Part shown: positions 1 to 64,000 of the stretch, one piece after another
How positions within the stretch are numbered: position 1 is the first letter of the stretch
Layout: each line of letters opens with the position of its first letter
Source of the DNA: Gemmatimonadota bacterium
Lineage (GTDB): Bacteria > Gemmatimonadota > Gemmatimonadetes > Longimicrobiales > Gaopeijiaceae
Assembly (NCBI GenBank): GCA_028874995.1
Contig: JAPPGM010000161.1
Location: forward strand, 17,264-81,263
Reading direction: 5' to 3'
DNA length: 64,000 nt
Notes under the pieces: model-generated
Seen by the model: only the letters and a program-made list of their open reading frames with translations
Told to the model about the DNA's origin: nothing
The model's database searches: none
Translations under genes and position numbers: made by a program

Positions 1-557
1 TGGGGGGCGGGGGCGGACTCGGTGGTGTGCTGTTCCTCGGCGAGAGCAGGCTCGCGGGTCTGCGCGCCGAGGGGAGCTTCATCATCTACGGGGCCGAGCG
101 CAGGACGGTACCCCTAAGTCCCACCGTTCCCTTCGTCGATGTCGACGTGGAGACCACCAACGGGATCGTTTCGGCGGGCCTGGGTCCGCAGGTATACCTG
201 GGGACCGGGCCGATCAGGCCGTTCATCTACGGGACGGTCGGCTTTTCATACTTCGTCACATCGACGAGCGTGAGCGGGATGTATGAAGACGAGCCGATCG
301 CGTCCACGACCAACCACAGCGATTTCCGTCTGGCGTTCACCGGGGGCGGGGGACTGTCGGTCCGGATCCATGGCGGCCGGAACCCGCTTTCGCTGGACCT
401 GTCGGCGTCCTACAAGCACAACGGGATGACCGAGTACCTGGCCAACGGAGCCGACAACCTGCTGAAGTTGCGGGGTGGTGAATGGAAGGCCGACCCGATC
501 CGGAGCGAAGCCAACCTGATGACGGTCAGGGTCGGGATTTCGGCTGGAGTGGGTTAG
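1..557 (+). CDS. Outer-membrane beta-barrel-like protein, probably 5'-truncated by window edge
   Basis: ORF 27..557 with alternating hydrophobic/aromatic strands (FIYGTVGFSYFVTST, RLAFTGGGGLSVRI) and barrel-like C-terminus; reading frame likely continues upstream of the window. Confidence 0.5.
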   Translation, partial: GGGGGLGGVLFLGESRLAGLRAEGSFIIYGAERRTVPLSPTVPFVDVDVETTNGIVSAGLGPQVYLGTGPIRPFIYGTVGFSYFVTSTSVSGMYEDEPIASTTNHSDFRLAFTGGGGLSVRIHGGRNPLSLDLSASYKHNGMTEYLANGADNLLKLRGGEWKADPIRSEANLMTVRVGISAGVG

Positions 558-663
558 CCGCACCGGGGCGGTCTCGACCAGGGACAACGGCGGGGCGCCA
601 ACATGATGACCCACGGGATGGGGCTGCCGTTCGGGGTGGGATAGAATCCGGGGACGGCAGGCG

Positions 664-702
664 AAAGCCCCGCGCCGCAGTGATGGAGCGGCGCGGGGCT
701 TT
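664..702. terminator. Strong, probably bidirectional intrinsic terminator
   Basis: AAAGCCCCGCGCCGC (664-678) / loop AGTGATGGA / GCGGCGCGGGGCTTT (688-702), perfect 15-bp stem with A and T flanks, between convergent genes. Confidence 0.9.
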
Positions 703-732
703 TCGTGTGTTGTGCTGCTCAGGCCGCTCGCT

Positions 733-2813
733 TCATCCGGCTTCGTTGGCCAGGCGACGGACGGCGACGAGCAGCTCGCGGACCTTCGCGGCGTCCGCGG
801 CGTTCGGCGCCGCTTCCCGAAGCCTCCGGGCCAGGGCCATGAGGAGGTCCTGCCGATCCTCTCCCGCCGCGGCCTCGGCCGCATCAACGCCTTGGCGCGC
901 CGAGGCGACCTGGGCGGCAGACATGCCGTGCCAGCGCTCCAGCTGGTCGAGGTAGGCGCGTGCGAGCGCGAAGGTGGCGGGCCACTCGTAGACGGGCTGG
1001 CCCTGTGAATTCAGGTGGGTCAGCACCACGGAGTTGGCCGCGTCGATCTCGTTCTGCGTGAGGATGTCGCTGGGGACCAACTCGAAGATGTCCAGGCCGC
1101 GCTTGATCTCCGAGTTGACGATCACCCCGTTGTACCAGTAGACGGACCAGCTGCCGGCGCTCTCCATGCGCTCCGCGTTGAAGGGGCCGCGGTCGTGGAA
1201 GGCGATCTCGACGGGGTTCTTCGGGTCGGTCCAGTCGATCAGCGAGATGCCGCCCTGGTACCACCCCTGGATCATGATGTCGCGCCCCGGAATCGGGATG
1301 AGCGACCCGTTGTGCGCGACGCAGTTCTCCAGCGTCGTCTGCGGTGCGGGGAGCTTGTAGTAGCTCTGGAAGACCATCTCGCCGTCCTCGATGGTGAACA
1401 CGGCGTTGGCGCCCCACTCCTTCGGGTCGTCGTCGCGGCACTTGGGCGCGCCGCCGCCGCCCCACTCGTCGGTGAACATGACCTTGCTGCCGTCGTTGCT
1501 GAAGGTCGCGGAGTGCCAGTACGAGAAGTTCGAGTCGGGTTCGTGGGATCGGTGATGTCGAGGAGGAGGCCGTAGCCGCCGCAGGCGCCGCCCGCGAGGC
1601 CGATGTCGGGGTAGACGGTGATGTCGTGACACTGGGTGGGGCCGGGGCGGGGGCCCTCGGGCATCTGGGCGCGTTCGGCGGCGCGGGCCGCGGCGTCGGC
1701 GTCCATCTGGAGGAACATTTCCCGCAGTGTTGCGCTGTCGGCCGCGGTGACGCCGTCGCCGCCCCGCGCGTCCGCGATGCTGTCGAGCAGCGGTCGGACG
1801 AAGCGGTCGGGCATGACGGAGAGGCGTCCGCCCCTGCCTTCACGTACGAATGCGCCTCGGTCGCGCGCGGCCTCGGCTTCGGCCTGCCGCTCCTCTTGGG
1901 CCCGGATATCTCCGGGCGCGGGGCCGTGCCTGGGCGGCGCGACCAGGTCCTGGAAGATGCGCGGCGAGGTGACGATCGCGGCGGCCGTGGGGTCGTCGAG
2001 CGGGACCCGGATGACCTCGATGCGGAAGAGTGCGGAGTTGGGGTCCTCGTCGGGCGAGAGGGCCGAGCAGCCCGGGAGTTCCTCGGGGGGGCGCACGGAC
2101 GAGGAGCCGGAGACGTAGATGTAGACGTTCTCGTCGTCACCCGGGTGCTTCAGCACGGTGTGGGTGTGAGATCCCCGGCAGGTCTGCACGTTCGCGACGT
2201 ACTCCGGATTCCTGATGTCGGAGATGTCGAAGATGCGAATCCCCCGAAGCCGTTCGTGACTGATCCGTTCGCGCGCGCCCCTCTGGCAGTCCAGGCGTCC
2301 GCCCAGCCCCTCTCCCGAAACGAAGAGGAGGTTCGCGTATACCGAGACATCGCTCTGTGACGCGGGGCAGACGTAGGTGACCACCGAGACCGGGTTGGCC
2401 GGGTCGGAGATGTCCCACACCTGGATGCCGTCGTAGTTGCCCTGGATGGCGTAGTTGCCGGTGAAGGCCAGGTCGGAGTTGGTCTGGCCTACGAAGGGTT
2501 CCTCCGGAGGCGTGGTGGACAGCATGCGGAGGTTCCAGATGGCCTCGCCCGCGTCGAACATGCCGGGCTTGAGACCGACCCGGGGGTCGGGGGTGGGGGG
2601 GTTGACGTGGAGGCCAGGGAGGTTGGCGAAGGTGGCGTCCTCGTTGTCGGCGCCGAGGAGCTCCCCGACCGGGTAGGAGGTATCTTGGGCCGGCGTGGGT
2701 GTCCCTTGCGTGGCGCACCCCGCCAGGACGGCCAGCGTGGTTGTGAGTGAGAGGAGCGCCGCGAGGCGGGGAAGGGGGCGGCGGTGGCCGCTGGTGATGC
2801 ATGTCGGGGTCAT
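733..2813 (-). pseudogene. LVIVD-repeat lipoprotein (copy 1), frameshifted
   Basis: N-terminal part in ORF 1272..2882 (likely start 2813: MTPTCITSGHRRPLPRLAALLSLTTTLAVLAGCATQ), C-terminal part in ORF 733..1632; both collinear with the intact paralogue at 3601..5691; frame changes near 1537. Confidence 0.85.
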
Positions 2814-2865
2814 GGGGCTGTCCTGACGTTGATGGGGTGACCCTGGGTGTGAAATCCGTGGTTGG

Positions 2866-3585
2866 TCAGCGGGATCCTTCAAGCTCGTCCAGCATGAGCT
2901 GCATCCGTTCGATCTCGGAACTCTGATCGGCCTGGATGTCGGAGGCGAGCTTGAAGATGAAGTCGTCCTGGGCGGCGCCGTCGGTGTCGAAGAGGTCGAG
3001 GACCATCGTGACGGCGCCCTTGTGGTGCATGATCATGTACTTCAGGAAGAGGCGGTCGAAGTCGCGTCCCCTGGCGAGGCGCAGTTCCTCCAGTTGCTCC
3101 GGGCTCAGCATGCCGGGCATGTGATGGGCGTGCTCGGGGCCGTGGATCATGAGGTGGCCGTCCTCGATGTGGATTTCCGTCACCTCGAGTCCGCGGTCGC
3201 GCAGCCACATCTGCATGACGTCGATCTCGTCCTTCTGCGCGTTGATGATGCGCGCGCAGAGCGTCTGGATGGTGGGGCTCGCACCGTTTTCCGGTGCGAA
3301 GCCGGACATGACCAGGGCCTGCGCGTGGTGCCCGATCATGCCGGTCATGAAGTGGACGTCGGCGGCGTGGTAGCCTGTCAGTGCGCTGTCCGCGCGGGCC
3401 TGGTAGAGGGCTTCCAGCCTGGCCACGGTGGCCGCGTCGGGGCGGGTGACGGGTGGGGCGGGGGTGGCGGTGGGGGGATCGGCGGGGGGTGGGGTGGTGG
3501 GCTGGGACTCCGGGGCGGGTCCGCCCGCGCACCCGTGGGCAGCGCCGGTGATGAGCGTGGCGATAAGCAGGTGTCGGCACTTCAT
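2866..3585 (-). CDS. DUF305 domain lipoprotein
   Basis: Signal/lipobox MKCRHLLIATLITGAAHGCAGG; DUF305-type motifs DVHFMTGMIGHHAQALVMS and FDRLFLKYMIMHHKGAVTMV. Confidence 0.9.
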   Translation of the reverse strand: MKCRHLLIATLITGAAHGCAGGPAPESQPTTPPPADPPTATPAPPVTRPDAATVARLEALYQARADSALTGYHAADVHFMTGMIGHHAQALVMSGFAPENGASPTIQTLCARIINAQKDEIDVMQMWLRDRGLEVTEIHIEDGHLMIHGPEHAHHMPGMLSPEQLEELRLARGRDFDRLFLKYMIMHHKGAVTMVLDLFDTDGAAQDDFIFKLASDIQADQSSEIERMQLMLDELEGSR

Positions 3586-3600
3586 GGAAACCTCCCGGGC

Positions 3601-5691
3601 TCAGCCGGCGTCCGCCAGGCGCTGAACCGCGTCGGCCAGCTTGGCGACCTTGTCGGAGTCGGCTGCGGCCGCTGCGTGGGCGGCCAGCGCGTCGGCGAGC
3701 GAGCGGAGCGTGTCTCGGCGGGCCGTCCCCGAACCCCTCTCGGCCGAGTCCAGCGCGCTCCGTGCGGCGGCGACCCGTGGCGCATCCATCCCGTGCCAGC
3801 GCTCAAGCTGGTCGAGGTAGGCGCGGGCCAGCGCGAAGGTGGTCGGCCACTCATAGACGGGTTGGCCCTGGGAATTGAGGTGGGTCAGCACCACCGAGTT
3901 CGCCGCGTCGATCTCGTTCTGGGTGAGCGCCTCGCTGGGGACCAGTTCGAAGATGTCGAGCCCGCGCATGATCTCGGAATTCACGATCGCGCCGTTGTAC
4001 CAGTACACGGACCAGCTGCCCGCCATCGACATCTGGTCGGCGTTGAAGGGGCCGCGGTCGTGGAATGCGATCTCGACGGGGTTTTTCGGGTCGGTCCAGT
4101 CGATCAGCGAGATGCCGCCCTGGTACCAGCCCTGGATCATGATGTCGCGCCCCGGTACCGGAATGAGCGAGCCGTTGTGGGCGACGCAATTCTCGAGTTC
4201 CGTCTGCGGGGCGGGCAGCTTGTAGTAGCTCTGGAAGGCCATCTCCTCGCCCTCGACGGTGAAGATGGCGTTGGCGCCCCACTCCGCCGGATCGTCGACG
4301 CGGCACTTCGGCCCGCCGCCGCCGCCCCACTCGTCGGTGAACATGATCGCGGTGCCGTCGTTGTTGAAGGTGGCCGAGTGCCAGTAGGAGAAGTTGGAGT
4401 CGGCGACGGCCGCGAGCCGGGTCGGGTTCGCGGGGTCGCTGATGTCCAGCAGGAGGCCGTAACCTTCGCAGGCGCCGCCCGCGAGGCCGATCGCGGGATA
4501 GACCGTGATGTCGTGGCACTGGGTGGGGCCGGGGGCGGGGCCGTCTTCGGGTGAACCCGCTCCCGCGTCGGCCATCATCTGGGCGAACATTTCGTCGAAG
4601 TACTCGCGCAAGGCCGTGCTGTCGGCGGCGGTCGGGGCACCTGTCCCTCCTCTCGCGTCGACGATGCTGTCAAGCATCGGGGTGACGAACTGACCCGGCA
4701 GAACCTGCACCTGCCCCATGATCTCGATGACGAACGCCCCCCGTGCACGGGCCTCTTCGGCGAATCTCAGGTCCGCCGGGGAGGCGCCGTGCTGGGGCGG
4801 TGCCACGAGGTCTTCGAAAATGCGGGGCGAACTCACGATCGCGGCCCCTGCCGGGTTAGCCAGCGGCACACGGATCACCTCGATGCGGAAGAGTGACGAA
4901 TTGGGGTCCTCTTCAGGAGAAAGAGCCGAGCAACCCGGCAGTTCCTCGGCCGGTCGCACGGGCGCCGATCCCGATACGTAGATGTACACGTTCTCGTCGT
5001 CCGCCGGGTGCTTGAGCACCGTGTGAGTGTGCGAACCGCGGCAGGTCTGCACGTTGGCGACGTACTCCGGGTTGGCGATATCGGAAATGTCGAAGATCCG
5101 GATGCCGCGCAGGCGTTCATGACTCACCTGTTCCCGAACACCCTCGTCGCTGCAATCCAGGCGCGCGCTGAAGTCCTCGCCCGAGACGAAGAGCAGGTTC
5201 TCGTACACCGAAACGTCGCTCTGCGAAGCGGGACACACGTACGAAACGACCGAAACCGGGTTCGCCGGATCGGAGATGTCCCACACCTGGATACCGTTGA
5301 AGTTGCCCTGGATGGCGTACTTGCCGGTGAAGGCGAGGTCGGAGTTGATCCCGCCCACAAACGCGTCCGGCGGTGGCGTGGTCGACCGCATGCGGAGGTT
5401 CCAGATGGCCTCGCCGGCGTCGAACATGCCTGGCTCGAGGCCTACGCGCGGGTCGGGTGTGGGCGCGTTGACCTGGAGGCCGGGAGGATTGTCGAACTCG
5501 GCGTCCTCGTGGCCGGTGAGCGAAAAATCCCGGAGGAGGGGCGGGAATTCGCGCTCCGGGCTCTCTGCCGGCCCCGGCGTCCCCTGCGTGGCGCATCCCG
5601 TCATGATGGCCAGAGCGGCCGGGAGGGAAAGGAGCGCACCGAGGTGCGCGAGTTTCCGGGAACGGTCGTTCACGGTGGTGATCAGAGTCAT
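3601..5691 (-). CDS. LVIVD-repeat beta-propeller lipoprotein (intact copy 2)
   Basis: ORF 3601..5775; likely start 5691 (MTLITTVNDRSRKLAHLGALLSLPAALAIMTGCATQ); repeated GIQVWDISDPANPVSVV, GIRIFDISDIANPEYVANV, GLLLDISDPANPTRL, GGISLIDWTDPKNPVEIA. Confidence 0.88.
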   Translation of the reverse strand: MTLITTVNDRSRKLAHLGALLSLPAALAIMTGCATQGTPGPAESPEREFPPLLRDFSLTGHEDAEFDNPPGLQVNAPTPDPRVGLEPGMFDAGEAIWNLRMRSTTPPPDAFVGGINSDLAFTGKYAIQGNFNGIQVWDISDPANPVSVVSYVCPASQSDVSVYENLLFVSGEDFSARLDCSDEGVREQVSHERLRGIRIFDISDIANPEYVANVQTCRGSHTHTVLKHPADDENVYIYVSGSAPVRPAEELPGCSALSPEEDPNSSLFRIEVIRVPLANPAGAAIVSSPRIFEDLVAPPQHGASPADLRFAEEARARGAFVIEIMGQVQVLPGQFVTPMLDSIVDARGGTGAPTAADSTALREYFDEMFAQMMADAGAGSPEDGPAPGPTQCHDITVYPAIGLAGGACEGYGLLLDISDPANPTRLAAVADSNFSYWHSATFNNDGTAIMFTDEWGGGGGPKCRVDDPAEWGANAIFTVEGEEMAFQSYYKLPAPQTELENCVAHNGSLIPVPGRDIMIQGWYQGGISLIDWTDPKNPVEIAFHDRGPFNADQMSMAGSWSVYWYNGAIVNSEIMRGLDIFELVPSEALTQNEIDAANSVVLTHLNSQGQPVYEWPTTFALARAYLDQLERWHGMDAPRVAAARSALDSAERGSGTARRDTLRSLADALAAHAAAAADSDKVAKLADAVQRLADAG

Positions 5692-5868
5692 CTTGTCTTC
5701 CTGTTCTGGGCTGATCCGGGCGGACCCCGGAGGTCTTCGGGGCGCGCTTGTGGCGGGGGCGGAAAAAACCGCCAAACCCTAAATCATATGGTTCGGCGGC
5801 GTTGACTACCAGTCAAAGTAGAGACACCGGAACAGACGACTCCGTTGGTGCGCGAGTGGCGGACTTGA

Positions 5869-5888
5869 CCTCAAACGGCCGTTTGAGG
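5869..5888. promoter_or_regulatory. 20-bp perfect palindrome, candidate operator
   Basis: CCTCAAACGGCCGTTTGAGG is its own reverse complement; 59 bp upstream of the MFS start. Confidence 0.6.
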
Positions 5889-5946
5889 AAGGTGACTCGG
5901 CTCAAGGACTTCACCCTCCACCCGGCGAACCCGGAGAACCGACCGG

Positions 5947-7122
5947 ATGTCCTCCTCCGCCGTGCGCGTCGCGGTCATCATCGCGCTGGCGCACGGCATC
6001 AACGACGCCTACGCCTCGATCGTCCCACCGCTGCTGCCGCGGATCATGGACGACCTGGGGATTTCGATTGCGATGGCGGCGGTCCTGGGCGCGGCGTTCT
6101 CGATCGCGACCGCGCTTCCCCAGCCCATCTTCGGCTACCTGGGGGACCGCTTCGGACGCAGGACACTCGCAGTGGGCGGCATGCTCGTGAGCGCGGTCTT
6201 CGTGTCGATCATCGGCTTTGCCACGTCGTACTGGATGCTGCTTGGGCTGCTGGTCGTGGGGGGACTCGGGGGTGCGGCATTCCATCCGCCGGGCGCGTCA
6301 TACGCCGTGCGGCTGACGGCGGGCAAGGGAGGCGGCGCCCGCTATTCGATCTTCTCCTTCGGTGGCGCGGCCGGGTACGCCGTGGGGCCCCTGGCGGCGG
6401 TGGGACTGGTCGCGTGGGGCGGGATGGAGAGGCTGTGGGTCGCGATGTTGCCGGCGATCGTGCTGGCCCCGCTCTTCTTCTTCGGGCTTCCCAGCGGACG
6501 CGCCGAAGCCCGGGACGCTGCTCCGGCACCTCCGCCGTCCGAGGTCGTCCGCCAGCTGGCTGGTCCGCTCGGCATCGTGTTTGGGATCAGCTCGGCCATG
6601 ACGTTCGTACAGCGGGCATTCCTCACCATGGAGCCGATCATCGTGGCCGAGATGGGGGGCTCGGAGACGCTGGGCGCGGTGGCGCTCTCGGTCTACCTCG
6701 GCGCGCAGGCGTTCGGCACGGTGGCCGGTGGGGTCCTCACGGATCGGATGGACCGTCGCGTGCTGCTGTTCCGGCTGTGCGCCCTGGCACTTCCCGCGCA
6801 CCTGCTGGCGGTTTGGCTTGGACCCTGGAGCGCTCTCGGTCTTGCAGCCATCGCTGTGGCGGGGTTCCTGGGCATGTCCACGCTTCCCCCGATCGTGGTC
6901 ATGGCCCAGGAGATGATCCCGCGGGCGCCCGGTGCCAGCTCCGGCATCGTTATGGGGTTGGCGTGGACGGTCGGATCGGTCGGGGTGATGGGGACCGGTG
7001 TGATGGCCGACGCGATGGGTCCGCAGACGGCCGCCCTGCTGTCGATGCCGGTGGCGGGTCTGGCAGCCCTGCTTGCACTCCACCCCGGTCTGAAGTGGAT
7101 GCGGACGGGGGGCGGGCGGTAG
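5947..7122 (+). CDS. MFS transporter
   Basis: 391 aa, multiple hydrophobic helices; MFS loop motif GYLGDRFGRRTLAVGG; 12-TM-like pattern. Confidence 0.9.
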   Translation: MSSSAVRVAVIIALAHGINDAYASIVPPLLPRIMDDLGISIAMAAVLGAAFSIATALPQPIFGYLGDRFGRRTLAVGGMLVSAVFVSIIGFATSYWMLLGLLVVGGLGGAAFHPPGASYAVRLTAGKGGGARYSIFSFGGAAGYAVGPLAAVGLVAWGGMERLWVAMLPAIVLAPLFFFGLPSGRAEARDAAPAPPPSEVVRQLAGPLGIVFGISSAMTFVQRAFLTMEPIIVAEMGGSETLGAVALSVYLGAQAFGTVAGGVLTDRMDRRVLLFRLCALALPAHLLAVWLGPWSALGLAAIAVAGFLGMSTLPPIVVMAQEMIPRAPGASSGIVMGLAWTVGSVGVMGTGVMADAMGPQTAALLSMPVAGLAALLALHPGLKWMRTGGGR

Positions 7123-7267
7123 GCACTTGCCCGCATGCCTGGTCCGGCCCAGGATTCGGACCTGCCAAACAAACGCCCGACACGCGCGCACAACCGCGGA
7201 AGGCTCGGTTTCACTGGCGCGGACCTCGAATTGCGACGGAACACCCATTCACGGATCGGGGAAGACC

Positions 7268-8728
7268 ATGGGGAACGACAAACGATCGAAGAAGGGCGGC
7301 GCGAGCGGACTCGACCGACGCGACTTTCTGAAGACCGGCGCCCTGGGGCTGGCCGTCGGCGCGGTCACGGGCTGTGCCAAGACCGCCGAGGTGGGTGCCT
7401 TTCGGCCTCCGATCCCAGGACGGGATACGCCCGATGTCGGGCCTGAAGCACTGGCCAACGCTGCTAAGGTCCCGAACGGCCTGGGCGCACCACCGGCGGC
7501 ACCCTTCGCCGCGCCGCCGATCGACGAGGTCCGGATTGCCTACGTGGGCGTCGGTGGAATGGGCACGGCGCACATCCGCAACCTGGTTCGCATCGACGGA
7601 TGCGTGGTCACCGCCGTCTGCGACATCCGAGAAGCGCACGCCGAGCGCGCCGCCGACCTCATCGAAGAAGCGGGCCACCCCCGCCCCGCCCTCTACACGA
7701 ACGGCGAGACCGACTACGAGCGCCTCTGCGCCGAAGAGGATCTCGACCTCGTCTACAACGCCACCCCGTGGCGCTGGCACGTCCCCATCTGCGTCGCCGC
7801 CATGGAGAACGGCAAGCATGCCGCCACCGAAGTCCCCGCCGCGTACACCCTGGAGGGCTGCTGGGAACTGGTCGAGACCGCCGAGCGGACGAACCGTCAC
7901 TGCGCGATGATGGAGAACGTCAACTACGGGCGCGCCGAACTCCTCTGCCTTAACCTCGTCCGCCAGGGGCTGCTCGGCGAGATCCTCCACGCCGAGTGCG
8001 GCTACCTCCACGACCTGCGCGGCATCAAGTTCGGCGACGACGGCGAGGGCCTCTGGCGCCGCGACCACTCCTGGACCCGCAACGGCAACCTGTATCCCAC
8101 GCACGGCCTCGGCCCGGTTGCCAACTGCATGGACATCAACCGCGGCGACCAGTTCGCGTACCTGGTCTCGATGAGCAGCCCCTCGCGCGGCCTGCAGGAG
8201 TATGCCATCGCGAACTACCCCGAGGGCCACGCCAAGCGCGCCGAGACCTTCGCGCTCGGCGACGTGAACGGCAGCCTCATCCGGACGGCGATGGGGAAGA
8301 CCATCTACGTGGCTCACGACACCAACCTCCCGCGCCCCTACGACCGCATCAACAAGGTCCAGGGGACGCGCGGGATCTTTCAGGGCTACCCGGACCGGGT
8401 TTACATCGAGGGGCGGAGCCAGTCGCACCGCTGGGAAGAGGCGGAGGCCTACTACGAGGAGTTCGAGCATCCGTTGTGGACGGCGCTGCGCGAGGCTTCG
8501 ATCGGGGCCGGGCACGGCGGCATGGACTTCATGGAGGACTACCGCCTCATCAAGTGCCTGCGGGAGGGACTGCCGCTGGACATGAACGTTTACGACGCGG
8601 CGGCGCTGAGCGCGGTGTGCGAGCTGTCGGAGATCAGCGTGGCGAACGGGAGCGCGCCGGTGGAGTTTCCGGACTTCACCCGGGGGAAGTGGCGGGAGTG
8701 GGCGCCGTGGCCGGTTGTGGGGGCTTAG
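7268..8728 (+). CDS. Gfo/Idh/MocA family oxidoreductase with Tat-type signal
   Basis: ATG at 7268; RRDFLKTGALGLAVGAVTGC Tat-like leader; nucleotide-binding IAYVGVGGMGTAHIRNL and YNATPWRWHVPICVAAMENGKHAATEVPAA. Confidence 0.9.
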   Translation: MGNDKRSKKGGASGLDRRDFLKTGALGLAVGAVTGCAKTAEVGAFRPPIPGRDTPDVGPEALANAAKVPNGLGAPPAAPFAAPPIDEVRIAYVGVGGMGTAHIRNLVRIDGCVVTAVCDIREAHAERAADLIEEAGHPRPALYTNGETDYERLCAEEDLDLVYNATPWRWHVPICVAAMENGKHAATEVPAAYTLEGCWELVETAERTNRHCAMMENVNYGRAELLCLNLVRQGLLGEILHAECGYLHDLRGIKFGDDGEGLWRRDHSWTRNGNLYPTHGLGPVANCMDINRGDQFAYLVSMSSPSRGLQEYAIANYPEGHAKRAETFALGDVNGSLIRTAMGKTIYVAHDTNLPRPYDRINKVQGTRGIFQGYPDRVYIEGRSQSHRWEEAEAYYEEFEHPLWTALREASIGAGHGGMDFMEDYRLIKCLREGLPLDMNVYDAAALSAVCELSEISVANGSAPVEFPDFTRGKWREWAPWPVVGA

Positions 8729-8735
8729 GGAGAGG

Positions 8736-9149
8736 CTAAAGATCCCGTGGCCAGATTTCCGGGTGGCCCCGTAGCGTGACCGCCCCGAAATCACGCAGAT
8801 CAAGGGTCACGATCGCCCGTGCTTCCAGCCGCTCTGCGACCGCCATGACGACGCCATCGACCAATCCGAGTGAGAGATCGCGATAAGTGCGGTCGAGTTC
8901 GAGTGCTCTGCGAAGGTCATCACGGGTGCCCCACTCGATCGGGAAGCGGCCTTCCGCCAGGTCGGTGCGGAACATTCGGGTAGCTGCCAGTCCCAGTCGC
9001 CTGGCTGCCATATGGTCCAACTCGGGTAGCACGGCCCATGGGACTACCCAGCCTTCGGGATCTTTGCACAGGGCCACCTGGAGCGCGGCTCGCTGAGGAT
9101 TCCCGATGTCGATGAGCGCGAGGATGGCGCTGGTGTCAACGACGACCAC
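8736..9149 (-). CDS. PIN-domain VapC-like toxin
   Basis: VVVVDTSAILALIDIG start (GTG at 9149), acidic PIN residues, LVDGVVMAVAERLEARAIVTLDLRDF. Confidence 0.85.
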   Translation of the reverse strand: MVVVDTSAILALIDIGNPQRAALQVALCKDPEGWVVPWAVLPELDHMAARRLGLAATRMFRTDLAEGRFPIEWGTRDDLRRALELDRTYRDLSLGLVDGVVMAVAERLEARAIVTLDLRDFGAVTLRGHPEIWPRDL

Positions 9150-9159
9150 AGACCCTGGG

Positions 9160-9465
9160 CTATTCCGACAATCCGCGGGGTTTCCCGGCGGGAGCATCGC
9201 CGGACCCCTGGTTCCCGTAGTAGTCCTCGAGACCGTCTTCGCCGAAACCGTCGAGATAGTCTTCGTACCTTTCGGCAAAATGCGGATCGCCACTGTCCCC
9301 CATCCCGAAGCTTCGCGGCCAGTCGCGCTCGGTCGCGCGCGCCGTGTACTCGGCCACCGCCTCGCGCACGAGCTCGGCCGCGGAGCGCTGTTCTTCGGCT
9401 GCGAGCGACTTCAGTCTGCGGTAGTCCGCAGCGTTCAGGTACACCGTCGTCTTGATCGTCTTCAT
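9160..9465 (-). CDS. Ribbon-helix-helix antitoxin
   Basis: MKTIKTTVYLNAADYRRLKSLAAEEQRSAAELVREAVAEYTAR, CopG/RHH-like, directly upstream of the PIN gene. Confidence 0.82.
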   Translation of the reverse strand: MKTIKTTVYLNAADYRRLKSLAAEEQRSAAELVREAVAEYTARATERDWPRSFGMGDSGDPHFAERYEDYLDGFGEDGLEDYYGNQGSGDAPAGKPRGLSE

Positions 9466-9468
9466 GAG

Positions 9469-9494
9469 ATATATGGTATATGGTTGCCATATAT
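9469..9494. promoter_or_regulatory. Candidate RHH operator
   Basis: ATATATGG (9469-9476) ... CCATATAT (9487-9494) inverted repeat with an extra ATATGG half-site at 9478-9483, immediately upstream of the antitoxin start. Confidence 0.65.
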
Positions 9495-9581
9495 TCGTCA
9501 AATCCGAAGACTCGCCGGACCCGGCCTGCACGACCCTGCGAATGTAGCGGCCCGTCGTGGACCGGTTGCACCCTGCGCCGG

Positions 9582-10985
9582 TCAATCGTGACGCCGAATC
9601 CGGTAGCCTTCCACTCGTTCCCGGCCCAGTTCGTCGCGTCGAACGGCGAGAAAGAAGTCGGTTCCCATCCAGCACGGGTTCCGATACCAGTGGCACGGCA
9701 CTTCCAGCATTGGTGCCGGGAGCACTCCGAGCCACCGTCCTTCAGCGCTGAAGACGCTCCAGCGGTCGGGTCCCCCCACCTCCGGCGCAGACCACTCCGA
9801 AACCCACAAGTGTCCCTCGGGGTCCACGAACAGGCCTGCGACGGGGGGATGGAAGTCCCGCCTCGGAATCGCTCGCAGGAGCGGCTCATCGAGACCCCGG
9901 GCCGCTAAGCCGTTCAAGGTGGCCAGGTAGGTGACCCATGCCCGGTGTGCTTCGTCCGAAACCGGCATCGGAGGAGTCGAGCGGCGAATGATCCGGACGG
10001 GCCGCCCGTCAAACGAGAACCGCCGGATCTCGTCGGCGGTCCCGTCGGCGACATATATGGTTGGGGGGTCCGCACCCGCTGCAAGGAATGCGTCGAGAAA
10101 GGTGAAAACCGGCCAGGGTACCGGCAGGCTGGCAGCCGGGATGTCCACTCCTACGGCTTCCACGCTCTTCCACACACCCAATGAGCTGGTAGCGTATTCC
10201 GGGTCAATCCGCACGAATTCCAGGGGTTGTCTGGCCAGCGTGCCGGCCGGGGGGTTGAACATCGGGTCATCCTCGATCCCGGTCACAAAGCTCCCATCCG
10301 CCAACGGGATGCGGCGCGATTCAGCTGACAGGCCGTTGACGGCCCCAAGCGCCTTGCCCAGGTCCACCGACCGCGTCCGGATGAGATCTCCGTCCGTATC
10401 GAAATAGCTGACCGGCCCGAACCACGAATCCCACACGGCCAAAGTGTCCGGGGGAAGGTACTGCAACTCTTCGGGGCTACTGAATTCTCCGGGGCCCTCC
10501 CCCTCTCCGCCCATGACCCGCGACAGCTCGCCGGTGGGCTTGAACAGATAAAGCTGTCGGCTTCCGCGGGATAGGACGGCGACGCGCCCGTCTTCGAGTC
10601 GCGCCAGCCCCGACACCTGCCATATCAGGTGGGCGGAATCACCCGTCAAGAGCGACCGATCGCCACCGCCGAGCACGATCTCGGGTTCCATGTCCATTCG
10701 CCAGAACCGGTCCGAAGAGTATTCCGGAGAGTGGTTCTCCACGATATCGATCTCTGCGGAGTCACGGATCGCGAACCCGGCGTCCGGTCCGGCCGAAATA
10801 CCGGCCTCCCGGTGATCGCACCCGGGCAGCACGGAAGACACCACGAAGACGGCGCTGAGCGCTACGCACCGTGCCACCCTTCGGACCGCACAATGCCACC
10901 ACCGCCACTCAGTTGTGGCCGCGTGGGTCGGGCCAGCCGCACTCGTCCGAATCCGGCCGGCCAAGCTCGTGAATTCCATGCCCAT
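9582..10985 (-). CDS. Six-bladed beta-propeller lipoprotein
   Basis: VALSAVFVVSSVLPGC lipobox; IRDSAEIDIVENHSPEY; VMGGEGEGPGEF motif shared with other copies in the window. Confidence 0.8.
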   Translation of the reverse strand: MGMEFTSLAGRIRTSAAGPTHAATTEWRWWHCAVRRVARCVALSAVFVVSSVLPGCDHREAGISAGPDAGFAIRDSAEIDIVENHSPEYSSDRFWRMDMEPEIVLGGGDRSLLTGDSAHLIWQVSGLARLEDGRVAVLSRGSRQLYLFKPTGELSRVMGGEGEGPGEFSSPEELQYLPPDTLAVWDSWFGPVSYFDTDGDLIRTRSVDLGKALGAVNGLSAESRRIPLADGSFVTGIEDDPMFNPPAGTLARQPLEFVRIDPEYATSSLGVWKSVEAVGVDIPAASLPVPWPVFTFLDAFLAAGADPPTIYVADGTADEIRRFSFDGRPVRIIRRSTPPMPVSDEAHRAWVTYLATLNGLAARGLDEPLLRAIPRRDFHPPVAGLFVDPEGHLWVSEWSAPEVGGPDRWSVFSAEGRWLGVLPAPMLEVPCHWYRNPCWMGTDFFLAVRRDELGRERVEGYRIRRHD

Positions 10986-11165
10986 GACCAGCTGCGAATC
11001 TACGACCTCCTGCCGGGCTGACAAAGGCTGTTGCGCCCCGCCGATTCCATCGGGTATCGTCCAGCTTCCAGCGGTTCGGTGGCAACCCGCACGGGCATTG
11101 TCCACGGGCCGCAAGCCCTGACCAAAGGCGCTGGCCCGCGGCCCGCGTGAGAAAGAGTCACCTGC

Positions 11166-13822
11166 ATGAGAATTCCGACCGTCACCGGATCTGCCCGGAC
11201 TCCGTACTTCACCGTGGCCACCCTGGCCCTGTTCGTGAACGCATCACCCCTCCACCCCCAGCCCCCCACCCCCGAGTCCGTACTCGGCCACCGCGTCGGC
11301 GCCGACTTCCACCTCGCCACCTTCGAAGAATCCATCGACTACTTCCACCAACTCGCCGCGGCCACCGACCGCCTCGAGCTCCGCGAAGTCGGCCGCACCT
11401 CCTTCGGCCGCCCCGTCTACATCGCGCTCATCTCCAGCGCCGAGAACCTTCGCAACCTCGACCGCCACCGCGAGATCGCGCTTCGCCTCGCCCACCCCCG
11501 CGGTCTCACCGACGCCGAAGCCCGCGCGCTCGCCGACGAAGGCCGCGCCCTGGTCCACATCGACGGCGGCCTCCACGCCAGCGAGGCCGCAACCCATCAG
11601 CACACCATCCAGCTCGCCTACGACCTCGTCGCCGGCGACGACGACCCCGAAATCGCCGCCATCCTCGACAACGTGATCCTGATGCTGTGGCCGTCGATCA
11701 ATCCCGACGGGCAGACGATGATCGCCGAGTGGTACCGGTCCAACCTGGGCACGCCGTACGAAGTCGCCCCGGCGCCGTTCCTCTACCAGAAGTACATCGG
11801 ACACGACAACAACCGCGACGGGTACATGATCAACCAGATCGAGTCGCGGATGGCCACCCGGGTGGCGCGCGAATGGGAGCCGCAGATCCTCTACAACCAC
11901 CACCAGAGTTCGCCCTTCCCGACGCGCATCTGGATTCCGCCCTTCGCGGAGCCGATCTCGCCGCACGTGCACCCGCTCATGTGGCGCACCGTCAACCTGA
12001 TCGGGATGTCGATGGCGCAGGCGAGACGGGGCTCTACCGCTACGCGACGCCCGGCTTCTACACGATTCAGGACTTCCCCCCGCGCACGCGCGAGCTGCGC
12101 CCGGAATCGCTCTACAGCAGCCCGTGGGAGGGTGGGTGGTGGCGGCTGCGGGACGCGGTGGACTACATGCTGACGGCATCGATCTCGGTACTGGATTTCG
12201 CGGCCAAGTACCGGCGGGATGTCCTCTACAACCGCTACCAGGCGGGGCGCGACGTGATCGCGCAATACACGGATGGGCCGCCGTACGCGTACTTCATCCC
12301 GCGGGAGCAGCGCGATCCGGTGGCGGCTGTCGAGATGCTGCGCCGACTGGCGTACAACGGGATCGAAGTGCACCAGCTGAGCGCGGGCGTGACCCATGAC
12401 GGGATCGCGCACCCGGCCGGCACCTGGGTGATCGCAATGGACCAGCCGTTCGCCAACTTCGTGCGGCAGCTCTTCGCGGTGCAGGACTATCCGGACCTGC
12501 GCCAGTATCCGGAGGGGCCGCCGGACCAGCCGTACGACGTGTCGGGGTGGACGTTGCCGTACCTGATGGACGTGCGGGTGGTCGAGGCGGCCTCGCCGTT
12601 GGGTGATGAGGTGCGGGGGGCGATGACGGGGTTGGGTGATGGTGGGGAGGTGGGCGATGCAATGGTCGCGTGGGACGCCGAGGTGGACGATGCCGCCCCG
12701 TTCGACTCGCCCCCCGGGGTCGGGTTCGACAGCCACCCGGTGGCGGCTGCCATCGTCCCGCCGCCGGGGAGTGATGCGGGGGGCGGGGCGCTCTTCGTCG
12801 ATCCCGCGCAGAACAACGGCTTCAAGGCGCTGAACCGGGCGTGGGCGGCGGGCGGCCAGGTACGCTTCGTGCCGGGCACGGTGGGCGAAGAGGGGGCGGC
12901 GGGCACCTCCGGCCACTACGTCGTCTCCGGTCTCTCGGGGAGCGCCCGCAGCGCGCTGGTGTCGAGCCTGCACCTACGCGCCTCCACACGCGGCGGCAAC
13001 GACGGCACGCGCCTCGCCCAGCCCCGGATCGGCCTCTACCGCCCCTGGAGCGCGTCCATGGACGAGGGGTGGACCCGTTGGCTGCTCGAAGCGTACGACT
13101 TCGACTTCACCAGCCTCTACAACCCCGACATCCTCGCGGGGGACCTCCGCGACCGCTACGACGTGATCATCGTCGCCGACATGGGTGCGGGACAGATCCT
13201 GAACGGCTTCGCCAAGGGGTCGGTGCCGCCCCGCTACGAGGGGGGGATCGGGGGGAGGGGGGTGCGGGAGCTGGACGCGTTCGTCCGCGGCGGGGGCACG
13301 CTGGTGACGCTGAACAACGCGAGCATGTTCGCCATTCAGCAGTTCCACCTGCCGGTCCGCAACGTTATCGCGGACCTCGAGTCCGCCGACTACTTCATGA
13401 GCGGGTCGATCGTCGAGATGGAGGTGGACCCGTCCCATCCGGTCATGTCCGGCATGTCGGAGCGGGCCAAGGTGGTGGTCGAGCGCAGCCCCGTCTTCAC
13501 CACCGAAGAGGGATTCGAGGGTGCAGTCCTGGCGAAGTACCCCGGGGATGGCTCGCCCCTCCTCTCCGGCTACCTTCTCGGCGAAGAGCACCTGCAGGGC
13601 TACGCGGCCGCCCTGGACGTGGCCCACGGGGATGGCCGGGTCCTGCTGCTCGGAATGAGGCCGCAGTGGCGCGGCCAGCCTTTCGGCAACTTCCGTATCC
13701 TGTTCAACGCGGCGGTGTACAGCGGCGGAGTGGCGGCGGTCGCGCCCTCGAACCCCGATTTCTGGGAGGCGCCTGAAGAAGATGAGGCGGCGGAGGGTAC
13801 GGAGGGCAGGAGCGGGAATTGA
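11166..13822 (+). pseudogene. M14-family zinc carboxypeptidase-like protein, frameshifted with probable internal deletion
   Basis: Frame 11166..~12022 has HIDGGLHASEAATHQ (HxxE) and GHDNNRDGYMINQ; continues from ~12020 in frame of ORF 11147..13822 with ETGLYRYATPGFYTIQDFP ... to 13822. Confidence 0.82.
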
Positions 13823-14082
13823 GGACTGCTCGGCGGTATTCCGGCGGGCTGGCCGTGAGACGCATCGGAGTCGCCTTGAAGGTCAGGGCATCGTGACACC
13901 ATTCGGCCCCCCTTCTCGTTCTGTGATCCATGGCCGCGGAGGAGCTGGCAGAGAACCCGGACCGCTCGAAAGCAACGGTCCGCGACCCGCGGTTGTCCAA
14001 CTTCAAGGAAAGCCGGGATCCGACTTCCCGGAGTGAGATCGGAGGAAAGACCGTGGCGCCTACCACGAATCGAAGGAACATC

Positions 14083-14886
14083 ATGTTGCGACTGGCCGCG
14101 CTGGGCCTTCTGGCCCTCTGGCCCGCCGCCCTCGGAGCCCAGCAGGGCACCATCACCTACACCCACTCGATCAACATGGACCTGGAGTTGCCGCCGGAAC
14201 TCGCGATGATGGATCTGGGTGAAATCCCCTCGGCGATGTCCCGGGATCTGCTCCTGCACTTCGACCCGTCGGCGTCGCTGATGGTCCCGGCACCGATCGG
14301 GAAGAGAGAGAACGGGAACAAGAAGGTGGAGGTGATGGAGGTGGCCATGTTCGCCGAAATGGCCATGTTCATGGCTTCGAGCGGCATGAACATCGGGGGG
14401 AAGCTGACAAGGACCGAGGCCCCGGCCCTGGAGTCATACATCGACCTTGCCGACGGAAGGATCGTCGAGACCCACGAGTTCATGGGGCGCACCTTCCGCG
14501 TTGTCGACGAGCGGCCGGAATACCAATGGCGGCTGACCGGCGAGCAGGCGGTGCACCTGGGGTACATGGTGATCAAGGCCACCGCCGAGCACGACAGCAC
14601 CGCCATCGAGGCCTGGTTCACGCCGGAGATCCCGGTCGGGGCCGGGCCGGGGCCATATGGGGGCCTGCCGGGGATGATCCTCGTGCTCTCCGCGGACGAC
14701 GGTCACATCAAGTACTTCGCGACGGAGATCGCGTTGGGGGATGTCGAGGAGGGGCTCATCAAGATGCCGGACGAGGGCAAGGAAATGTCGAAAGAAGAGT
14801 ACGACAAGGTCGTTGCGGAGAAGATGGAAGAGATGCGGAAGCTGATGGGCGGGCGAATCCGTGGCATTGGGGGAGGTGGCCGATGA
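14083..14886 (+). CDS. GLPGLI family protein (module copy 1)
   Basis: ATG 14083, signal peptide MLRLAALGLLALWPAALGAQ; QQGTITYTHSI...; GGLPGMILVLSADDGHIKYFATEI. Confidence 0.85.
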   Translation: MLRLAALGLLALWPAALGAQQGTITYTHSINMDLELPPELAMMDLGEIPSAMSRDLLLHFDPSASLMVPAPIGKRENGNKKVEVMEVAMFAEMAMFMASSGMNIGGKLTRTEAPALESYIDLADGRIVETHEFMGRTFRVVDERPEYQWRLTGEQAVHLGYMVIKATAEHDSTAIEAWFTPEIPVGAGPGPYGGLPGMILVLSADDGHIKYFATEIALGDVEEGLIKMPDEGKEMSKEEYDKVVAEKMEEMRKLMGGRIRGIGGGGR

Positions 14887-17744
14887 ACAGCCGGCGCATG
14901 GGTCGATGGAGCGGTCGCGGCGTGTTGGCGTGTGGTGCGGTTCTGGCTTTCGCAGCGATCGCCGCCCCGCTCGAGGCGCAGGAGGAATACGAGGTCACGG
15001 GGCAGGTTACGGATTCGGCGGGGACGCCGCTGAGAAACGCGATGGTCGTCGCGCTCACTCAGACGGATTCGGTCTTGACGGAGTACGCCCTCACGAATGG
15101 CGACGGCCGATTTGTCATAGGGGACCTTCCCCCGAACCGGTACATCCTGCAGGTTACGCTGATCGGCTACGCGACCTTCCGGCGCGACTTCGAGATCACC
15201 GATGCCGACGTCGACGCGGGCACGGTCGACATGACGGTCATGGCCGTGGAGCTGGACTCGCTGGTCGTGAGCGTGGAGCACGTCCCGTTCATCAACCGGG
15301 GGGACACGCTCAGCTACAACGTGCTCGCCTTCCCGACTCCGCCGAATGCGACGGTGGAAGACCTGCTGAAGCGGCTGCCCGGGATCGAAGTGGACACGGA
15401 GGGCAACATCAAGGCGCAGGGCGAAGATGTCGAGAACGTCCTCGTGGACGGCAAGGAGTTCTTCGGCAAGGACCCCAAGGTCGCCACGCAGAATCTGCCC
15501 GCCGAGGCCGTGAAGCAGGTGGATGTCTATGACAAGCAGTCGGACATGGCCGAGTTCACCGGAATCCCCGACGGCGACGACGAGCGCACCATAGACCTGA
15601 AGCTCCGCGAAGAGGCCAGGCGCGGGTATTTCGGCCAGGCGAGCGGTGGCTTCGGGGGGGACATGAACACCCAGGCGCGTCTCGGCGCGCTGGCCAGCAA
15701 CGAACTGCGCTACGACGGCAGGCTCACGCTGAACCGGTTTTCGCCGACCATGCAGCTGTCCATGAACGCGAACACCAACAATACCAACCGGTCGGGGTTC
15801 TCGATGGACGGCCTCGGGGAGATCATGGCCATGGGTGGAGGCGGTTTCATCGTCGAGGAGATGATGGCGCGTGAGGGGTTCGGGGGAGGTGGCGGCGGGT
15901 TCGGCAATTCGCGTGGTTTGGGACTGAACCTGAGCCGGGACTTCGGCGACAAGGGATGGATTCGGGGCAGCTATTCCCTCAACGACTCGGACAACCGCCA
16001 GGACCGCATCCTGCAGCAACAGGCGCTCTTCGGTGCCAACGTCGCGTCACAGATCGCCGACAGCAGCCAGCAGGAGTCGGGCAACACGGGCCACCGCCTC
16101 AACCTGAACGGTCAGTACGCCTTCTCGCCGGGGCACCAGCTGAGGGTCAGGGTGAACGCCAACACAAGGTCGTCCACCATGGATTCCTTCCAGCAACGCG
16201 TGACCCGGACCGCGGACGGGCAGCCGCTGAACACGGCGGTCACCAACTACGACGTCAACAGCAGCAACTGGAACGGGGACGCGCGGGTCACCTGGCGCAA
16301 GCGTCTGGGAGAGGGCGGCCGCAGCATCGTGGCCGAGTTCAACAGCGACCTTCAGAACTCGGATCAGGTGGCGGACCTGGGATCGACGATCACCGGCGAG
16401 TCCGGTGGAGGGTCCGGCGGCGGCGGTGCGACGGAGGATATCCTGCAGGAGCAGTCCAACACGGGGCGGAGCTGGAACAACACCGCGCGGATCTCGTTCA
16501 CGCAGCCGCTGGGAGAACGCTACGTGATGGAGGTCTACGGCCGGGGCCGCACGAGGGCCCAGGATCAGGACCGCGAGGTCTTCGACATCGTCGGCGGTGG
16601 ACTGATCCCCAACGACGAGCTCACTTCGGGGTTCGAGCGCACATACAACTACTACAACGCGGGGGCCCGCTTCAGCCGGAACAGCGAGAAGTCGTGGGTC
16701 ACGCTGGGGTTGAACGCGCAGCGATCCGACCTGAACGGGACGATCGTGGGCCGCGACGAGACGATCAGCAACGGCTACACCCATCTGCTCGGCAACCTGG
16801 ACCTCAAGTGGGAGGTGAAGGACGGCCAGTTCTTCGGCTTCGGCTACAGCACATCGACCCGCGAGCCCTCCCTGAACCAGCTGCAGCCCTTCGTCGACAA
16901 CCGGGACCCGATCAACGTGTACGTCGGCAACCCGGATCTGGACCCCTCGTACTCGCACCGGCTGAGCACCAACTACCGCTTCTTCGACCAGTTCAGCTTC
17001 GTCAACTTCTCCACCCGGGCGGGATTCAACTACACGAGCAACCCGATCGCCAACTCGCGGGTCTTCGACGACCAGGGATTCCAGACGATCTCGCCTATCA
17101 ACACCGACGCCTCCTGGTCGGTCAACGGCAACACGAACTTCGGGACCCCGATCCGGAAGCTGGGCGTCGACATCGACCTGTCGTACGGAATCAGCTACTC
17201 CGAGGGCACGGAGGTGATCAACCGGTCGCTGAACGACAGCCGGGTCATCCGTAACACCGTAGGGGCCAGCCTGTCGAACAGGAACAAGGAGAGGTTCGAG
17301 ATCAGCGCGGGCGGGAACTTCACCTTCAACGACGTGGAGTACTCGCTGAACCAGGCGCTCAACCGCGACTACGTGAACAGCCGGTACAACGCGAGAGGCA
17401 GAGTCTACCTGGGAGCCTGGACCTTCGGTTCGACCTTCAGCTGGATGGTGTACGACCAGAACCTGTACAACATGGGCGCGGGACGCCGTGGAGAGTCGTA
17501 CTCGCCGTCTCCGGGCCGCAACGTCGCCCGCTGGGATGCGAGGGCGTCGCGGCGGCTGCTGAATGACCGGGCCGAACTGACGATCCAGGCCTTCGACCTG
17601 CTGAACCAGAGCCAGGCGGTCAACATCTCAAATTCGGGCAGCTTCATCCAGGAGTCGCGGACCCAGTCGATGGGCCAGTACTTCATGGTGCGTGTCATGT
17701 ACCGGCTGGGGATGATGGGTTTCGGGCGGCCCGGGCGGGGGTGA
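14883..17744 (+). CDS. Outer-membrane beta-barrel protein with N-terminal CnaB/carboxypeptidase-regulatory-like domain (module copy 1)
   Basis: ATGA overlap with the upstream GLPGLI gene; EEYEVTGQVTDSAGTPLRNAMVVAL; PGIEVDTEGNIKAQGEDVENVLVDGKEFFG plug-like segment; long barrel region ending GQYFMVRVMYRLGMMGF. Confidence 0.87.
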   Translation: MNSRRMGRWSGRGVLACGAVLAFAAIAAPLEAQEEYEVTGQVTDSAGTPLRNAMVVALTQTDSVLTEYALTNGDGRFVIGDLPPNRYILQVTLIGYATFRRDFEITDADVDAGTVDMTVMAVELDSLVVSVEHVPFINRGDTLSYNVLAFPTPPNATVEDLLKRLPGIEVDTEGNIKAQGEDVENVLVDGKEFFGKDPKVATQNLPAEAVKQVDVYDKQSDMAEFTGIPDGDDERTIDLKLREEARRGYFGQASGGFGGDMNTQARLGALASNELRYDGRLTLNRFSPTMQLSMNANTNNTNRSGFSMDGLGEIMAMGGGGFIVEEMMAREGFGGGGGGFGNSRGLGLNLSRDFGDKGWIRGSYSLNDSDNRQDRILQQQALFGANVASQIADSSQQESGNTGHRLNLNGQYAFSPGHQLRVRVNANTRSSTMDSFQQRVTRTADGQPLNTAVTNYDVNSSNWNGDARVTWRKRLGEGGRSIVAEFNSDLQNSDQVADLGSTITGESGGGSGGGGATEDILQEQSNTGRSWNNTARISFTQPLGERYVMEVYGRGRTRAQDQDREVFDIVGGGLIPNDELTSGFERTYNYYNAGARFSRNSEKSWVTLGLNAQRSDLNGTIVGRDETISNGYTHLLGNLDLKWEVKDGQFFGFGYSTSTREPSLNQLQPFVDNRDPINVYVGNPDLDPSYSHRLSTNYRFFDQFSFVNFSTRAGFNYTSNPIANSRVFDDQGFQTISPINTDASWSVNGNTNFGTPIRKLGVDIDLSYGISYSEGTEVINRSLNDSRVIRNTVGASLSNRNKERFEISAGGNFTFNDVEYSLNQALNRDYVNSRYNARGRVYLGAWTFGSTFSWMVYDQNLYNMGAGRRGESYSPSPGRNVARWDARASRRLLNDRAELTIQAFDLLNQSQAVNISNSGSFIQESRTQSMGQYFMVRVMYRLGMMGFGRPGRG

Positions 17745-17784
17745 GCTCCTAACAAACGGGTCTCCGAGCGTGTCCCAGTAAGTG

Positions 17785-17821
17785 GGCGGGCTGTCGGCGC
17801 TTCTAAACGCCGCAGCCCGCC
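17785..17821. promoter_or_regulatory. Strong intergenic hairpin between the two module copies
   Basis: GGCGGGCTG-T-CGGCG / loop CTTCTAAA / CGCCG-CAGCCCGCC, 14 bp stem with a single bulged T, no T tract. Confidence 0.55.
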
Positions 17822-17862
17822 GGTTGACCAGGACAGTCCTTCCCCACAGGAGACCAGGGAGC

Positions 17863-18765
17863 ATGCGCCTGCTTCGCCGTTTCATTCGGATTCCCCAGCG
17901 AATCGGCTCCGGAATCACCTGCCCGCGCGATCGTGGCGGGATCGCTTTCGGTGTGGCCGTGACAGGCCTGGCCATTCTTGTGGCGCCGGCCCCGCTGGCC
18001 GCTCAACAGGGAACGATCACCTACAACCATGTGGTCAAGCGGGAGCTTCCGCCCGGCTTCGCGCAGAGGATGCGGGAGCCCCCGCCCCCGCAGACGAACA
18101 CGGTGCTGGTCCACTTCAGCCCGACCGTGTCGCTGATGGTCCGCAGCGCGAATCCGCGTCGTCAGGGTGAGGGCGGACGGCGCTTTGGCGGTGGGGGAGA
18201 CCGTGCGGTGGACGGAGCCCGTTTTCGTGATCGACGCGGAGGGGGGCGCTTCGGCTTCGGCTTCAGGCCGGGTGCCAGCCCCGACCAGGCCACTACCCTG
18301 CAGGCCGCCTACCTGGACTACGCGGAGGGGATCATGGTCGAAGCCCGTGGTTTTCTCGGCCGGACCTTCCGCGTGACGCGCGAACGTCCCACGTACGCTT
18401 GGCGCATCGGGACGGAACAGGCGGAGCACCTCGGCTACACGGTGATGAAGGCCACCGCGGAGCACGACAGCACGACCGTGGAGGCGTGGTTCACGCCCCA
18501 GATTCCTGTCGCTGGCGGCCCGGCATCCTACGGGGGACTGCCCGGGATGATCCTGGTGCTCTCGCTGAATGACGGACAGACGCAGTATCAAGCGACGGAA
18601 GTGGCGCTGAAGGAACTGGAAGCGGGACTGATCGCTCCGCCGGAAGACGGCGACGAGGTCTCGTACGAGGAATTCGAGAAGCTCGTAAGGGAGCGGATCG
18701 AGGAGATGACAAGATCGAGAAGGCCCCCCGGATCGGACGGCGGGCCACGGGAGAATGAACAGTGA
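17863..18765 (+). CDS. GLPGLI family protein (module copy 2)
   Basis: QQGTITYNHVVKRELPPGF; GGLPGMILVLSLNDGQTQYQATEVAL; paralogue of 14083..14886. Confidence 0.83.
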   Translation: MRLLRRFIRIPQRIGSGITCPRDRGGIAFGVAVTGLAILVAPAPLAAQQGTITYNHVVKRELPPGFAQRMREPPPPQTNTVLVHFSPTVSLMVRSANPRRQGEGGRRFGGGGDRAVDGARFRDRRGGGRFGFGFRPGASPDQATTLQAAYLDYAEGIMVEARGFLGRTFRVTRERPTYAWRIGTEQAEHLGYTVMKATAEHDSTTVEAWFTPQIPVAGGPASYGGLPGMILVLSLNDGQTQYQATEVALKELEAGLIAPPEDGDEVSYEEFEKLVRERIEEMTRSRRPPGSDGGPRENEQ

Positions 18766-21614
18766 ATAGCCGGAAGCAAAACGCGCCGGCGCGCCACGTA
18801 GAAACCGGCCGGGGCGCGTGCGCCCGGTTCCTGCCGGTCCTGGCGTGTGCAGCCGCCTTCCTCACCGCGGCAACGCCCGTCCGGGCACAGCAGGAATACG
18901 ATGTGCGCGGCTCGGTCGCGGACTCCGCGGGCGGGGCCATGCAGAACGCCATGGTGGTGGCCCTGAGCAGGGAAGACTCGGTGCTCGTGAAGTATGCCCT
19001 CTCGAACGCCGACGGAAACTTCGTCCTCGAGAACCTGCACCCCGGCGCGTACGTCCTGCAGGTCACGCTGATCGGGTACGCCCCCATTCGGAACGACTTC
19101 GAGGTGACCAGCGCCGATGTCGACCTGGGTTCCGTGACCATGACCATGGAGGCGATCGAGATCGATTCGCTGGTGGTCAGCATCGAGCACGTCCCCTTCA
19201 TCAACCGGCGGGACACGCTCAGCTACAACGTGAACGCCTTCCCGACCCCCCCGAACGCGATGGTCGAGGAGTTGCTGCGCCGCCTTCCCGGGATCGATGT
19301 CGACACCGACGGCACGATCACGGCGCAGGGCGAGGAGGTCCAGAACGTCCTGGTGGAGGGCAAGGAGTTCTTCGGCCGGGATCCGACGATCGCCACGCGC
19401 AACCTGCCGGCCGATGCCGTCAAACAGGTCGACGTCTACGACAAGCAATCGGACATGGCCGAGTTCACGGGAATCCCCGACGGCGAGGACGAGCGCACGA
19501 TCGACCTGAGGCTCCGCGAGGAGGCCAGGGTCGGGTACTTCGGCCGCATGACCGGCGGCTTCGGGGGCGACGTGAACAACGCCGGCCGTCTGGGTCCCAC
19601 CATCGGCACCGACCCCGTTGGCAACGACCTGCGCTACGACGGCAGGTTCAACCTGAACCGCTTCTCGCCGACCCAGCAGCTGGCCCTGACCGCGAACACC
19701 AACAACGTCAACCAGGAAGGGTTCTCGTGGGAGGATGGAGGCGGACGTGGTGGTGGCGATAACGGATTCACCGAGTCGGTGGGGCTCGGATTGAACGCCA
19801 GCCGCGACTTCGGCAGCGACAACACCTGGATCAGGAGCAGCTATTTCCTGAGCGAGGTGGACAACGAGCAGAACCGGACCCTGCAACAGCAGGCGCTCTT
19901 CGGCGCGGATGTGGCGTCGCTGGTCGACGAGACGACCGACCAGGAGTCGGGCAACAACAATCACCGGTTGAACCTGAACGGACAGTACACCTTCTCGCCC
20001 GGGCACCAGTTGCGCATACGGGCCAACATGAACGCCGGATCCTCGTCGTCCGAGTCGTTCCGCGATCGCGTGACCCAGACGGTCGACGGGCAGCCTCTCA
20101 ACACCGCTTCGACCACCAACACCGTAACGGGCGACCAGCAGCGCGGGGATGTCCGGCTCACCTGGCGCAAGCGCCTGGGAGACAGCGGCCGCAGCCTGGT
20201 GGCGGAGCTGCGCGGTGCGCTTCAGAATTCCGATCGCGTGACCAATCTCGAGTCGACCATCACGGGCGAGTCGCGCGGCGGGCGCGACCAGGACCGGCAC
20301 ATTCTGCAGGAGCAGAACAACAACGGCGAGAACTGGAACAACTCCGCGCGGTTCTCGCTCACGCAGCGGCTGGGTGACTCGTATTCGATGGAGGTCTTCG
20401 CCCGCGCCAACACCGAGGACCAGGACCAGGACCAGTCGGTCTACGATCTCCGCGGCGACGAGAAGATCCGCAACCCCGACCTGAGCTCAGGCTACCAGCG
20501 CGCCTACGGCTACATGAACGCCGGGGCCCGCCTGAGCCGCAACTCGGAAAACTCCTGGATCACGCTCGGGTTGCGGGGGCAGCGATCGTCGCTGGAAGGG
20601 ATTCTCGTGGACCGCGACGAGACGATCACCAGCGGCTACACGCACCTGCTCGCCAACCTGGACTTCAGGTGGCAGTTCAAGGATGACCAGACGATCAGCT
20701 TCGAGTACGACGGCTCTACCGATGAACCGTCCCTCACGGAACTTCAGCCGTTCGTCGACAACCGCGACCCGATCAACGTGTACGTCGGGAATCCCGACCT
20801 CCAGCCCGAGTACACGCACGAGTTCGAGGCCGATTACCGCTTCTTCGATCAGTTCAGCTTCCTGAGCGTGTACCTGCGAACGGATTTCGAGTACACCACC
20901 AACCCCATCGCACGCGCACGCGTCTTCGACGAACAGGGCTTCCAGACGGTCACTCCGATCAACACCGACCCGGAGTGGTCCGCCGGTACGAGCGTCAACT
21001 TTGAAACGCCGATCAGAAGGCTGGGCGTGGACGTGGAACTGGACTACCGGGCGGGCTACTCCAGGGGATGGGAGCAGGTGAACCGGCAGACGAACCAGAG
21101 CCGCGTATTGAGAAACACCGTCGAGGCCAGCCTGGAGAACCGCACCAAGGACCTCTTCGACATTCGCTTGGGCGCGAACTTCACCTTCAACGACGTGGAG
21201 TACTCACTGAACCAGTCGCTGGACCGCGACTACGTGAACAGCCGCTACTACGCGAACGGGACGCTCTACCTGGGGGCCTGGACGCTCGGGTCGACCTTCA
21301 ACTGGAGGGTGTACGACGAGGACATCTACAGCCAGGGGAGCGGCGGCGAGGTCAACACACCGGGCAGGAACGTCGCGCGCTGGGACGCCCGCGCTTCGCG
21401 GCGGCTGCTGAACGACCGGGCCGAACTCGAACTCCGGGCCTACGACCTGCTCAACCAGAACCAGGCGGTGAGCATCTCCAATTCAGCCAGCTTCATCCAG
21501 GAATCGCGCACCGAGTCGCTGGGACAGTACTTCATGGTGCGGGTCATGTACCGGCTGGGGATGCGGGGTGACTTCGGGCGGCCGGGTCGTGGGAGAGGGG
21601 GGCGGGGACGGTAG
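18762..21614 (+). CDS. Outer-membrane beta-barrel protein with CnaB-like domain (module copy 2)
   Basis: Collinear paralogue of 14883..17744 (HVPFINRRDTLSYNV, YDKQSDMAEFTGIPDGEDERTIDL, NVYVGNPDLQPEYTHEF, GQYFMVRVMYRLG). Confidence 0.87.
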   Translation: MNSRKQNAPARHVETGRGACARFLPVLACAAAFLTAATPVRAQQEYDVRGSVADSAGGAMQNAMVVALSREDSVLVKYALSNADGNFVLENLHPGAYVLQVTLIGYAPIRNDFEVTSADVDLGSVTMTMEAIEIDSLVVSIEHVPFINRRDTLSYNVNAFPTPPNAMVEELLRRLPGIDVDTDGTITAQGEEVQNVLVEGKEFFGRDPTIATRNLPADAVKQVDVYDKQSDMAEFTGIPDGEDERTIDLRLREEARVGYFGRMTGGFGGDVNNAGRLGPTIGTDPVGNDLRYDGRFNLNRFSPTQQLALTANTNNVNQEGFSWEDGGGRGGGDNGFTESVGLGLNASRDFGSDNTWIRSSYFLSEVDNEQNRTLQQQALFGADVASLVDETTDQESGNNNHRLNLNGQYTFSPGHQLRIRANMNAGSSSSESFRDRVTQTVDGQPLNTASTTNTVTGDQQRGDVRLTWRKRLGDSGRSLVAELRGALQNSDRVTNLESTITGESRGGRDQDRHILQEQNNNGENWNNSARFSLTQRLGDSYSMEVFARANTEDQDQDQSVYDLRGDEKIRNPDLSSGYQRAYGYMNAGARLSRNSENSWITLGLRGQRSSLEGILVDRDETITSGYTHLLANLDFRWQFKDDQTISFEYDGSTDEPSLTELQPFVDNRDPINVYVGNPDLQPEYTHEFEADYRFFDQFSFLSVYLRTDFEYTTNPIARARVFDEQGFQTVTPINTDPEWSAGTSVNFETPIRRLGVDVELDYRAGYSRGWEQVNRQTNQSRVLRNTVEASLENRTKDLFDIRLGANFTFNDVEYSLNQSLDRDYVNSRYYANGTLYLGAWTLGSTFNWRVYDEDIYSQGSGGEVNTPGRNVARWDARASRRLLNDRAELELRAYDLLNQNQAVSISNSASFIQESRTESLGQYFMVRVMYRLGMRGDFGRPGRGRGGRGR

Positions 21615-21626
21615 GGGCGCGCTCCT

Positions 21627-22874
21627 CTACCGATTCAGGCGATACCCCTCCACCCGTTCGACGCCGGTGGCGGGGTCCGTGCGGACTCCCAGGATCAGGT
21701 CCTCGCCCACCCACGGCGGACGCCCGCGGAACGGGATTGTCAACGTACCGAGCCAGCGCCCCTCGGGGTGGAACACGCTCCACCGGCCCGCCTGGTGACG
21801 TACCCAAAGATGGCCCGTCGCATCCACCAGGAGGCTGCTTACCGGGGGATGGAAGTCCTGCGGCGGCAGGGCGTCCAGTGCTTCCCTACGAGCCCAGTGG
21901 TTCAACTCCAGAATCCCCACCTTCGCGCGCTCCCGCTCTTCGTCGGTGATCGGGATCGGACCGATCGTGCGGCGAATGATCCGCTGCAGATCGCCTGTGG
22001 GGGAGAACTGGTGAACCTCGTCCCGGTCCCCGTTGCTCACGTATATCGTCAGCGGATCTCCCCCCGCGGCCACATGTGATATCACGCCAAAAAGGGGAAA
22101 AGGCCACCGGGTGGTGGGATCGAAAGGCCGGGAGATGCGCTGTTCGATCCCGCCCCACCAGCCCAATGAATGCGCCACGTAGGCGGTATCGATCCTGACG
22201 AATCCCCAGTCTGGCCGGAAGAATTCGTCCGATTCCGGAATCGGTACGTCGCGGTGCACGATCACCAGAAAGGACCCGTCGGCCAGGGGCATGTGAATCC
22301 TCTCGGGCGGTGTCTGGCCGGGGATGCGGGTCTGCTCGAAGATTCTGCCCACATCGATCCGCCGGTGTTTCACCACGGTGCCGGCGGTATCGAAGTAGGA
22401 GACGTAGCCGAACCAATCGCTCCAAACGGCCAGGGTGTCGCCCGGGAGGACTTGCAGATACGCCGGATGGTTGAATTCGCCCGGACCCTCCCCCGCGCGG
22501 CCGATCGACTTCGACAGCCCGCCCGAGGGGTGGAACAGCCGAAGTGACTTGCTGCCGCTGGAGAGAACCGCGACCCGCCCGTCCGAGAGGCGGCCCAACC
22601 CTGCGACCTGCCAGATGAGATGGACGGAATCCTCCGTGGCGGCACCGAGGCCCGGGTCGCCGATGACGATGACGGGTTCGGGATCGATGGTCCAGGAGTC
22701 CGTGGTGGCCCACTCGGGAGCATGATTCTCGACGATGCGGACGCCGGCCGAGTCGCGGATCGTGACCGCGGGGGGCGTGTCGGGCTCCAGCTCCGGGGGG
22801 CGAGGCTCGCAGGCGGCGGTGGTCGTTGCCAGGAGCAACGCGAGCGGGATTCGGGATCGGGAGCGTTGCAGCAT
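21627..22874 (-). CDS. Six-bladed beta-propeller lipoprotein
   Basis: Lipobox LALLLATTTAACEP; IRDSAGVRIVENHAPEW; GRAGEGPGEF; close paralogue of 9582..10985. Confidence 0.82.
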   Translation of the reverse strand: MLQRSRSRIPLALLLATTTAACEPRPPELEPDTPPAVTIRDSAGVRIVENHAPEWATTDSWTIDPEPVIVIGDPGLGAATEDSVHLIWQVAGLGRLSDGRVAVLSSGSKSLRLFHPSGGLSKSIGRAGEGPGEFNHPAYLQVLPGDTLAVWSDWFGYVSYFDTAGTVVKHRRIDVGRIFEQTRIPGQTPPERIHMPLADGSFLVIVHRDVPIPESDEFFRPDWGFVRIDTAYVAHSLGWWGGIEQRISRPFDPTTRWPFPLFGVISHVAAGGDPLTIYVSNGDRDEVHQFSPTGDLQRIIRRTIGPIPITDEERERAKVGILELNHWARREALDALPPQDFHPPVSSLLVDATGHLWVRHQAGRWSVFHPEGRWLGTLTIPFRGRPPWVGEDLILGVRTDPATGVERVEGYRLNR

Positions 22875-23071
22875 GACGTTGTCAGACTTCGGTGAGGACC
22901 ATTCGGGTGCGACAGGGGGCCGTGGCAGGGGCATTCGAGATAGCGTGGGCCGGTTTGCGGGGCAACCGGGGTTGTCCGGGGGTCGAACGGCGTATTGGTT
23001 GAGTCGATGGTCACCTGAGGGTCGACGCGAGTAAGATGTCCCGGCCTTGAACTCTTCCGCGCAGATGCCGC

Positions 23072-24739
23072 ATGTCCACCTGCAGAGCCTCCTCGTCAGC
23101 GAGCTTCGCCGTACTCATCGCCCTCATGGGGTGTGGCCCGGCCGGCGACCCGGATCCGCCCGTTCCCGTCGTGTGGACCGACGGAGTGTTCGAGGACTGG
23201 GCGAGTGCCGCGCCAGCAGTCGTGGATCCCGCGGGCGACGTACCGCCGGGGTCGCCCGTTGACTTGGGTGCGGTGTTCGTGCTGGATGACGCGCGCTTCA
23301 TCCACCTCCTGGTCGACCTGGGTGACACGGTTACGGCGCAGGGGATGCCGGGGACCGTGGAGATCGTGCTCGATGCAGACGGGGATGCGGGGACGGGGGG
23401 GTCGCATGGCGGGGTGGCGGGTGCCGATCTGGTCATTGTCCTGTCCCGCCAGGATGATCCTGCCGCGGATGTTCACGGCGCCGGAGTGGGGGTGCGCCGG
23501 ATCGGGGAAGGCGGTGCGGGCGGGATCGAGAGCGCGTCAACGGTCGGTCTTATCCTGTCCCCGACCCACTCGTCGGACCGGTTCGAGGTGCGGCTGGACC
23601 GGCTCGGGATGCGGCGGGAACGGCTTGCCGAGCGATCGGACGCGGCCGGTGCGTTGGACGAGCCAGGGGCGAGCCCTCCAGGTGGCGCCGGGAAAGTCCT
23701 GAGCGGGCGGCTGCGCTACCTGCGGGCCGGTGCGGTGGTCGACCAAACCCCGGTCTTCACGCACACGCTGGCCACGGACCCGGGTGAGGCCCCGCCGTTG
23801 CTGGATGGGGACGCGGTGGCGAGAACTCCCAACACCCTGCGCGTCGTCACCTGGAACGTCTCGGACGGGAACTTCCGCGACCACCCGGAGGTCTTCCGGC
23901 GCGTACTGGCCACCCTCGATCCCGACGTGGTCCTCCTCGACGAAGTCTACGCCGACGTCACGATGGCGGACCTCTCGCGCTTCGGCCGCGGTCCGGGCCC
24001 GGTGAACGAATCGTCGTGGAAGTGGTGGCTGGCAACGGGCGGCGGCCGACAGCGGGCCGCCGTCGGCGCGAGGGGCCTGGAGTTGCGCGGAGAGACCGCT
24101 TTGGCCCGGGTGGACCACCCACCGGGTGCGCTTGCGCGATGGCTGCGCGAGGTCGGTGACGAGCCGGAGTCGCCCCGTATGCCGCCGCCTTCCAGGCTGG
24201 CCCGGGCGGAAGCGGCCGGCGGCCTTTCGGCGACCGGAGCCTGGGTCACCGTGGAAGGCCGCGCGGTGCTCTTCGTGCCCGTCGACCTGCAGAGCGCGGG
24301 ATACGACGGTTCCCCGCGCGACCGTCTGCGCGAGTTGCAGGCGCGCACGTTGAACCACGCAATCGCGGCCGTGCTCGCCGACCGGCCCGGCGCAGGCCTC
24401 GTCATCGGCGGCGACCTGAATGTGGTGGGATCCGCCCGTCCGCTCGATGCGCTGCGGTTCGGCCTCGCCACCGGCGGAGGCGACCTGAGCATCGCCCGGC
24501 TGGAAAGACTCCGCGACCGGTCCCTGGCGACCTGGCGCAGCACCCGCGCCGGGGACCCGTTTTCGCCCGGCAGGCTGGACTATGTCCTCTACCGGGGCAC
24601 GGTGCTCCGGATCGAACGCGCGTTCATCTTCGACGCAGCCGACCTGTCGCCCGCGGCACTGGCGCAGCTCGGCATCCGCGAGTCCGACACGCTGCAGTCC
24701 GACCACCTGCCGCTGGTGGTGGATTTCACGCTTCGTTGA
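23072..24739 (+). CDS. Endonuclease/exonuclease/phosphatase family protein
   Basis: RVVTWNVSDGNF, DPDVVLLDEVYADV, VIGGDLNVVGSARPLD, SDHLPLVVDFTLR. Confidence 0.85.
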   Translation: MSTCRASSSASFAVLIALMGCGPAGDPDPPVPVVWTDGVFEDWASAAPAVVDPAGDVPPGSPVDLGAVFVLDDARFIHLLVDLGDTVTAQGMPGTVEIVLDADGDAGTGGSHGGVAGADLVIVLSRQDDPAADVHGAGVGVRRIGEGGAGGIESASTVGLILSPTHSSDRFEVRLDRLGMRRERLAERSDAAGALDEPGASPPGGAGKVLSGRLRYLRAGAVVDQTPVFTHTLATDPGEAPPLLDGDAVARTPNTLRVVTWNVSDGNFRDHPEVFRRVLATLDPDVVLLDEVYADVTMADLSRFGRGPGPVNESSWKWWLATGGGRQRAAVGARGLELRGETALARVDHPPGALARWLREVGDEPESPRMPPPSRLARAEAAGGLSATGAWVTVEGRAVLFVPVDLQSAGYDGSPRDRLRELQARTLNHAIAAVLADRPGAGLVIGGDLNVVGSARPLDALRFGLATGGGDLSIARLERLRDRSLATWRSTRAGDPFSPGRLDYVLYRGTVLRIERAFIFDAADLSPAALAQLGIRESDTLQSDHLPLVVDFTLR

Positions 24740-24869
24740 GCGAACGGTGTCGAGCCTGGCTGCCCATCCGCCGGCGCATGCAACCCGGGGATGACGATTC
24801 ACGTCAATTGAGGTTGAGATCGTTGACCTCCGTCCAGCTACGGATCCCCCCGCCAGCCCCGCACACCCC

Positions 24870-27143
24870 ATGAAACCTCCCCTCGTAGCACTTTCCGCAC
24901 TCGCGGCTGCGGTTGCCCTTTCCACCGCCATCGCTCCGCCCACCCTCGCCCAGTCGCGGTTCGTGCCCGGCGCCTTCGAGGACCCGGTCGCGCGTCAGCT
25001 CTACACCGACGCCTACGACCGCTGGCACGCCCTTGACACGACGGTCGCGAGCTACACGGCGCTGATCCGGCAACGCGTCGCCGGGGCGTTGCGGACGCCG
25101 CTGCGCGACCGGGTCATGTACAGCAACGAACACGCCGTGCGCACCTGGTGGCGGAGGGGAGCGCGCCCCGTCACGATGGTCCTCGGCAACCGCACCCGCT
25201 ATCCCGGCCGCGACTTCCTCCTGCGGTGGGACGAAGCGGACAGGCTGGATGCGATGCCCTACGCCGAGCCGTTCTCGCCCGGTGACGACCACCTCCTCTT
25301 CGGCTGGAACCGCGAAGACGAAGTGGGTCCCCCCGGTGCCGACGGCCGCGCGCTCGTGCACCCTCTCTCGCATGGAGCGGACCAGGCCTACCGCTTCCGC
25401 AGCGGCGACACGATCACCGTGTCCTTTCCCGATGGCCGCCTCGTCCGCGCGGTCGCGCTGCAGTTCATCCCCTATCGCGCGGGCGCCTTCCTGCTGACGG
25501 GCACCCTGTGGATCGATCCGGTGTCGGGCGTGCTGATACGCGCGGTCTACCGGCCCAGCGTGGAAATGGACTTCATGCACGATGTCGATGACCCCGGGAC
25601 GCCGGGAGCGAACCTCGCTCTTCGACTCATGCCGGGGGTCTTCAAGCCGGTGAACCTCCGGCTGAATTCGGTCTTCGTCGACTACGCGCTGTGGGAATTC
25701 GAGCACTGGCTCCCGCACAGGGCGCGCTTCGAGGTGGTGGCGACCGCCGGAGTGCTGAAGGGCAAGCTCACGGTCGACGTGTCGTACGAGATCGAGTCGT
25801 TCACCAGCGTGTCCGAGGATCCCGCCGCCGCTACGGGTCACGACGAGGCCGCCGACAGCGCCTTCGTCGCCGCACTCCTTGCCCAGGCGGGCGACGGATA
25901 TGAACTGACGGACCAATCCGTAGCTCGCGGCAAGGACACCAGGTTCATCGTCCCGAAGGACCGCAGGCTCCTGGAAATGAGCCCCGAGCTGCCGCCGCCG
26001 ATCTGGGAAGACGCGCCGCACTTCGCGACGATCGGGGAGGCGGAGGACCTGGCCGGCACGCTCGCCCAGGTGCCGGTCGCCTCGTACAGCCGCACGCCGT
26101 GGGCGTTCCGGTACGGCTGGGGGAGTCCCGAGATGATTCGCTACAACCGCGTCGAGGGGCTGGCGGCCGGATTGGAGTTCGATGCGGTGCTCGGCGGTCC
26201 GCACAAGCTCCTCACTTCCGCGTCCTTCGGGCTGGCGGACGGCAAGGTGAAGGCGCGCATCGGGCTGGAGCGCTCAACCGAATTGCGCAGGCTGACCGTG
26301 GGCGGGTTTCACGAGCTGCGCAGCACGGACGCGGAGGCGGGCCACTTCGGAATCGGCAACTCGCTCACGGCCCTGGTGATAGGGCGCGACGAGGGAGAGT
26401 ACTACCGGGCAACGGGCTTCGATATGACGTGGCGGCCGTCGGAGGGCGAGAGGGAGTCGTTCGTCTTGCGGGCGTACGGTGAGCGGCAGGAGGCGGTGGA
26501 GACGCGCGCGGGCTTCGCGTTTTTCGAGGCCTTCGACGACGAGTGGAACTTCGCGCCGAACCTGGAGGCCGACGAGGTCGATGAAGCGGGGACTGAGGTG
26601 ACGATCCGGTCGTGGTGGGGTGAGGAGCCGAATTGGGTGCAGGCGGGTGTCGAGTGGTACGGTCAGGTTGCGAGGAACCGGTCGTCGGTGGGGGACGGGG
26701 AGGCGGGGGTGGCGGCTAACTTCCTCCGGAGCAGCGCCGTCGCGCGGGCGAGGATTCCGTTTGCGGGGGATGAGTGGACGGGCTGGCGTCTGGGTGTGGA
26801 GGCCGCCGCGGGCACGACCTGGGGAGATGCACCGGCGCAGCGGGCGTGGTTTCTCGGGTCGGCGGCGACGCTGCGCGGATACGAGCCGTCGGTGATGGGA
26901 GGGTCGACGTTCATGCGCGGCCGGGTGGAGGTGGCGAGGGTCTTCGAGGGCGTGGGCGGAAGCGTGTTCTACGACGTGGGGTGGGCGGGGGAGCGGGGTG
27001 AGTTCGACCGGGATGACCTGCTGTCGGCCGCCGGGTTGGGGCTGACCGTGCTGGACGGGCTGGTGAGGGCCGATATCGCGAACGGGCTGAGGGGGCCGGA
27101 GAAGCGGTTCCGGTTCTATCTTTACGCGGACGCGATCCTGTAG
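24870..27143 (+). CDS. Secreted protein with C-terminal BamA/Omp85-like outer-membrane barrel
   Basis: Signal peptide; C-terminus AWFLGSAATLRGYEPSVMGGSTFMRGRVEVARVF...VFYDVGWAG...GLTVLDGLVRADIANGLRGPEKRFRFYLYADAIL. Confidence 0.65.
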   Translation: MKPPLVALSALAAAVALSTAIAPPTLAQSRFVPGAFEDPVARQLYTDAYDRWHALDTTVASYTALIRQRVAGALRTPLRDRVMYSNEHAVRTWWRRGARPVTMVLGNRTRYPGRDFLLRWDEADRLDAMPYAEPFSPGDDHLLFGWNREDEVGPPGADGRALVHPLSHGADQAYRFRSGDTITVSFPDGRLVRAVALQFIPYRAGAFLLTGTLWIDPVSGVLIRAVYRPSVEMDFMHDVDDPGTPGANLALRLMPGVFKPVNLRLNSVFVDYALWEFEHWLPHRARFEVVATAGVLKGKLTVDVSYEIESFTSVSEDPAAATGHDEAADSAFVAALLAQAGDGYELTDQSVARGKDTRFIVPKDRRLLEMSPELPPPIWEDAPHFATIGEAEDLAGTLAQVPVASYSRTPWAFRYGWGSPEMIRYNRVEGLAAGLEFDAVLGGPHKLLTSASFGLADGKVKARIGLERSTELRRLTVGGFHELRSTDAEAGHFGIGNSLTALVIGRDEGEYYRATGFDMTWRPSEGERESFVLRAYGERQEAVETRAGFAFFEAFDDEWNFAPNLEADEVDEAGTEVTIRSWWGEEPNWVQAGVEWYGQVARNRSSVGDGEAGVAANFLRSSAVARARIPFAGDEWTGWRLGVEAAAGTTWGDAPAQRAWFLGSAATLRGYEPSVMGGSTFMRGRVEVARVFEGVGGSVFYDVGWAGERGEFDRDDLLSAAGLGLTVLDGLVRADIANGLRGPEKRFRFYLYADAIL

Positions 27144-27189
27144 GGGACACGAATGTCAACTCGCGATTACATTATGTGAATCGCAGTTT

Positions 27190-27538
27190 ACCTTCGACGA
27201 AGCAGACGGTGTCGTGAGCGGCCTTGATCTGGAGGACTATCACTGTTCGCACCCGGGGGAATTCATACGCGAAGAGGTGATTGAGGATTTGGGGACTCAA
27301 CGTATCCCAGGCGGCCAGAATCCTGAGGGTGCGGCGGGCGACGCTGTCGGACCTTCTCAACGGCCGGGCGTCGCTTTCTCCGGAGATGGCGCTGCGACTG
27401 GAGAAGGCCTTCGGGGTGAGCATGGACATGCTGCTGCGGATGCAGGCGTGGCACGATGCCAGCCGAATGCGGGCCCGGACGGATGAGATCCCGGTGCGAA
27501 GATTCGATTCGGGACTAGAGTCGAGAGACGACACATGA
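27190..27538 (+). pseudogene. HigBA-like TA relic: HigB C-terminal tail + frameshifted HigA
   Basis: SGLDLEDYH tail typical of HigB C-termini followed by HPGEFIREEVIEDLG (ORF 27214) and, after an extra A at 27295, LNVSQAARILRVRRATLSDLLNGRASLSPEMALRLEKAFGVSMDMLLRMQAWHDA (ORF 27281..27538). Confidence 0.8.
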
Positions 27539-28746
27539 CGACTCGCGGAACTTCGTGGTCGATCGCCGCGACCCTTCTTCTCGCCGCCTGCACCGGCGAC
27601 GCGGCACGAGACGCCACGACGCTGTCGGTCGACACGCTCAGCGACGGTACCGTCGTCGTCAACAACCCCGTCCAGGGTTTCTGGGAGACCGATCCGGGCG
27701 CACGCTGGAGGATTGCCGAAGAACTGCGCATCGGGAGTGCCACTGCCGAGGGGGCCGACGCCTTCGGGGACGTGGGTTCCCTCATGATCGACCAGCTTGG
27801 CCGCTTCTGGGTCGCCGACCAGCAGGCCAACGAAGTGAGGGTGTTCGACGCGGACGGCCGCTTTGTCCGCACCGTTGGCGGGAGAGGCGAGGGACCAGCT
27901 GAATTCCTGGACATCGGCGACATCTTCCCCGGGCCGAACGGCGAGGTCTGGATCGACGACGAGACGATGGAACGCTTCGAGGTCTTCGACACCTCCGGCA
28001 CGAGGATCGGCGGCTACAACAGGGACTCCAGATTCTGGGGCGGGAAGTGGACGGATGAAGGACTCCTGCTATCGCTGGGCCCGCACCCTGAGAGTCTGGA
28101 GGGTGTCTACACGGTCTACAGTCGGGGGTCTGGCAGCCTGCTCGAGCCCGAGGGACGCGTCCTGGAGATGCCGGTTCCCCCGCCGGATCCACCGATGGTC
28201 GAGTTCAAGTCCCCGGATGGCCGAGCTGTCAGGAACATACCTCCCCCCTTCAGTCCCACGCGCAGATGGGATCTCGGGTCTGGATGGGATGCGTGGTACA
28301 CCAATGGACGCGATCTGGGTGGCCGCTATGAGATTCACCGGATCGACCTGGAGAGCGGCGACACCCTGCTGACGATCGTGCAATGGTATGAGCCGGTCCA
28401 GGTATCGGACTCCATGCGGGCCGCGGCCCTGATGTCACTCTGGGGGGAATTCGCGTGGAGCGAGCGGCCCTCGGCGAACGAGTGGCGCAAAGTACCCGGC
28501 GTGTATCCGCCCGTGGGGAGCGTGTACCGGTCCGGGGACGGCACGATATGGGTGCGCCGCGCCGTCGGGGACGGGGTCGAAGGGTTCGATGTGTTTGACC
28601 GGGATGGGCGCTATCTTGGCCAGCCTGAAGGGCCCGGCGGCCTGTTCGGGATGTCGGTTCGGTGGATCTCCGAGGACCATGTCTACGCGGTCGACACAGA
28701 CGAGCTGGGGGTGGACTACGTGGTTCGGCTGGCGATTCTGCGCTGA
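27535..28746 (+). CDS. Six-bladed beta-propeller lipoprotein
   Basis: Lipobox ATLLLAACTG; SLMIDQLGRFWVADQQANEVRVFDADGRFVRTVGGRGEGPAEF. Confidence 0.82.
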   Translation: MTTRGTSWSIAATLLLAACTGDAARDATTLSVDTLSDGTVVVNNPVQGFWETDPGARWRIAEELRIGSATAEGADAFGDVGSLMIDQLGRFWVADQQANEVRVFDADGRFVRTVGGRGEGPAEFLDIGDIFPGPNGEVWIDDETMERFEVFDTSGTRIGGYNRDSRFWGGKWTDEGLLLSLGPHPESLEGVYTVYSRGSGSLLEPEGRVLEMPVPPPDPPMVEFKSPDGRAVRNIPPPFSPTRRWDLGSGWDAWYTNGRDLGGRYEIHRIDLESGDTLLTIVQWYEPVQVSDSMRAAALMSLWGEFAWSERPSANEWRKVPGVYPPVGSVYRSGDGTIWVRRAVGDGVEGFDVFDRDGRYLGQPEGPGGLFGMSVRWISEDHVYAVDTDELGVDYVVRLAILR

Positions 28747-28787
28747 TCCCGGCCGGGTGTAGGCGGCACCAAAATGTCAAGTCAAGA

Positions 28788-29105
28788 TTACTCCACTAGC
28801 AGGCCGTGGATAAACGGGTTCTCGGGGAAAGCCGCTTGTGCGAGGTGGAGGTGGGGCACAAACAGCCCGGGTTGTGCGGGAAAACCGGTTTTGGGCGTCG
28901 GCAGCCCCAATTCGCGGCTGTGACGGCTGAAATGCGTGGCGGTCAGGTGGATTGTGTCGGCGAACGTCTCCGTCCTTCCTGTTTCCGGCGACACCACGAC
29001 GGTCGCGGGGTACAGTGACTCCGGTTCGGTGACGTCATCGCCGCAGGCGACTGCCGAGAGGAACACCGCTACGACTACCCTACACTTGCCCATTCCCTTG
29101 CTCAT
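28788..29105 (-). pseudogene. Truncated Ig-like (Big_2-type) lipoprotein relic
   Basis: MSKGMGKCRVVVAVFLSAVACGDDVTEPESLYPATVVVSPETGRTETFADTIHLTA then unrelated sequence. Confidence 0.55.
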
Positions 29106-29255
29106 CCCTTCCCCCCCTCCGGGTCTGTCGGTGCTTGCCCCGTCTCCATTCATTTTGGGACGGCTCTATTCGGTGACCGTCTATATACCGACTGCAATCG
29201 ATAATATTCCAAAGGGGACACCGCCTTGAATCACGAATGGCCGGCAGGCGGGATG
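29061..29255. repeat. ~195-bp direct repeat, copy A
   Basis: GAACACCGCTACGACTACCCTACACTTGCCCATTCCCTTGCTCATCCCTTCC...GGGGACACCGCCTTGAATCACGAATGGCCGGCAGGCGGGATG also present at 31504. Confidence 0.9.
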
Positions 29256-29720
29256 ACGGTTTCGCGATCCTCAGCGAGGCCGAAGTGATTTGGCAGATGG
29301 AGAGCGACGGTCCCGGCTATTGGCTGGCAATGAAGGTCCCGGTACCCACCGGCGGCCTCTTGGGTGTGGCGCGCGGCATCCCCTCCTGGTCGAGCTTCTC
29401 GATGCCACTCCCGAGAACGATCGCCCACGAACTCGGGCACAACCTGGGCCTCTATCACGCTCCGTGCGGTGGGGCGGGGGGGGCCGGATCCGCTGTTTCC
29501 CGACCCCAACGGGGGCATAGGGTCGTCGGGGTACGATCACACGGATTGATCAGCCCGGTACGCTCTGGATCTCATGTCGTATTGTCGCGGCGGATGGATC
29601 GGCGACTACCACTGCTCGAACGCCCTTCGCCACCGTTCGGCTACCGAAGTGGAGGCTCCTGTTTCCTTCCGCGAAGAGCGCAAGGAGGCCGCCGAAGGCG
29701 TCACCAAGGGTGCGGTCTAA
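29237..29720 (+). pseudogene. Metzincin-type zinc metalloprotease C-terminal relic
   Basis: HELGHNLGLYH (HExxHxxGxxH) at 29426-29458; frameshift at the G run near 29471-29480 into GPDPLFPDPNGGIGSSGYDHTD-TGA(29547)-SARYALDLMSYCRGGWIGDYH (Met-turn DLMSYC) ending TAA 29718-29720. Confidence 0.85.
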
Positions 29721-31003
29721 CGCACCGCAAGTGACTTAGAGTCTTGCCGTGCGGGCGGGAGTGCTCGGTGCTCACAGGGACCGCCACCACCTGCATCCCC
29801 TCCCACCAACTCGTAGACCACGACATTCTCCACATCCATGGCGTCCAGCTGGACTCCTAGCACGAGCCCATCAGCCACATCAAGGATCCGGAACCGCGGC
29901 GGGGCTTTCACCGTGCCGACCCACTCCCCGTCGCCGGAGATGACGGTGTATTGTGGCACCTCATCGCCCACACCCCCCGGGTCGTAGGGAGCCAGCCAAA
30001 CCCGCCCCTCGGGGTCGCCGAATGGAGCGGTGAAGAGGGGCATCGGCTCGCCGATGACCGCCCGGTAGAAGACCATCTCCCCCTCGGTCCATTCATCGAG
30101 GTGGGCCTCCGACGCGTCCCCCCTGTGGTCTATCAGGTGACCCGCCCAAAGCTTGGCCTCGATGTCCTCAAACGATTCCTCGGTCAGAGGAGTCGCCTCG
30201 GCCTGCCAACGCACGATCTGCGTGACCGTGCCGTCTTCGGGACGACGCCAAGTGACCTGGGGCAGGTCGGAGCGTGCGTAGACGAACTGACCGGCGGCGA
30301 CCGCAGCCCAGCCCCACGCCAGGATTGGGTTCCGCTGCTGTCCCGGCGGTGTGCGCGGTCTGGAGTCGTAGGACGTGATCGTGTCGAGGGCGCCGGTCTC
30401 CATGTCGAACCGGGCCATGTGTCCCGCGAGCCACGCCGCTTCGAAGTCGGACGTGAACGAATTCGTGGCCATCAGCAGTTGGCCGGGTGAGCCGATTCCC
30501 TTCATACCAAGACCGCTCGTGTTCCGGATGTCCACCGCGCGTTCGACCGAACCGCCTGCGAAGATGATAACGCGGTGCCCGTCGACTGCCAGGAGCCTTT
30601 CCGGCCCGAGCGCGTACGTGGCCTCCACGTAGCTAATGTCTCCCGGCCCCTCCCCCCGCCTGGCAAGCACCTCGTGTGAAGATCCGTTCGCACTCAACAC
30701 AATCAGTTCCTGGTTGAAAAGGTCCGAGACTATGGCGCTGCCGTTCGGGAAAAGGCTTCCCGCATTGATCCTCTGGAAGGCGTAGTCACCCGGGCCGGTG
30801 CCGTGGCGGTAGCGTGGTTCCGCCGCGAACCGGAATGGTGCTGTCGTGTCCGGCATCCCGGCGTGCTCGACGATGCGCACGCCAGCGCTGTCCTTGATCT
30901 GGACGGGGATGCTGGCGGTCTCGCCATCTTCACTTCCGCCTCCGCAGCCGCTGAAGCCCACCACCAGCACCAGCATCTGGATTAATCCGTGTCCCTTTCG
31001 CAT
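29717..31003 (-). CDS. Six-bladed beta-propeller lipoprotein
   Basis: Lipobox VLVVGFSGCGGG; IKDSAGVRIVEHAG; RRGEGPGDISYVE. Confidence 0.8.
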   Translation of the reverse strand: MRKGHGLIQMLVLVVGFSGCGGGSEDGETASIPVQIKDSAGVRIVEHAGMPDTTAPFRFAAEPRYRHGTGPGDYAFQRINAGSLFPNGSAIVSDLFNQELIVLSANGSSHEVLARRGEGPGDISYVEATYALGPERLLAVDGHRVIIFAGGSVERAVDIRNTSGLGMKGIGSPGQLLMATNSFTSDFEAAWLAGHMARFDMETGALDTITSYDSRPRTPPGQQRNPILAWGWAAVAAGQFVYARSDLPQVTWRRPEDGTVTQIVRWQAEATPLTEESFEDIEAKLWAGHLIDHRGDASEAHLDEWTEGEMVFYRAVIGEPMPLFTAPFGDPEGRVWLAPYDPGGVGDEVPQYTVISGDGEWVGTVKAPPRFRILDVADGLVLGVQLDAMDVENVVVYELVGGDAGGGGPCEHRALPPARQDSKSLAVR

Positions 31004-31560
31004 GGTTTAGCACTCCGATCGCTTGGCAGTTGATAAGAAAAGCGCTCCACATCCGTTCCGTCCGGCCGGTGTCCGGCGAAAACCAAGATGAGAGCGTCGC
31101 GACGAACAAGATGAGAACAAGGGATCGCGGCTTCGAGCCCGAAAACGATCGCGGTTTCGGGGACGCCGTTCTGGTCGAACGCTTCCGCGACGAGCTGGAG
31201 CGTGTCGCTCGGCGCGATAGTGCCCGCGTGGGGGGAAACGACGACCGACCCCACCGACTGCACCGCGATCACTGTCGCCGCGCAGGAAACCTCGCCCCGC
31301 CCGTGGCGCGATCGTCATCGTGCCAGCGCCTACCGCCGTGACCAAACCTGCCGAGTCGACCACCGCGATGGTCGTGTCGGCACTCGACGCCAGACCGGGA
31401 CGCCGCCCATGACGCGCCCACACGAGCGCGCCGACAGGCGGCGCAACCTCGACGGAAATCACCGCATGCGCCGCCGCCACTTCGGCGCTCCTGCAGGCAC
31501 CCGGAACACCGCTACGACTACCCTACACTTGCCCATTCCCTTGCTCATCCCTTCCCCCCT
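31003..31560 (-). pseudogene. Big_2 Ig-like domain lipoprotein relic, frameshifted
   Basis: MSKGMGKCRVVVAVF leader in ORF 31459..31860, then SADTTIAVVDSAGLVTAVGAGTMTIAPRAG (ORF 31007..31480) and VQSVGSVVVSPHAGTIAPSDTLQLVAEAFDQNG (ORF 30982..31272). Confidence 0.7.
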
Positions 31561-31698
31561 CCGGGTCTGTCGGTGCCTGCCCCGCCCCCATGCGTTTTGG
31601 ACGGTCTGAAATCGCTGACCGTCTGCATTACCCACTGCATTCGATAATGTTCCACAGGGGACACCGCCTTGAATCACGAATGGCCGGCAGGCGGGATG
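31504..31698. repeat. ~195-bp direct repeat, copy B
   Basis: See copy A at 29061..29255; near identical in the first ~75 bp and last ~40 bp. Confidence 0.9.
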
Positions 31699-32221
31699 GA
31701 CGTGAGGCGGAGAGTGTCGCCACCCTGGAGGAGGGCGTCCCTGATTTGCGGCACACTGTACCACCCGCTCCCATACATGGTCAGGAACTTCCGGTACGCG
31801 GCCGTCGACCCCCATGCCCTTGAAGGTGCTCACCGGGACCGCCAGTTGTGACTGGCGCACCGGCTCTGGACCGGCGCCGCCTGCGCTTCGCCGGTGCCTT
31901 TCTCTGAGCCGCCTTCGGTGCGCACCATCGCTCGGAAGCGCACTCCACCAGCGCGGCCGGAGTTGTGGTAGCGGCAGTGATTCTCGCCAATCGAACCCGT
32001 GGTCTCCGCCGTGGGGACACGATGGGGTCAGCTCTCGTCAGTCGGCAAGGATGGCAGATCGTGCAGTCCTCGTTGAACTTACGTGGTTCCTTGCCGTGAT
32101 CTGAGCTTCTGGTATTCCGCTTACTCCGCAAGCTCACACAGATTTACATCTTCCTGTGTGCTTTGAGTTTACGGGATTCGGCGACCCGATTCCCTCCGTT
32201 TGACTCCCTCCGATTGGGATC

Positions 32222-32557
32222 TCAGGTGCGAGCCCTCGGGCGGCTCTCCAATGCCGTCCGAAGCTGTCCAGCGTCGGCCTGCTGATAGCAGCGCAGCACC
32301 GTCTGGGGACTCTTCCATCCGCCAAGCTCACAAAGCACCTTGAGCGGCAGATCCATCAGGTCCGTCGCGAACTTCCGCCGCAGCGAATGCCAACCTCGGC
32401 CCGGCTTCGGCTCCAGTCCCACGAGCGTCTGGGCCTGTCCCGGCCCAGTCCGGCGCGGGTCTCGATCCGGTCCTGGATGCTCCACGCCAACCAGCGCATC
32501 GTCGCCAGCTTCCGCCGCGTCCGCTGCGAGGACAAGAGCCTCGGCCTCCTTGTTCAT
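32222..32557 (-). pseudogene. Tyrosine recombinase/integrase C-terminal remnant
   Basis: GRGWHSLRRKFATDLMDLPLKVLCELGGWKSPQTVLRCYQQAD: HxxR, GGW and catalytic Y; upstream catalytic half absent. Confidence 0.75.
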
Positions 32558-32922
32558 GGCTTTTCCCCCAGCTTGTGAATGGTGTACGGAGAGACATCGC
32601 CCAGGTCCAGGTCGGTCACGGTACCGCCGACCGACCTTCCGCCGGGCTCCATCACCCCCTCGAACCGAACCCGGTCGGGCTCCAGGGGCCAGGCGTGGGT
32701 CAGCGGGAAGACAAGAACGACCTCCGGGTATTCGTAGGTGCCCTCGACCTCCCCCCGCACCCGGCCGCCGACAGCCGTCATGATGCCGGTGACCCTCCCG
32801 TCGTCGTGCCCGGTGAGCGTCAACCGGGTCCAGCCGCTGGTCCAGACTCCCGTGATCTCCGGTACCGCATGATCGTCGCAGGCCGACAAGAGGAGCAGGA
32901 CCACCAGAGCCGTTCGTCTCAC
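32554..32922 (-). CDS. Small hypothetical lipoprotein
   Basis: Lipobox LVVLLLLSACDD; compact 122-aa beta-rich product. Confidence 0.6.
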   Translation of the reverse strand: MRRTALVVLLLLSACDDHAVPEITGVWTSGWTRLTLTGHDDGRVTGIMTAVGGRVRGEVEGTYEYPEVVLVFPLTHAWPLEPDRVRFEGVMEPGGRSVGGTVTDLDLGDVSPYTIHKLGEKP

Positions 32923-33141
32923 TCCGTCCCCCGTTCCCTCTCGGCATGTTCGACAATGAGCCGGATTCCCTCGGCAACCTCCTCGGATAGCCGACCATCC
33001 GTCAGCGTTAGCTGAAGCAGGTCCTTGATAATGCCGCCAGAGGGCGCGCCGGGGGAATCGGTCCTCATCATTCTCGTCCTGTCTCGATTGGGGGTCGCGA
33101 GATCATACGGCACGTCGGCGCCAGGGTCGCACGTTGTTCTG

Positions 33142-34407
33142 TCAGTACAGCAGGTACCGCTCCACCGACGCACCGAACGCCTCCAATTCGGTTTCCACTC
33201 CCTCCAGGATCTCGTCGGTGGCCGCACCGTCTTGTACACCTTCACGCAGCCCCGGGTGCCCCCACAGGATGTCGATGGGGGGCCGGGTCTCTTCGTATTC
33301 GTAGGGGGGTTCACGCCAGGCGAAGTCCTGCGGAGCGAGCGCTCGGGCGGCAACGAGGATCTCGACCGCGGTGCGGACGGGTTCGAAGGTGTGGGGATCC
33401 GTGACGTGCAGCTGGGCGCCGCAGCAAAGGCGGCCGGCATGCTTCTGGAAGGTGGGTTCGAAGTGGCAGGGGCGGAAGTGGACGCCGGGGAGGCGGGCGT
33501 CGGCGAGCCGGGCGGTGAGGGCCGCCGGATTCAGCCAGGGAGCGCCGAATAGCTCGAAGGGGCGGGTCGTGCCGCGTCCCTCGGAGAGATTGGTGCCTTC
33601 CAGCAGCACCATTCCGGGATAGACGACGCAGGAATCGGGGGTTGGAAGGTTGGGGCTGGGCATGACCCAGGTGAGACCGGTGTCTTGCCACAGCGTCGAG
33701 CGCCGCCAGCCTCCGCAGGGGACGACGGTGAGGTCGCAGGCGATGCCGCGTTCCTCGTTCAGCCAGCGCGCCATCTCGCCGCAGGTGAGACCGTGGCGGA
33801 GGGGGACGGGGTGCAGCCCGACGAAGGACTCGTAGCCGGGTCGCAGCACGGGGCCCTCGCGGCGGGTCCCACCGATCGCGTTGGGCCGGTCGAGGACGAC
33901 GAAACGGACGTTGGCGGCGGCGCATGCTTCCATGGCCAGGGCCATCGTCCACACGAAGGTGTAGACGCGCACGCCGACATCCTGGAGGTCGAAGAGGAGG
34001 GCGTCGAGGCCGTCGAGCATCGCCAGGGTGGGCTTGCGGACATCGCCGTAGAGGGAGTGGACGGGGAGACCGGTGACCGGGTCCGAGTAGTGGTCGGACT
34101 CGATCATGTTGTCCTGCTTTTCGCCGCGGGCCCCGTGCTGGGGGCCGAAGATGGCGTGTAGGTCGTAGCCGGCGGCGCGGATGGCGTCGGCGGCATGGGT
34201 CAGGTCCGAGGTGACGGACGCGGGGTGCGCGATCAGGCCGAGGCGGCTGCGCCGCAGCCCACTGGCCTCTGAGGCTTCACCGCTGACCAACCGGTCCAGG
34301 CCGGGAGCGACAGTGTGCCTCACGGTCGTGGACGGGGGCTTCAATTCCCCTCCGGCGCTCCCTCCCGCTGCCAGTAGAACGGCCCCGCCGTCACCTGATC
34401 CGGCCAC
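33142..34407 (-). CDS. DUF1343 protein (NamZ-like exo-beta-N-acetylmuramidase family); true start probably internal to this ORF
   Basis: GLIAHPASVTSDLTH, IFGPQHGARGEKQDNM, DLQDVGVRVYTFVWTM, PSPNLPTPDSCVVYPGMVLLEGTNLSEGRGTTRPFELFGAPW. Confidence 0.88.
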   Translation of the reverse strand: MAGSGDGGAVLLAAGGSAGGELKPPSTTVRHTVAPGLDRLVSGEASEASGLRRSRLGLIAHPASVTSDLTHAADAIRAAGYDLHAIFGPQHGARGEKQDNMIESDHYSDPVTGLPVHSLYGDVRKPTLAMLDGLDALLFDLQDVGVRVYTFVWTMALAMEACAAANVRFVVLDRPNAIGGTRREGPVLRPGYESFVGLHPVPLRHGLTCGEMARWLNEERGIACDLTVVPCGGWRRSTLWQDTGLTWVMPSPNLPTPDSCVVYPGMVLLEGTNLSEGRGTTRPFELFGAPWLNPAALTARLADARLPGVHFRPCHFEPTFQKHAGRLCCGAQLHVTDPHTFEPVRTAVEILVAARALAPQDFAWREPPYEYEETRPPIDILWGHPGLREGVQDGAATDEILEGVETELEAFGASVERYLLY

Positions 34408-37400
34408 ACCTGGTCAAGCGTGTCGCCATCGTACAGGCGCCCGTTCATCATCACCTGGTGGATCGCGTTCGAGTTACGGATGTCGTCGAGCGGATTCGCG
34501 TTGAGGATGACCAGGTCGGCTAGCTTGCCGGGCTCGATCGAGCCCAGATCCCGGTCCAGTCCGAGCGAGTGGGCACCGAGAATGGTCGCCACCTGGAGCG
34601 CCTCAAGCTCGGTCATGCCCCCGGCCTGAGTGGCCCACAGCTCCCAGTGGTAGCCGAGCCCCTGCAGCTGGCCGTGACTGCCGACCCCAGCCCTTCCCCC
34701 CGCCCGGATCACGTCTCGCACGAACTCCGACACCAGGTCGAAGGTGTGCACCTCCGGATGGAACCAGCCGGGGACGCGGCGGGTCGCCTTGCTGTGGATC
34801 TCCTCGACCGGGGTGAAGCGGGCCAGCTTTTCGTCCCCCAACACGTCTTCCGTCGCGTAGAAGTAGTTCTCCGCCCACGGACCGCCGTAGGTGACCAAGA
34901 TCGTGGGCGTGTAAGCCATCTTCGACTGCGCCACGAGCTCCACCATGTCGGCGTACATCGGGAAGCCCGGCATGTTGTGCTCGACGCCCGAGTAGCCGTC
35001 GATGGCCATGGTCATGTTGACCTTTGTGTCGAGGCCGCCCTCGGTGGTGGGCATCAGGCCCAGTTCGCGGGCCGCCTCGATGATCCACTGGCGCTGCTCG
35101 CGATTGCCGGCGGCGTACATCTTGATCGTCTTGGTGTCGTAGTAGTCGCTGTAGCGGCGCAGGATGTTCCGGGCGTGGTCGAGGTCCTGTACGTTCTCGG
35201 ACGAGAAGACGCCGGGGCCGGTCGAGTAGATGCGCGGGGACAGGATCCGTCCCGCGCGCACGAGGTCCTCGTAGCTGACGACGTCGGTGGTGCCGGTCTG
35301 GGGATCGCGGGTGGTGGTCACGCCGTATGCCAGGTTGACGGCGTAGGACCAGGGCTGGCTGCGAAGGATGTTGATCTGGGCGCGCAGGTGGGCATGCGTG
35401 TCGATGAAGCCGGGGACGACGGTCTTGCCCATGAGGTCGACAGTGTCGGCGCCCTCGGGGACGGTGAGCGAGCCGGTCGGGCCGACGGTGGAGATCCGGT
35501 TGTTCTCGATGAGGATGTCGCCCTGCTGGATGACTTCGTCGCCCGCCATGGTGATGACGCGGGCTCCGGTCAGGAGGGCCGCGCCCTGGGGGATGTCGCG
35601 GGGGAACTCGACCTGAATGCGGACTTCGGTGGGGCGATAGCGGGCATCCTCTTCGTCCTCTTCTTCGGCCTCCTCCTCGGCACCCTCTGCTTCTTCTTCC
35701 TCGACCGCAGGCTCGTCCTCCCCTTCGGTCGGTTCCGCTTCATCCCCGGCCTCTTCCTCCTCGCGGGCTGCCGCCTCCACCGAGTCCTCGAACGCCTGCG
35801 CATCGTCCAGGTTGTAGACCAGGTGCGCATTGCCGATGGTCCAGTGCACCGCGCGGCCGTCCTGACTCCACGCGGGGAACTCGCCCCCCACCTCGGTGAG
35901 CTGCCGCGCCGGGAAGGACGCGCTCTCGGGGTTGCCGACGTTGATCGTCGGGGGGTCCCCGCCCACGACCGGGACGGTGACGGTGTAAAGGTGGTTGTAA
36001 ACCCGGGCCAGCGCCTGGTCGCCCTGTGGGGCCATCATGACGAGGGAGGCGGTGGCGGGCGCACTCGAACCGGGTGCGCCGGAGCCCACCACGCGCACGT
36101 GCCGCTTCACGTCGGTGCCGTCCCAGCGGAACGACACGAGGCCGTCCCCGAAAGCGTAGGCGTAGATCCGGTCGGGGTTCCGGGTGAAGTGGTGGGCGGA
36201 GTAGCGGGCGGGAGAAATCACCGTGGCGTCGCCGCCGCCGGACGGGATCCAGACCAGGTCGTCGGCGCCGCCGGGGACGCCGCGCGTGAGGGCCTCGTCG
36301 TAGGCGCGGGCCGGGCCGCGGATCGCGACGATGCGCTCTCCATCGGGGGACCAGATGGGGTTGTTGTAGAGGGCGGGGGTGGTGGTGAGGCGCTCGGAAT
36401 CACCGCCGTCGGCGTCCACGCTGTAGATGTGGCCGCCCACGTCGTCGCCCCAGGTCGTGTAGGCGATGCGCTCGCCGTCGGGGGACCAGGCGGGCATGTG
36501 CTCGTTGACCTCGTCCCCGGTGAGGCGGGCGGGCGTCCCATCGGGCCATTGCATGACGTACACGCGCGCCATCAGCGAGAAGGCGATGCGGTCGCCGCTC
36601 GGCGACGGCACCGCGTCCCGTACCTGCTTGGCCACGAAGGTCGGGGTGTCCTCGATCGGGTAGTCGAAATCGACCTCGGGTCCGATCGCCATCTCGACAT
36701 CCACGCGGAAGGGGATCGGCGCCGGTTCGGAACCGTCGACCGGGACGCGCCAGATCCCGCCGCCCCAGTACGCGATCACCTCGCGCGAGTCGGGCGTGAA
36801 CGACATGCCCGGATACGCATCGCGGGTGGCGCGCGACTCCTGGTCGTCACGCTGGACGGGAAAGACCAGCCAGCGTTCGGCGCCGGACTCCAGGTCGCGA
36901 ATGCGCAGCCCCGTCTCGGCCACGTGCCGGGAGCCATACACCAGCCAGCGCCCATCGGGACTCAGGACCGGGCGGAAGGCGCCGCCGTAGCGGAAGGAGC
37001 GGGTCGCCGACTCGCCGGTTTCGCGGTCGTAGACGGCCAGCTGGTACTGCCGCATGCCCGAGTTGTACTGCCAGGCACCGCTTCGCTGAGCGTACCAGAT
37101 GTACCGGTCGTCCGGGCCGAAGGCCGCGCCGGTGGTGCGCAGGTTCGCGGGCTCGTCGATCAGCTGGATCCCCGATCCGCCGCCCACATGATACATCCAG
37201 AGCTTGCCCTGCCCGGGACCCTGCCTGGTCGCGATGACGTAGTTCCCGTCGGGCGTCCACTCGGGGGACTGGTAGGCGCTCGACTTGCCCGTGGTGAGCT
37301 GCACGGTGTCGCTCAGGTCCACCGAAATGATGTGGATCCCCTCGCCGCCGCTCCGGTCCGACGTGAAGACGACCCTGCTGCCGTCCGGGCTGAAGCGCGG

Positions 37401-37742
37401 CTGTCCGTCGAAGGCCATGCCCTGCGTCAGCGGCGTGGCGGTGCCGCCGGTGATCGGCATCGTGTAGAGGTCGCCGAGGAAGTCGAAGACGAGGGTCTGG
37501 CCGTCCGGACTGACATCGACCGAGATCCACGAGCCTTCGTTGAAGCTGGTGGAGATGGTGCGTCCGGGGGCGAGAGGGAGACCCTCCTGGCGGAGGTCGG
37601 GAGTGGTGTCGCCGGGTAGTTGGGCGAGGGTCGGGCAGGGGTGGACGAGGAGGGTGGTCGCCGCGAGGAGGATGGCCAGAGTGGGTAGGGGGCGCAGCGG
37701 GTCCCGCCGGAATGACCCGGCATCCGGTTTGCGTGCCGTCAT
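34341..37742 (-). CDS. Amidohydrolase with N-terminal TolB/WD40-like propeller
   Basis: Start 37742 (MTARKPDAGSFRR...); PDGQTLVFDFLGDLYTMP and many PDG repeats; GKTVVPGFIDTHAHLRAQ; LGLDRDLGSIEPGKLADLVILNANPLDDI. Confidence 0.9.
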   Translation of the reverse strand: MTARKPDAGSFRRDPLRPLPTLAILLAATTLLVHPCPTLAQLPGDTTPDLRQEGLPLAPGRTISTSFNEGSWISVDVSPDGQTLVFDFLGDLYTMPITGGTATPLTQGMAFDGQPRFSPDGSRVVFTSDRSGGEGIHIISVDLSDTVQLTTGKSSAYQSPEWTPDGNYVIATRQGPGQGKLWMYHVGGGSGIQLIDEPANLRTTGAAFGPDDRYIWYAQRSGAWQYNSGMRQYQLAVYDRETGESATRSFRYGGAFRPVLSPDGRWLVYGSRHVAETGLRIRDLESGAERWLVFPVQRDDQESRATRDAYPGMSFTPDSREVIAYWGGGIWRVPVDGSEPAPIPFRVDVEMAIGPEVDFDYPIEDTPTFVAKQVRDAVPSPSGDRIAFSLMARVYVMQWPDGTPARLTGDEVNEHMPAWSPDGERIAYTTWGDDVGGHIYSVDADGGDSERLTTTPALYNNPIWSPDGERIVAIRGPARAYDEALTRGVPGGADDLVWIPSGGGDATVISPARYSAHHFTRNPDRIYAYAFGDGLVSFRWDGTDVKRHVRVVGSGAPGSSAPATASLVMMAPQGDQALARVYNHLYTVTVPVVGGDPPTINVGNPESASFPARQLTEVGGEFPAWSQDGRAVHWTIGNAHLVYNLDDAQAFEDSVEAAAREEEEAGDEAEPTEGEDEPAVEEEEAEGAEEEAEEEDEEDARYRPTEVRIQVEFPRDIPQGAALLTGARVITMAGDEVIQQGDILIENNRISTVGPTGSLTVPEGADTVDLMGKTVVPGFIDTHAHLRAQINILRSQPWSYAVNLAYGVTTTRDPQTGTTDVVSYEDLVRAGRILSPRIYSTGPGVFSSENVQDLDHARNILRRYSDYYDTKTIKMYAAGNREQRQWIIEAARELGLMPTTEGGLDTKVNMTMAIDGYSGVEHNMPGFPMYADMVELVAQSKMAYTPTILVTYGGPWAENYFYATEDVLGDEKLARFTPVEEIHSKATRRVPGWFHPEVHTFDLVSEFVRDVIRAGGRAGVGSHGQLQGLGYHWELWATQAGGMTELEALQVATILGAHSLGLDRDLGSIEPGKLADLVILNANPLDDIRNSNAIHQVMMNGRLYDGDTLDQVWPDQVTAGPFYWQREGAPEGN

Positions 37743-37991
37743 GTTTCGTGGTCTTCCGTGTGATGGTTCGGTGGGAATGGCTGGCATAATAGCCGGGAAC
37801 GGGCGGCCGATGAAAGGAGCCGGGTCTTCGGCGGTGCGACGCCTCTTCGACTGGGTGGTTGAGGTCGTGGACCCCGGCTCGGGGCGTGTGCTCGCAAGTC
37901 GGCGGTCCGATGTGTGGCTCGGGTACCGCCCTCCGTCCAGGATTCTCGTGTCTCTCGTGGACACACTCGTTGCCACCGTCGCCTACGACGT

Positions 37992-38279
37992 GTGGAAACC
38001 CACTCTCCGGCAAGGTGGGTAGCAAGAGGAGGGGTCATTTCCACCAGGGGACAGCTCGTGCTGCCGGCCGAGCTTCGCCAGCGCGACGGGGTCGTGCCCG
38101 GCCAGGAGTTCGACGTCGAGCGGCTTGGTCCGGGAGTCTATCGCCTGGCCCGCGCAGGTCAACCGGAGAACAGCGGCCTGGTGGACTGGCTGCTGTCCTG
38201 TCCCGAAAAGGACTGGTTCGTGCCGGTTCCCTCGGAGTCGACCGCTGAACTGAAGAATCCGGGGATCGGGGGTCAGTGA
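37992..38279 (+). CDS. AbrB/SpoVT-type VapB-like antitoxin
   Basis: GGVISTRGQLVLPAELRQRDGVVPGQEFDVERL; 4-bp overlap with downstream PIN gene; GTG start inferred. Confidence 0.72.
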   Translation: METHSPARWVARGGVISTRGQLVLPAELRQRDGVVPGQEFDVERLGPGVYRLARAGQPENSGLVDWLLSCPEKDWFVPVPSESTAELKNPGIGGQ

Positions 38280-38710
38280 GATACCTCGTTGACACCGACG
38301 TCCTTTCGGAGACTACGAAGAGGAGCCCCGATCCAGGGGTTGTCGAGTGGCTGAGGGATCACGAGGAGGAGATTGCGGTGAACCCGGTGATCCTCGGGGG
38401 AATCCGGTTCGGAATCCGATCGTTGGGGCCGGGACGGAGTCGGGACTCCCTCGAGTTGTGGTTCACCGAGGTCGTGCGCCGAATCCGATGTGTGCCGATC
38501 GACACAAGAACGGGCCTTCGCTGGGCGGAACTGCTGGCGGGTCTCCGCTCGCGCGGGAGGTCCATGCCGATCAAGGACAGCCTGATCGCGGCGACCGCGC
38601 TTGCCTTTGGCCTCGTCGTGGTTACCCGCAACCGGAGGGACTTCGAAGCGGCGGGGGTGGAGATCGTTGACCCGTTCACGTGGGGGCCTCGTCGCCCGAC
38701 GGGGCAGTAA
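38276..38710 (+). CDS. PIN-domain VapC-like toxin
   Basis: MRYLVDTDVLSETTKRSPDPGVVEWL...SMPIKDSLIAATALAFGLVVVTRNRRDFEAAGVEIVDPF. Confidence 0.92.
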   Translation: MRYLVDTDVLSETTKRSPDPGVVEWLRDHEEEIAVNPVILGGIRFGIRSLGPGRSRDSLELWFTEVVRRIRCVPIDTRTGLRWAELLAGLRSRGRSMPIKDSLIAATALAFGLVVVTRNRRDFEAAGVEIVDPFTWGPRRPTGQ

Positions 38711-38740
38711 GAGGTCATCCACCCGACTCAGGGGCAGCGC

Positions 38741-39835
38741 TCAGCGAACCGACGGAAGCATCCCCGGGCACGGTTCACCGCTCTCGCGGCGCAAGGGGTG
38801 CATCGACACGCGGTAGGCGGAGTTCCCGGTGATGTGGTACACGGTTCGTCCGTCCTGCTCGGTCACTTCGAAGGGGTCGTGGAACACCAGGACGCTGTCC
38901 GCGTGGATGCCGATCGGCGTATGGCGACCCCGTGTCGTGTTGCGTATCAGTGCGTGGCAGCCGGTATCGGGATTGATGATGGCGCCGTGGGTATCGTTGT
39001 CGTAGCCCAGGAGCACGATGTTGTCCCGGTCGTCGAAGGATAGCCGCGCCCGCTCGCTCCAATGGGGGCAGGGTTCCTCGATTACCTCCCCGCCCCATTC
39101 GTACCGTCTCATGCACCCGGTGCGGTCGCTGACGCCCCTGACCGGAACCGCCACCCTCCCCTCCTCGCCGCTTCCGTGGTACACGAACACGGAATCCGGT
39201 CCCTCCTCGTTGGACATGGCTACATAGGCCACGTCACCCAGGCAGGCGATCCTGGTGCCCCTGAACCTGATGTAGGCATCGGGGTCGCGGATCGTCACGG
39301 CGTCTTCCGCGCGGGCCGGCTCCGAGACGGGTCCGACGAGTTCGCTCGTGCCGTCGGGCCCACGCCTGACCACTCCCCCGTAGGTCGGCACCGCCGGGAC
39401 CCCGCCGAAGTTGCATACCCGCTCCGCCAACGTTGCTTCCGGGCGCCACGAGTGGATGGCCATGCCCTGCGAATCGTACTCGACGACCCTCAAATGACCG
39501 GAAACGTAGAGCCCACCGCCGGGCGCGAGGGCGATGCCGTTCCGGCGCTGGGGGAATTCGTACGGGCCCTCACCCTTCGGAGTCGAGATCGTCCTGAGCC
39601 ACTCACCCGTCTCGAGGGAGAACGCCATGATCCCTTCCGGCTCCTCGGCGTCGTCGACGTAGAGAATGTTCCGTTCCCAGTCGACGGCCACCGGGGCGGC
39701 CATCATTGCGCGCCACTCATCGTCGATGATGGTTCGGCCGCTGTCGAAATCGATCTCGAGGATCTGCTGCGCGTGGGCGGTTGGGGCCGACAGGATGGCG
39801 GCCGCGAGGCTGCAGAGGAGGGTGGGCTTGGACAT
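38741..39835 (-). CDS. Secreted six-bladed beta-propeller-like protein
   Basis: Signal peptide LLCSLAAAILSAPTAHAQ; STPKGEGPYEF motif; propeller-like repeats. Confidence 0.7.
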   Translation of the reverse strand: MSKPTLLCSLAAAILSAPTAHAQQILEIDFDSGRTIIDDEWRAMMAAPVAVDWERNILYVDDAEEPEGIMAFSLETGEWLRTISTPKGEGPYEFPQRRNGIALAPGGGLYVSGHLRVVEYDSQGMAIHSWRPEATLAERVCNFGGVPAVPTYGGVVRRGPDGTSELVGPVSEPARAEDAVTIRDPDAYIRFRGTRIACLGDVAYVAMSNEEGPDSVFVYHGSGEEGRVAVPVRGVSDRTGCMRRYEWGGEVIEEPCPHWSERARLSFDDRDNIVLLGYDNDTHGAIINPDTGCHALIRNTTRGRHTPIGIHADSVLVFHDPFEVTEQDGRTVYHITGNSAYRVSMHPLRRESGEPCPGMLPSVR

Positions 39836-39928
39836 GTGGCTTCCTTGTGGTGTCGTGAGTGTTTGATCGCCCCTCCGCAGAGCCGCCCCGCTCCCGTTGG
39901 CAACGTGTGCCGCGCCAGGCCCCCCGCC

Positions 39929-40801
39929 CTACCCCTCCCCCGGAAACAGCCTCCCCATCGACCTCTCCAGCGCCTCAGCGACGCGGTCACAGCGCCCCTC
40001 CGCCACCCCGTACGCCGACAACCACACGCCCGTCCTCCACCGCTCCCCACTCCCCTCCATCTCCACGTGCAGCACGCCGTCGTTCAGCGATTCCACCATA
40101 CCCGCGAACGCCCACGGCCGGTCGCACAGCACAACCCTCCCCTTGAGCACCTCCCCGTCATCGAGGTCAAAGTGAAAGAGGTCGCCCTCCGCGGGCGAAG
40201 GGACGGGAAAGGCGTCGGTGGGTTCGGAATCCGGACTCGCGTCTGCGTCCCCATCCCCGCCTAACCCCTCCTCGCCGAACAACCGCTCCCACACCTCCTC
40301 GCGGCTGCCCGTCACCCATGGTCGCACACTGATCACGTGCCGGGCGACTCCCGGGTGGCGCTCCACCGCATGCTTCAGGTTCCAGAGAAAGACGCGCCAG
40401 CCGTTCGTCATCATGTGGAAATGGTCGTCGAAGTCCGGCGTGGCCGGCAGGCCCGAGTTGACGAGACGGACCCGGGTCTTTCCGTCGGCGATGCTCAGGT
40501 GGTAATCCACGGTCAGGGCGGTCCCCTGCGTGGCTGCTTCCGGGTCGGACAGGTCCACCATCTGCAAACGCTCGCCGGGCTGCCACAAGGTGATCCGGCT
40601 CGGCCACTCGGCGCCCTCTTCCCACGCCAGGCTAACAGTCCCCCCCTCCCCCTCCTCCACAGACGCGAACGGCGCGAACCACCGCGCGATCCCGTCGCCC
40701 GTGGCGATCGCGTCCCACACGTCATCGACGGGTGCGGCGATCCCGACCGAAAGTTCGATGACTCGGGTGGGGGCGTTGGCGGGTGCCTCCTCCTCGCTCA
40801 A
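39929..40801 (-). CDS. SRPBCC/AHSA1-like domain protein
   Basis: VIELSVGIAAPVDDVWDAIATGDGIARWFAPFASVEEGEGG; GWRVFLWNLKHAVERHPG. Confidence 0.82.
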   Translation of the reverse strand: MSEEEAPANAPTRVIELSVGIAAPVDDVWDAIATGDGIARWFAPFASVEEGEGGTVSLAWEEGAEWPSRITLWQPGERLQMVDLSDPEAATQGTALTVDYHLSIADGKTRVRLVNSGLPATPDFDDHFHMMTNGWRVFLWNLKHAVERHPGVARHVISVRPWVTGSREEVWERLFGEEGLGGDGDADASPDSEPTDAFPVPSPAEGDLFHFDLDDGEVLKGRVVLCDRPWAFAGMVESLNDGVLHVEMEGSGERWRTGVWLSAYGVAEGRCDRVAEALERSMGRLFPGEG

Positions 40802-40806
40802 CGCCG

Positions 40807-43800
40807 CTATCTCCCGCTCCCCCGGCTCTTGGCCAGTTCCCGGTAGTACTGCTCGACCATCGCCCGGTATTCCTCCGGCACGTCCCCCGACTGGTAGAGC
40901 AGCAGCTGGTCCTCGTCCTCCGCGCCGAAGAGCCGGCGGAGCTGGAACTCCAGCTGCTTCATGCCCTCCACCAGTTCGGCCTGCAATCGGATCGCCTCTT
41001 CGGGATCGTCGTAGGTGCTCGCACGGTCCAACGCGCGCATGGCGTTGATCATCGCCTGGAGTTCGCGTGGGTCCGCGCCGGCCCGCTGGATCAGTTCGGC
41101 CAGCGCCCTCGCCTCGCCCAGCCGCACGCGGCCTTCGCGGCGCATCTGGCGAACCAGCTCCGGGTCGAAGCCCCAGGGACCGCCGTTGCCCGTTCGTTCG
41201 GCGTTGCGTTCGTCGAAGTTGGTGGCCCGGTCGCCCCCTCCACCGCCGGTTCGCGCACCCGTCTCCAGGCGGCGCCCCATCGACTCCAGTCCGCGTGCCA
41301 GGTCGCGGGCGGCCTCCAGCGCCTCGTTCTCGGTGTCGGCGACGGCGCCCCCCTGGACGGCCTCGTCGGCCTCTTCCAGCCGGTTCCGGAGTGACTGGAT
41401 GGCCTGCGCGGTCTGGTTCTCGAAGGCCTCGGCGTACTCCTCCTGTCCGGCGCGTCCCACCAGGTTGCGCGAATAGAGGAGCCGTTCGCGCAGCTGGGTC
41501 TCGCGGATCGTTTCGCTGGCCTCTTCCAGCTCTTCGGCACCGTCCGCTCCGTCGCGGCGGGCGCTGGCGGCGAGCTGGTCGAGCTGGGCCAACAGGTCCC
41601 CGACCTCCTCCGCCATCTCGGTCTTGGTCTCGATGACGCGGTCCCGCTGGCTGCGCGATGGACGATCCGCCTGCCTCATCGCTTCCATGCGATTCTCGAC
41701 ATCCTCCTGCTGGCGGGCGAGTTCCTCCACCCGCTCACGCGCGTCGTTCAGGTCGCGTTGGAGGCGCTCGTTCTGCACGCCCTCCAGCTGGTCGCGGGCA
41801 TCGCGCAGGCGTCGCAGCGCCGACTGGGCCTCGGCCACCCCCGCGTTGCCTCCCTGCGCGGCGGACCGGCGCATAGCGTCGGCGACCTGCTGCAACTCGC
41901 GCGCCACCTCCTCGAGCTGCCGCTGCCCGGCCTCGCGCGACAGGCGCTCCAGCTGGCGGGCCGCCTCCTCGGCCTCCTCGGCGAGCTCCCGCGCGCTCTG
42001 GCTGCCGCCCCCCTGCTGACTCTGCCGGCCCTGCTGCGCCGCCGCGCGCCGGCGCTGCCGTTCCAGCTCCTGTTCCTGGCGCCGGGCCAGTTCGCGCAGC
42101 TTCTCGAGCGTCTCGTCGACGGCCTGGTCGGCCGACTCCTGCTGGCTCCGCTGCACGGTCTCGTACTGGTTTCGAAGGGCATTCGTCTCCAGCTCGAAGA
42201 GATCGGCGAGATCCTCGGCGCTCGGACCCTGCTGCCTCCCGCCCCCACCGCCACCCTGTTGCTGCTGCTCCCGCGACACGAAGCGCTCGTAAGTCTCCTC
42301 GGCCTTCTGCAGCTGACGGAGGGACCGCTGTTGGGGTGCGATCGCGCCCTGCGGATTCAGCTCCCGCAGCGAGTCGACCGACTCGTTCATGCCTTCCACC
42401 GCCACCGGCAGCGTCTCGGCGATGCGCTGGAACGTCTCGTCGGCCCCCGTGATCCCCCGGTTCACGATGCGTTGGCCCAGCGTCTCGACCTGTTCGCGCA
42501 GCCGCTCCTGGTTGAGCGCGATGCTGACCACGTTCTCCTCCCACACGTCCTCCTCGTACCTGTCGCGGTCGCGCACCAGGTTGAAGCTGGCCGCGATGAT
42601 CTGCCGCTGCAGCCCGGACAGGTCGTCCTCCATCCCTCCGCCACCACCTCCGCCGCCTCCACCGCCTCCCCCCTCGGCCTCGCGGTACTCGCGTTCGAAG
42701 GGGCGCACCTGCAGGAAGTAGATGTCCGTCAGGGCCTCGTTCGGCGACGGCGCGTTGTCGCGCGCGATCGCGTGGTAGGCGACGAGGTCCCCCGTCTCCA
42801 GCTCGTAGTCCTCCATGAAGACGGTGTGGCCCGCGGTGACTTCCGCCATCGGCGCGCCGGCGTTGGCGTGAAGCCGCACCGTGTCGGAGGGGCCGCCGTT
42901 CACGTTGTAGACGAGCAGGATCTCGGCCACGCCCAGATCGTCGTCGGCGCGGGTCTCGAGGAACACCTCCTCGATGGCGCTGACCGAGATGTCGCGCCCG
43001 GGCTTCGAGAAGGAGATTGACGGGCCCTGGTCGGTGAGCACATCGATCCGGTAGTCGGGAGCGCCCGCCACCCAGAGGTTGTCATGGGTGAGGAACTTGA
43101 TGCCGTAGTAGCCGCGCTCGCGCACCGTGAACGAACCGGTGAAGGTGCCCTCCGGTCCGGCTTCCATGGTGATCGTGTCGCCCGAGTCCATCACGAGGAG
43201 GGCGCCGGGTGTGGGGATGGTGGAGGTCACGGTCAGGTCGACGCGCGTCCCGCCGAGCGCGGCCACGTCGCCGCCGTACTCGAAGGTGCGGGGCGCGAGC
43301 CGCGTGTAGGCCGGGAAGTTGTAGACCATCTCGAGCCGGTCCACCGCGGGCAGATCCGCCACGCCCAGGGTGAATGTCGCGGAGCGGACCCCGGCGGCCT
43401 CCACGTAGTAGGCGGTCTCTTCGGCGACGTTGAGCAGCAGCCCCTCGAACGCCCCCATCCCGTCCTCGATCATGGGCAGTGCGACGTAGCCGCTCGATCC
43501 CTCCTCGCGGGTGTAGAGGACGACGTCGTCGGTGCCGAATCCGGTCAGCGTGGCCGAGATGAGCAGGTCGGAGTGGCGCGAGATGGTGGTGTCGCCGGGC
43601 GAGACCGCTACGCTGTAGGGATTGACCGCTTCGGCCGCGCGCGCCGGGTTGAAGAGGGCGGACATGCCGTGCCGCAGGAAGCCCGGACCGAGGGCGACGA
43701 AGAGGATCGAGGCGAGGGCGAGCGCTCCCAGGACCGCCCCGGAGCGGCGCATGGCCGTTCGTTCGATACCCCGGCCGTAGTCGATCCGGCCGCATTCCCT

Positions 43801-44205
43801 GACCGCTTCGAACACCACCTCCTGGAGCAGGGGGGACCGCTCCAGCTCGTCGCTCTTCTGCGCGGACTCGACCGCGGCGAGCACGCGCGACTGCAGCGAC
43901 GGATGGTTCTCCTCCAGGTACAGCGCCACGCGTTCGTCCGAGACGCGGCGGAGCAGCGGCCAGAGGACGGAGCGGACCAGGAAGAAGGCGACGACCAGCC
44001 AGAGGACGATCCGGAAGGCGGTGACGGCGCCGGGGTCGAAACGCAGGAACTCCAAGGTGGAGGCGGAGATGAGGAAGGTGAGGAGGGTGCCCGCGAGGGT
44101 GAGGGCGAGGCCGCGCAGCACCAGCTTGGTGCGCCAGCGGCGGCGGACCTGGCGCACGACGCGGAGGAGTTGGTCTCTGGTTCGCCAGTTGCTCGCTATG
44201 GACAT
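40807..44205 (-). CDS. DUF4175-like large membrane/coiled-coil protein
   Basis: N-terminal two TM segments, Ig-like central part, poly-Gly linker, then long Glu/Arg/Gln coiled coil; adjacent to BatA/DUF58/MoxR genes. Confidence 0.78.
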   Translation of the reverse strand: MSIASNWRTRDQLLRVVRQVRRRWRTKLVLRGLALTLAGTLLTFLISASTLEFLRFDPGAVTAFRIVLWLVVAFFLVRSVLWPLLRRVSDERVALYLEENHPSLQSRVLAAVESAQKSDELERSPLLQEVVFEAVRECGRIDYGRGIERTAMRRSGAVLGALALASILFVALGPGFLRHGMSALFNPARAAEAVNPYSVAVSPGDTTISRHSDLLISATLTGFGTDDVVLYTREEGSSGYVALPMIEDGMGAFEGLLLNVAEETAYYVEAAGVRSATFTLGVADLPAVDRLEMVYNFPAYTRLAPRTFEYGGDVAALGGTRVDLTVTSTIPTPGALLVMDSGDTITMEAGPEGTFTGSFTVRERGYYGIKFLTHDNLWVAGAPDYRIDVLTDQGPSISFSKPGRDISVSAIEEVFLETRADDDLGVAEILLVYNVNGGPSDTVRLHANAGAPMAEVTAGHTVFMEDYELETGDLVAYHAIARDNAPSPNEALTDIYFLQVRPFEREYREAEGGGGGGGGGGGGGMEDDLSGLQRQIIAASFNLVRDRDRYEEDVWEENVVSIALNQERLREQVETLGQRIVNRGITGADETFQRIAETLPVAVEGMNESVDSLRELNPQGAIAPQQRSLRQLQKAEETYERFVSREQQQQGGGGGGRQQGPSAEDLADLFELETNALRNQYETVQRSQQESADQAVDETLEKLRELARRQEQELERQRRRAAAQQGRQSQQGGGSQSARELAEEAEEAARQLERLSREAGQRQLEEVARELQQVADAMRRSAAQGGNAGVAEAQSALRRLRDARDQLEGVQNERLQRDLNDARERVEELARQQEDVENRMEAMRQADRPSRSQRDRVIETKTEMAEEVGDLLAQLDQLAASARRDGADGAEELEEASETIRETQLRERLLYSRNLVGRAGQEEYAEAFENQTAQAIQSLRNRLEEADEAVQGGAVADTENEALEAARDLARGLESMGRRLETGARTGGGGGDRATNFDERNAERTGNGGPWGFDPELVRQMRREGRVRLGEARALAELIQRAGADPRELQAMINAMRALDRASTYDDPEEAIRLQAELVEGMKQLEFQLRRLFGAEDEDQLLLYQSGDVPEEYRAMVEQYYRELAKSRGSGR

Positions 44206-44269
44206 CTTGCCTCCTGAATTTGTCGCGGGACGTGTTCGCGATTCCGTCCCTGACCCGTCCGGGCCTACT

Positions 44270-46351
44270 TCATCCTACAACGGCCGACTCTTCTTTGATC
44301 CTACTCCGTGACAGCCGGTTGGCCAACACGGTCTCCGAAACCATCAGCAGAAACACCGCCGCCAGCAGGTAGCGCCAGAACGACTGGCGCCGCTCGAAGT
44401 CCGCCGCCTGTATCTCGACGGTCCCGGCATCCGCCACCGCCGAATCCCCCGCCGTCGGCTCCCCCCCCACCGCCCCCACGAACTCCTCGACGTCCAGCCT
44501 GGCCAGGTCCGACTCGGTCACATCGACGTTGGCCGCCACCGCCATGGGATGCTCGGGCCGGTCTCCCGGCGGCCGGATCTCCCAGATCCCCCGGCTCGCC
44601 AGCCGCAACAGGGAATTCGAGGGGTCCAGTGCCACCGAGCCGCCCCCCGGCTCCATTGCCACCGCGCCAATGGGGATCTCGAGGGTGGTGCCCGCTTCGG
44701 CCAGTGCGGAGAGGTTGACCGTCGAGCCCGCGAGGTGCCACGGCTGGGCCTCGCCGCGCCCCCCCAGGAACCTGGTCACGCGATGCACGAACGGCAGGTA
44801 CACGGGCTGCAGCGCCAGGTTGTTCCAGAAGCGGTCCAGCCCGGACGCCCACACGAGGATCCGTCCCTTCCCGCGCCTGCCCTCCACCAGCGCCGGCGTG
44901 CCGTCGTCGAACTGCGCGGTCACGCGGCCGTCGGTGACATCGAGGCGGCGGGTGCGGTAGAAGCTGGCCTGGGAGAAGTCGCCGGAGCGCGGGCCCATGA
45001 AGGCTTCGAAGACCGCGTGGTCGTAGTCGACGAATCCGAGGCGGCGCTCCTCCGCTCCCTCTGTGACCGGACCGACGGTGGCGGGAAGAAACTCGGCGTG
45101 GACCGAGGGAACCGTGCTCCGCTGGCCGAGCGCCAGGAGGAGTCCGCCACCGTCCTCGACGAAGGCGCGCAACCGGTCGCCCGCGCCCCCGCCGGGGAAG
45201 GGGGCGGCGTTGAGAACGACCACGTCCGCCCCGGCCAGTTGGCTTTCGCTGGGGGCTCCGCGAACCAGCACCGTGCCGAACCCCGCGCCCTCGGCGATCC
45301 CGAGCGCCCCGCGCAGATACAGGTTGGAATTCCCTTGTCCGAGCGGGTCCACGATCAGGACGGAGAGGTTGCCACCGGGCGAAGCCACGAAGTGCAGCGT
45401 GTTGTCCTCGCCGAGTCCGTTGCCGGGCGCCTCCGCGACGCGCACCTCGCCGCGGGTGAAGGGGTGGGTCAGTGTGAAGGGGTCGAAGGTGACCGGGATG
45501 GCTCCGCCGGGGGGCGCGGTGACGGTGGCCGTGCCGATGTCGGTGTCGTCGATGGCCAGGGTGACTTCGGTGGTGGACACGGCGTCGCCGGTGTTGATGA
45601 GGCGTGCGGAAACGGTGACCCGCTCGCGGTTTCCGGCGGACTGGCGGTCCAGTTCCAGGTCGGTCAGGGCGAGGTTGGCGGCGCCCTCCTCACCCATCAC
45701 CACCGTCTCCATCGTCACCTCGGCGGGGAGCGTCGCGTCGGGGTCGGGACGCCATCCGGTGCGCTGGAAGTCGCTGATGAGGACGACGCGTTGGCGGGGC
45801 AGCTCGGAGGCCGCGAGCGTGGACCGGGCCAGCTTGATGGCCGGCCCGATGCGCGTGGCCAGCGATCCCGTGCGAAGCGTGTCCAGGGTGGCCGCGAAGC
45901 GCGCCGGGTCGTTGATCGAGCGGTGGACCAGGTGGGGCGTCTCGGAAAAGGTGACGAGCGAGGCGCGGTCCTGTGGCCTGAGCGCCGTGGCGACGCCCCT
46001 TGCGTGGTCGACGGCCCGTGCCCAGTTGTCGCCCAGGTCCATCGAGTAGGAGCGGTCGAGCAGGATGACCACCTCCTCCGGCCCGGGTCCCCCCACCGAA
46101 GCGAGCGCCCCGCCGCGCACGAACGGCCGTGCGAAAGCCGCGACGAGAAGCCCGAGCGCAGCCAGCCTCATCACCAGCAGCACCCAGTGGCGGATGCGCC
46201 GCCTCGACGTCTCCTCGAAGGGGATCCGCTTCAGGAACATCAGCGACGGGAAGCCGAGCGGCTTCCCCTTCTCCTGGCGGGTGAGATGGATCAGGACCGG
46301 GACGGCCAGACCCGCCAGGGCGACCAGGAAGATGGGGGTCAGGAAGCCCAC
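44270..46351 (-). CDS. BatA/VWA-domain membrane protein
   Basis: MGFLTPIFLVALAGLAVPVLIHLTRQEKGKPLGFPSLMFLKRIPFEETSRRRIRHW and MIDAS-like VVILLDRSYSMDLG. Confidence 0.9.
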   Translation of the reverse strand: MGFLTPIFLVALAGLAVPVLIHLTRQEKGKPLGFPSLMFLKRIPFEETSRRRIRHWVLLVMRLAALGLLVAAFARPFVRGGALASVGGPGPEEVVILLDRSYSMDLGDNWARAVDHARGVATALRPQDRASLVTFSETPHLVHRSINDPARFAATLDTLRTGSLATRIGPAIKLARSTLAASELPRQRVVLISDFQRTGWRPDPDATLPAEVTMETVVMGEEGAANLALTDLELDRQSAGNRERVTVSARLINTGDAVSTTEVTLAIDDTDIGTATVTAPPGGAIPVTFDPFTLTHPFTRGEVRVAEAPGNGLGEDNTLHFVASPGGNLSVLIVDPLGQGNSNLYLRGALGIAEGAGFGTVLVRGAPSESQLAGADVVVLNAAPFPGGGAGDRLRAFVEDGGGLLLALGQRSTVPSVHAEFLPATVGPVTEGAEERRLGFVDYDHAVFEAFMGPRSGDFSQASFYRTRRLDVTDGRVTAQFDDGTPALVEGRRGKGRILVWASGLDRFWNNLALQPVYLPFVHRVTRFLGGRGEAQPWHLAGSTVNLSALAEAGTTLEIPIGAVAMEPGGGSVALDPSNSLLRLASRGIWEIRPPGDRPEHPMAVAANVDVTESDLARLDVEEFVGAVGGEPTAGDSAVADAGTVEIQAADFERRQSFWRYLLAAVFLLMVSETVLANRLSRSRIKEESAVVG

Positions 46352-46424
46352 GAGGTTCAGGCGGCGGGCCGAAGGACGGGCCCGCCTGCCACACGCCGAT
46401 GTCCGCCCACGCCCGAACCCACCC

Positions 46425-47336
46425 TCACCGCTTGCTCCTCACCATCTTCTGGCGGAAGACCAGGTACGCGTAGAGGGCTTCGTCCAGCGGCTCGGCGGTG
46501 TTGAGGAGGACGTAGTCGACGCCGTGCCTGCCGAAGCGCTTGCCCAGGATGTCGATGTGCGCGCGGATCTGCTCCTGGTAGGCGTCGGCGTACTTCTCCG
46601 GCTTCACCGGCAGGATGGCCCGCGTCTCCAGGTCCTGGAAGTTGGTGGCCTGGGTGAAGGGGAAGTCGATCTCGGCGGGGTCGAGGATGTGGAACGCCAC
46701 CACGTCGTGTCCCTGCGCGCGGAAGAAGCCGAGCCGTTCCGCGATCTCGTCGGGATCGTGGTAGAAGTCCGAGACGAAGGCCATGATTCCGCGGCGGAGA
46801 AAGGTGTTGGCCACGCGCGCCACCGGCCGTTCCCAATCCCCCGCGCGATCGGCCTTCACCCGCGCCACCGCGTGGAGCACCTTGTCGAGGTGGGCCGCCG
46901 AGGGCCGCACGTGCTCGACCACGTCGCTGTCGAAGGCATAGAGCCCCACCCGGTCCTTCTGTCCCGCCGAGAACCATGCAAGGCACGCGGTCAGGAAGCG
47001 CCCGTAGTCCAGCTTGGTGATCTCTCCGGACCCGTACCCCATCGAAGCCGAGGTGTCGAGCAGAAACGCCACGTCCGCGTTCGTCTCCGCCTCGAACTGC
47101 TTGATGTAGAAGCGGTCGGTTCGGGCGTAGAGGCGCCAGTCGATCCGGCGGATGTCGTCGCCGGGCATGTACGGGCGGTGCTCGGCGAAGTCCATGCTCA
47201 CCCCCAGGTAGGGCGAGCGGTGGATGCCCTGCATGAAGCCCTCGACCACTGTGCGGGCGAGCAGCTGCAGGTTGTCGATCCTGGCCAGGATGTTTGGGTC
47301 GAGGAACGACGTGCGCGACGCTGTGGGGGCGGCCAT
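46425..47336 (-). CDS. DUF58 domain protein
   Basis: GVSMDFAEHRPYMPGDDIRRIDWRLYARTDRFYIKQFEAETNADVAFLLDTSASMGYG. Confidence 0.93.
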   Translation of the reverse strand: MAAPTASRTSFLDPNILARIDNLQLLARTVVEGFMQGIHRSPYLGVSMDFAEHRPYMPGDDIRRIDWRLYARTDRFYIKQFEAETNADVAFLLDTSASMGYGSGEITKLDYGRFLTACLAWFSAGQKDRVGLYAFDSDVVEHVRPSAAHLDKVLHAVARVKADRAGDWERPVARVANTFLRRGIMAFVSDFYHDPDEIAERLGFFRAQGHDVVAFHILDPAEIDFPFTQATNFQDLETRAILPVKPEKYADAYQEQIRAHIDILGKRFGRHGVDYVLLNTAEPLDEALYAYLVFRQKMVRSKR

Positions 47337-47352
47337 GGGTGCCCGGCGGCTG

Positions 47353-48537
<1,185 letters not shown>

Positions 48538-48694
48538 ACGGGCGAGTTCGTTGCCCGGGGGGGTTCAGGAGGGCGGGGACCGGGATCCAGACCTCGGGGA
48601 CCGGATGCGCGGATGGTGGTGGGAGACAGGTGGGGCAGGAGGCCAGCCGGAGGATGGTAACCTCCGCGGATTGATCACCCTACCGGAGTGGCAG

Positions 48695-48763
48695 TTGACC
48701 CGACCGCTGGATTCGATTATTGTTTCCAAAATGGGAACATATTAGTACGGTACATTCCAATGT
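48695..48763 (+). promoter_or_regulatory. Candidate promoter and operators of HigB-HigA/ImmA module
   Basis: TTGACC (48695-48700)-N17-TATTGT (48718-48723); TTTCCAAAATGGGAA imperfect palindrome (~48723-48737); ACATTCCAATGT inverted repeat (48752-48763). Confidence 0.6.
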
Positions 48764-48787
48764 CAGGATACTACAAGCAAAGAATCG

Positions 48788-49081
48788 ATGCGGATCGTCG
48801 CCAAGAAGACGCTCTTGGACTGCGCACATCGCCATGCCGATGCCCGATCTGCGTTTCTCGATTGGCTGGCCAGCGTCGAACGGGCCGAATGGAGCAGCCC
48901 CGCCGATGTTCAATCGGGCCGCTGGAATCCCAGCACCCTACCGGGCAACCGAGCAGTCTTCAGAATCCGAGGGAACCGCTACCGAATCATCACGGAGATC
49001 GACTACAGGAATCAGGTGGTCTTGATCCGATTCGCCGGCACCCACAGCCAATACGACAAGGTTGACGCGGAGACAATCTAG
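48788..49081 (+). CDS. higB: HigB-type (HigB_toxin) mRNA interferase
   Basis: MRIVAKKTLLDCAHRHADARSAFLDWLASVERAEWSSPADV...GNRAVFRIRGNRYRIITEIDYRNQVVLIRFAGTHSQYDKVDAETI. Confidence 0.92.
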   Translation: MRIVAKKTLLDCAHRHADARSAFLDWLASVERAEWSSPADVQSGRWNPSTLPGNRAVFRIRGNRYRIITEIDYRNQVVLIRFAGTHSQYDKVDAETI

Positions 49082-49082
49082 A

Positions 49083-50321
49083 ATGCCACAGCTGAAGCCG
49101 ATTCGCTCGGAGAGCGCGTACGAGCAAGCGCTGTCCCGCATCAGGAAGCTCATGGGGGCCGATCCCTCGAGCCCGGAGGGGAGGGAGCTGGATCTCCTCA
49201 CGGACCTCGTCGATCTGTACGAACGAAGACACTATTCGCTGGGCGAGTTGGACCCGGTCGACGCCATTGAACTCCGCATGGAAGAACAAGGCCTGTCTCC
49301 ACACGACCTGGTTTCCTGCATCGGGAGTCCCTCCAGAGTATCGGATGTGTTGGCACGTAAGCGCTCGCTCACCCTGCCAATGGCCCGAGCCTTGAACAGG
49401 CATCTGGGCATCCCCGCCGACGTCTTGCTTCGGGAACCGAAACCTCCGAAAACGTTTGACGACGACCACTGGCGCCGCTTTCCGCTGCGAGCGATGGCCA
49501 ACCGGGGGTGGATTCCGAAAGTTCCGGGCTTGTCCCACCACGCCAAGGAGATCATGGAGAAGTTGCTGGACCGTGCCGGTACGAGTCCTGACAGCGCTGC
49601 GATGTTCAGGCAGACGGGTCTCCGTGCGAACGCGAAAGCCGACTGGCATGCGCTTCAGGCCTGGTGCTGGCAGGCCATGGCGCTTGCGAACCGAGATCAC
49701 CCGGTGGCTGACTACGCTCCCGGCACAGTCACGTTGAAGATGCTGCGTCACGTCGCAAAGTTGAGCAGGCGTCGGGACGGTCCCCGTCGGGCCGATGACT
49801 TTCTGGCAAGCCTCGGGATCCCGTTCGTCACGCTCTCCCACCTGCCTCGCACCTATCTTGACGGCGCGGCGCTTCAGCTTGTCGACGGACGTCCGGTCAT
49901 CGCGCTGACCCTCCGGCACGACCGCGTAGACAACTTCTGGTTCTGTCTGTTGCACGAGCTGGCTCACGTTGGGCGCCACATGGACTACGACAATCCCAGG
50001 ACATTTCTGGATGACCTGTCGCTGCGCCGTGCGGAGCCTTCCGGAGAAGATCCACGGGAAGCGGAAGCGGATGAATGGGCCGAGGAGGCGCTGATACCCC
50101 AGGAGGCGTGGGAGGCAAGCAGTGTCCGAAGTCACCCGACGGCGATGAACGTGCTGCATTTCGCGGACGAAATCGGTGTTCATCCCGCAGTTGTGGCCGG
50201 TAGGATTCGATTTGAGCGCAACAATCTCCGTTTGCTGTCGCAGTTCGTCGGGAGCGGCGAGGTGAGGCGGCAGTTTGCCGACTTCCAGTCTATCGGTTCA
50301 TCGCATAGATCACATAGTTGA
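49083..50321 (+). CDS. HigA-like HTH antitoxin fused to ImmA/IrrE-type metallopeptidase domain
   Basis: N-term MPQLKPIRSESAYEQALSRIRKLMG and HTH DLVSCIGSPSRVSDVLARKRSLTLPMARALNRHLGIPADVLL; C-term FWFCLLHELAHVGRHMD...REAEADEWAEEALIP. Confidence 0.9.
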   Translation: MPQLKPIRSESAYEQALSRIRKLMGADPSSPEGRELDLLTDLVDLYERRHYSLGELDPVDAIELRMEEQGLSPHDLVSCIGSPSRVSDVLARKRSLTLPMARALNRHLGIPADVLLREPKPPKTFDDDHWRRFPLRAMANRGWIPKVPGLSHHAKEIMEKLLDRAGTSPDSAAMFRQTGLRANAKADWHALQAWCWQAMALANRDHPVADYAPGTVTLKMLRHVAKLSRRRDGPRRADDFLASLGIPFVTLSHLPRTYLDGAALQLVDGRPVIALTLRHDRVDNFWFCLLHELAHVGRHMDYDNPRTFLDDLSLRRAEPSGEDPREAEADEWAEEALIPQEAWEASSVRSHPTAMNVLHFADEIGVHPAVVAGRIRFERNNLRLLSQFVGSGEVRRQFADFQSIGSSHRSHS

Positions 50322-51102
50322 CACCGAACTTGTAGGCTTCGTTAGACAGGTCGATGGGATAGTAGCCCATGTCCGAGTACTCCCAGTAGTCGCCGATGTC
50401 GTTGTTGAAGTTGGCGATGACCATCAAACGCCGCTCGGGATCGTTGTTCTCGTGGAGCCCGAGGAAGATCGGAGTGTACTGCTGGAAGGTCGGCGGGGGC
50501 AGGTCCAGGGTCTCGATCTGAAAGAAGGAGTTGAAGATGGGCTCCTCCAGCTCGAGGATGCGGAAGCTGTGGCCGGGGAGGACGACGTTGAAGATGGCCT
50601 CCACGTTCGCCCATTCGCGGTTGCTGCGGAAGTCGTCGAGGATCAGGAATCCGCCCTTCTGAAGGTAGGAGGCGATGTTGTCCAGCTCGGCCTGGGTGGG
50701 TGCCCATCCGCCCGGCTCCGACACGTACGCGATCGGGTAGCTGTGCAGCTCGGGATCGTCGGCGTCGATCACGTTGGTGCCTTCGATGTTGGGGCCCAGC
50801 AGCGTCACCTCGTCGAGGATCTTGATGAAGTTCTCGTCGGCGTAGGGATAGTCGTGGGCCCACCCGGGGTTGCGGCCGCGTCCGAAGCCGCCACTGAAGT
50901 CCCGCCGCCCCGCGTTGAAGCGAACCCGCACGAACGTGAAGGTTCCGTCATAGGGGACGGTGGGGAGCTGCCGGGCGGTTGCATGGGGGATGGTTGCCAC
51001 CGGCTCGACAGCGATTGACCCCGCACGGGCGACGGCGAGCGCCGCCACTCCCGCGGCAAGCGTGCCGAGGCCGGCGAGCAGGGTGACTCTCGGCGCCCTC
51101 AT
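50290..51102 (-). CDS. DUF4159 domain protein
   Basis: FTFVRVRFNAGRRDF...WAHDYPYADENFIKILDEVTLL...GGFLILDDFRSNREWANVEAIFNVVLPG. Confidence 0.87.
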   Translation of the reverse strand: MRAPRVTLLAGLGTLAAGVAALAVARAGSIAVEPVATIPHATARQLPTVPYDGTFTFVRVRFNAGRRDFSGGFGRGRNPGWAHDYPYADENFIKILDEVTLLGPNIEGTNVIDADDPELHSYPIAYVSEPGGWAPTQAELDNIASYLQKGGFLILDDFRSNREWANVEAIFNVVLPGHSFRILELEEPIFNSFFQIETLDLPPPTFQQYTPIFLGLHENNDPERRLMVIANFNNDIGDYWEYSDMGYYPIDLSNEAYKFGVNYVIYAMNR

Positions 51103-53792
51103 CGCCGCGGCCCTCCGCGCCGCAACTCCAGCAGCAGGTCGAGGGCGTCCTCGTAGTTCGGGGCGATCTCCAGCGCCGCGAGGACCGCGCTGCGGGCGGC
51201 CGCGCGATCGCCCTTGAGGTGAAGCAGGCGGGCGATCCGGTAGTGTGCCACCGCCCGGTCGACCGGACGCAGGGCGATGACCGCGCGCCGTTCCGCGATC
51301 GCGCCGTCGAGGTCGCCCACTTCCTCCATGAGCGCGGCCAGGTGCTCGTGATCGGTGATCTCGTAGGGGTGGATGTACGCAAGGTGGCGCAGGACCTCGG
51401 CGGCCCCCGCCCCGTCCCCTCCGCCGCGGAGCAGCCCTGCCAGCGCGACCCGCGCGTCGTAGTGACTCTCGTTGAGCGCGACGATGGCACGGTAGTGCGC
51501 GACGGCCGCCGCCGTGTCGGCTTCCTCTTCGCGAATGCGGCCCAGGAACCAGTGCGCGCCGTCCGGGCCGCCGTACTGGGGGAAGAGCTCGAGCGCGGCC
51601 TCGAAATGCTCCGCGGCCTCGGCGCCGCGACCGTCCCGGAACAGGGCCTGCCCCAGGGCCATGCGGGGCGCGAAACGGCCGGGGTCCCGCGCGACCGCGG
51701 CCTCCAGCGTGGCGATGTCGGGGATGAGATCGGGCAGTGTGATCGCCCCCGTCGCCTCCGCCGCCTCCACCGGCTCCCCACCCACCGACGCGATCGCCGC
51801 CGCGAACCGCTCCTCAAGGAACTCCTCGAAATCCCTGTCGAAGTCCTCCAGATCGACCCCCAGCGCCCGCTCGAAAGCCTCCTCGTTCGTGGCGCCGTCA
51901 CGATACGCATGCAGCATCTCCACGATGGCCGGGAACCCATGCCGCTCCTCGATCACCTCGAAGACGAGCGACGACTGGTAGTAGCTGTCACGTACCTCGC
52001 CCGGATGGCGCGGGCTGGAAAACCCCCTGTCCAGTTCGCTGACCGGCCGCAGTTCGCCCGCCGCCAGCGACGAGACGAAGCTCATCCCCGCCTGGTGGCC
52101 CCAACCCGGATCCGCGATGCGCTGTTCATGCACCGCCAGCCCCTCGGAGAACCACCGCGGCACCTCGCTGTTGGAAACGCCGATGTGGAAGGTGTGCGCG
52201 ATCTCGTGCCAGAGGGTCGAGGCCCAGTTGAATGCGCCCGGGTCGCGCGCCGCGGGCGAATCCATGGCCAGGGCGGGCCCGAAGCTGACTCCCAGCGCCC
52301 CGATCCCCACCAGGCCCACCGTGCGCACCGAGAAATCGGCGTGGCTCGGGTAGACCTCGACGCGGATGAGCTCGTCCGGAGCGTAGCCGTACCGGGCCGA
52401 CATTTCGCGCCAGGCTCGCTCGGCAAGCGACTCCATGTACGGGCCCAGCAGGTCGGCCTCCTCCTTGTGAAGCACGAAGCGGAAGTGAGGCGTCTCGACG
52501 GTGCGGTAGTCCACGAAGGTGTCCAGCAGGTCGAGGGTGTTCTTGAACCAGAGGTTGAAGGGATCGCCCGCAAACGCCTTCTCCAGGTTTTCCCGGCCCT
52601 CCACGACCCGGCCGAGACGAACCTGGTTGAGCCCCATGAGACCCCAACCGGTCCAGCTGTCGGGGTCTACTTCGGTGGCCTCGCGGGCGAAGGCGAGGGC
52701 GTCCTCGTATTTGCGGTGATCGGCGTGCAGTTCGGCGAGGAGGTTGAGGGGTGTGGTGGGGAAGGCGGTGAGGGAACGGACCGTCTCCATGACGGTGCGG
52801 AAGCCCCGGTCGTCGCCGGAGAGGTGGAGGATGGCCGCCTTCGTGCCGAGGGCCTCCAGGTCTGCGGGGTTCGCCTCGAGTGCGCGCTCGGTTTCCTCCA
52901 GCGCCTGGATTCGGTCGCCCTCCAGGAGCCGTAGTCGCGACAGCAGCGTCCGGGCGGGCACCAGGTTGGGGTTGGTGGCGAGGGCCGCCCCGATCGCGCC
53001 GGGCACGTCGCCGCCGCCTTCCAGACGGGCGACCCGCGCAATCCCGAGCAGCGCATCCGGGTGGTTGGGGTTCTCGGCGAGGATGTACTGGAAGGCTTCA
53101 GCCGCCTGCCGCGCGTCGTAGCGTTCCAGAAAGAGTTCGCCGGTGGCGAGCTGTGGGGCGTGGTCGAGGGGGCCGGCCGCGACGGCCTCGTCAAGTGCCT
53201 GCAGCGCGTCGTGCGCGTACTCGTAGTTCCAGCGTGACAGGTAGTGGAGGGCGCGTCCGACTGCCGTGAGTTCAGCTGGTGAGAAATCGCTCCCGTTGTT
53301 GTAGTAGTCGATGAAGCCTTCAAAGAGGGCGCGGGCGGCTTGGCGGTCGCCGTGGCGGTACTCGAGGATGCCGAGTTCGACGCGGGCGCGGGCTCCGGCG
53401 GCGCCGGGTTCGCGAGCGCCCGTTTCCAGTGCCGCGCGCGCGTCGGCGATCCGCCCCACCTCCATGAGCGCGGCCCCCAATAGGGCCCGTGCTCCCGCCA
53501 CCCCCCGCTCCAACCCCCGTTCGGTTGCCTCGACCGCGCCCTTGTAGTCGCCGGTTTCGCGTAGCGCGGTCACCCACCCGGAGAGCGCGGCGGCGTTGCC
53601 TTCAAGGGCCTGTGTCCGCAGGGCTCGCACAGCCTCGTCGTAGCGCCCGGCGCGCAGGGCCTCGAAGCCGGGTGCTTCCTGGGCGGCAGCGGGGACCAGC
53701 GCGGCGGCGGCGCTCGCCAGCACCAGGAGGGCGGTCAAGGCGCGCGGCCCGCACGGGCGACGGAGACTGGACGCGTTTGAACCGAAGGGCAT
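51099..53792 (-). CDS. TPR-repeat protein with gluzincin-type peptidase domain
   Basis: Multiple TPR-like repeats; HEIAHTFHIGVSNSEVPRWFSEGLAVHEQR (HExxH...E); likely start 53792. Confidence 0.82.
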   Translation of the reverse strand: MPFGSNASSLRRPCGPRALTALLVLASAAAALVPAAAQEAPGFEALRAGRYDEAVRALRTQALEGNAAALSGWVTALRETGDYKGAVEATERGLERGVAGARALLGAALMEVGRIADARAALETGAREPGAAGARARVELGILEYRHGDRQAARALFEGFIDYYNNGSDFSPAELTAVGRALHYLSRWNYEYAHDALQALDEAVAAGPLDHAPQLATGELFLERYDARQAAEAFQYILAENPNHPDALLGIARVARLEGGGDVPGAIGAALATNPNLVPARTLLSRLRLLEGDRIQALEETERALEANPADLEALGTKAAILHLSGDDRGFRTVMETVRSLTAFPTTPLNLLAELHADHRKYEDALAFAREATEVDPDSWTGWGLMGLNQVRLGRVVEGRENLEKAFAGDPFNLWFKNTLDLLDTFVDYRTVETPHFRFVLHKEEADLLGPYMESLAERAWREMSARYGYAPDELIRVEVYPSHADFSVRTVGLVGIGALGVSFGPALAMDSPAARDPGAFNWASTLWHEIAHTFHIGVSNSEVPRWFSEGLAVHEQRIADPGWGHQAGMSFVSSLAAGELRPVSELDRGFSSPRHPGEVRDSYYQSSLVFEVIEERHGFPAIVEMLHAYRDGATNEEAFERALGVDLEDFDRDFEEFLEERFAAAIASVGGEPVEAAEATGAITLPDLIPDIATLEAAVARDPGRFAPRMALGQALFRDGRGAEAAEHFEAALELFPQYGGPDGAHWFLGRIREEEADTAAAVAHYRAIVALNESHYDARVALAGLLRGGGDGAGAAEVLRHLAYIHPYEITDHEHLAALMEEVGDLDGAIAERRAVIALRPVDRAVAHYRIARLLHLKGDRAAARSAVLAALEIAPNYEDALDLLLELRRGGPRR

Positions 53793-53922
53793 CCACGAAA
53801 GGTGCACTTTGGGGGGGCGAGGCGCCACAACCACACCTTTGGCATGCCGGTCAGATGCGGGTGTCACCTCTGGCCGGGAAGGGCGGCCCCTTCTTCGGAG
53901 CGAACGAACCGGGAATCTCGTC

Positions 53923-54798
53923 TTACCGTCTTACGTTTTTCTGTTCGTTCGATATATCGTCTTGCATCATTGCAGAACGGTCACCGGCTGCATCAGATGC
54001 CTGGTCCATGTGCGGGGCCGCCGGTGTCGCATCGTCAGCCGACTCCGGCGAGGCTTCGGCATCCCGCACGGCCGCCGCCCGCGCCATCGCCACGTCCTGG
54101 GCCCGGGCGAGTGCGGCGAGCACGCTCTTGACCGACGGCTCGCCGTCCGGGAACCTGCCTGGTTGTCCTGTCATTTGCACTCTCCACATCGGTAGGTACT
54201 TGGGGCCTCGGTCGGCTGTGTTTCGGGGCGAGTCGCGGTTACCGCGGGCCATTGATCGCCCGTCAAGGCGCGGCTCGCGGACCCCTTGCCATCCCGGTGA
54301 TTCCTGGAGGAGGACCGACGGACGCACCGAATTGTGATAGACTAGCCATTCGTCGGCAATATCCCGGTAGAGGTCGAGGAAGTTCGTCCAACTCCGAACA
54401 AAGCGGCGGCGCACCACGGCGTCCGGGATGTCGTGACCACCTTCCTTGACTCGCTGGACGACCCGCTCGACGGCGTACTCCGCCGACGGCAGACGAAGGT
54501 AGATGATCGCGAGACGGTAACCCCTCGCTTGCCAGCGCCTGATCCTCGCGGCGTAGGCGCGTCCACTCAGGGTGGTCTCGACGGCAAAGTCCGTCCCGCT
54601 GGCGGCATATGCTTCCATTTGGCGAAGCGCGATCCGACCGGCTTCCTGCGCGACTGCGGCCGGGTTCTCGGGATTGAGTGCCGCCGCGATGTCGTCGCCA
54701 TTCACGAAGGGCCGTCCCGCCCCCTCCCGCTTCAGGTACTCGGCCGCAAACGTCGACTTTCCCGCGCCGTTCGGCCCCGCGATCACGATGATCCTCAC
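53923..54798 (-). CDS. Zeta-toxin family P-loop kinase-like protein with C-terminal extension
   Basis: MRIIVIAGPNGAGKSTFAAEYL (Walker A), FVNGDDIAAALNPENP, FAVETTLSGRAYAARIRRWQARGYRLAIIYLRL; GTG start overlapping an upstream TGA. Confidence 0.85.
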   Translation of the reverse strand: MRIIVIAGPNGAGKSTFAAEYLKREGAGRPFVNGDDIAAALNPENPAAVAQEAGRIALRQMEAYAASGTDFAVETTLSGRAYAARIRRWQARGYRLAIIYLRLPSAEYAVERVVQRVKEGGHDIPDAVVRRRFVRSWTNFLDLYRDIADEWLVYHNSVRPSVLLQESPGWQGVREPRLDGRSMARGNRDSPRNTADRGPKYLPMWRVQMTGQPGRFPDGEPSVKSVLAALARAQDVAMARAAAVRDAEASPESADDATPAAPHMDQASDAAGDRSAMMQDDISNEQKNVRR

Positions 54799-54896
54799 TC
54801 ATCCACCTCCGCCGTCCCCAACATCTCCCCCACCGAGATCCTCATGCGGGTCGCTTCCAACCAATCGTGGGATCTTCTCACGTGCGCAAGGTGCAT
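54795..54896 (-). CDS. Possible 33-aa microprotein translationally coupled to the zeta-like gene
   Basis: MHLAHVRRSHDWLEATRMRISVGEMLGTAEVDE; stop overlaps the GTG start of the zeta gene (GTGA). Confidence 0.35.
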   Translation of the reverse strand: MHLAHVRRSHDWLEATRMRISVGEMLGTAEVDE

Positions 54897-55098
54897 TTCA
54901 TGATGACGTTGGATCGAATCTACCATTTGATAGTCTGACGGCGACAACGAATTTATGCGCCCGCCCGAGTGGGGGATGGTCGTCTTATGAGTATTTCATC
55001 GATTCGATCATACATCTTGCGTTTGTCTATTCGATGACTGTAGTGTCTTACCAGTCCGTTTCGCCGATTCATCCAATTCCGCCACCTGGAGACCCCCC

Positions 55099-55305
55099 AT
55101 GACCATCGTCACCCTCTCCTCCCGCTACCAGATCGTCATCCCCAAGGATGTCCGCGAGCAGCTCTCGCTACAGCCCGGACAAAAGGTGCAGGCACTCCCC
55201 TTCAAGGGCCGCGTCGAGCTGATCCCCCTGGAACCGATCGAAGTCGCGCGCGGTTTCGTTCGCGGCATCGACACCACCGTCCCACGCGAAGGAGGCCGCG
55301 CATGA
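55099..55305 (+). CDS. AbrB/SpoVT-type antitoxin
   Basis: MTIVTLSSRYQIVIPKDVREQLSLQPGQKVQALPFKGRVELIPLE. Confidence 0.92.
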   Translation: MTIVTLSSRYQIVIPKDVREQLSLQPGQKVQALPFKGRVELIPLEPIEVARGFVRGIDTTVPREGGRA

Positions 55306-55718
55306 ACGTCGTCGACTCCTCGGCCTGGCTGGAGTACTTCGGCGACGGACCCAACGCGGGCGAGTTCGCCGAAGCGATCGCCGACACCGAGCGCCTGATC
55401 GTCCCGGCGGTCACCCTCTTCGAGGTCTTCAAGAGTATCCGCCTCCAGCGCGACCTCGACGCGGCTCTCTACGCCGTCGCCCACATGCAAAGCGGACGCG
55501 TGGTCGACCTCGACGCACACCTCGCGGTCGCAGCCGCCGAACTGAGCGCGGAGTCGGGACTGCCGATGGCGGACAGCGTAATCCTGGCGACGGCCCGGCG
55601 GGAAGACGCGGTGCTCTGGACGCAGGACGCCAACTTCGCGGGGATGGACGGGGTGGAGTACCGGACGGCGAATGTGCGGGGCCGGCGGCACCGCAAGCGA
55701 GCGTCTTTCGGGGAGTAG
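55302..55718 (+). CDS. PIN-domain VapC-like toxin
   Basis: MNVVDSSAWLEYFGDGPNAGEFAEAI...LPMADSVILATARREDAVLWTQDANF; ATGA overlap with antitoxin. Confidence 0.93.
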   Translation: MNVVDSSAWLEYFGDGPNAGEFAEAIADTERLIVPAVTLFEVFKSIRLQRDLDAALYAVAHMQSGRVVDLDAHLAVAAAELSAESGLPMADSVILATARREDAVLWTQDANFAGMDGVEYRTANVRGRRHRKRASFGE

Positions 55719-55723
55719 CCGCC

Positions 55724-56947
55724 CTACGGCTTCACAATGCTCGCCCGCACCACGTACAGCACCCCGATCTCATCATACGTGGCGCCGTAGAGTACCCCGT
55801 CGCGCACGATCGGGGCGGGAATCGAATAGTGCAGATCGAAGGGCAGCCGGAGCATGCCCAGATAGCGACCCTCGTCGTCGAAGAGATCGAAGAGGCGGCC
55901 CACGTCGTCCTCGTCGTCAGCCGGGACCTGCCGCTCGACCCAGGTGTTCCGGTCGTCGTCGATGAAGAATGAAACCGTGGAAGGCTTGGACCCGGGGAAC
56001 TTCGACCGATCGATCTGCCCGCCCTGGCTGGTGAACCACTCAAGGCGGTCGACAGCCTGATCCCGCTCCTCGTCCGTCACCGGAATGGGTTGATGGTCCT
56101 TCGTAATCGTCCGCAGCACCTTCCCATCGATCGTCATCTCGGTCAACTGATAGCGTCCGGTCAGGAGCGTCCACACGGTGCCCGTCGGCGAGAAGCGCCA
56201 GGTCATGTATTCCTGGAAGGGGACCCCGGCGCGCACGGTGGACGAGCCGTCCTCGCTGACGTTTTCGAAGAACTCGCCTTCCACCGGATCCTCGGGAAGG
56301 GAGATCGTATCGATCGGGTTGTACGACTGGTCGAACCGTGCCATCGTGCGCATGCCACCGGTCGGAATCAGGACATTGTAGCGGCCCATCGGGTCGAATC
56401 CTCCGGGGTAGGGCTTGACGACGAAGCCTCCGTCGGTCCGTTCCTGTCTCAGAAACGTCCCTGCCGTGTCGAAGATCGAGACGCGGCCCTGGCCCAGCCC
56501 CATCACCCAGATCTCGCCGTTGCGCGAGAGATCGACCGAACCGGCCTGCGTGAACTCCCCCGGTCCCTCTCCCTTCCTGCCCACCGTTCGGACGAACGCA
56601 CCTTCCGAGTCGAAGACGCGGACCTCCTGCGCCTGGTCGTCAAGTATGAAAATCCGTCCCCATGCATCGACGTCGAAGGACCAGATACTACCGAACAGAT
56701 CGGGTCCCTCGCTCATCGCCTGGCCGATCCGCAGGTCCTCGACCACCTGCCACGCCTCCTCCGGCGTCCAGAGCGGATCGGCGGTGTTATGGACGACGAT
56801 CTCGCCGGAAGGCAGGGTGTCGATGGTGCCGGACCAGGGGCCGACCGTGTCGGAGCCGGAACCGCAGGCCGTCAGGAGGAGCGCGACGGCTGTGGCCGGC
56901 GTGGGGTGGAGGGGTTTTCGGGTGGGGGACATGGTGATGGTCGGCAT
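55724..56947 (-). CDS. Six-bladed beta-propeller lipoprotein (pair member 1)
   Basis: Lipobox VALLLTACGSGSD; FILDDQAQEVRVFDSEGAFVRTVGRKGEGPGEF. Confidence 0.83.
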   Translation of the reverse strand: MPTITMSPTRKPLHPTPATAVALLLTACGSGSDTVGPWSGTIDTLPSGEIVVHNTADPLWTPEEAWQVVEDLRIGQAMSEGPDLFGSIWSFDVDAWGRIFILDDQAQEVRVFDSEGAFVRTVGRKGEGPGEFTQAGSVDLSRNGEIWVMGLGQGRVSIFDTAGTFLRQERTDGGFVVKPYPGGFDPMGRYNVLIPTGGMRTMARFDQSYNPIDTISLPEDPVEGEFFENVSEDGSSTVRAGVPFQEYMTWRFSPTGTVWTLLTGRYQLTEMTIDGKVLRTITKDHQPIPVTDEERDQAVDRLEWFTSQGGQIDRSKFPGSKPSTVSFFIDDDRNTWVERQVPADDEDDVGRLFDLFDDEGRYLGMLRLPFDLHYSIPAPIVRDGVLYGATYDEIGVLYVVRASIVKP

Positions 56948-57023
56948 CGGCTTGGCACCTTGATCGGGGAAGCGAACGCACCGGGGCCGGTCGCAGCTTG
57001 TCGGCTCCGCGCCCGCGGTGGGA

Positions 57024-57039
57024 CGTTTCAGCTGAAACG
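57024..57039. promoter_or_regulatory. 16-bp palindrome upstream of propeller pair member 1
   Basis: CGTTTCAGCTGAAACG, perfect palindrome, 77 bp upstream of the ATG. Confidence 0.6.
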
Positions 57040-57110
57040 CGATGGGCGGAGAATCGTGGGTACTGCTTTGACGCTCGCGCGGGCCGAAGGGTTTACACCA
57101 ATGACCCGCT

Positions 57111-58295
57111 CTACGGACCGGGCCCGTTGTTTGCGGAGGAGTTCCCGGGCTTCACGATCCTGGCCCGCACCAGGTACACCACCCCGAGTTCGTCACTGGT
57201 ACCGCCGTAGAGGACGCCGTCGCGCACGATCGGTTCGCGGATCGACGATACCAGCTCGAAGGGGAGCCTGAGCGTGCCGAGATAGCGACCCTCCACCTCG
57301 AAGACATCGAAGAGACGGCCCTCATCCTGCTGGGCGGCGGCCGCAACCCGTTGCTCGACCCAGAGGTTCCCTTCGTCGTCGACGAAAAAGGAAGTCGTGG
57401 CAGGTTTGGTCTCGGGGAACTTCGACATGTCGATCTGCCCGCCCTGGCTGGTGAACCACTCGAGGTCCCGCACGGCTTCTTTCCGGTCTTCGTCCGTCAC
57501 CGGTATCGGCTCGTGATCCTTGGTCACCGTTCGCAGCACGTCGCCGCCGGTCGTCATCTCCGTCAACTCGTACCGGGCGGTCAGCAGCGTCCAGACGGTG
57601 CCCGTGGGCGAGACGCGCCAGTGCATCGAGCCCTGAAAGGGAACCGACACGCTCGATCTCGGCGTCTCAAAGAAATCGCGTTCCACGGGATTCTCGGGTA
57701 TGGGGATCGTGTCGATCGCGTTGTAGGACTGGTCGAAGCGGGCCAGCACTCTGTTGCCCTCGGACCGGATCAGGATGTTGTAGCGGCCCATCGCGTCAAA
57801 CCCTCCGGGGTAGGGCTTCACCATCCAACCGCCGGTGTTCGTACGCTCCTGTCTCAGGTAGGTGCCGGTCGTGTCGAAGATCGAGAGGCGTCCCCCAATC
57901 ATATCCATCACCCAGATCTCGCCGCTCCGGGACAGGTCGACGGAGACTGCCCCGGTGAACTCGCCCGGTCCCTCGCCCCTGCTGCCGACCGTTCGCACGA
58001 ACTCACCGCCGGAGTCGAAGATGCGGACCTCCTGCGCCTGATCGTCGAGGACGAAGATCCGGCCCCACGCATCGACGTCGAAGGAGTAGATGGCCCCGAA
58101 CAGATCGGGACCTTCGCTCAGGGCTCTCCCGATCCTCAGATCCTCGACAACCTGCCACGCCTCCTCCGGTGCCCAGAGCGGCTCATCGGTATTGTGAACG
58201 ACTTCGGCCGCCGGGTCGGATCCGGAGCCGCAGGCCGTGAGTAGCAGCGTGAGGGTTGCGGCGGATATTCCGCGGGCTTGGGTTGGCATCGGCAT
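57111..58295 (-). CDS. Six-bladed beta-propeller lipoprotein (pair member 2)
   Basis: Lipobox LTLLLTACGSGSD; FVLDDQAQEVRIFDSGGEFVRTVGSRGEGPGEF; tandem paralogue of 55724..56947. Confidence 0.83.
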   Translation of the reverse strand: MPMPTQARGISAATLTLLLTACGSGSDPAAEVVHNTDEPLWAPEEAWQVVEDLRIGRALSEGPDLFGAIYSFDVDAWGRIFVLDDQAQEVRIFDSGGEFVRTVGSRGEGPGEFTGAVSVDLSRSGEIWVMDMIGGRLSIFDTTGTYLRQERTNTGGWMVKPYPGGFDAMGRYNILIRSEGNRVLARFDQSYNAIDTIPIPENPVERDFFETPRSSVSVPFQGSMHWRVSPTGTVWTLLTARYELTEMTTGGDVLRTVTKDHEPIPVTDEDRKEAVRDLEWFTSQGGQIDMSKFPETKPATTSFFVDDEGNLWVEQRVAAAAQQDEGRLFDVFEVEGRYLGTLRLPFELVSSIREPIVRDGVLYGGTSDELGVVYLVRARIVKPGNSSANNGPGP

Positions 58296-58368
58296 GTGGT
58301 TCCTCGATCCGGAGAGTGAACGTGACCGGCTGGACGGAGCCGTTCACCCCCCCAAAGCCTCGGAAGGA

Positions 58369-58384
58369 CGTTTCAACTGAAACG
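58369..58384. promoter_or_regulatory. Near-palindrome upstream of propeller pair member 2
   Basis: CGTTTCAACTGAAACG, 74 bp upstream of the ATG; same GACGTTTCARCTGAAACGCGA block as at 57023. Confidence 0.6.
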
Positions 58385-58734
58385 CGAAGCGCGCAAGGTC
58401 GCGGTATCGCCTGGCAGTCCGTGGACAAAGCCATCGCCGACCAAGCGGCGAGGCGCCTGGCCGACAAGGCGTCGTCGCGCGCGATGACGCGCGGCTCAAG
58501 CACTGGTGCCGGAACAAGCGAGTAGGCCACGCGGGCGGTTACCATAGCGTAAATTGGCAGAATGCGGACTTGGAGGCGTTGCAGGAGGCCGTGTCGCGGG
58601 GTTGCAGGAGGATGAACAAGGATTTCGGGGCCGGTTTTTCCGGCTGTCCCGAGGTGGTTTTGGCCGCGAGCGACACCCGTCCAAGTGGAGGTTCGGCGGG
58701 GCGCACGAGGGGGGTTACGGGGCTGTGCGGCGTC

Positions 58735-59315
58735 GGCCGAAGCCGGTCGCCAACCGATGATGCGGAGTGTGATCCGCCGGGCCCGGCGGATGACCTGGCA
58801 GGGCAGGTGGATCATTTCGCGAACGAACGTCCTGAACTCCATCGCGACGTACTTCTTTAGGTCCACCTTGAAGTGCATCATCAGGGCGAACCAGCTGTTC
58901 AGGTTCCACGCCAGCGCCGCCATCACCATGTAGGACCAGTTGCTCACCAGGTCGTAGGCCGGACCCGCGTCGCGCCCACCCCGCTCTTCAGCTGCGCCAC
59001 CACGTTCTCCTGGTCGCAGCGGGCGTTGGCCAGCCGGACGACCTCGGCCGCGCCCAGGGCGACCATGTAGGCCGCGTCGTTGCGCAGGGCGCTCAGATCC
59101 TCCAGCCGCGTGCCCCCGCACAGCAGGTTGTAGGCGATGTTCAGCACGTGGTCCGACTCGTGGTATGGCAGGTGCCGCTTCAGCAGCTCCAGCCGCCCGT
59201 CGATCTCGCCGGCCAGCCCCAGCTTCGCCACCAGCCGCCGGACCACGCCGATGCCCGCGTAGCTCATCGCGTTGATCCGTGCCCCGATCTCGTAGCGCAC
59301 CCTGGGCCGCAGCAA
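58735..59315 (-). pseudogene. IS1380-like transposase relic, internally deleted and frameshifted
   Basis: N-terminal RRLVAKLGLAGEIDGRLELLKRHLPYHESDHVLNIAYNLLCGGTRLEDLSALRNDAAYMVALGA joined to C-terminal ENVVAQLKSGVGA / YDLVSNWSYMVMAALAWNLNSWFALMMHFK...FVREMIHLPCQVIRRARRI; middle catalytic region missing. Confidence 0.8.
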
Positions 59316-59345
59316 GCCATACCGGGATCGCGCGACCGCGTCGGG

Positions 59346-62300
59346 CTACCTTTTCCAGGCTCCTTTCGCCGACAGTGCCGGGCCGTTCCGGTCATAGGTT
59401 CCCTCGAGGGCCAGCCACCGGAGCCGCGCCCCGAGCCACAGTCCGCGCGCCGGCCCGAACAGCTCCGCCCGCGCGTAGGGAACCGGCTTGAGGGCCGGCA
59501 TCGCGCCAGCCGGCATCGCGGCGGCCCGCATCTCGGCGCCCGGCATCGCGCCGCCGGCGGAACCGAACTGGTACTCGGTGTGGACCGAGAACTTCGCGCG
59601 TCCGCGTTCCATCCCCGGTATCCCCGGCGCCACGCCGCTCGACCACAGCGCCTCGACGCCGCTCTCGGCGCGCCCGTAGGACGGATTCAGCCGGAGCGAC
59701 AGGCCACCTTCCGCGCCGGGATCGATCTGCACGGTCGCGCCGATGCCCCATTCCTCGTAGTCGCTGTCGATCGCTAGGAGCAGCCGTCCCTGTCCCTGCA
59801 TCCGGAGGCGCCGGGCGGGGCTCGCATACCGCAGCCCGCCGACCACCTCCATCCCGTTGACGTCGTCCACCCCCTCGTTCAACTCGTAGCGCGCTCCGCC
59901 GCTGACCAGCAGCCCGGCCTCATGCCCTCCTTCGAAGCGGTTGAGCTGGGTCCACTCGAGCACGGCGCGGATCCGCCGGATCTGGAAGTCCATCGCATCG
60001 ATGCCGTCCGCCTCCGCGAGGTCCATCCAGGACGCCCAGCCTTCCGCCCGCACGTTGAGCGCACCCGACCGGTTGCCCAGCAGGCGGCCGGTCACGCCCG
60101 CCGCCCCGGTCCGCAGCGTCGTCTTCGATTCCCGCGTGCCCGCCAGTGCGTCGTCGATCTCGACGTTGCCGCGCCCGTAGCTGGCCGCCGTCCAGACGGA
60201 CGCCCGGCCACCCGGCGTCCATGCCGCGTACGGCGTGATGCTGGTCATCCGGGCCTCGTAGGTGCCCGCCACGTCGCGCCCGCCCGTCATGTCCGTCCAG
60301 TCGTACGCGCCGCTCGACCGGCTCACCACCAGGCCCGCCAACAGGTTGTACGGGAGCCGCACGTCGGAGCCCCCGTGCGCGCTGAACAGCCCGCCATCCC
60401 ACTGGACCGGCGAAGCGCCCGTGGCACCCTGTGACACCGACCCGGCGCTCACCCAGGTGGACAGGCCACCGAAGCTCCGGGCCGCGCTTGAACCGCCAAG
60501 GACGGCCCTGAGACCGCCTGTGCGCGCCGCCATGAGGTTGCCGGAGCGGAGCTGGTCGCCCCCCGCGCCCCTCGCCACCGCCTGCACGCGGGTTCCGATC
60601 GCTTCGACGATCCCCGCCGTCACGGCCGACGCGTACCTCGGCAGGATCGCGGCGTTCACCCGCGCCGCACGCTCGACGGGATCGTCGGTCGTCGCCGTGG
60701 CCACGTTGGACGGCTCCCCGGTGCCCGCCTCGTTTGTGGCCGAGACCCGGTAGTGCCGCGTGTCGCCCGGCGCGAGCCCGTCGTGCACGTACTCCGTTTC
60801 GGCCCCGTCCGTGTCGTCCAGCACCTCCCACTCGTCGCCGTCCAGCGACACTTCGACGCGGTAGCTCGTCACCGCCGCGCCACCGTCGTAAGCCGGCGCC
60901 TCCCAGGTGAGCGTGATCTCGCGTGGCGTGGTCGCCTCCGCCACGAGGTCCGTGGGCGCATCCGGGACCGTCGCGTCGGTGCGCACGCTCACCGGGTCCG
61001 TGGCCGCGCCGGCGCCCTTCTCGTTGATGGCCGCGATCCGGTAGTGGTACGTCGTCGCGGGACGAAGTCCGCCGTGCACATGCTCCGTCCTGCCCGACTG
61101 CGTGTCCTCGTCGGCGTACTCCCACGACACGCCGCCGTCCTCCGAGTACTCGATCCGGTAGCCGGTGACCGGCGCACCGCCGTCGAACGGCGGGGCCGCC
61201 CACGACAAACCGACCCGCTCGTGGTCGATGGCGACCGCCCGGAGCTTCTCCGGTGCGTCCGGTACCGTGGCCTCCGTCTTCGCGAACGCCACGGGCGACG
61301 GGTCGCTCACGCCCGCGCGGTTGATCGCGCTCACCCGGTAGTGCCGCGTGCTCCCCGGCCGGATCCCCGTGTGCTGGTAGGCCGTGGCCAGCGACCGCGT
61401 GTCCGTCACCAGCACGTCCCACGACGCACCCGCGTTCTCCGACACCTCGACCTGGTAGCCCGTGATGGGTGCCCCGCCCGTGTACGCCGGCGGCGCCCAG
61501 GACAGGTCGATCCGGTAGGCGCCCTGCGCCTCGGCCCGGAGACCCGTCGGCGGGTCCGGCCGCACGGGGTCCGTCGTCGCCACCGCCATCTCGGACGGCA
61601 GGCCCGCGCCCGCCCGGTTGACCGCCGACACCCGGTAGTACCACGTGCTCGCCGGTTCCAGGCCCCGGTGCACGTAGCTCGTCAGCACCGTCTCCGTCTC
61701 CGCCACCACCGTCCACACCGCGTCGCCCCGCGAGCCCTCGATCCGGTAGCCCGTGATGGGCGCGCCGCCCGTGTACGCCGGCGCGATCCAATCGAGCCGG
61801 ATCCGGTACGCGCCGTCCGCCTCGGCCTCGAGCCCGATCGGCGGGTCCGGCGGGATCGGGTCCGTCACCGCCGTCGCCATCTCCGACGGCTCGCCGGTGC
61901 CTGCCTCGTTGATCGCACTCACCCGGTAGCTCCACTCGCTCCCCGGGTCGAGCCCCGTGTGGCTCCGCGACGTCTCGCCCGACCGCGTGTTCGCCACCAG
62001 GACCGTCCACTGCGTCCCGTCGTACGCTTCGATCCTGTATCCCGTGACCGGGACGCCGCCCGTGTAGCTCGGCTCGTCCCACTCGAGGTCGATCCGGTAC
62101 GGCCCGTTCGCCTCCGCCCGCAGTTTCTCGGGCGGATCGGGCACCACCGGATCCGTACGCGCCGCCGCGGGCGCCGACAGGTGGCTCACCCCCGCCGCGT
62201 TGATCGCCGCCACCCGGTACCGGTTCTCCGTCGCCGGCTCCAGTCCGGTGTGCGCGTACCGGGTCTCGCCCGTCCGGGTGTCCTCCTCGAGCACCCGCCA

Positions 62301-64000
62301 CTCGCTCTCTCCGTCCGCAAGGACGTGGATCCGGTAGCCGGTGATGTCCGCGCCGCCGTCGTAGCCCGGTGCACGCCACTCGAGATCGATCCGGTACGGA
62401 CCGTTGGCCTTCGCTTCCAGCTCCGACGGCGGGTCCGGGATCACCGGATCCGTCGCCGCGACCGCCACGTTGGACGCCTCGCTCGCGCCCGCCTCGTTCA
62501 GCGCGTACACCCGGTAGCGCCGCTCGTCGCCCGGTAGGAGTCCCGTATGCGTGTACGTGGTCGACAGGCGGTGGTCATCCACCAGGACCGCCCACCCGGT
62601 CCCGTCGTGGACCTCGATCCGGTAGCCCGTGATCTCCACGCCGCCCGTGTACGCCGGCGGCTCCCACGTCAGCACGATGGCGTTCGAACCCTGCGCCCCA
62701 GCCACCACGTTGACCGGCGCGTCCGAGACCACCGGGTCCGTGCGCGCCGACGCGATGTTCGAACTCGGCCCCACGCCCGCATCATTGATCGCCTGCACCT
62801 GGTAGCGCTGGCGGGTCCCCGGATCGAGACCCGAATGCGAGTACGTCGTCGCCGTCGTGCCCGTGTGGTTGACCAGCGCCGTGAAACCGCCGGTCGGACC
62901 CGCCACCAGGATCCGGTAGCCCTCGATTTCCGATCCGCCATCATTGAGCGGCGGCGTCCACGACAGGTCGATCCGGTCCGTGCCCACCGGCCGCGCGTTC
63001 AGGCCCCGCGGTGCCCCGGCAACCGTCGCGTCGGTCCTCGCCGTCGCCGTGTTCGAGTAGCCGCCGTGACCCTGCGCGTTGACGGCCGCCACCCGGTAGG
63101 TCGCTTCCGTATTCGGATCCAGTCCCGTGTGCGTGTACGACGTCGCCGTCGACTGCGTGTTCTCGGTCAGCACCTCCCAGTTCACGTCGCCGTACGACAC
63201 CTCGATCCGGTACCCCGTCACCGCACTGCCGCCGTCGAACTCGGGCGCCGTCCACGACAGGTCGATCCGGCCTTCGTCCACCGCCCGGGCCACCAGCCCG
63301 GTGGGCGCGTCCGGCTCCGACGTCTCCGTCGTCGCGCTCGCTTCGTTCGACGGCTCGCTCTCGCCCGCCGCGTTGATCGCACGCACCCGGTAGTGGTACC
63401 TCGTCCCGGGGCTCGCGCCCCGGTGCACGTACCGCGTCGACGTGCTCTCCGTGTCCTCCTCGAGATCGTCCCAGTCGTCCCCGTCCGTCGAGTACTCGAT
63501 CCGGTACCCGGTGACCGGGCTGCCGCCATCGTCCGCGGGCGCCTCCCAGTCCAGTTCCACCTCCGTGGGGCCATCCGCATCGGCCTCGAGGTCCGTCGGC
63601 GCGCCGGGAACACCCGCCTCCGTGGTCGCGCTCGCGACGTTCGACGGCTCGCTCTCGCCCACCGCGTTGATCGCGCGCACCCGGTAGTAGTACTTCGTGC
63701 CAGGCTCGACTCCCCGGTGCCGGTACCTCGTCGACGTCGTCTCCGTGTCCTCCTCGAGATCGTCCCAGTCGTCCCCGTCCGTCGAGTACTCGATCCGGTA
63801 GCCGGTGATCGGCGAGCCGCCGTCGAAATCCGGCCTCTCCCAGTCCAGGTCCACCCGGTCGCCGGCCGCGTCGGCTTCCAGGTCCGTCGGTGGGTCCGGC
63901 ACCGTGACGCCGGATCCCCTGGTCGTCGCGTTGGCCACGTTCGACGGCGGACCCGGCCCCGCCGTATTGATGGCCGACACGCGGTAGTGACGCGTGGTGC
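59346..64000 (-). CDS. FN3-repeat surface protein with C-terminal autotransporter-like barrel, N-terminus beyond window
   Basis: ORF open to window edge; 11 complete fibronectin type III repeats of ~95-98 aa (PDPPTDLEA...ITGYRIEYS...YRVRAINAVGESEPSNVASATT) plus one partial, then about 430 aa barrel from RVNAAILPRYASAVTAGIVEAIG. Confidence 0.88.
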   Translation of the reverse strand, partial: TTRHYRVSAINTAGPGPPSNVANATTRGSGVTVPDPPTDLEADAAGDRVDLDWERPDFDGGSPITGYRIEYSTDGDDWDDLEEDTETTSTRYRHRGVEPGTKYYYRVRAINAVGESEPSNVASATTEAGVPGAPTDLEADADGPTEVELDWEAPADDGGSPVTGYRIEYSTDGDDWDDLEEDTESTSTRYVHRGASPGTRYHYRVRAINAAGESEPSNEASATTETSEPDAPTGLVARAVDEGRIDLSWTAPEFDGGSAVTGYRIEVSYGDVNWEVLTENTQSTATSYTHTGLDPNTEATYRVAAVNAQGHGGYSNTATARTDATVAGAPRGLNARPVGTDRIDLSWTPPLNDGGSEIEGYRILVAGPTGGFTALVNHTGTTATTYSHSGLDPGTRQRYQVQAINDAGVGPSSNIASARTDPVVSDAPVNVVAGAQGSNAIVLTWEPPAYTGGVEITGYRIEVHDGTGWAVLVDDHRLSTTYTHTGLLPGDERRYRVYALNEAGASEASNVAVAATDPVIPDPPSELEAKANGPYRIDLEWRAPGYDGGADITGYRIHVLADGESEWRVLEEDTRTGETRYAHTGLEPATENRYRVAAINAAGVSHLSAPAAARTDPVVPDPPEKLRAEANGPYRIDLEWDEPSYTGGVPVTGYRIEAYDGTQWTVLVANTRSGETSRSHTGLDPGSEWSYRVSAINEAGTGEPSEMATAVTDPIPPDPPIGLEAEADGAYRIRLDWIAPAYTGGAPITGYRIEGSRGDAVWTVVAETETVLTSYVHRGLEPASTWYYRVSAVNRAGAGLPSEMAVATTDPVRPDPPTGLRAEAQGAYRIDLSWAPPAYTGGAPITGYQVEVSENAGASWDVLVTDTRSLATAYQHTGIRPGSTRHYRVSAINRAGVSDPSPVAFAKTEATVPDAPEKLRAVAIDHERVGLSWAAPPFDGGAPVTGYRIEYSEDGGVSWEYADEDTQSGRTEHVHGGLRPATTYHYRIAAINEKGAGAATDPVSVRTDATVPDAPTDLVAEATTPREITLTWEAPAYDGGAAVTSYRVEVSLDGDEWEVLDDTDGAETEYVHDGLAPGDTRHYRVSATNEAGTGEPSNVATATTDDPVERAARVNAAILPRYASAVTAGIVEAIGTRVQAVARGAGGDQLRSGNLMAARTGGLRAVLGGSSAARSFGGLSTWVSAGSVSQGATGASPVQWDGGLFSAHGGSDVRLPYNLLAGLVVSRSSGAYDWTDMTGGRDVAGTYEARMTSITPYAAWTPGGRASVWTAASYGRGNVEIDDALAGTRESKTTLRTGAAGVTGRLLGNRSGALNVRAEGWASWMDLAEADGIDAMDFQIRRIRAVLEWTQLNRFEGGHEAGLLVSGGARYELNEGVDDVNGMEVVGGLRYASPARRLRMQGQGRLLLAIDSDYEEWGIGATVQIDPGAEGGLSLRLNPSYGRAESGVEALWSSGVAPGIPGMERGRAKFSVHTEYQFGSAGGAMPGAEMRAAAMPAGAMPALKPVPYARAELFGPARGLWLGARLRWLALEGTYDRNGPALSAKGAWKR

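Follow-up and report, generated by a model that had tools for sequence, protein, structure and literature searches.

TonB-dependent transporters can be encoded together with a dedicated partner, as in SusC/SusD, where the two genes form one unit. SusD is a surface lipoprotein, and its fold is other than that of the GLPGLI-family protein (G) described here. Among periplasmic carriers, LolA acts on all lipoproteins, and no pairing of it with a TonB-dependent transporter is known. The bowl domain of PNGases, the closest described relative of G, has a unique structure and an unknown function, and it is dispensable for PNGase activity (PMC9522356). The function of the XusA domain that corresponds to the N-terminal domain of our barrel protein (B) has likewise been stated to be unknown (PMC13142918). 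The open-licence literature that names the GLPGLI family gives no function for it; the family is listed there in tables of regulons or transcriptomes.

Organization of the two-module locus

The window, i.e., the whole 64,000-nucleotide stretch of Gemmatimonadota DNA that was analysed, contains two collinear G-B pairs at 14083-17744 and 17863-21614, and both the ORFs and the identities between the copies confirmed this arrangement, which had been proposed in a first-pass annotation. In module 1, G1 (14083..14886, + strand) encodes a GLPGLI-family protein of 267 aa with the Sec signal peptide ALGA/QQGTITY, and B1 (14883..17744, + strand) encodes a TonB-dependent-transporter-like protein of 953 aa with an N-terminal carboxypeptidase-regulatory-like domain, a probable plug and a β-barrel. 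In module 2, G2 (17863..18765, + strand) encodes a GLPGLI-family protein of 300 aa with the Sec signal peptide PLAA/QQGTITY, and B2 (18762..21614, + strand) encodes a TonB-dependent-transporter-like protein of 950 aa. The ATG start codon of B1 lies within the G1 stop (ATGA) and the GTG start codon of B2 within the G2 stop (GTGA), as the first reading had indicated, and these overlaps suggest that G and B are translationally coupled in both modules. G1 and G2 share 47% aa identity (E 6e-70), while B1 and B2 share 63% over 960 aa (E 0) and 71% at the DNA level over 3.3 kb. This likeness is far above chance and, judging from these identities, the duplication of the module is old. In the 4.5-Mb source genome, G1 and G2 are the only GLPGLI genes, and B1 and B2 are the only genes with strong PF14905 matches.

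Directly upstream of the first module lies a gene for an M14 zinc carboxypeptidase (11147-13822) whose reading frame appears to be broken near 12,000-12,170; either true decay or an error in the assembly may account for this, and in the relatives L077, L078 and L085 the gene is a single open frame of 978-996 aa. Two paralogous beta-propeller-like lipoproteins are encoded on the minus strand on either side of the modules, at 9582-11114 and 21627-22934; they fell into one cluster, and one of them weakly matches DUF5128.

Between B1 and G2, we identified a bipartite promoter-like element that is conserved in the genus, CTAAC-N16-GTGTC (17749..17774, + strand), which a close-pattern search found as a single copy in the source genome. 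The element occurs 24 times in the loci searched (3.44 Mb, both strands counted) and, except for three unrelated places, it is located shortly 5′ of a GLPGLI gene, at most 100 bp from the open frame. Of the matches near GLPGLI genes, nearly all belong to the downstream module, about ten of them being independent, as several loci overlap. Neither G1 nor any other upstream module that was examined has the element on its 5′ side, and a scan for sigma-70 promoters found nothing. CTAAC-N16-GTGTC looks like a candidate promoter of the ECF-sigma type; thus, module 2 may be separately controlled. A GC-rich stem-loop directly past the element (17785..17821, + strand) is a possible 5′ leader structure of G2; it is variable in relatives, and the whole B1-G2 intergenic stretch has a z of -4.1.

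The GLPGLI protein

G1 and G2 scored 107.6 and 101.7 bits, respectively, against TIGR01200 (GLPGLI), about twofold above the curated cut-off of 50, and both carry the GLPG(L/M)I motif as YGGLPGMILVL. Across 70 sequences, W133, P173 and L179-P180-G181 are invariant. The leader, as read from the sequence, is of the signal-peptidase-I type, ends in A/QQG and contains no lipobox; thus, G is probably a soluble protein of the periplasm.

The structure of G was predicted with a pLDDT of 84.7. Its best Foldseek match is the bowl domain of PNGF-II (E 1e-9), which was also recovered by the G sequence profile (E 7e-10), and both the sequence and the predicted structure additionally match the bowl-like N-terminal domain of B. 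massiliensis PNGase (7ZGN). Further structural matches were obtained to VioE (E 5e-4) and to ependymins (1e-3 to 1e-2), both stronger than the weak matches to LolA/LolB (E 0.05-0.2, prob about 0.7-0.9, TM 0.2-0.4). Profile searches detected no sequence relation of G to LolA/LolB, LprG, VioE or ependymin, and no relatives of G1 were found in viral contigs. Based on the predicted fold, G may belong to a broad half-barrel group whose members often bind hydrophobic ligands, which we take as a lead and not as proof.

The barrel protein

The second gene of each module had been described as a CnaB/OMP barrel. The CnaB-like part corresponds to the carboxypeptidase-regulatory-like N-domain (PF13620; 52.6 and 46.1 bits in the two B proteins, cut-off 32.3), and this domain, together with a profile match to XusA and the Foldseek results, indicates that the whole protein is better called a TonB-dependent transporter. 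B1 and B2 scored 125 and 131 bits against PF14905 (cut-off 27). A profile built from 61 barrels matched XusA (9GBC) across the N-domain and plug (E 6e-11), as well as isolated N-domains of other TonB-dependent receptors. The Pfam plug domain gave no match in B1 or B2; nonetheless, the B profile aligns with the XusA plug.

The predicted structure of B2 (pLDDT 82.5) starts with a beta-sandwich, which is followed by a mixed region taken to be the plug and then by a long run of barrel strands. In the mature model, strands are predicted throughout residues 200-891, consistent with the large β-barrel, of approximately 22 strands, that is expected of a PF14905-type transporter. The best 50 Foldseek matches listed against solved structures were all TonB-dependent transporters or their complexes, and the model aligns to plugged transporters along most of its length. 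On the evidence of profiles and model, B is TonB-dependent-transporter-like, with an N-domain, a probable plug and a barrel; the XusA and Foldseek matches led us to abandon the idea of a purely structural barrel. A stretch at the N-domain/plug junction, VELDSLVVSV, is a candidate TonB box, picked out by eye only, and the source genome contains 11 TonB_C matches (TonB C-terminal domains). Three motifs listed in the first-pass annotation are indeed kept in both copies, and GQYFMVRVMYRLG, located in the last strand, is strand-level as it had been described; FINR.DTLSYNV and DKQSDMAEFTGIPDG are instead located in the linker/plug.

Evolutionary history of the duplication

Several species of the genus have the tandem arrangement. 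The G tree sets the upstream copies apart from the downstream ones, all of which fall in a single clade (support 100/99); the duplication is thus older than the divergence of two sub-lineages. The barrel tree instead places the two copies of each sub-lineage, upstream and downstream, as sisters (support 100). Topology tests rejected the joining of upstream and downstream G copies in the group of the window (p 9e-11) and in the other group (p 0.001), as well as a clade of downstream B copies (p 7e-39); these p-values are optimistic, the groups having been named after quick trees were seen, and the log-likelihood gaps are large (53, 36 and 304). The discordance signal in B comes from barrel residues 270-945 and is present in each half of this segment (p 1e-7 and 1e-9); the N-domain and plug did not resolve the topology.

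From this pattern, we infer homogenisation of the barrels through gene conversion as the likeliest and simplest cause. The discordance could also have arisen without gene conversion, if a duplicated barrel had been inserted on two independent occasions behind a G-B-G order that already existed; such a history would fit any function. A G-B-G order without a second barrel does occur in two genomes, G061 and G173; however, their extra G falls in the lone-G clade, outside the downstream clade, and the tandem barrels are all located at the same overlapping or near-overlapping site behind G2, so we regard this alternative as not very likely. In these two G-B-G loci, the second GLPGLI gene lies 3′ of the barrel, at 7129-8013 in L154 and at 6898-7845 in L156.

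Within the genus, the extra lone GLPGLI genes group as a single derived clade. Genomes with one or two barrels contain as many as five GLPGLI genes, of which some are lone. Lone GLPGLI genes without a barrel were observed in L149 (a tandem pair), L150-L153, L155, L157, L158 and L161-L163.

Recurrence of the pair

The first-pass annotation had suggested that G and B are a partner pair, and a survey of GLPGLI-OMP adjacency had been set beforehand as its refuting test. Among 200 genomes spread over Gemmatimonadota, 32 contain a GLPGLI gene and 37 a full-length barrel; G is located directly 5′ of B on the same strand for 40 of the 45 barrels, and every genome with G also has B (32/32). A handful of genera account for these counts, which are therefore not independent, yet several families are spanned. 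The five barrels without an upstream G all belong to genus g4, and GLPGLI is also absent elsewhere in those genomes. In this genus, full-length barrels without GLPGLI were observed in L165, L166, L054-L056, L058 and L059. When the lone g4 barrels were compared with the paired ones, nothing clear was found in the way of interface changes, only seven scattered substitutions.

In a sample of 41 Bacteroidota genomes, with pairing counted by hand, 13 of the 24 GLPGLI loci examined directly adjoin the barrel type, and nine are clearly unpaired, six of these in one genome. The pairing was seen in Saprospiraceae, Crocinitomix and Rhodothermales, in both gene orders. A GLPGLI gene adjoins approximately 12 of the 31 clear barrels, including the three closest relatives. 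The Bacteroidaceae/Prevotellaceae barrels found via the plug motif stand alone. Those sharing YDKQSDM were discarded as candidate pairs because the neighbours tested were not GLPGLI genes. Additionally, arrays of 3-8 close GLPGLI genes were noted in Prevotellaceae/Bacteroidaceae-type genomes (G214, contig C29:65000-97000; G212, contig C48:8200-10800). No third gene is conserved beside G-B outside the genus.

Because the adjacency recurs in both phyla, a partnership between G and B is likely. The one-to-one cognate pairing that had been implied is weakened, since the tandem barrels were homogenised and the GLPGLI genes were not, lone GLPGLI genes occur in genomes with one or two barrels, and in one genus the barrel has no GLPGLI partner. 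The same observations bear on the possibility that G acts in the periplasm as the dedicated chaperone or assembly factor of its barrel, being translated first and escorting nascent B to the outer membrane. Such a role would agree with the upstream, translationally coupled position of G in nearly all Gemmatimonadota and with its never occurring there without B. Nevertheless, full-length B lacks an adjacent G in g4 and in many Bacteroidota, some genomes have two to five G genes per one or two B genes, with the lone G derived within the genus, and G is 3′ of B in several Bacteroidota; we therefore consider a chaperone unlikely. It is also quite unlikely that the adjacency is historical, with G being a protein of general use in the periplasm or envelope whose only tie to B, physical or functional, is their common operon. 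Lone G and lone B genes both exist, and the correlations between G and B distances (r 0.84-0.88), similar for the N-domain, plug and barrel and thus uninformative, are those expected from shared descent alone; however, the pairing survives across two phyla while every other neighbour changes outside the genus.

Proposed role of G and B

The reading that we tentatively favour, at somewhat less than an even chance, is that G and B represent one type of TonB-dependent transporter served by exchangeable periplasmic ligand-handling partners. One message would yield B, as the outer-membrane transporter, and G, as its soluble periplasmic partner, in coupled amounts. B would import a ligand from the cell surface using TonB energy, and G, as a LolA/VioE-like half-barrel, would contact the periplasmic face of B at the N-domain/plug and would either take over the ligand after its passage through B or condition its release. 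The tandem duplication within the genus would have been followed by repeated homogenisation of the barrels, so both modules would probably recognise the same ligand class outside, while the diverged G proteins, and lone G elsewhere, might provide for different periplasmic fates or expression. A strict cognate pair would be expected to co-diverge, yet the membrane/extracellular part of B is alike and G differs, which argues for exchangeable partners. Against this, the only strong fold match of predicted G is the PNGase domain, which has no described function and is dispensable to the enzyme; the LolA-type matches are weak, and the barrels of genus g4 and of many Bacteroidota lack G.

Also unlikely is the opposite direction, in which B exports and G is a carrier or cargo passed to it from the periplasm, as has reportedly been proposed for the Myxococcus TonB-dependent transporter Oar: the LolA-like fold of G is that of outward lipid carriers and several G per B would fit several cargoes with one exit, but G, as far as its sequence can be read, has neither an obvious T9SS-type C-terminal domain nor a lipobox, and most TonB-dependent transporters are importers.

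More broadly, in Bacteroidota and Gemmatimonadota the GLPGLI proteins as a general class could be soluble partners that assist TonB-dependent transporters from the periplasm, with several exchangeable partners per transporter type, the transporters evolving in concert and the partners diverging; we put this forward as a possibility, but a doubtful one. GLPGLI is a common Bacteroidota family, and its persistent pairing with one transporter type is a concrete functional lead, one that can be tested because the barrels were homogenised and the partners diverged.

Comparison with known systems

The half-barrels LolA/LolB, LprG, VioE and ependymin have a weak to moderate Foldseek similarity to predicted G. 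PNGF-II and B. massiliensis PNGase are closer by both profile and fold; however, their bowl domain is fused to an enzyme, whereas G stands alone beside a transporter. G-B also differs from SusC/SusD in that G, encoded upstream and with a signal-peptidase-I-type leader and no lipobox, is not a SusD-like surface lipoprotein. On the transporter side, B, of the PF14905 type, shares the N-domain, the barrel and probably the plug with XusA of the XusAB ferric-siderophore system (9GBC, PMC13142918); the XusA partner, XusB, is a surface lipoprotein, whereas the partner of B is a GLPGLI protein that is predicted to be soluble and periplasmic.
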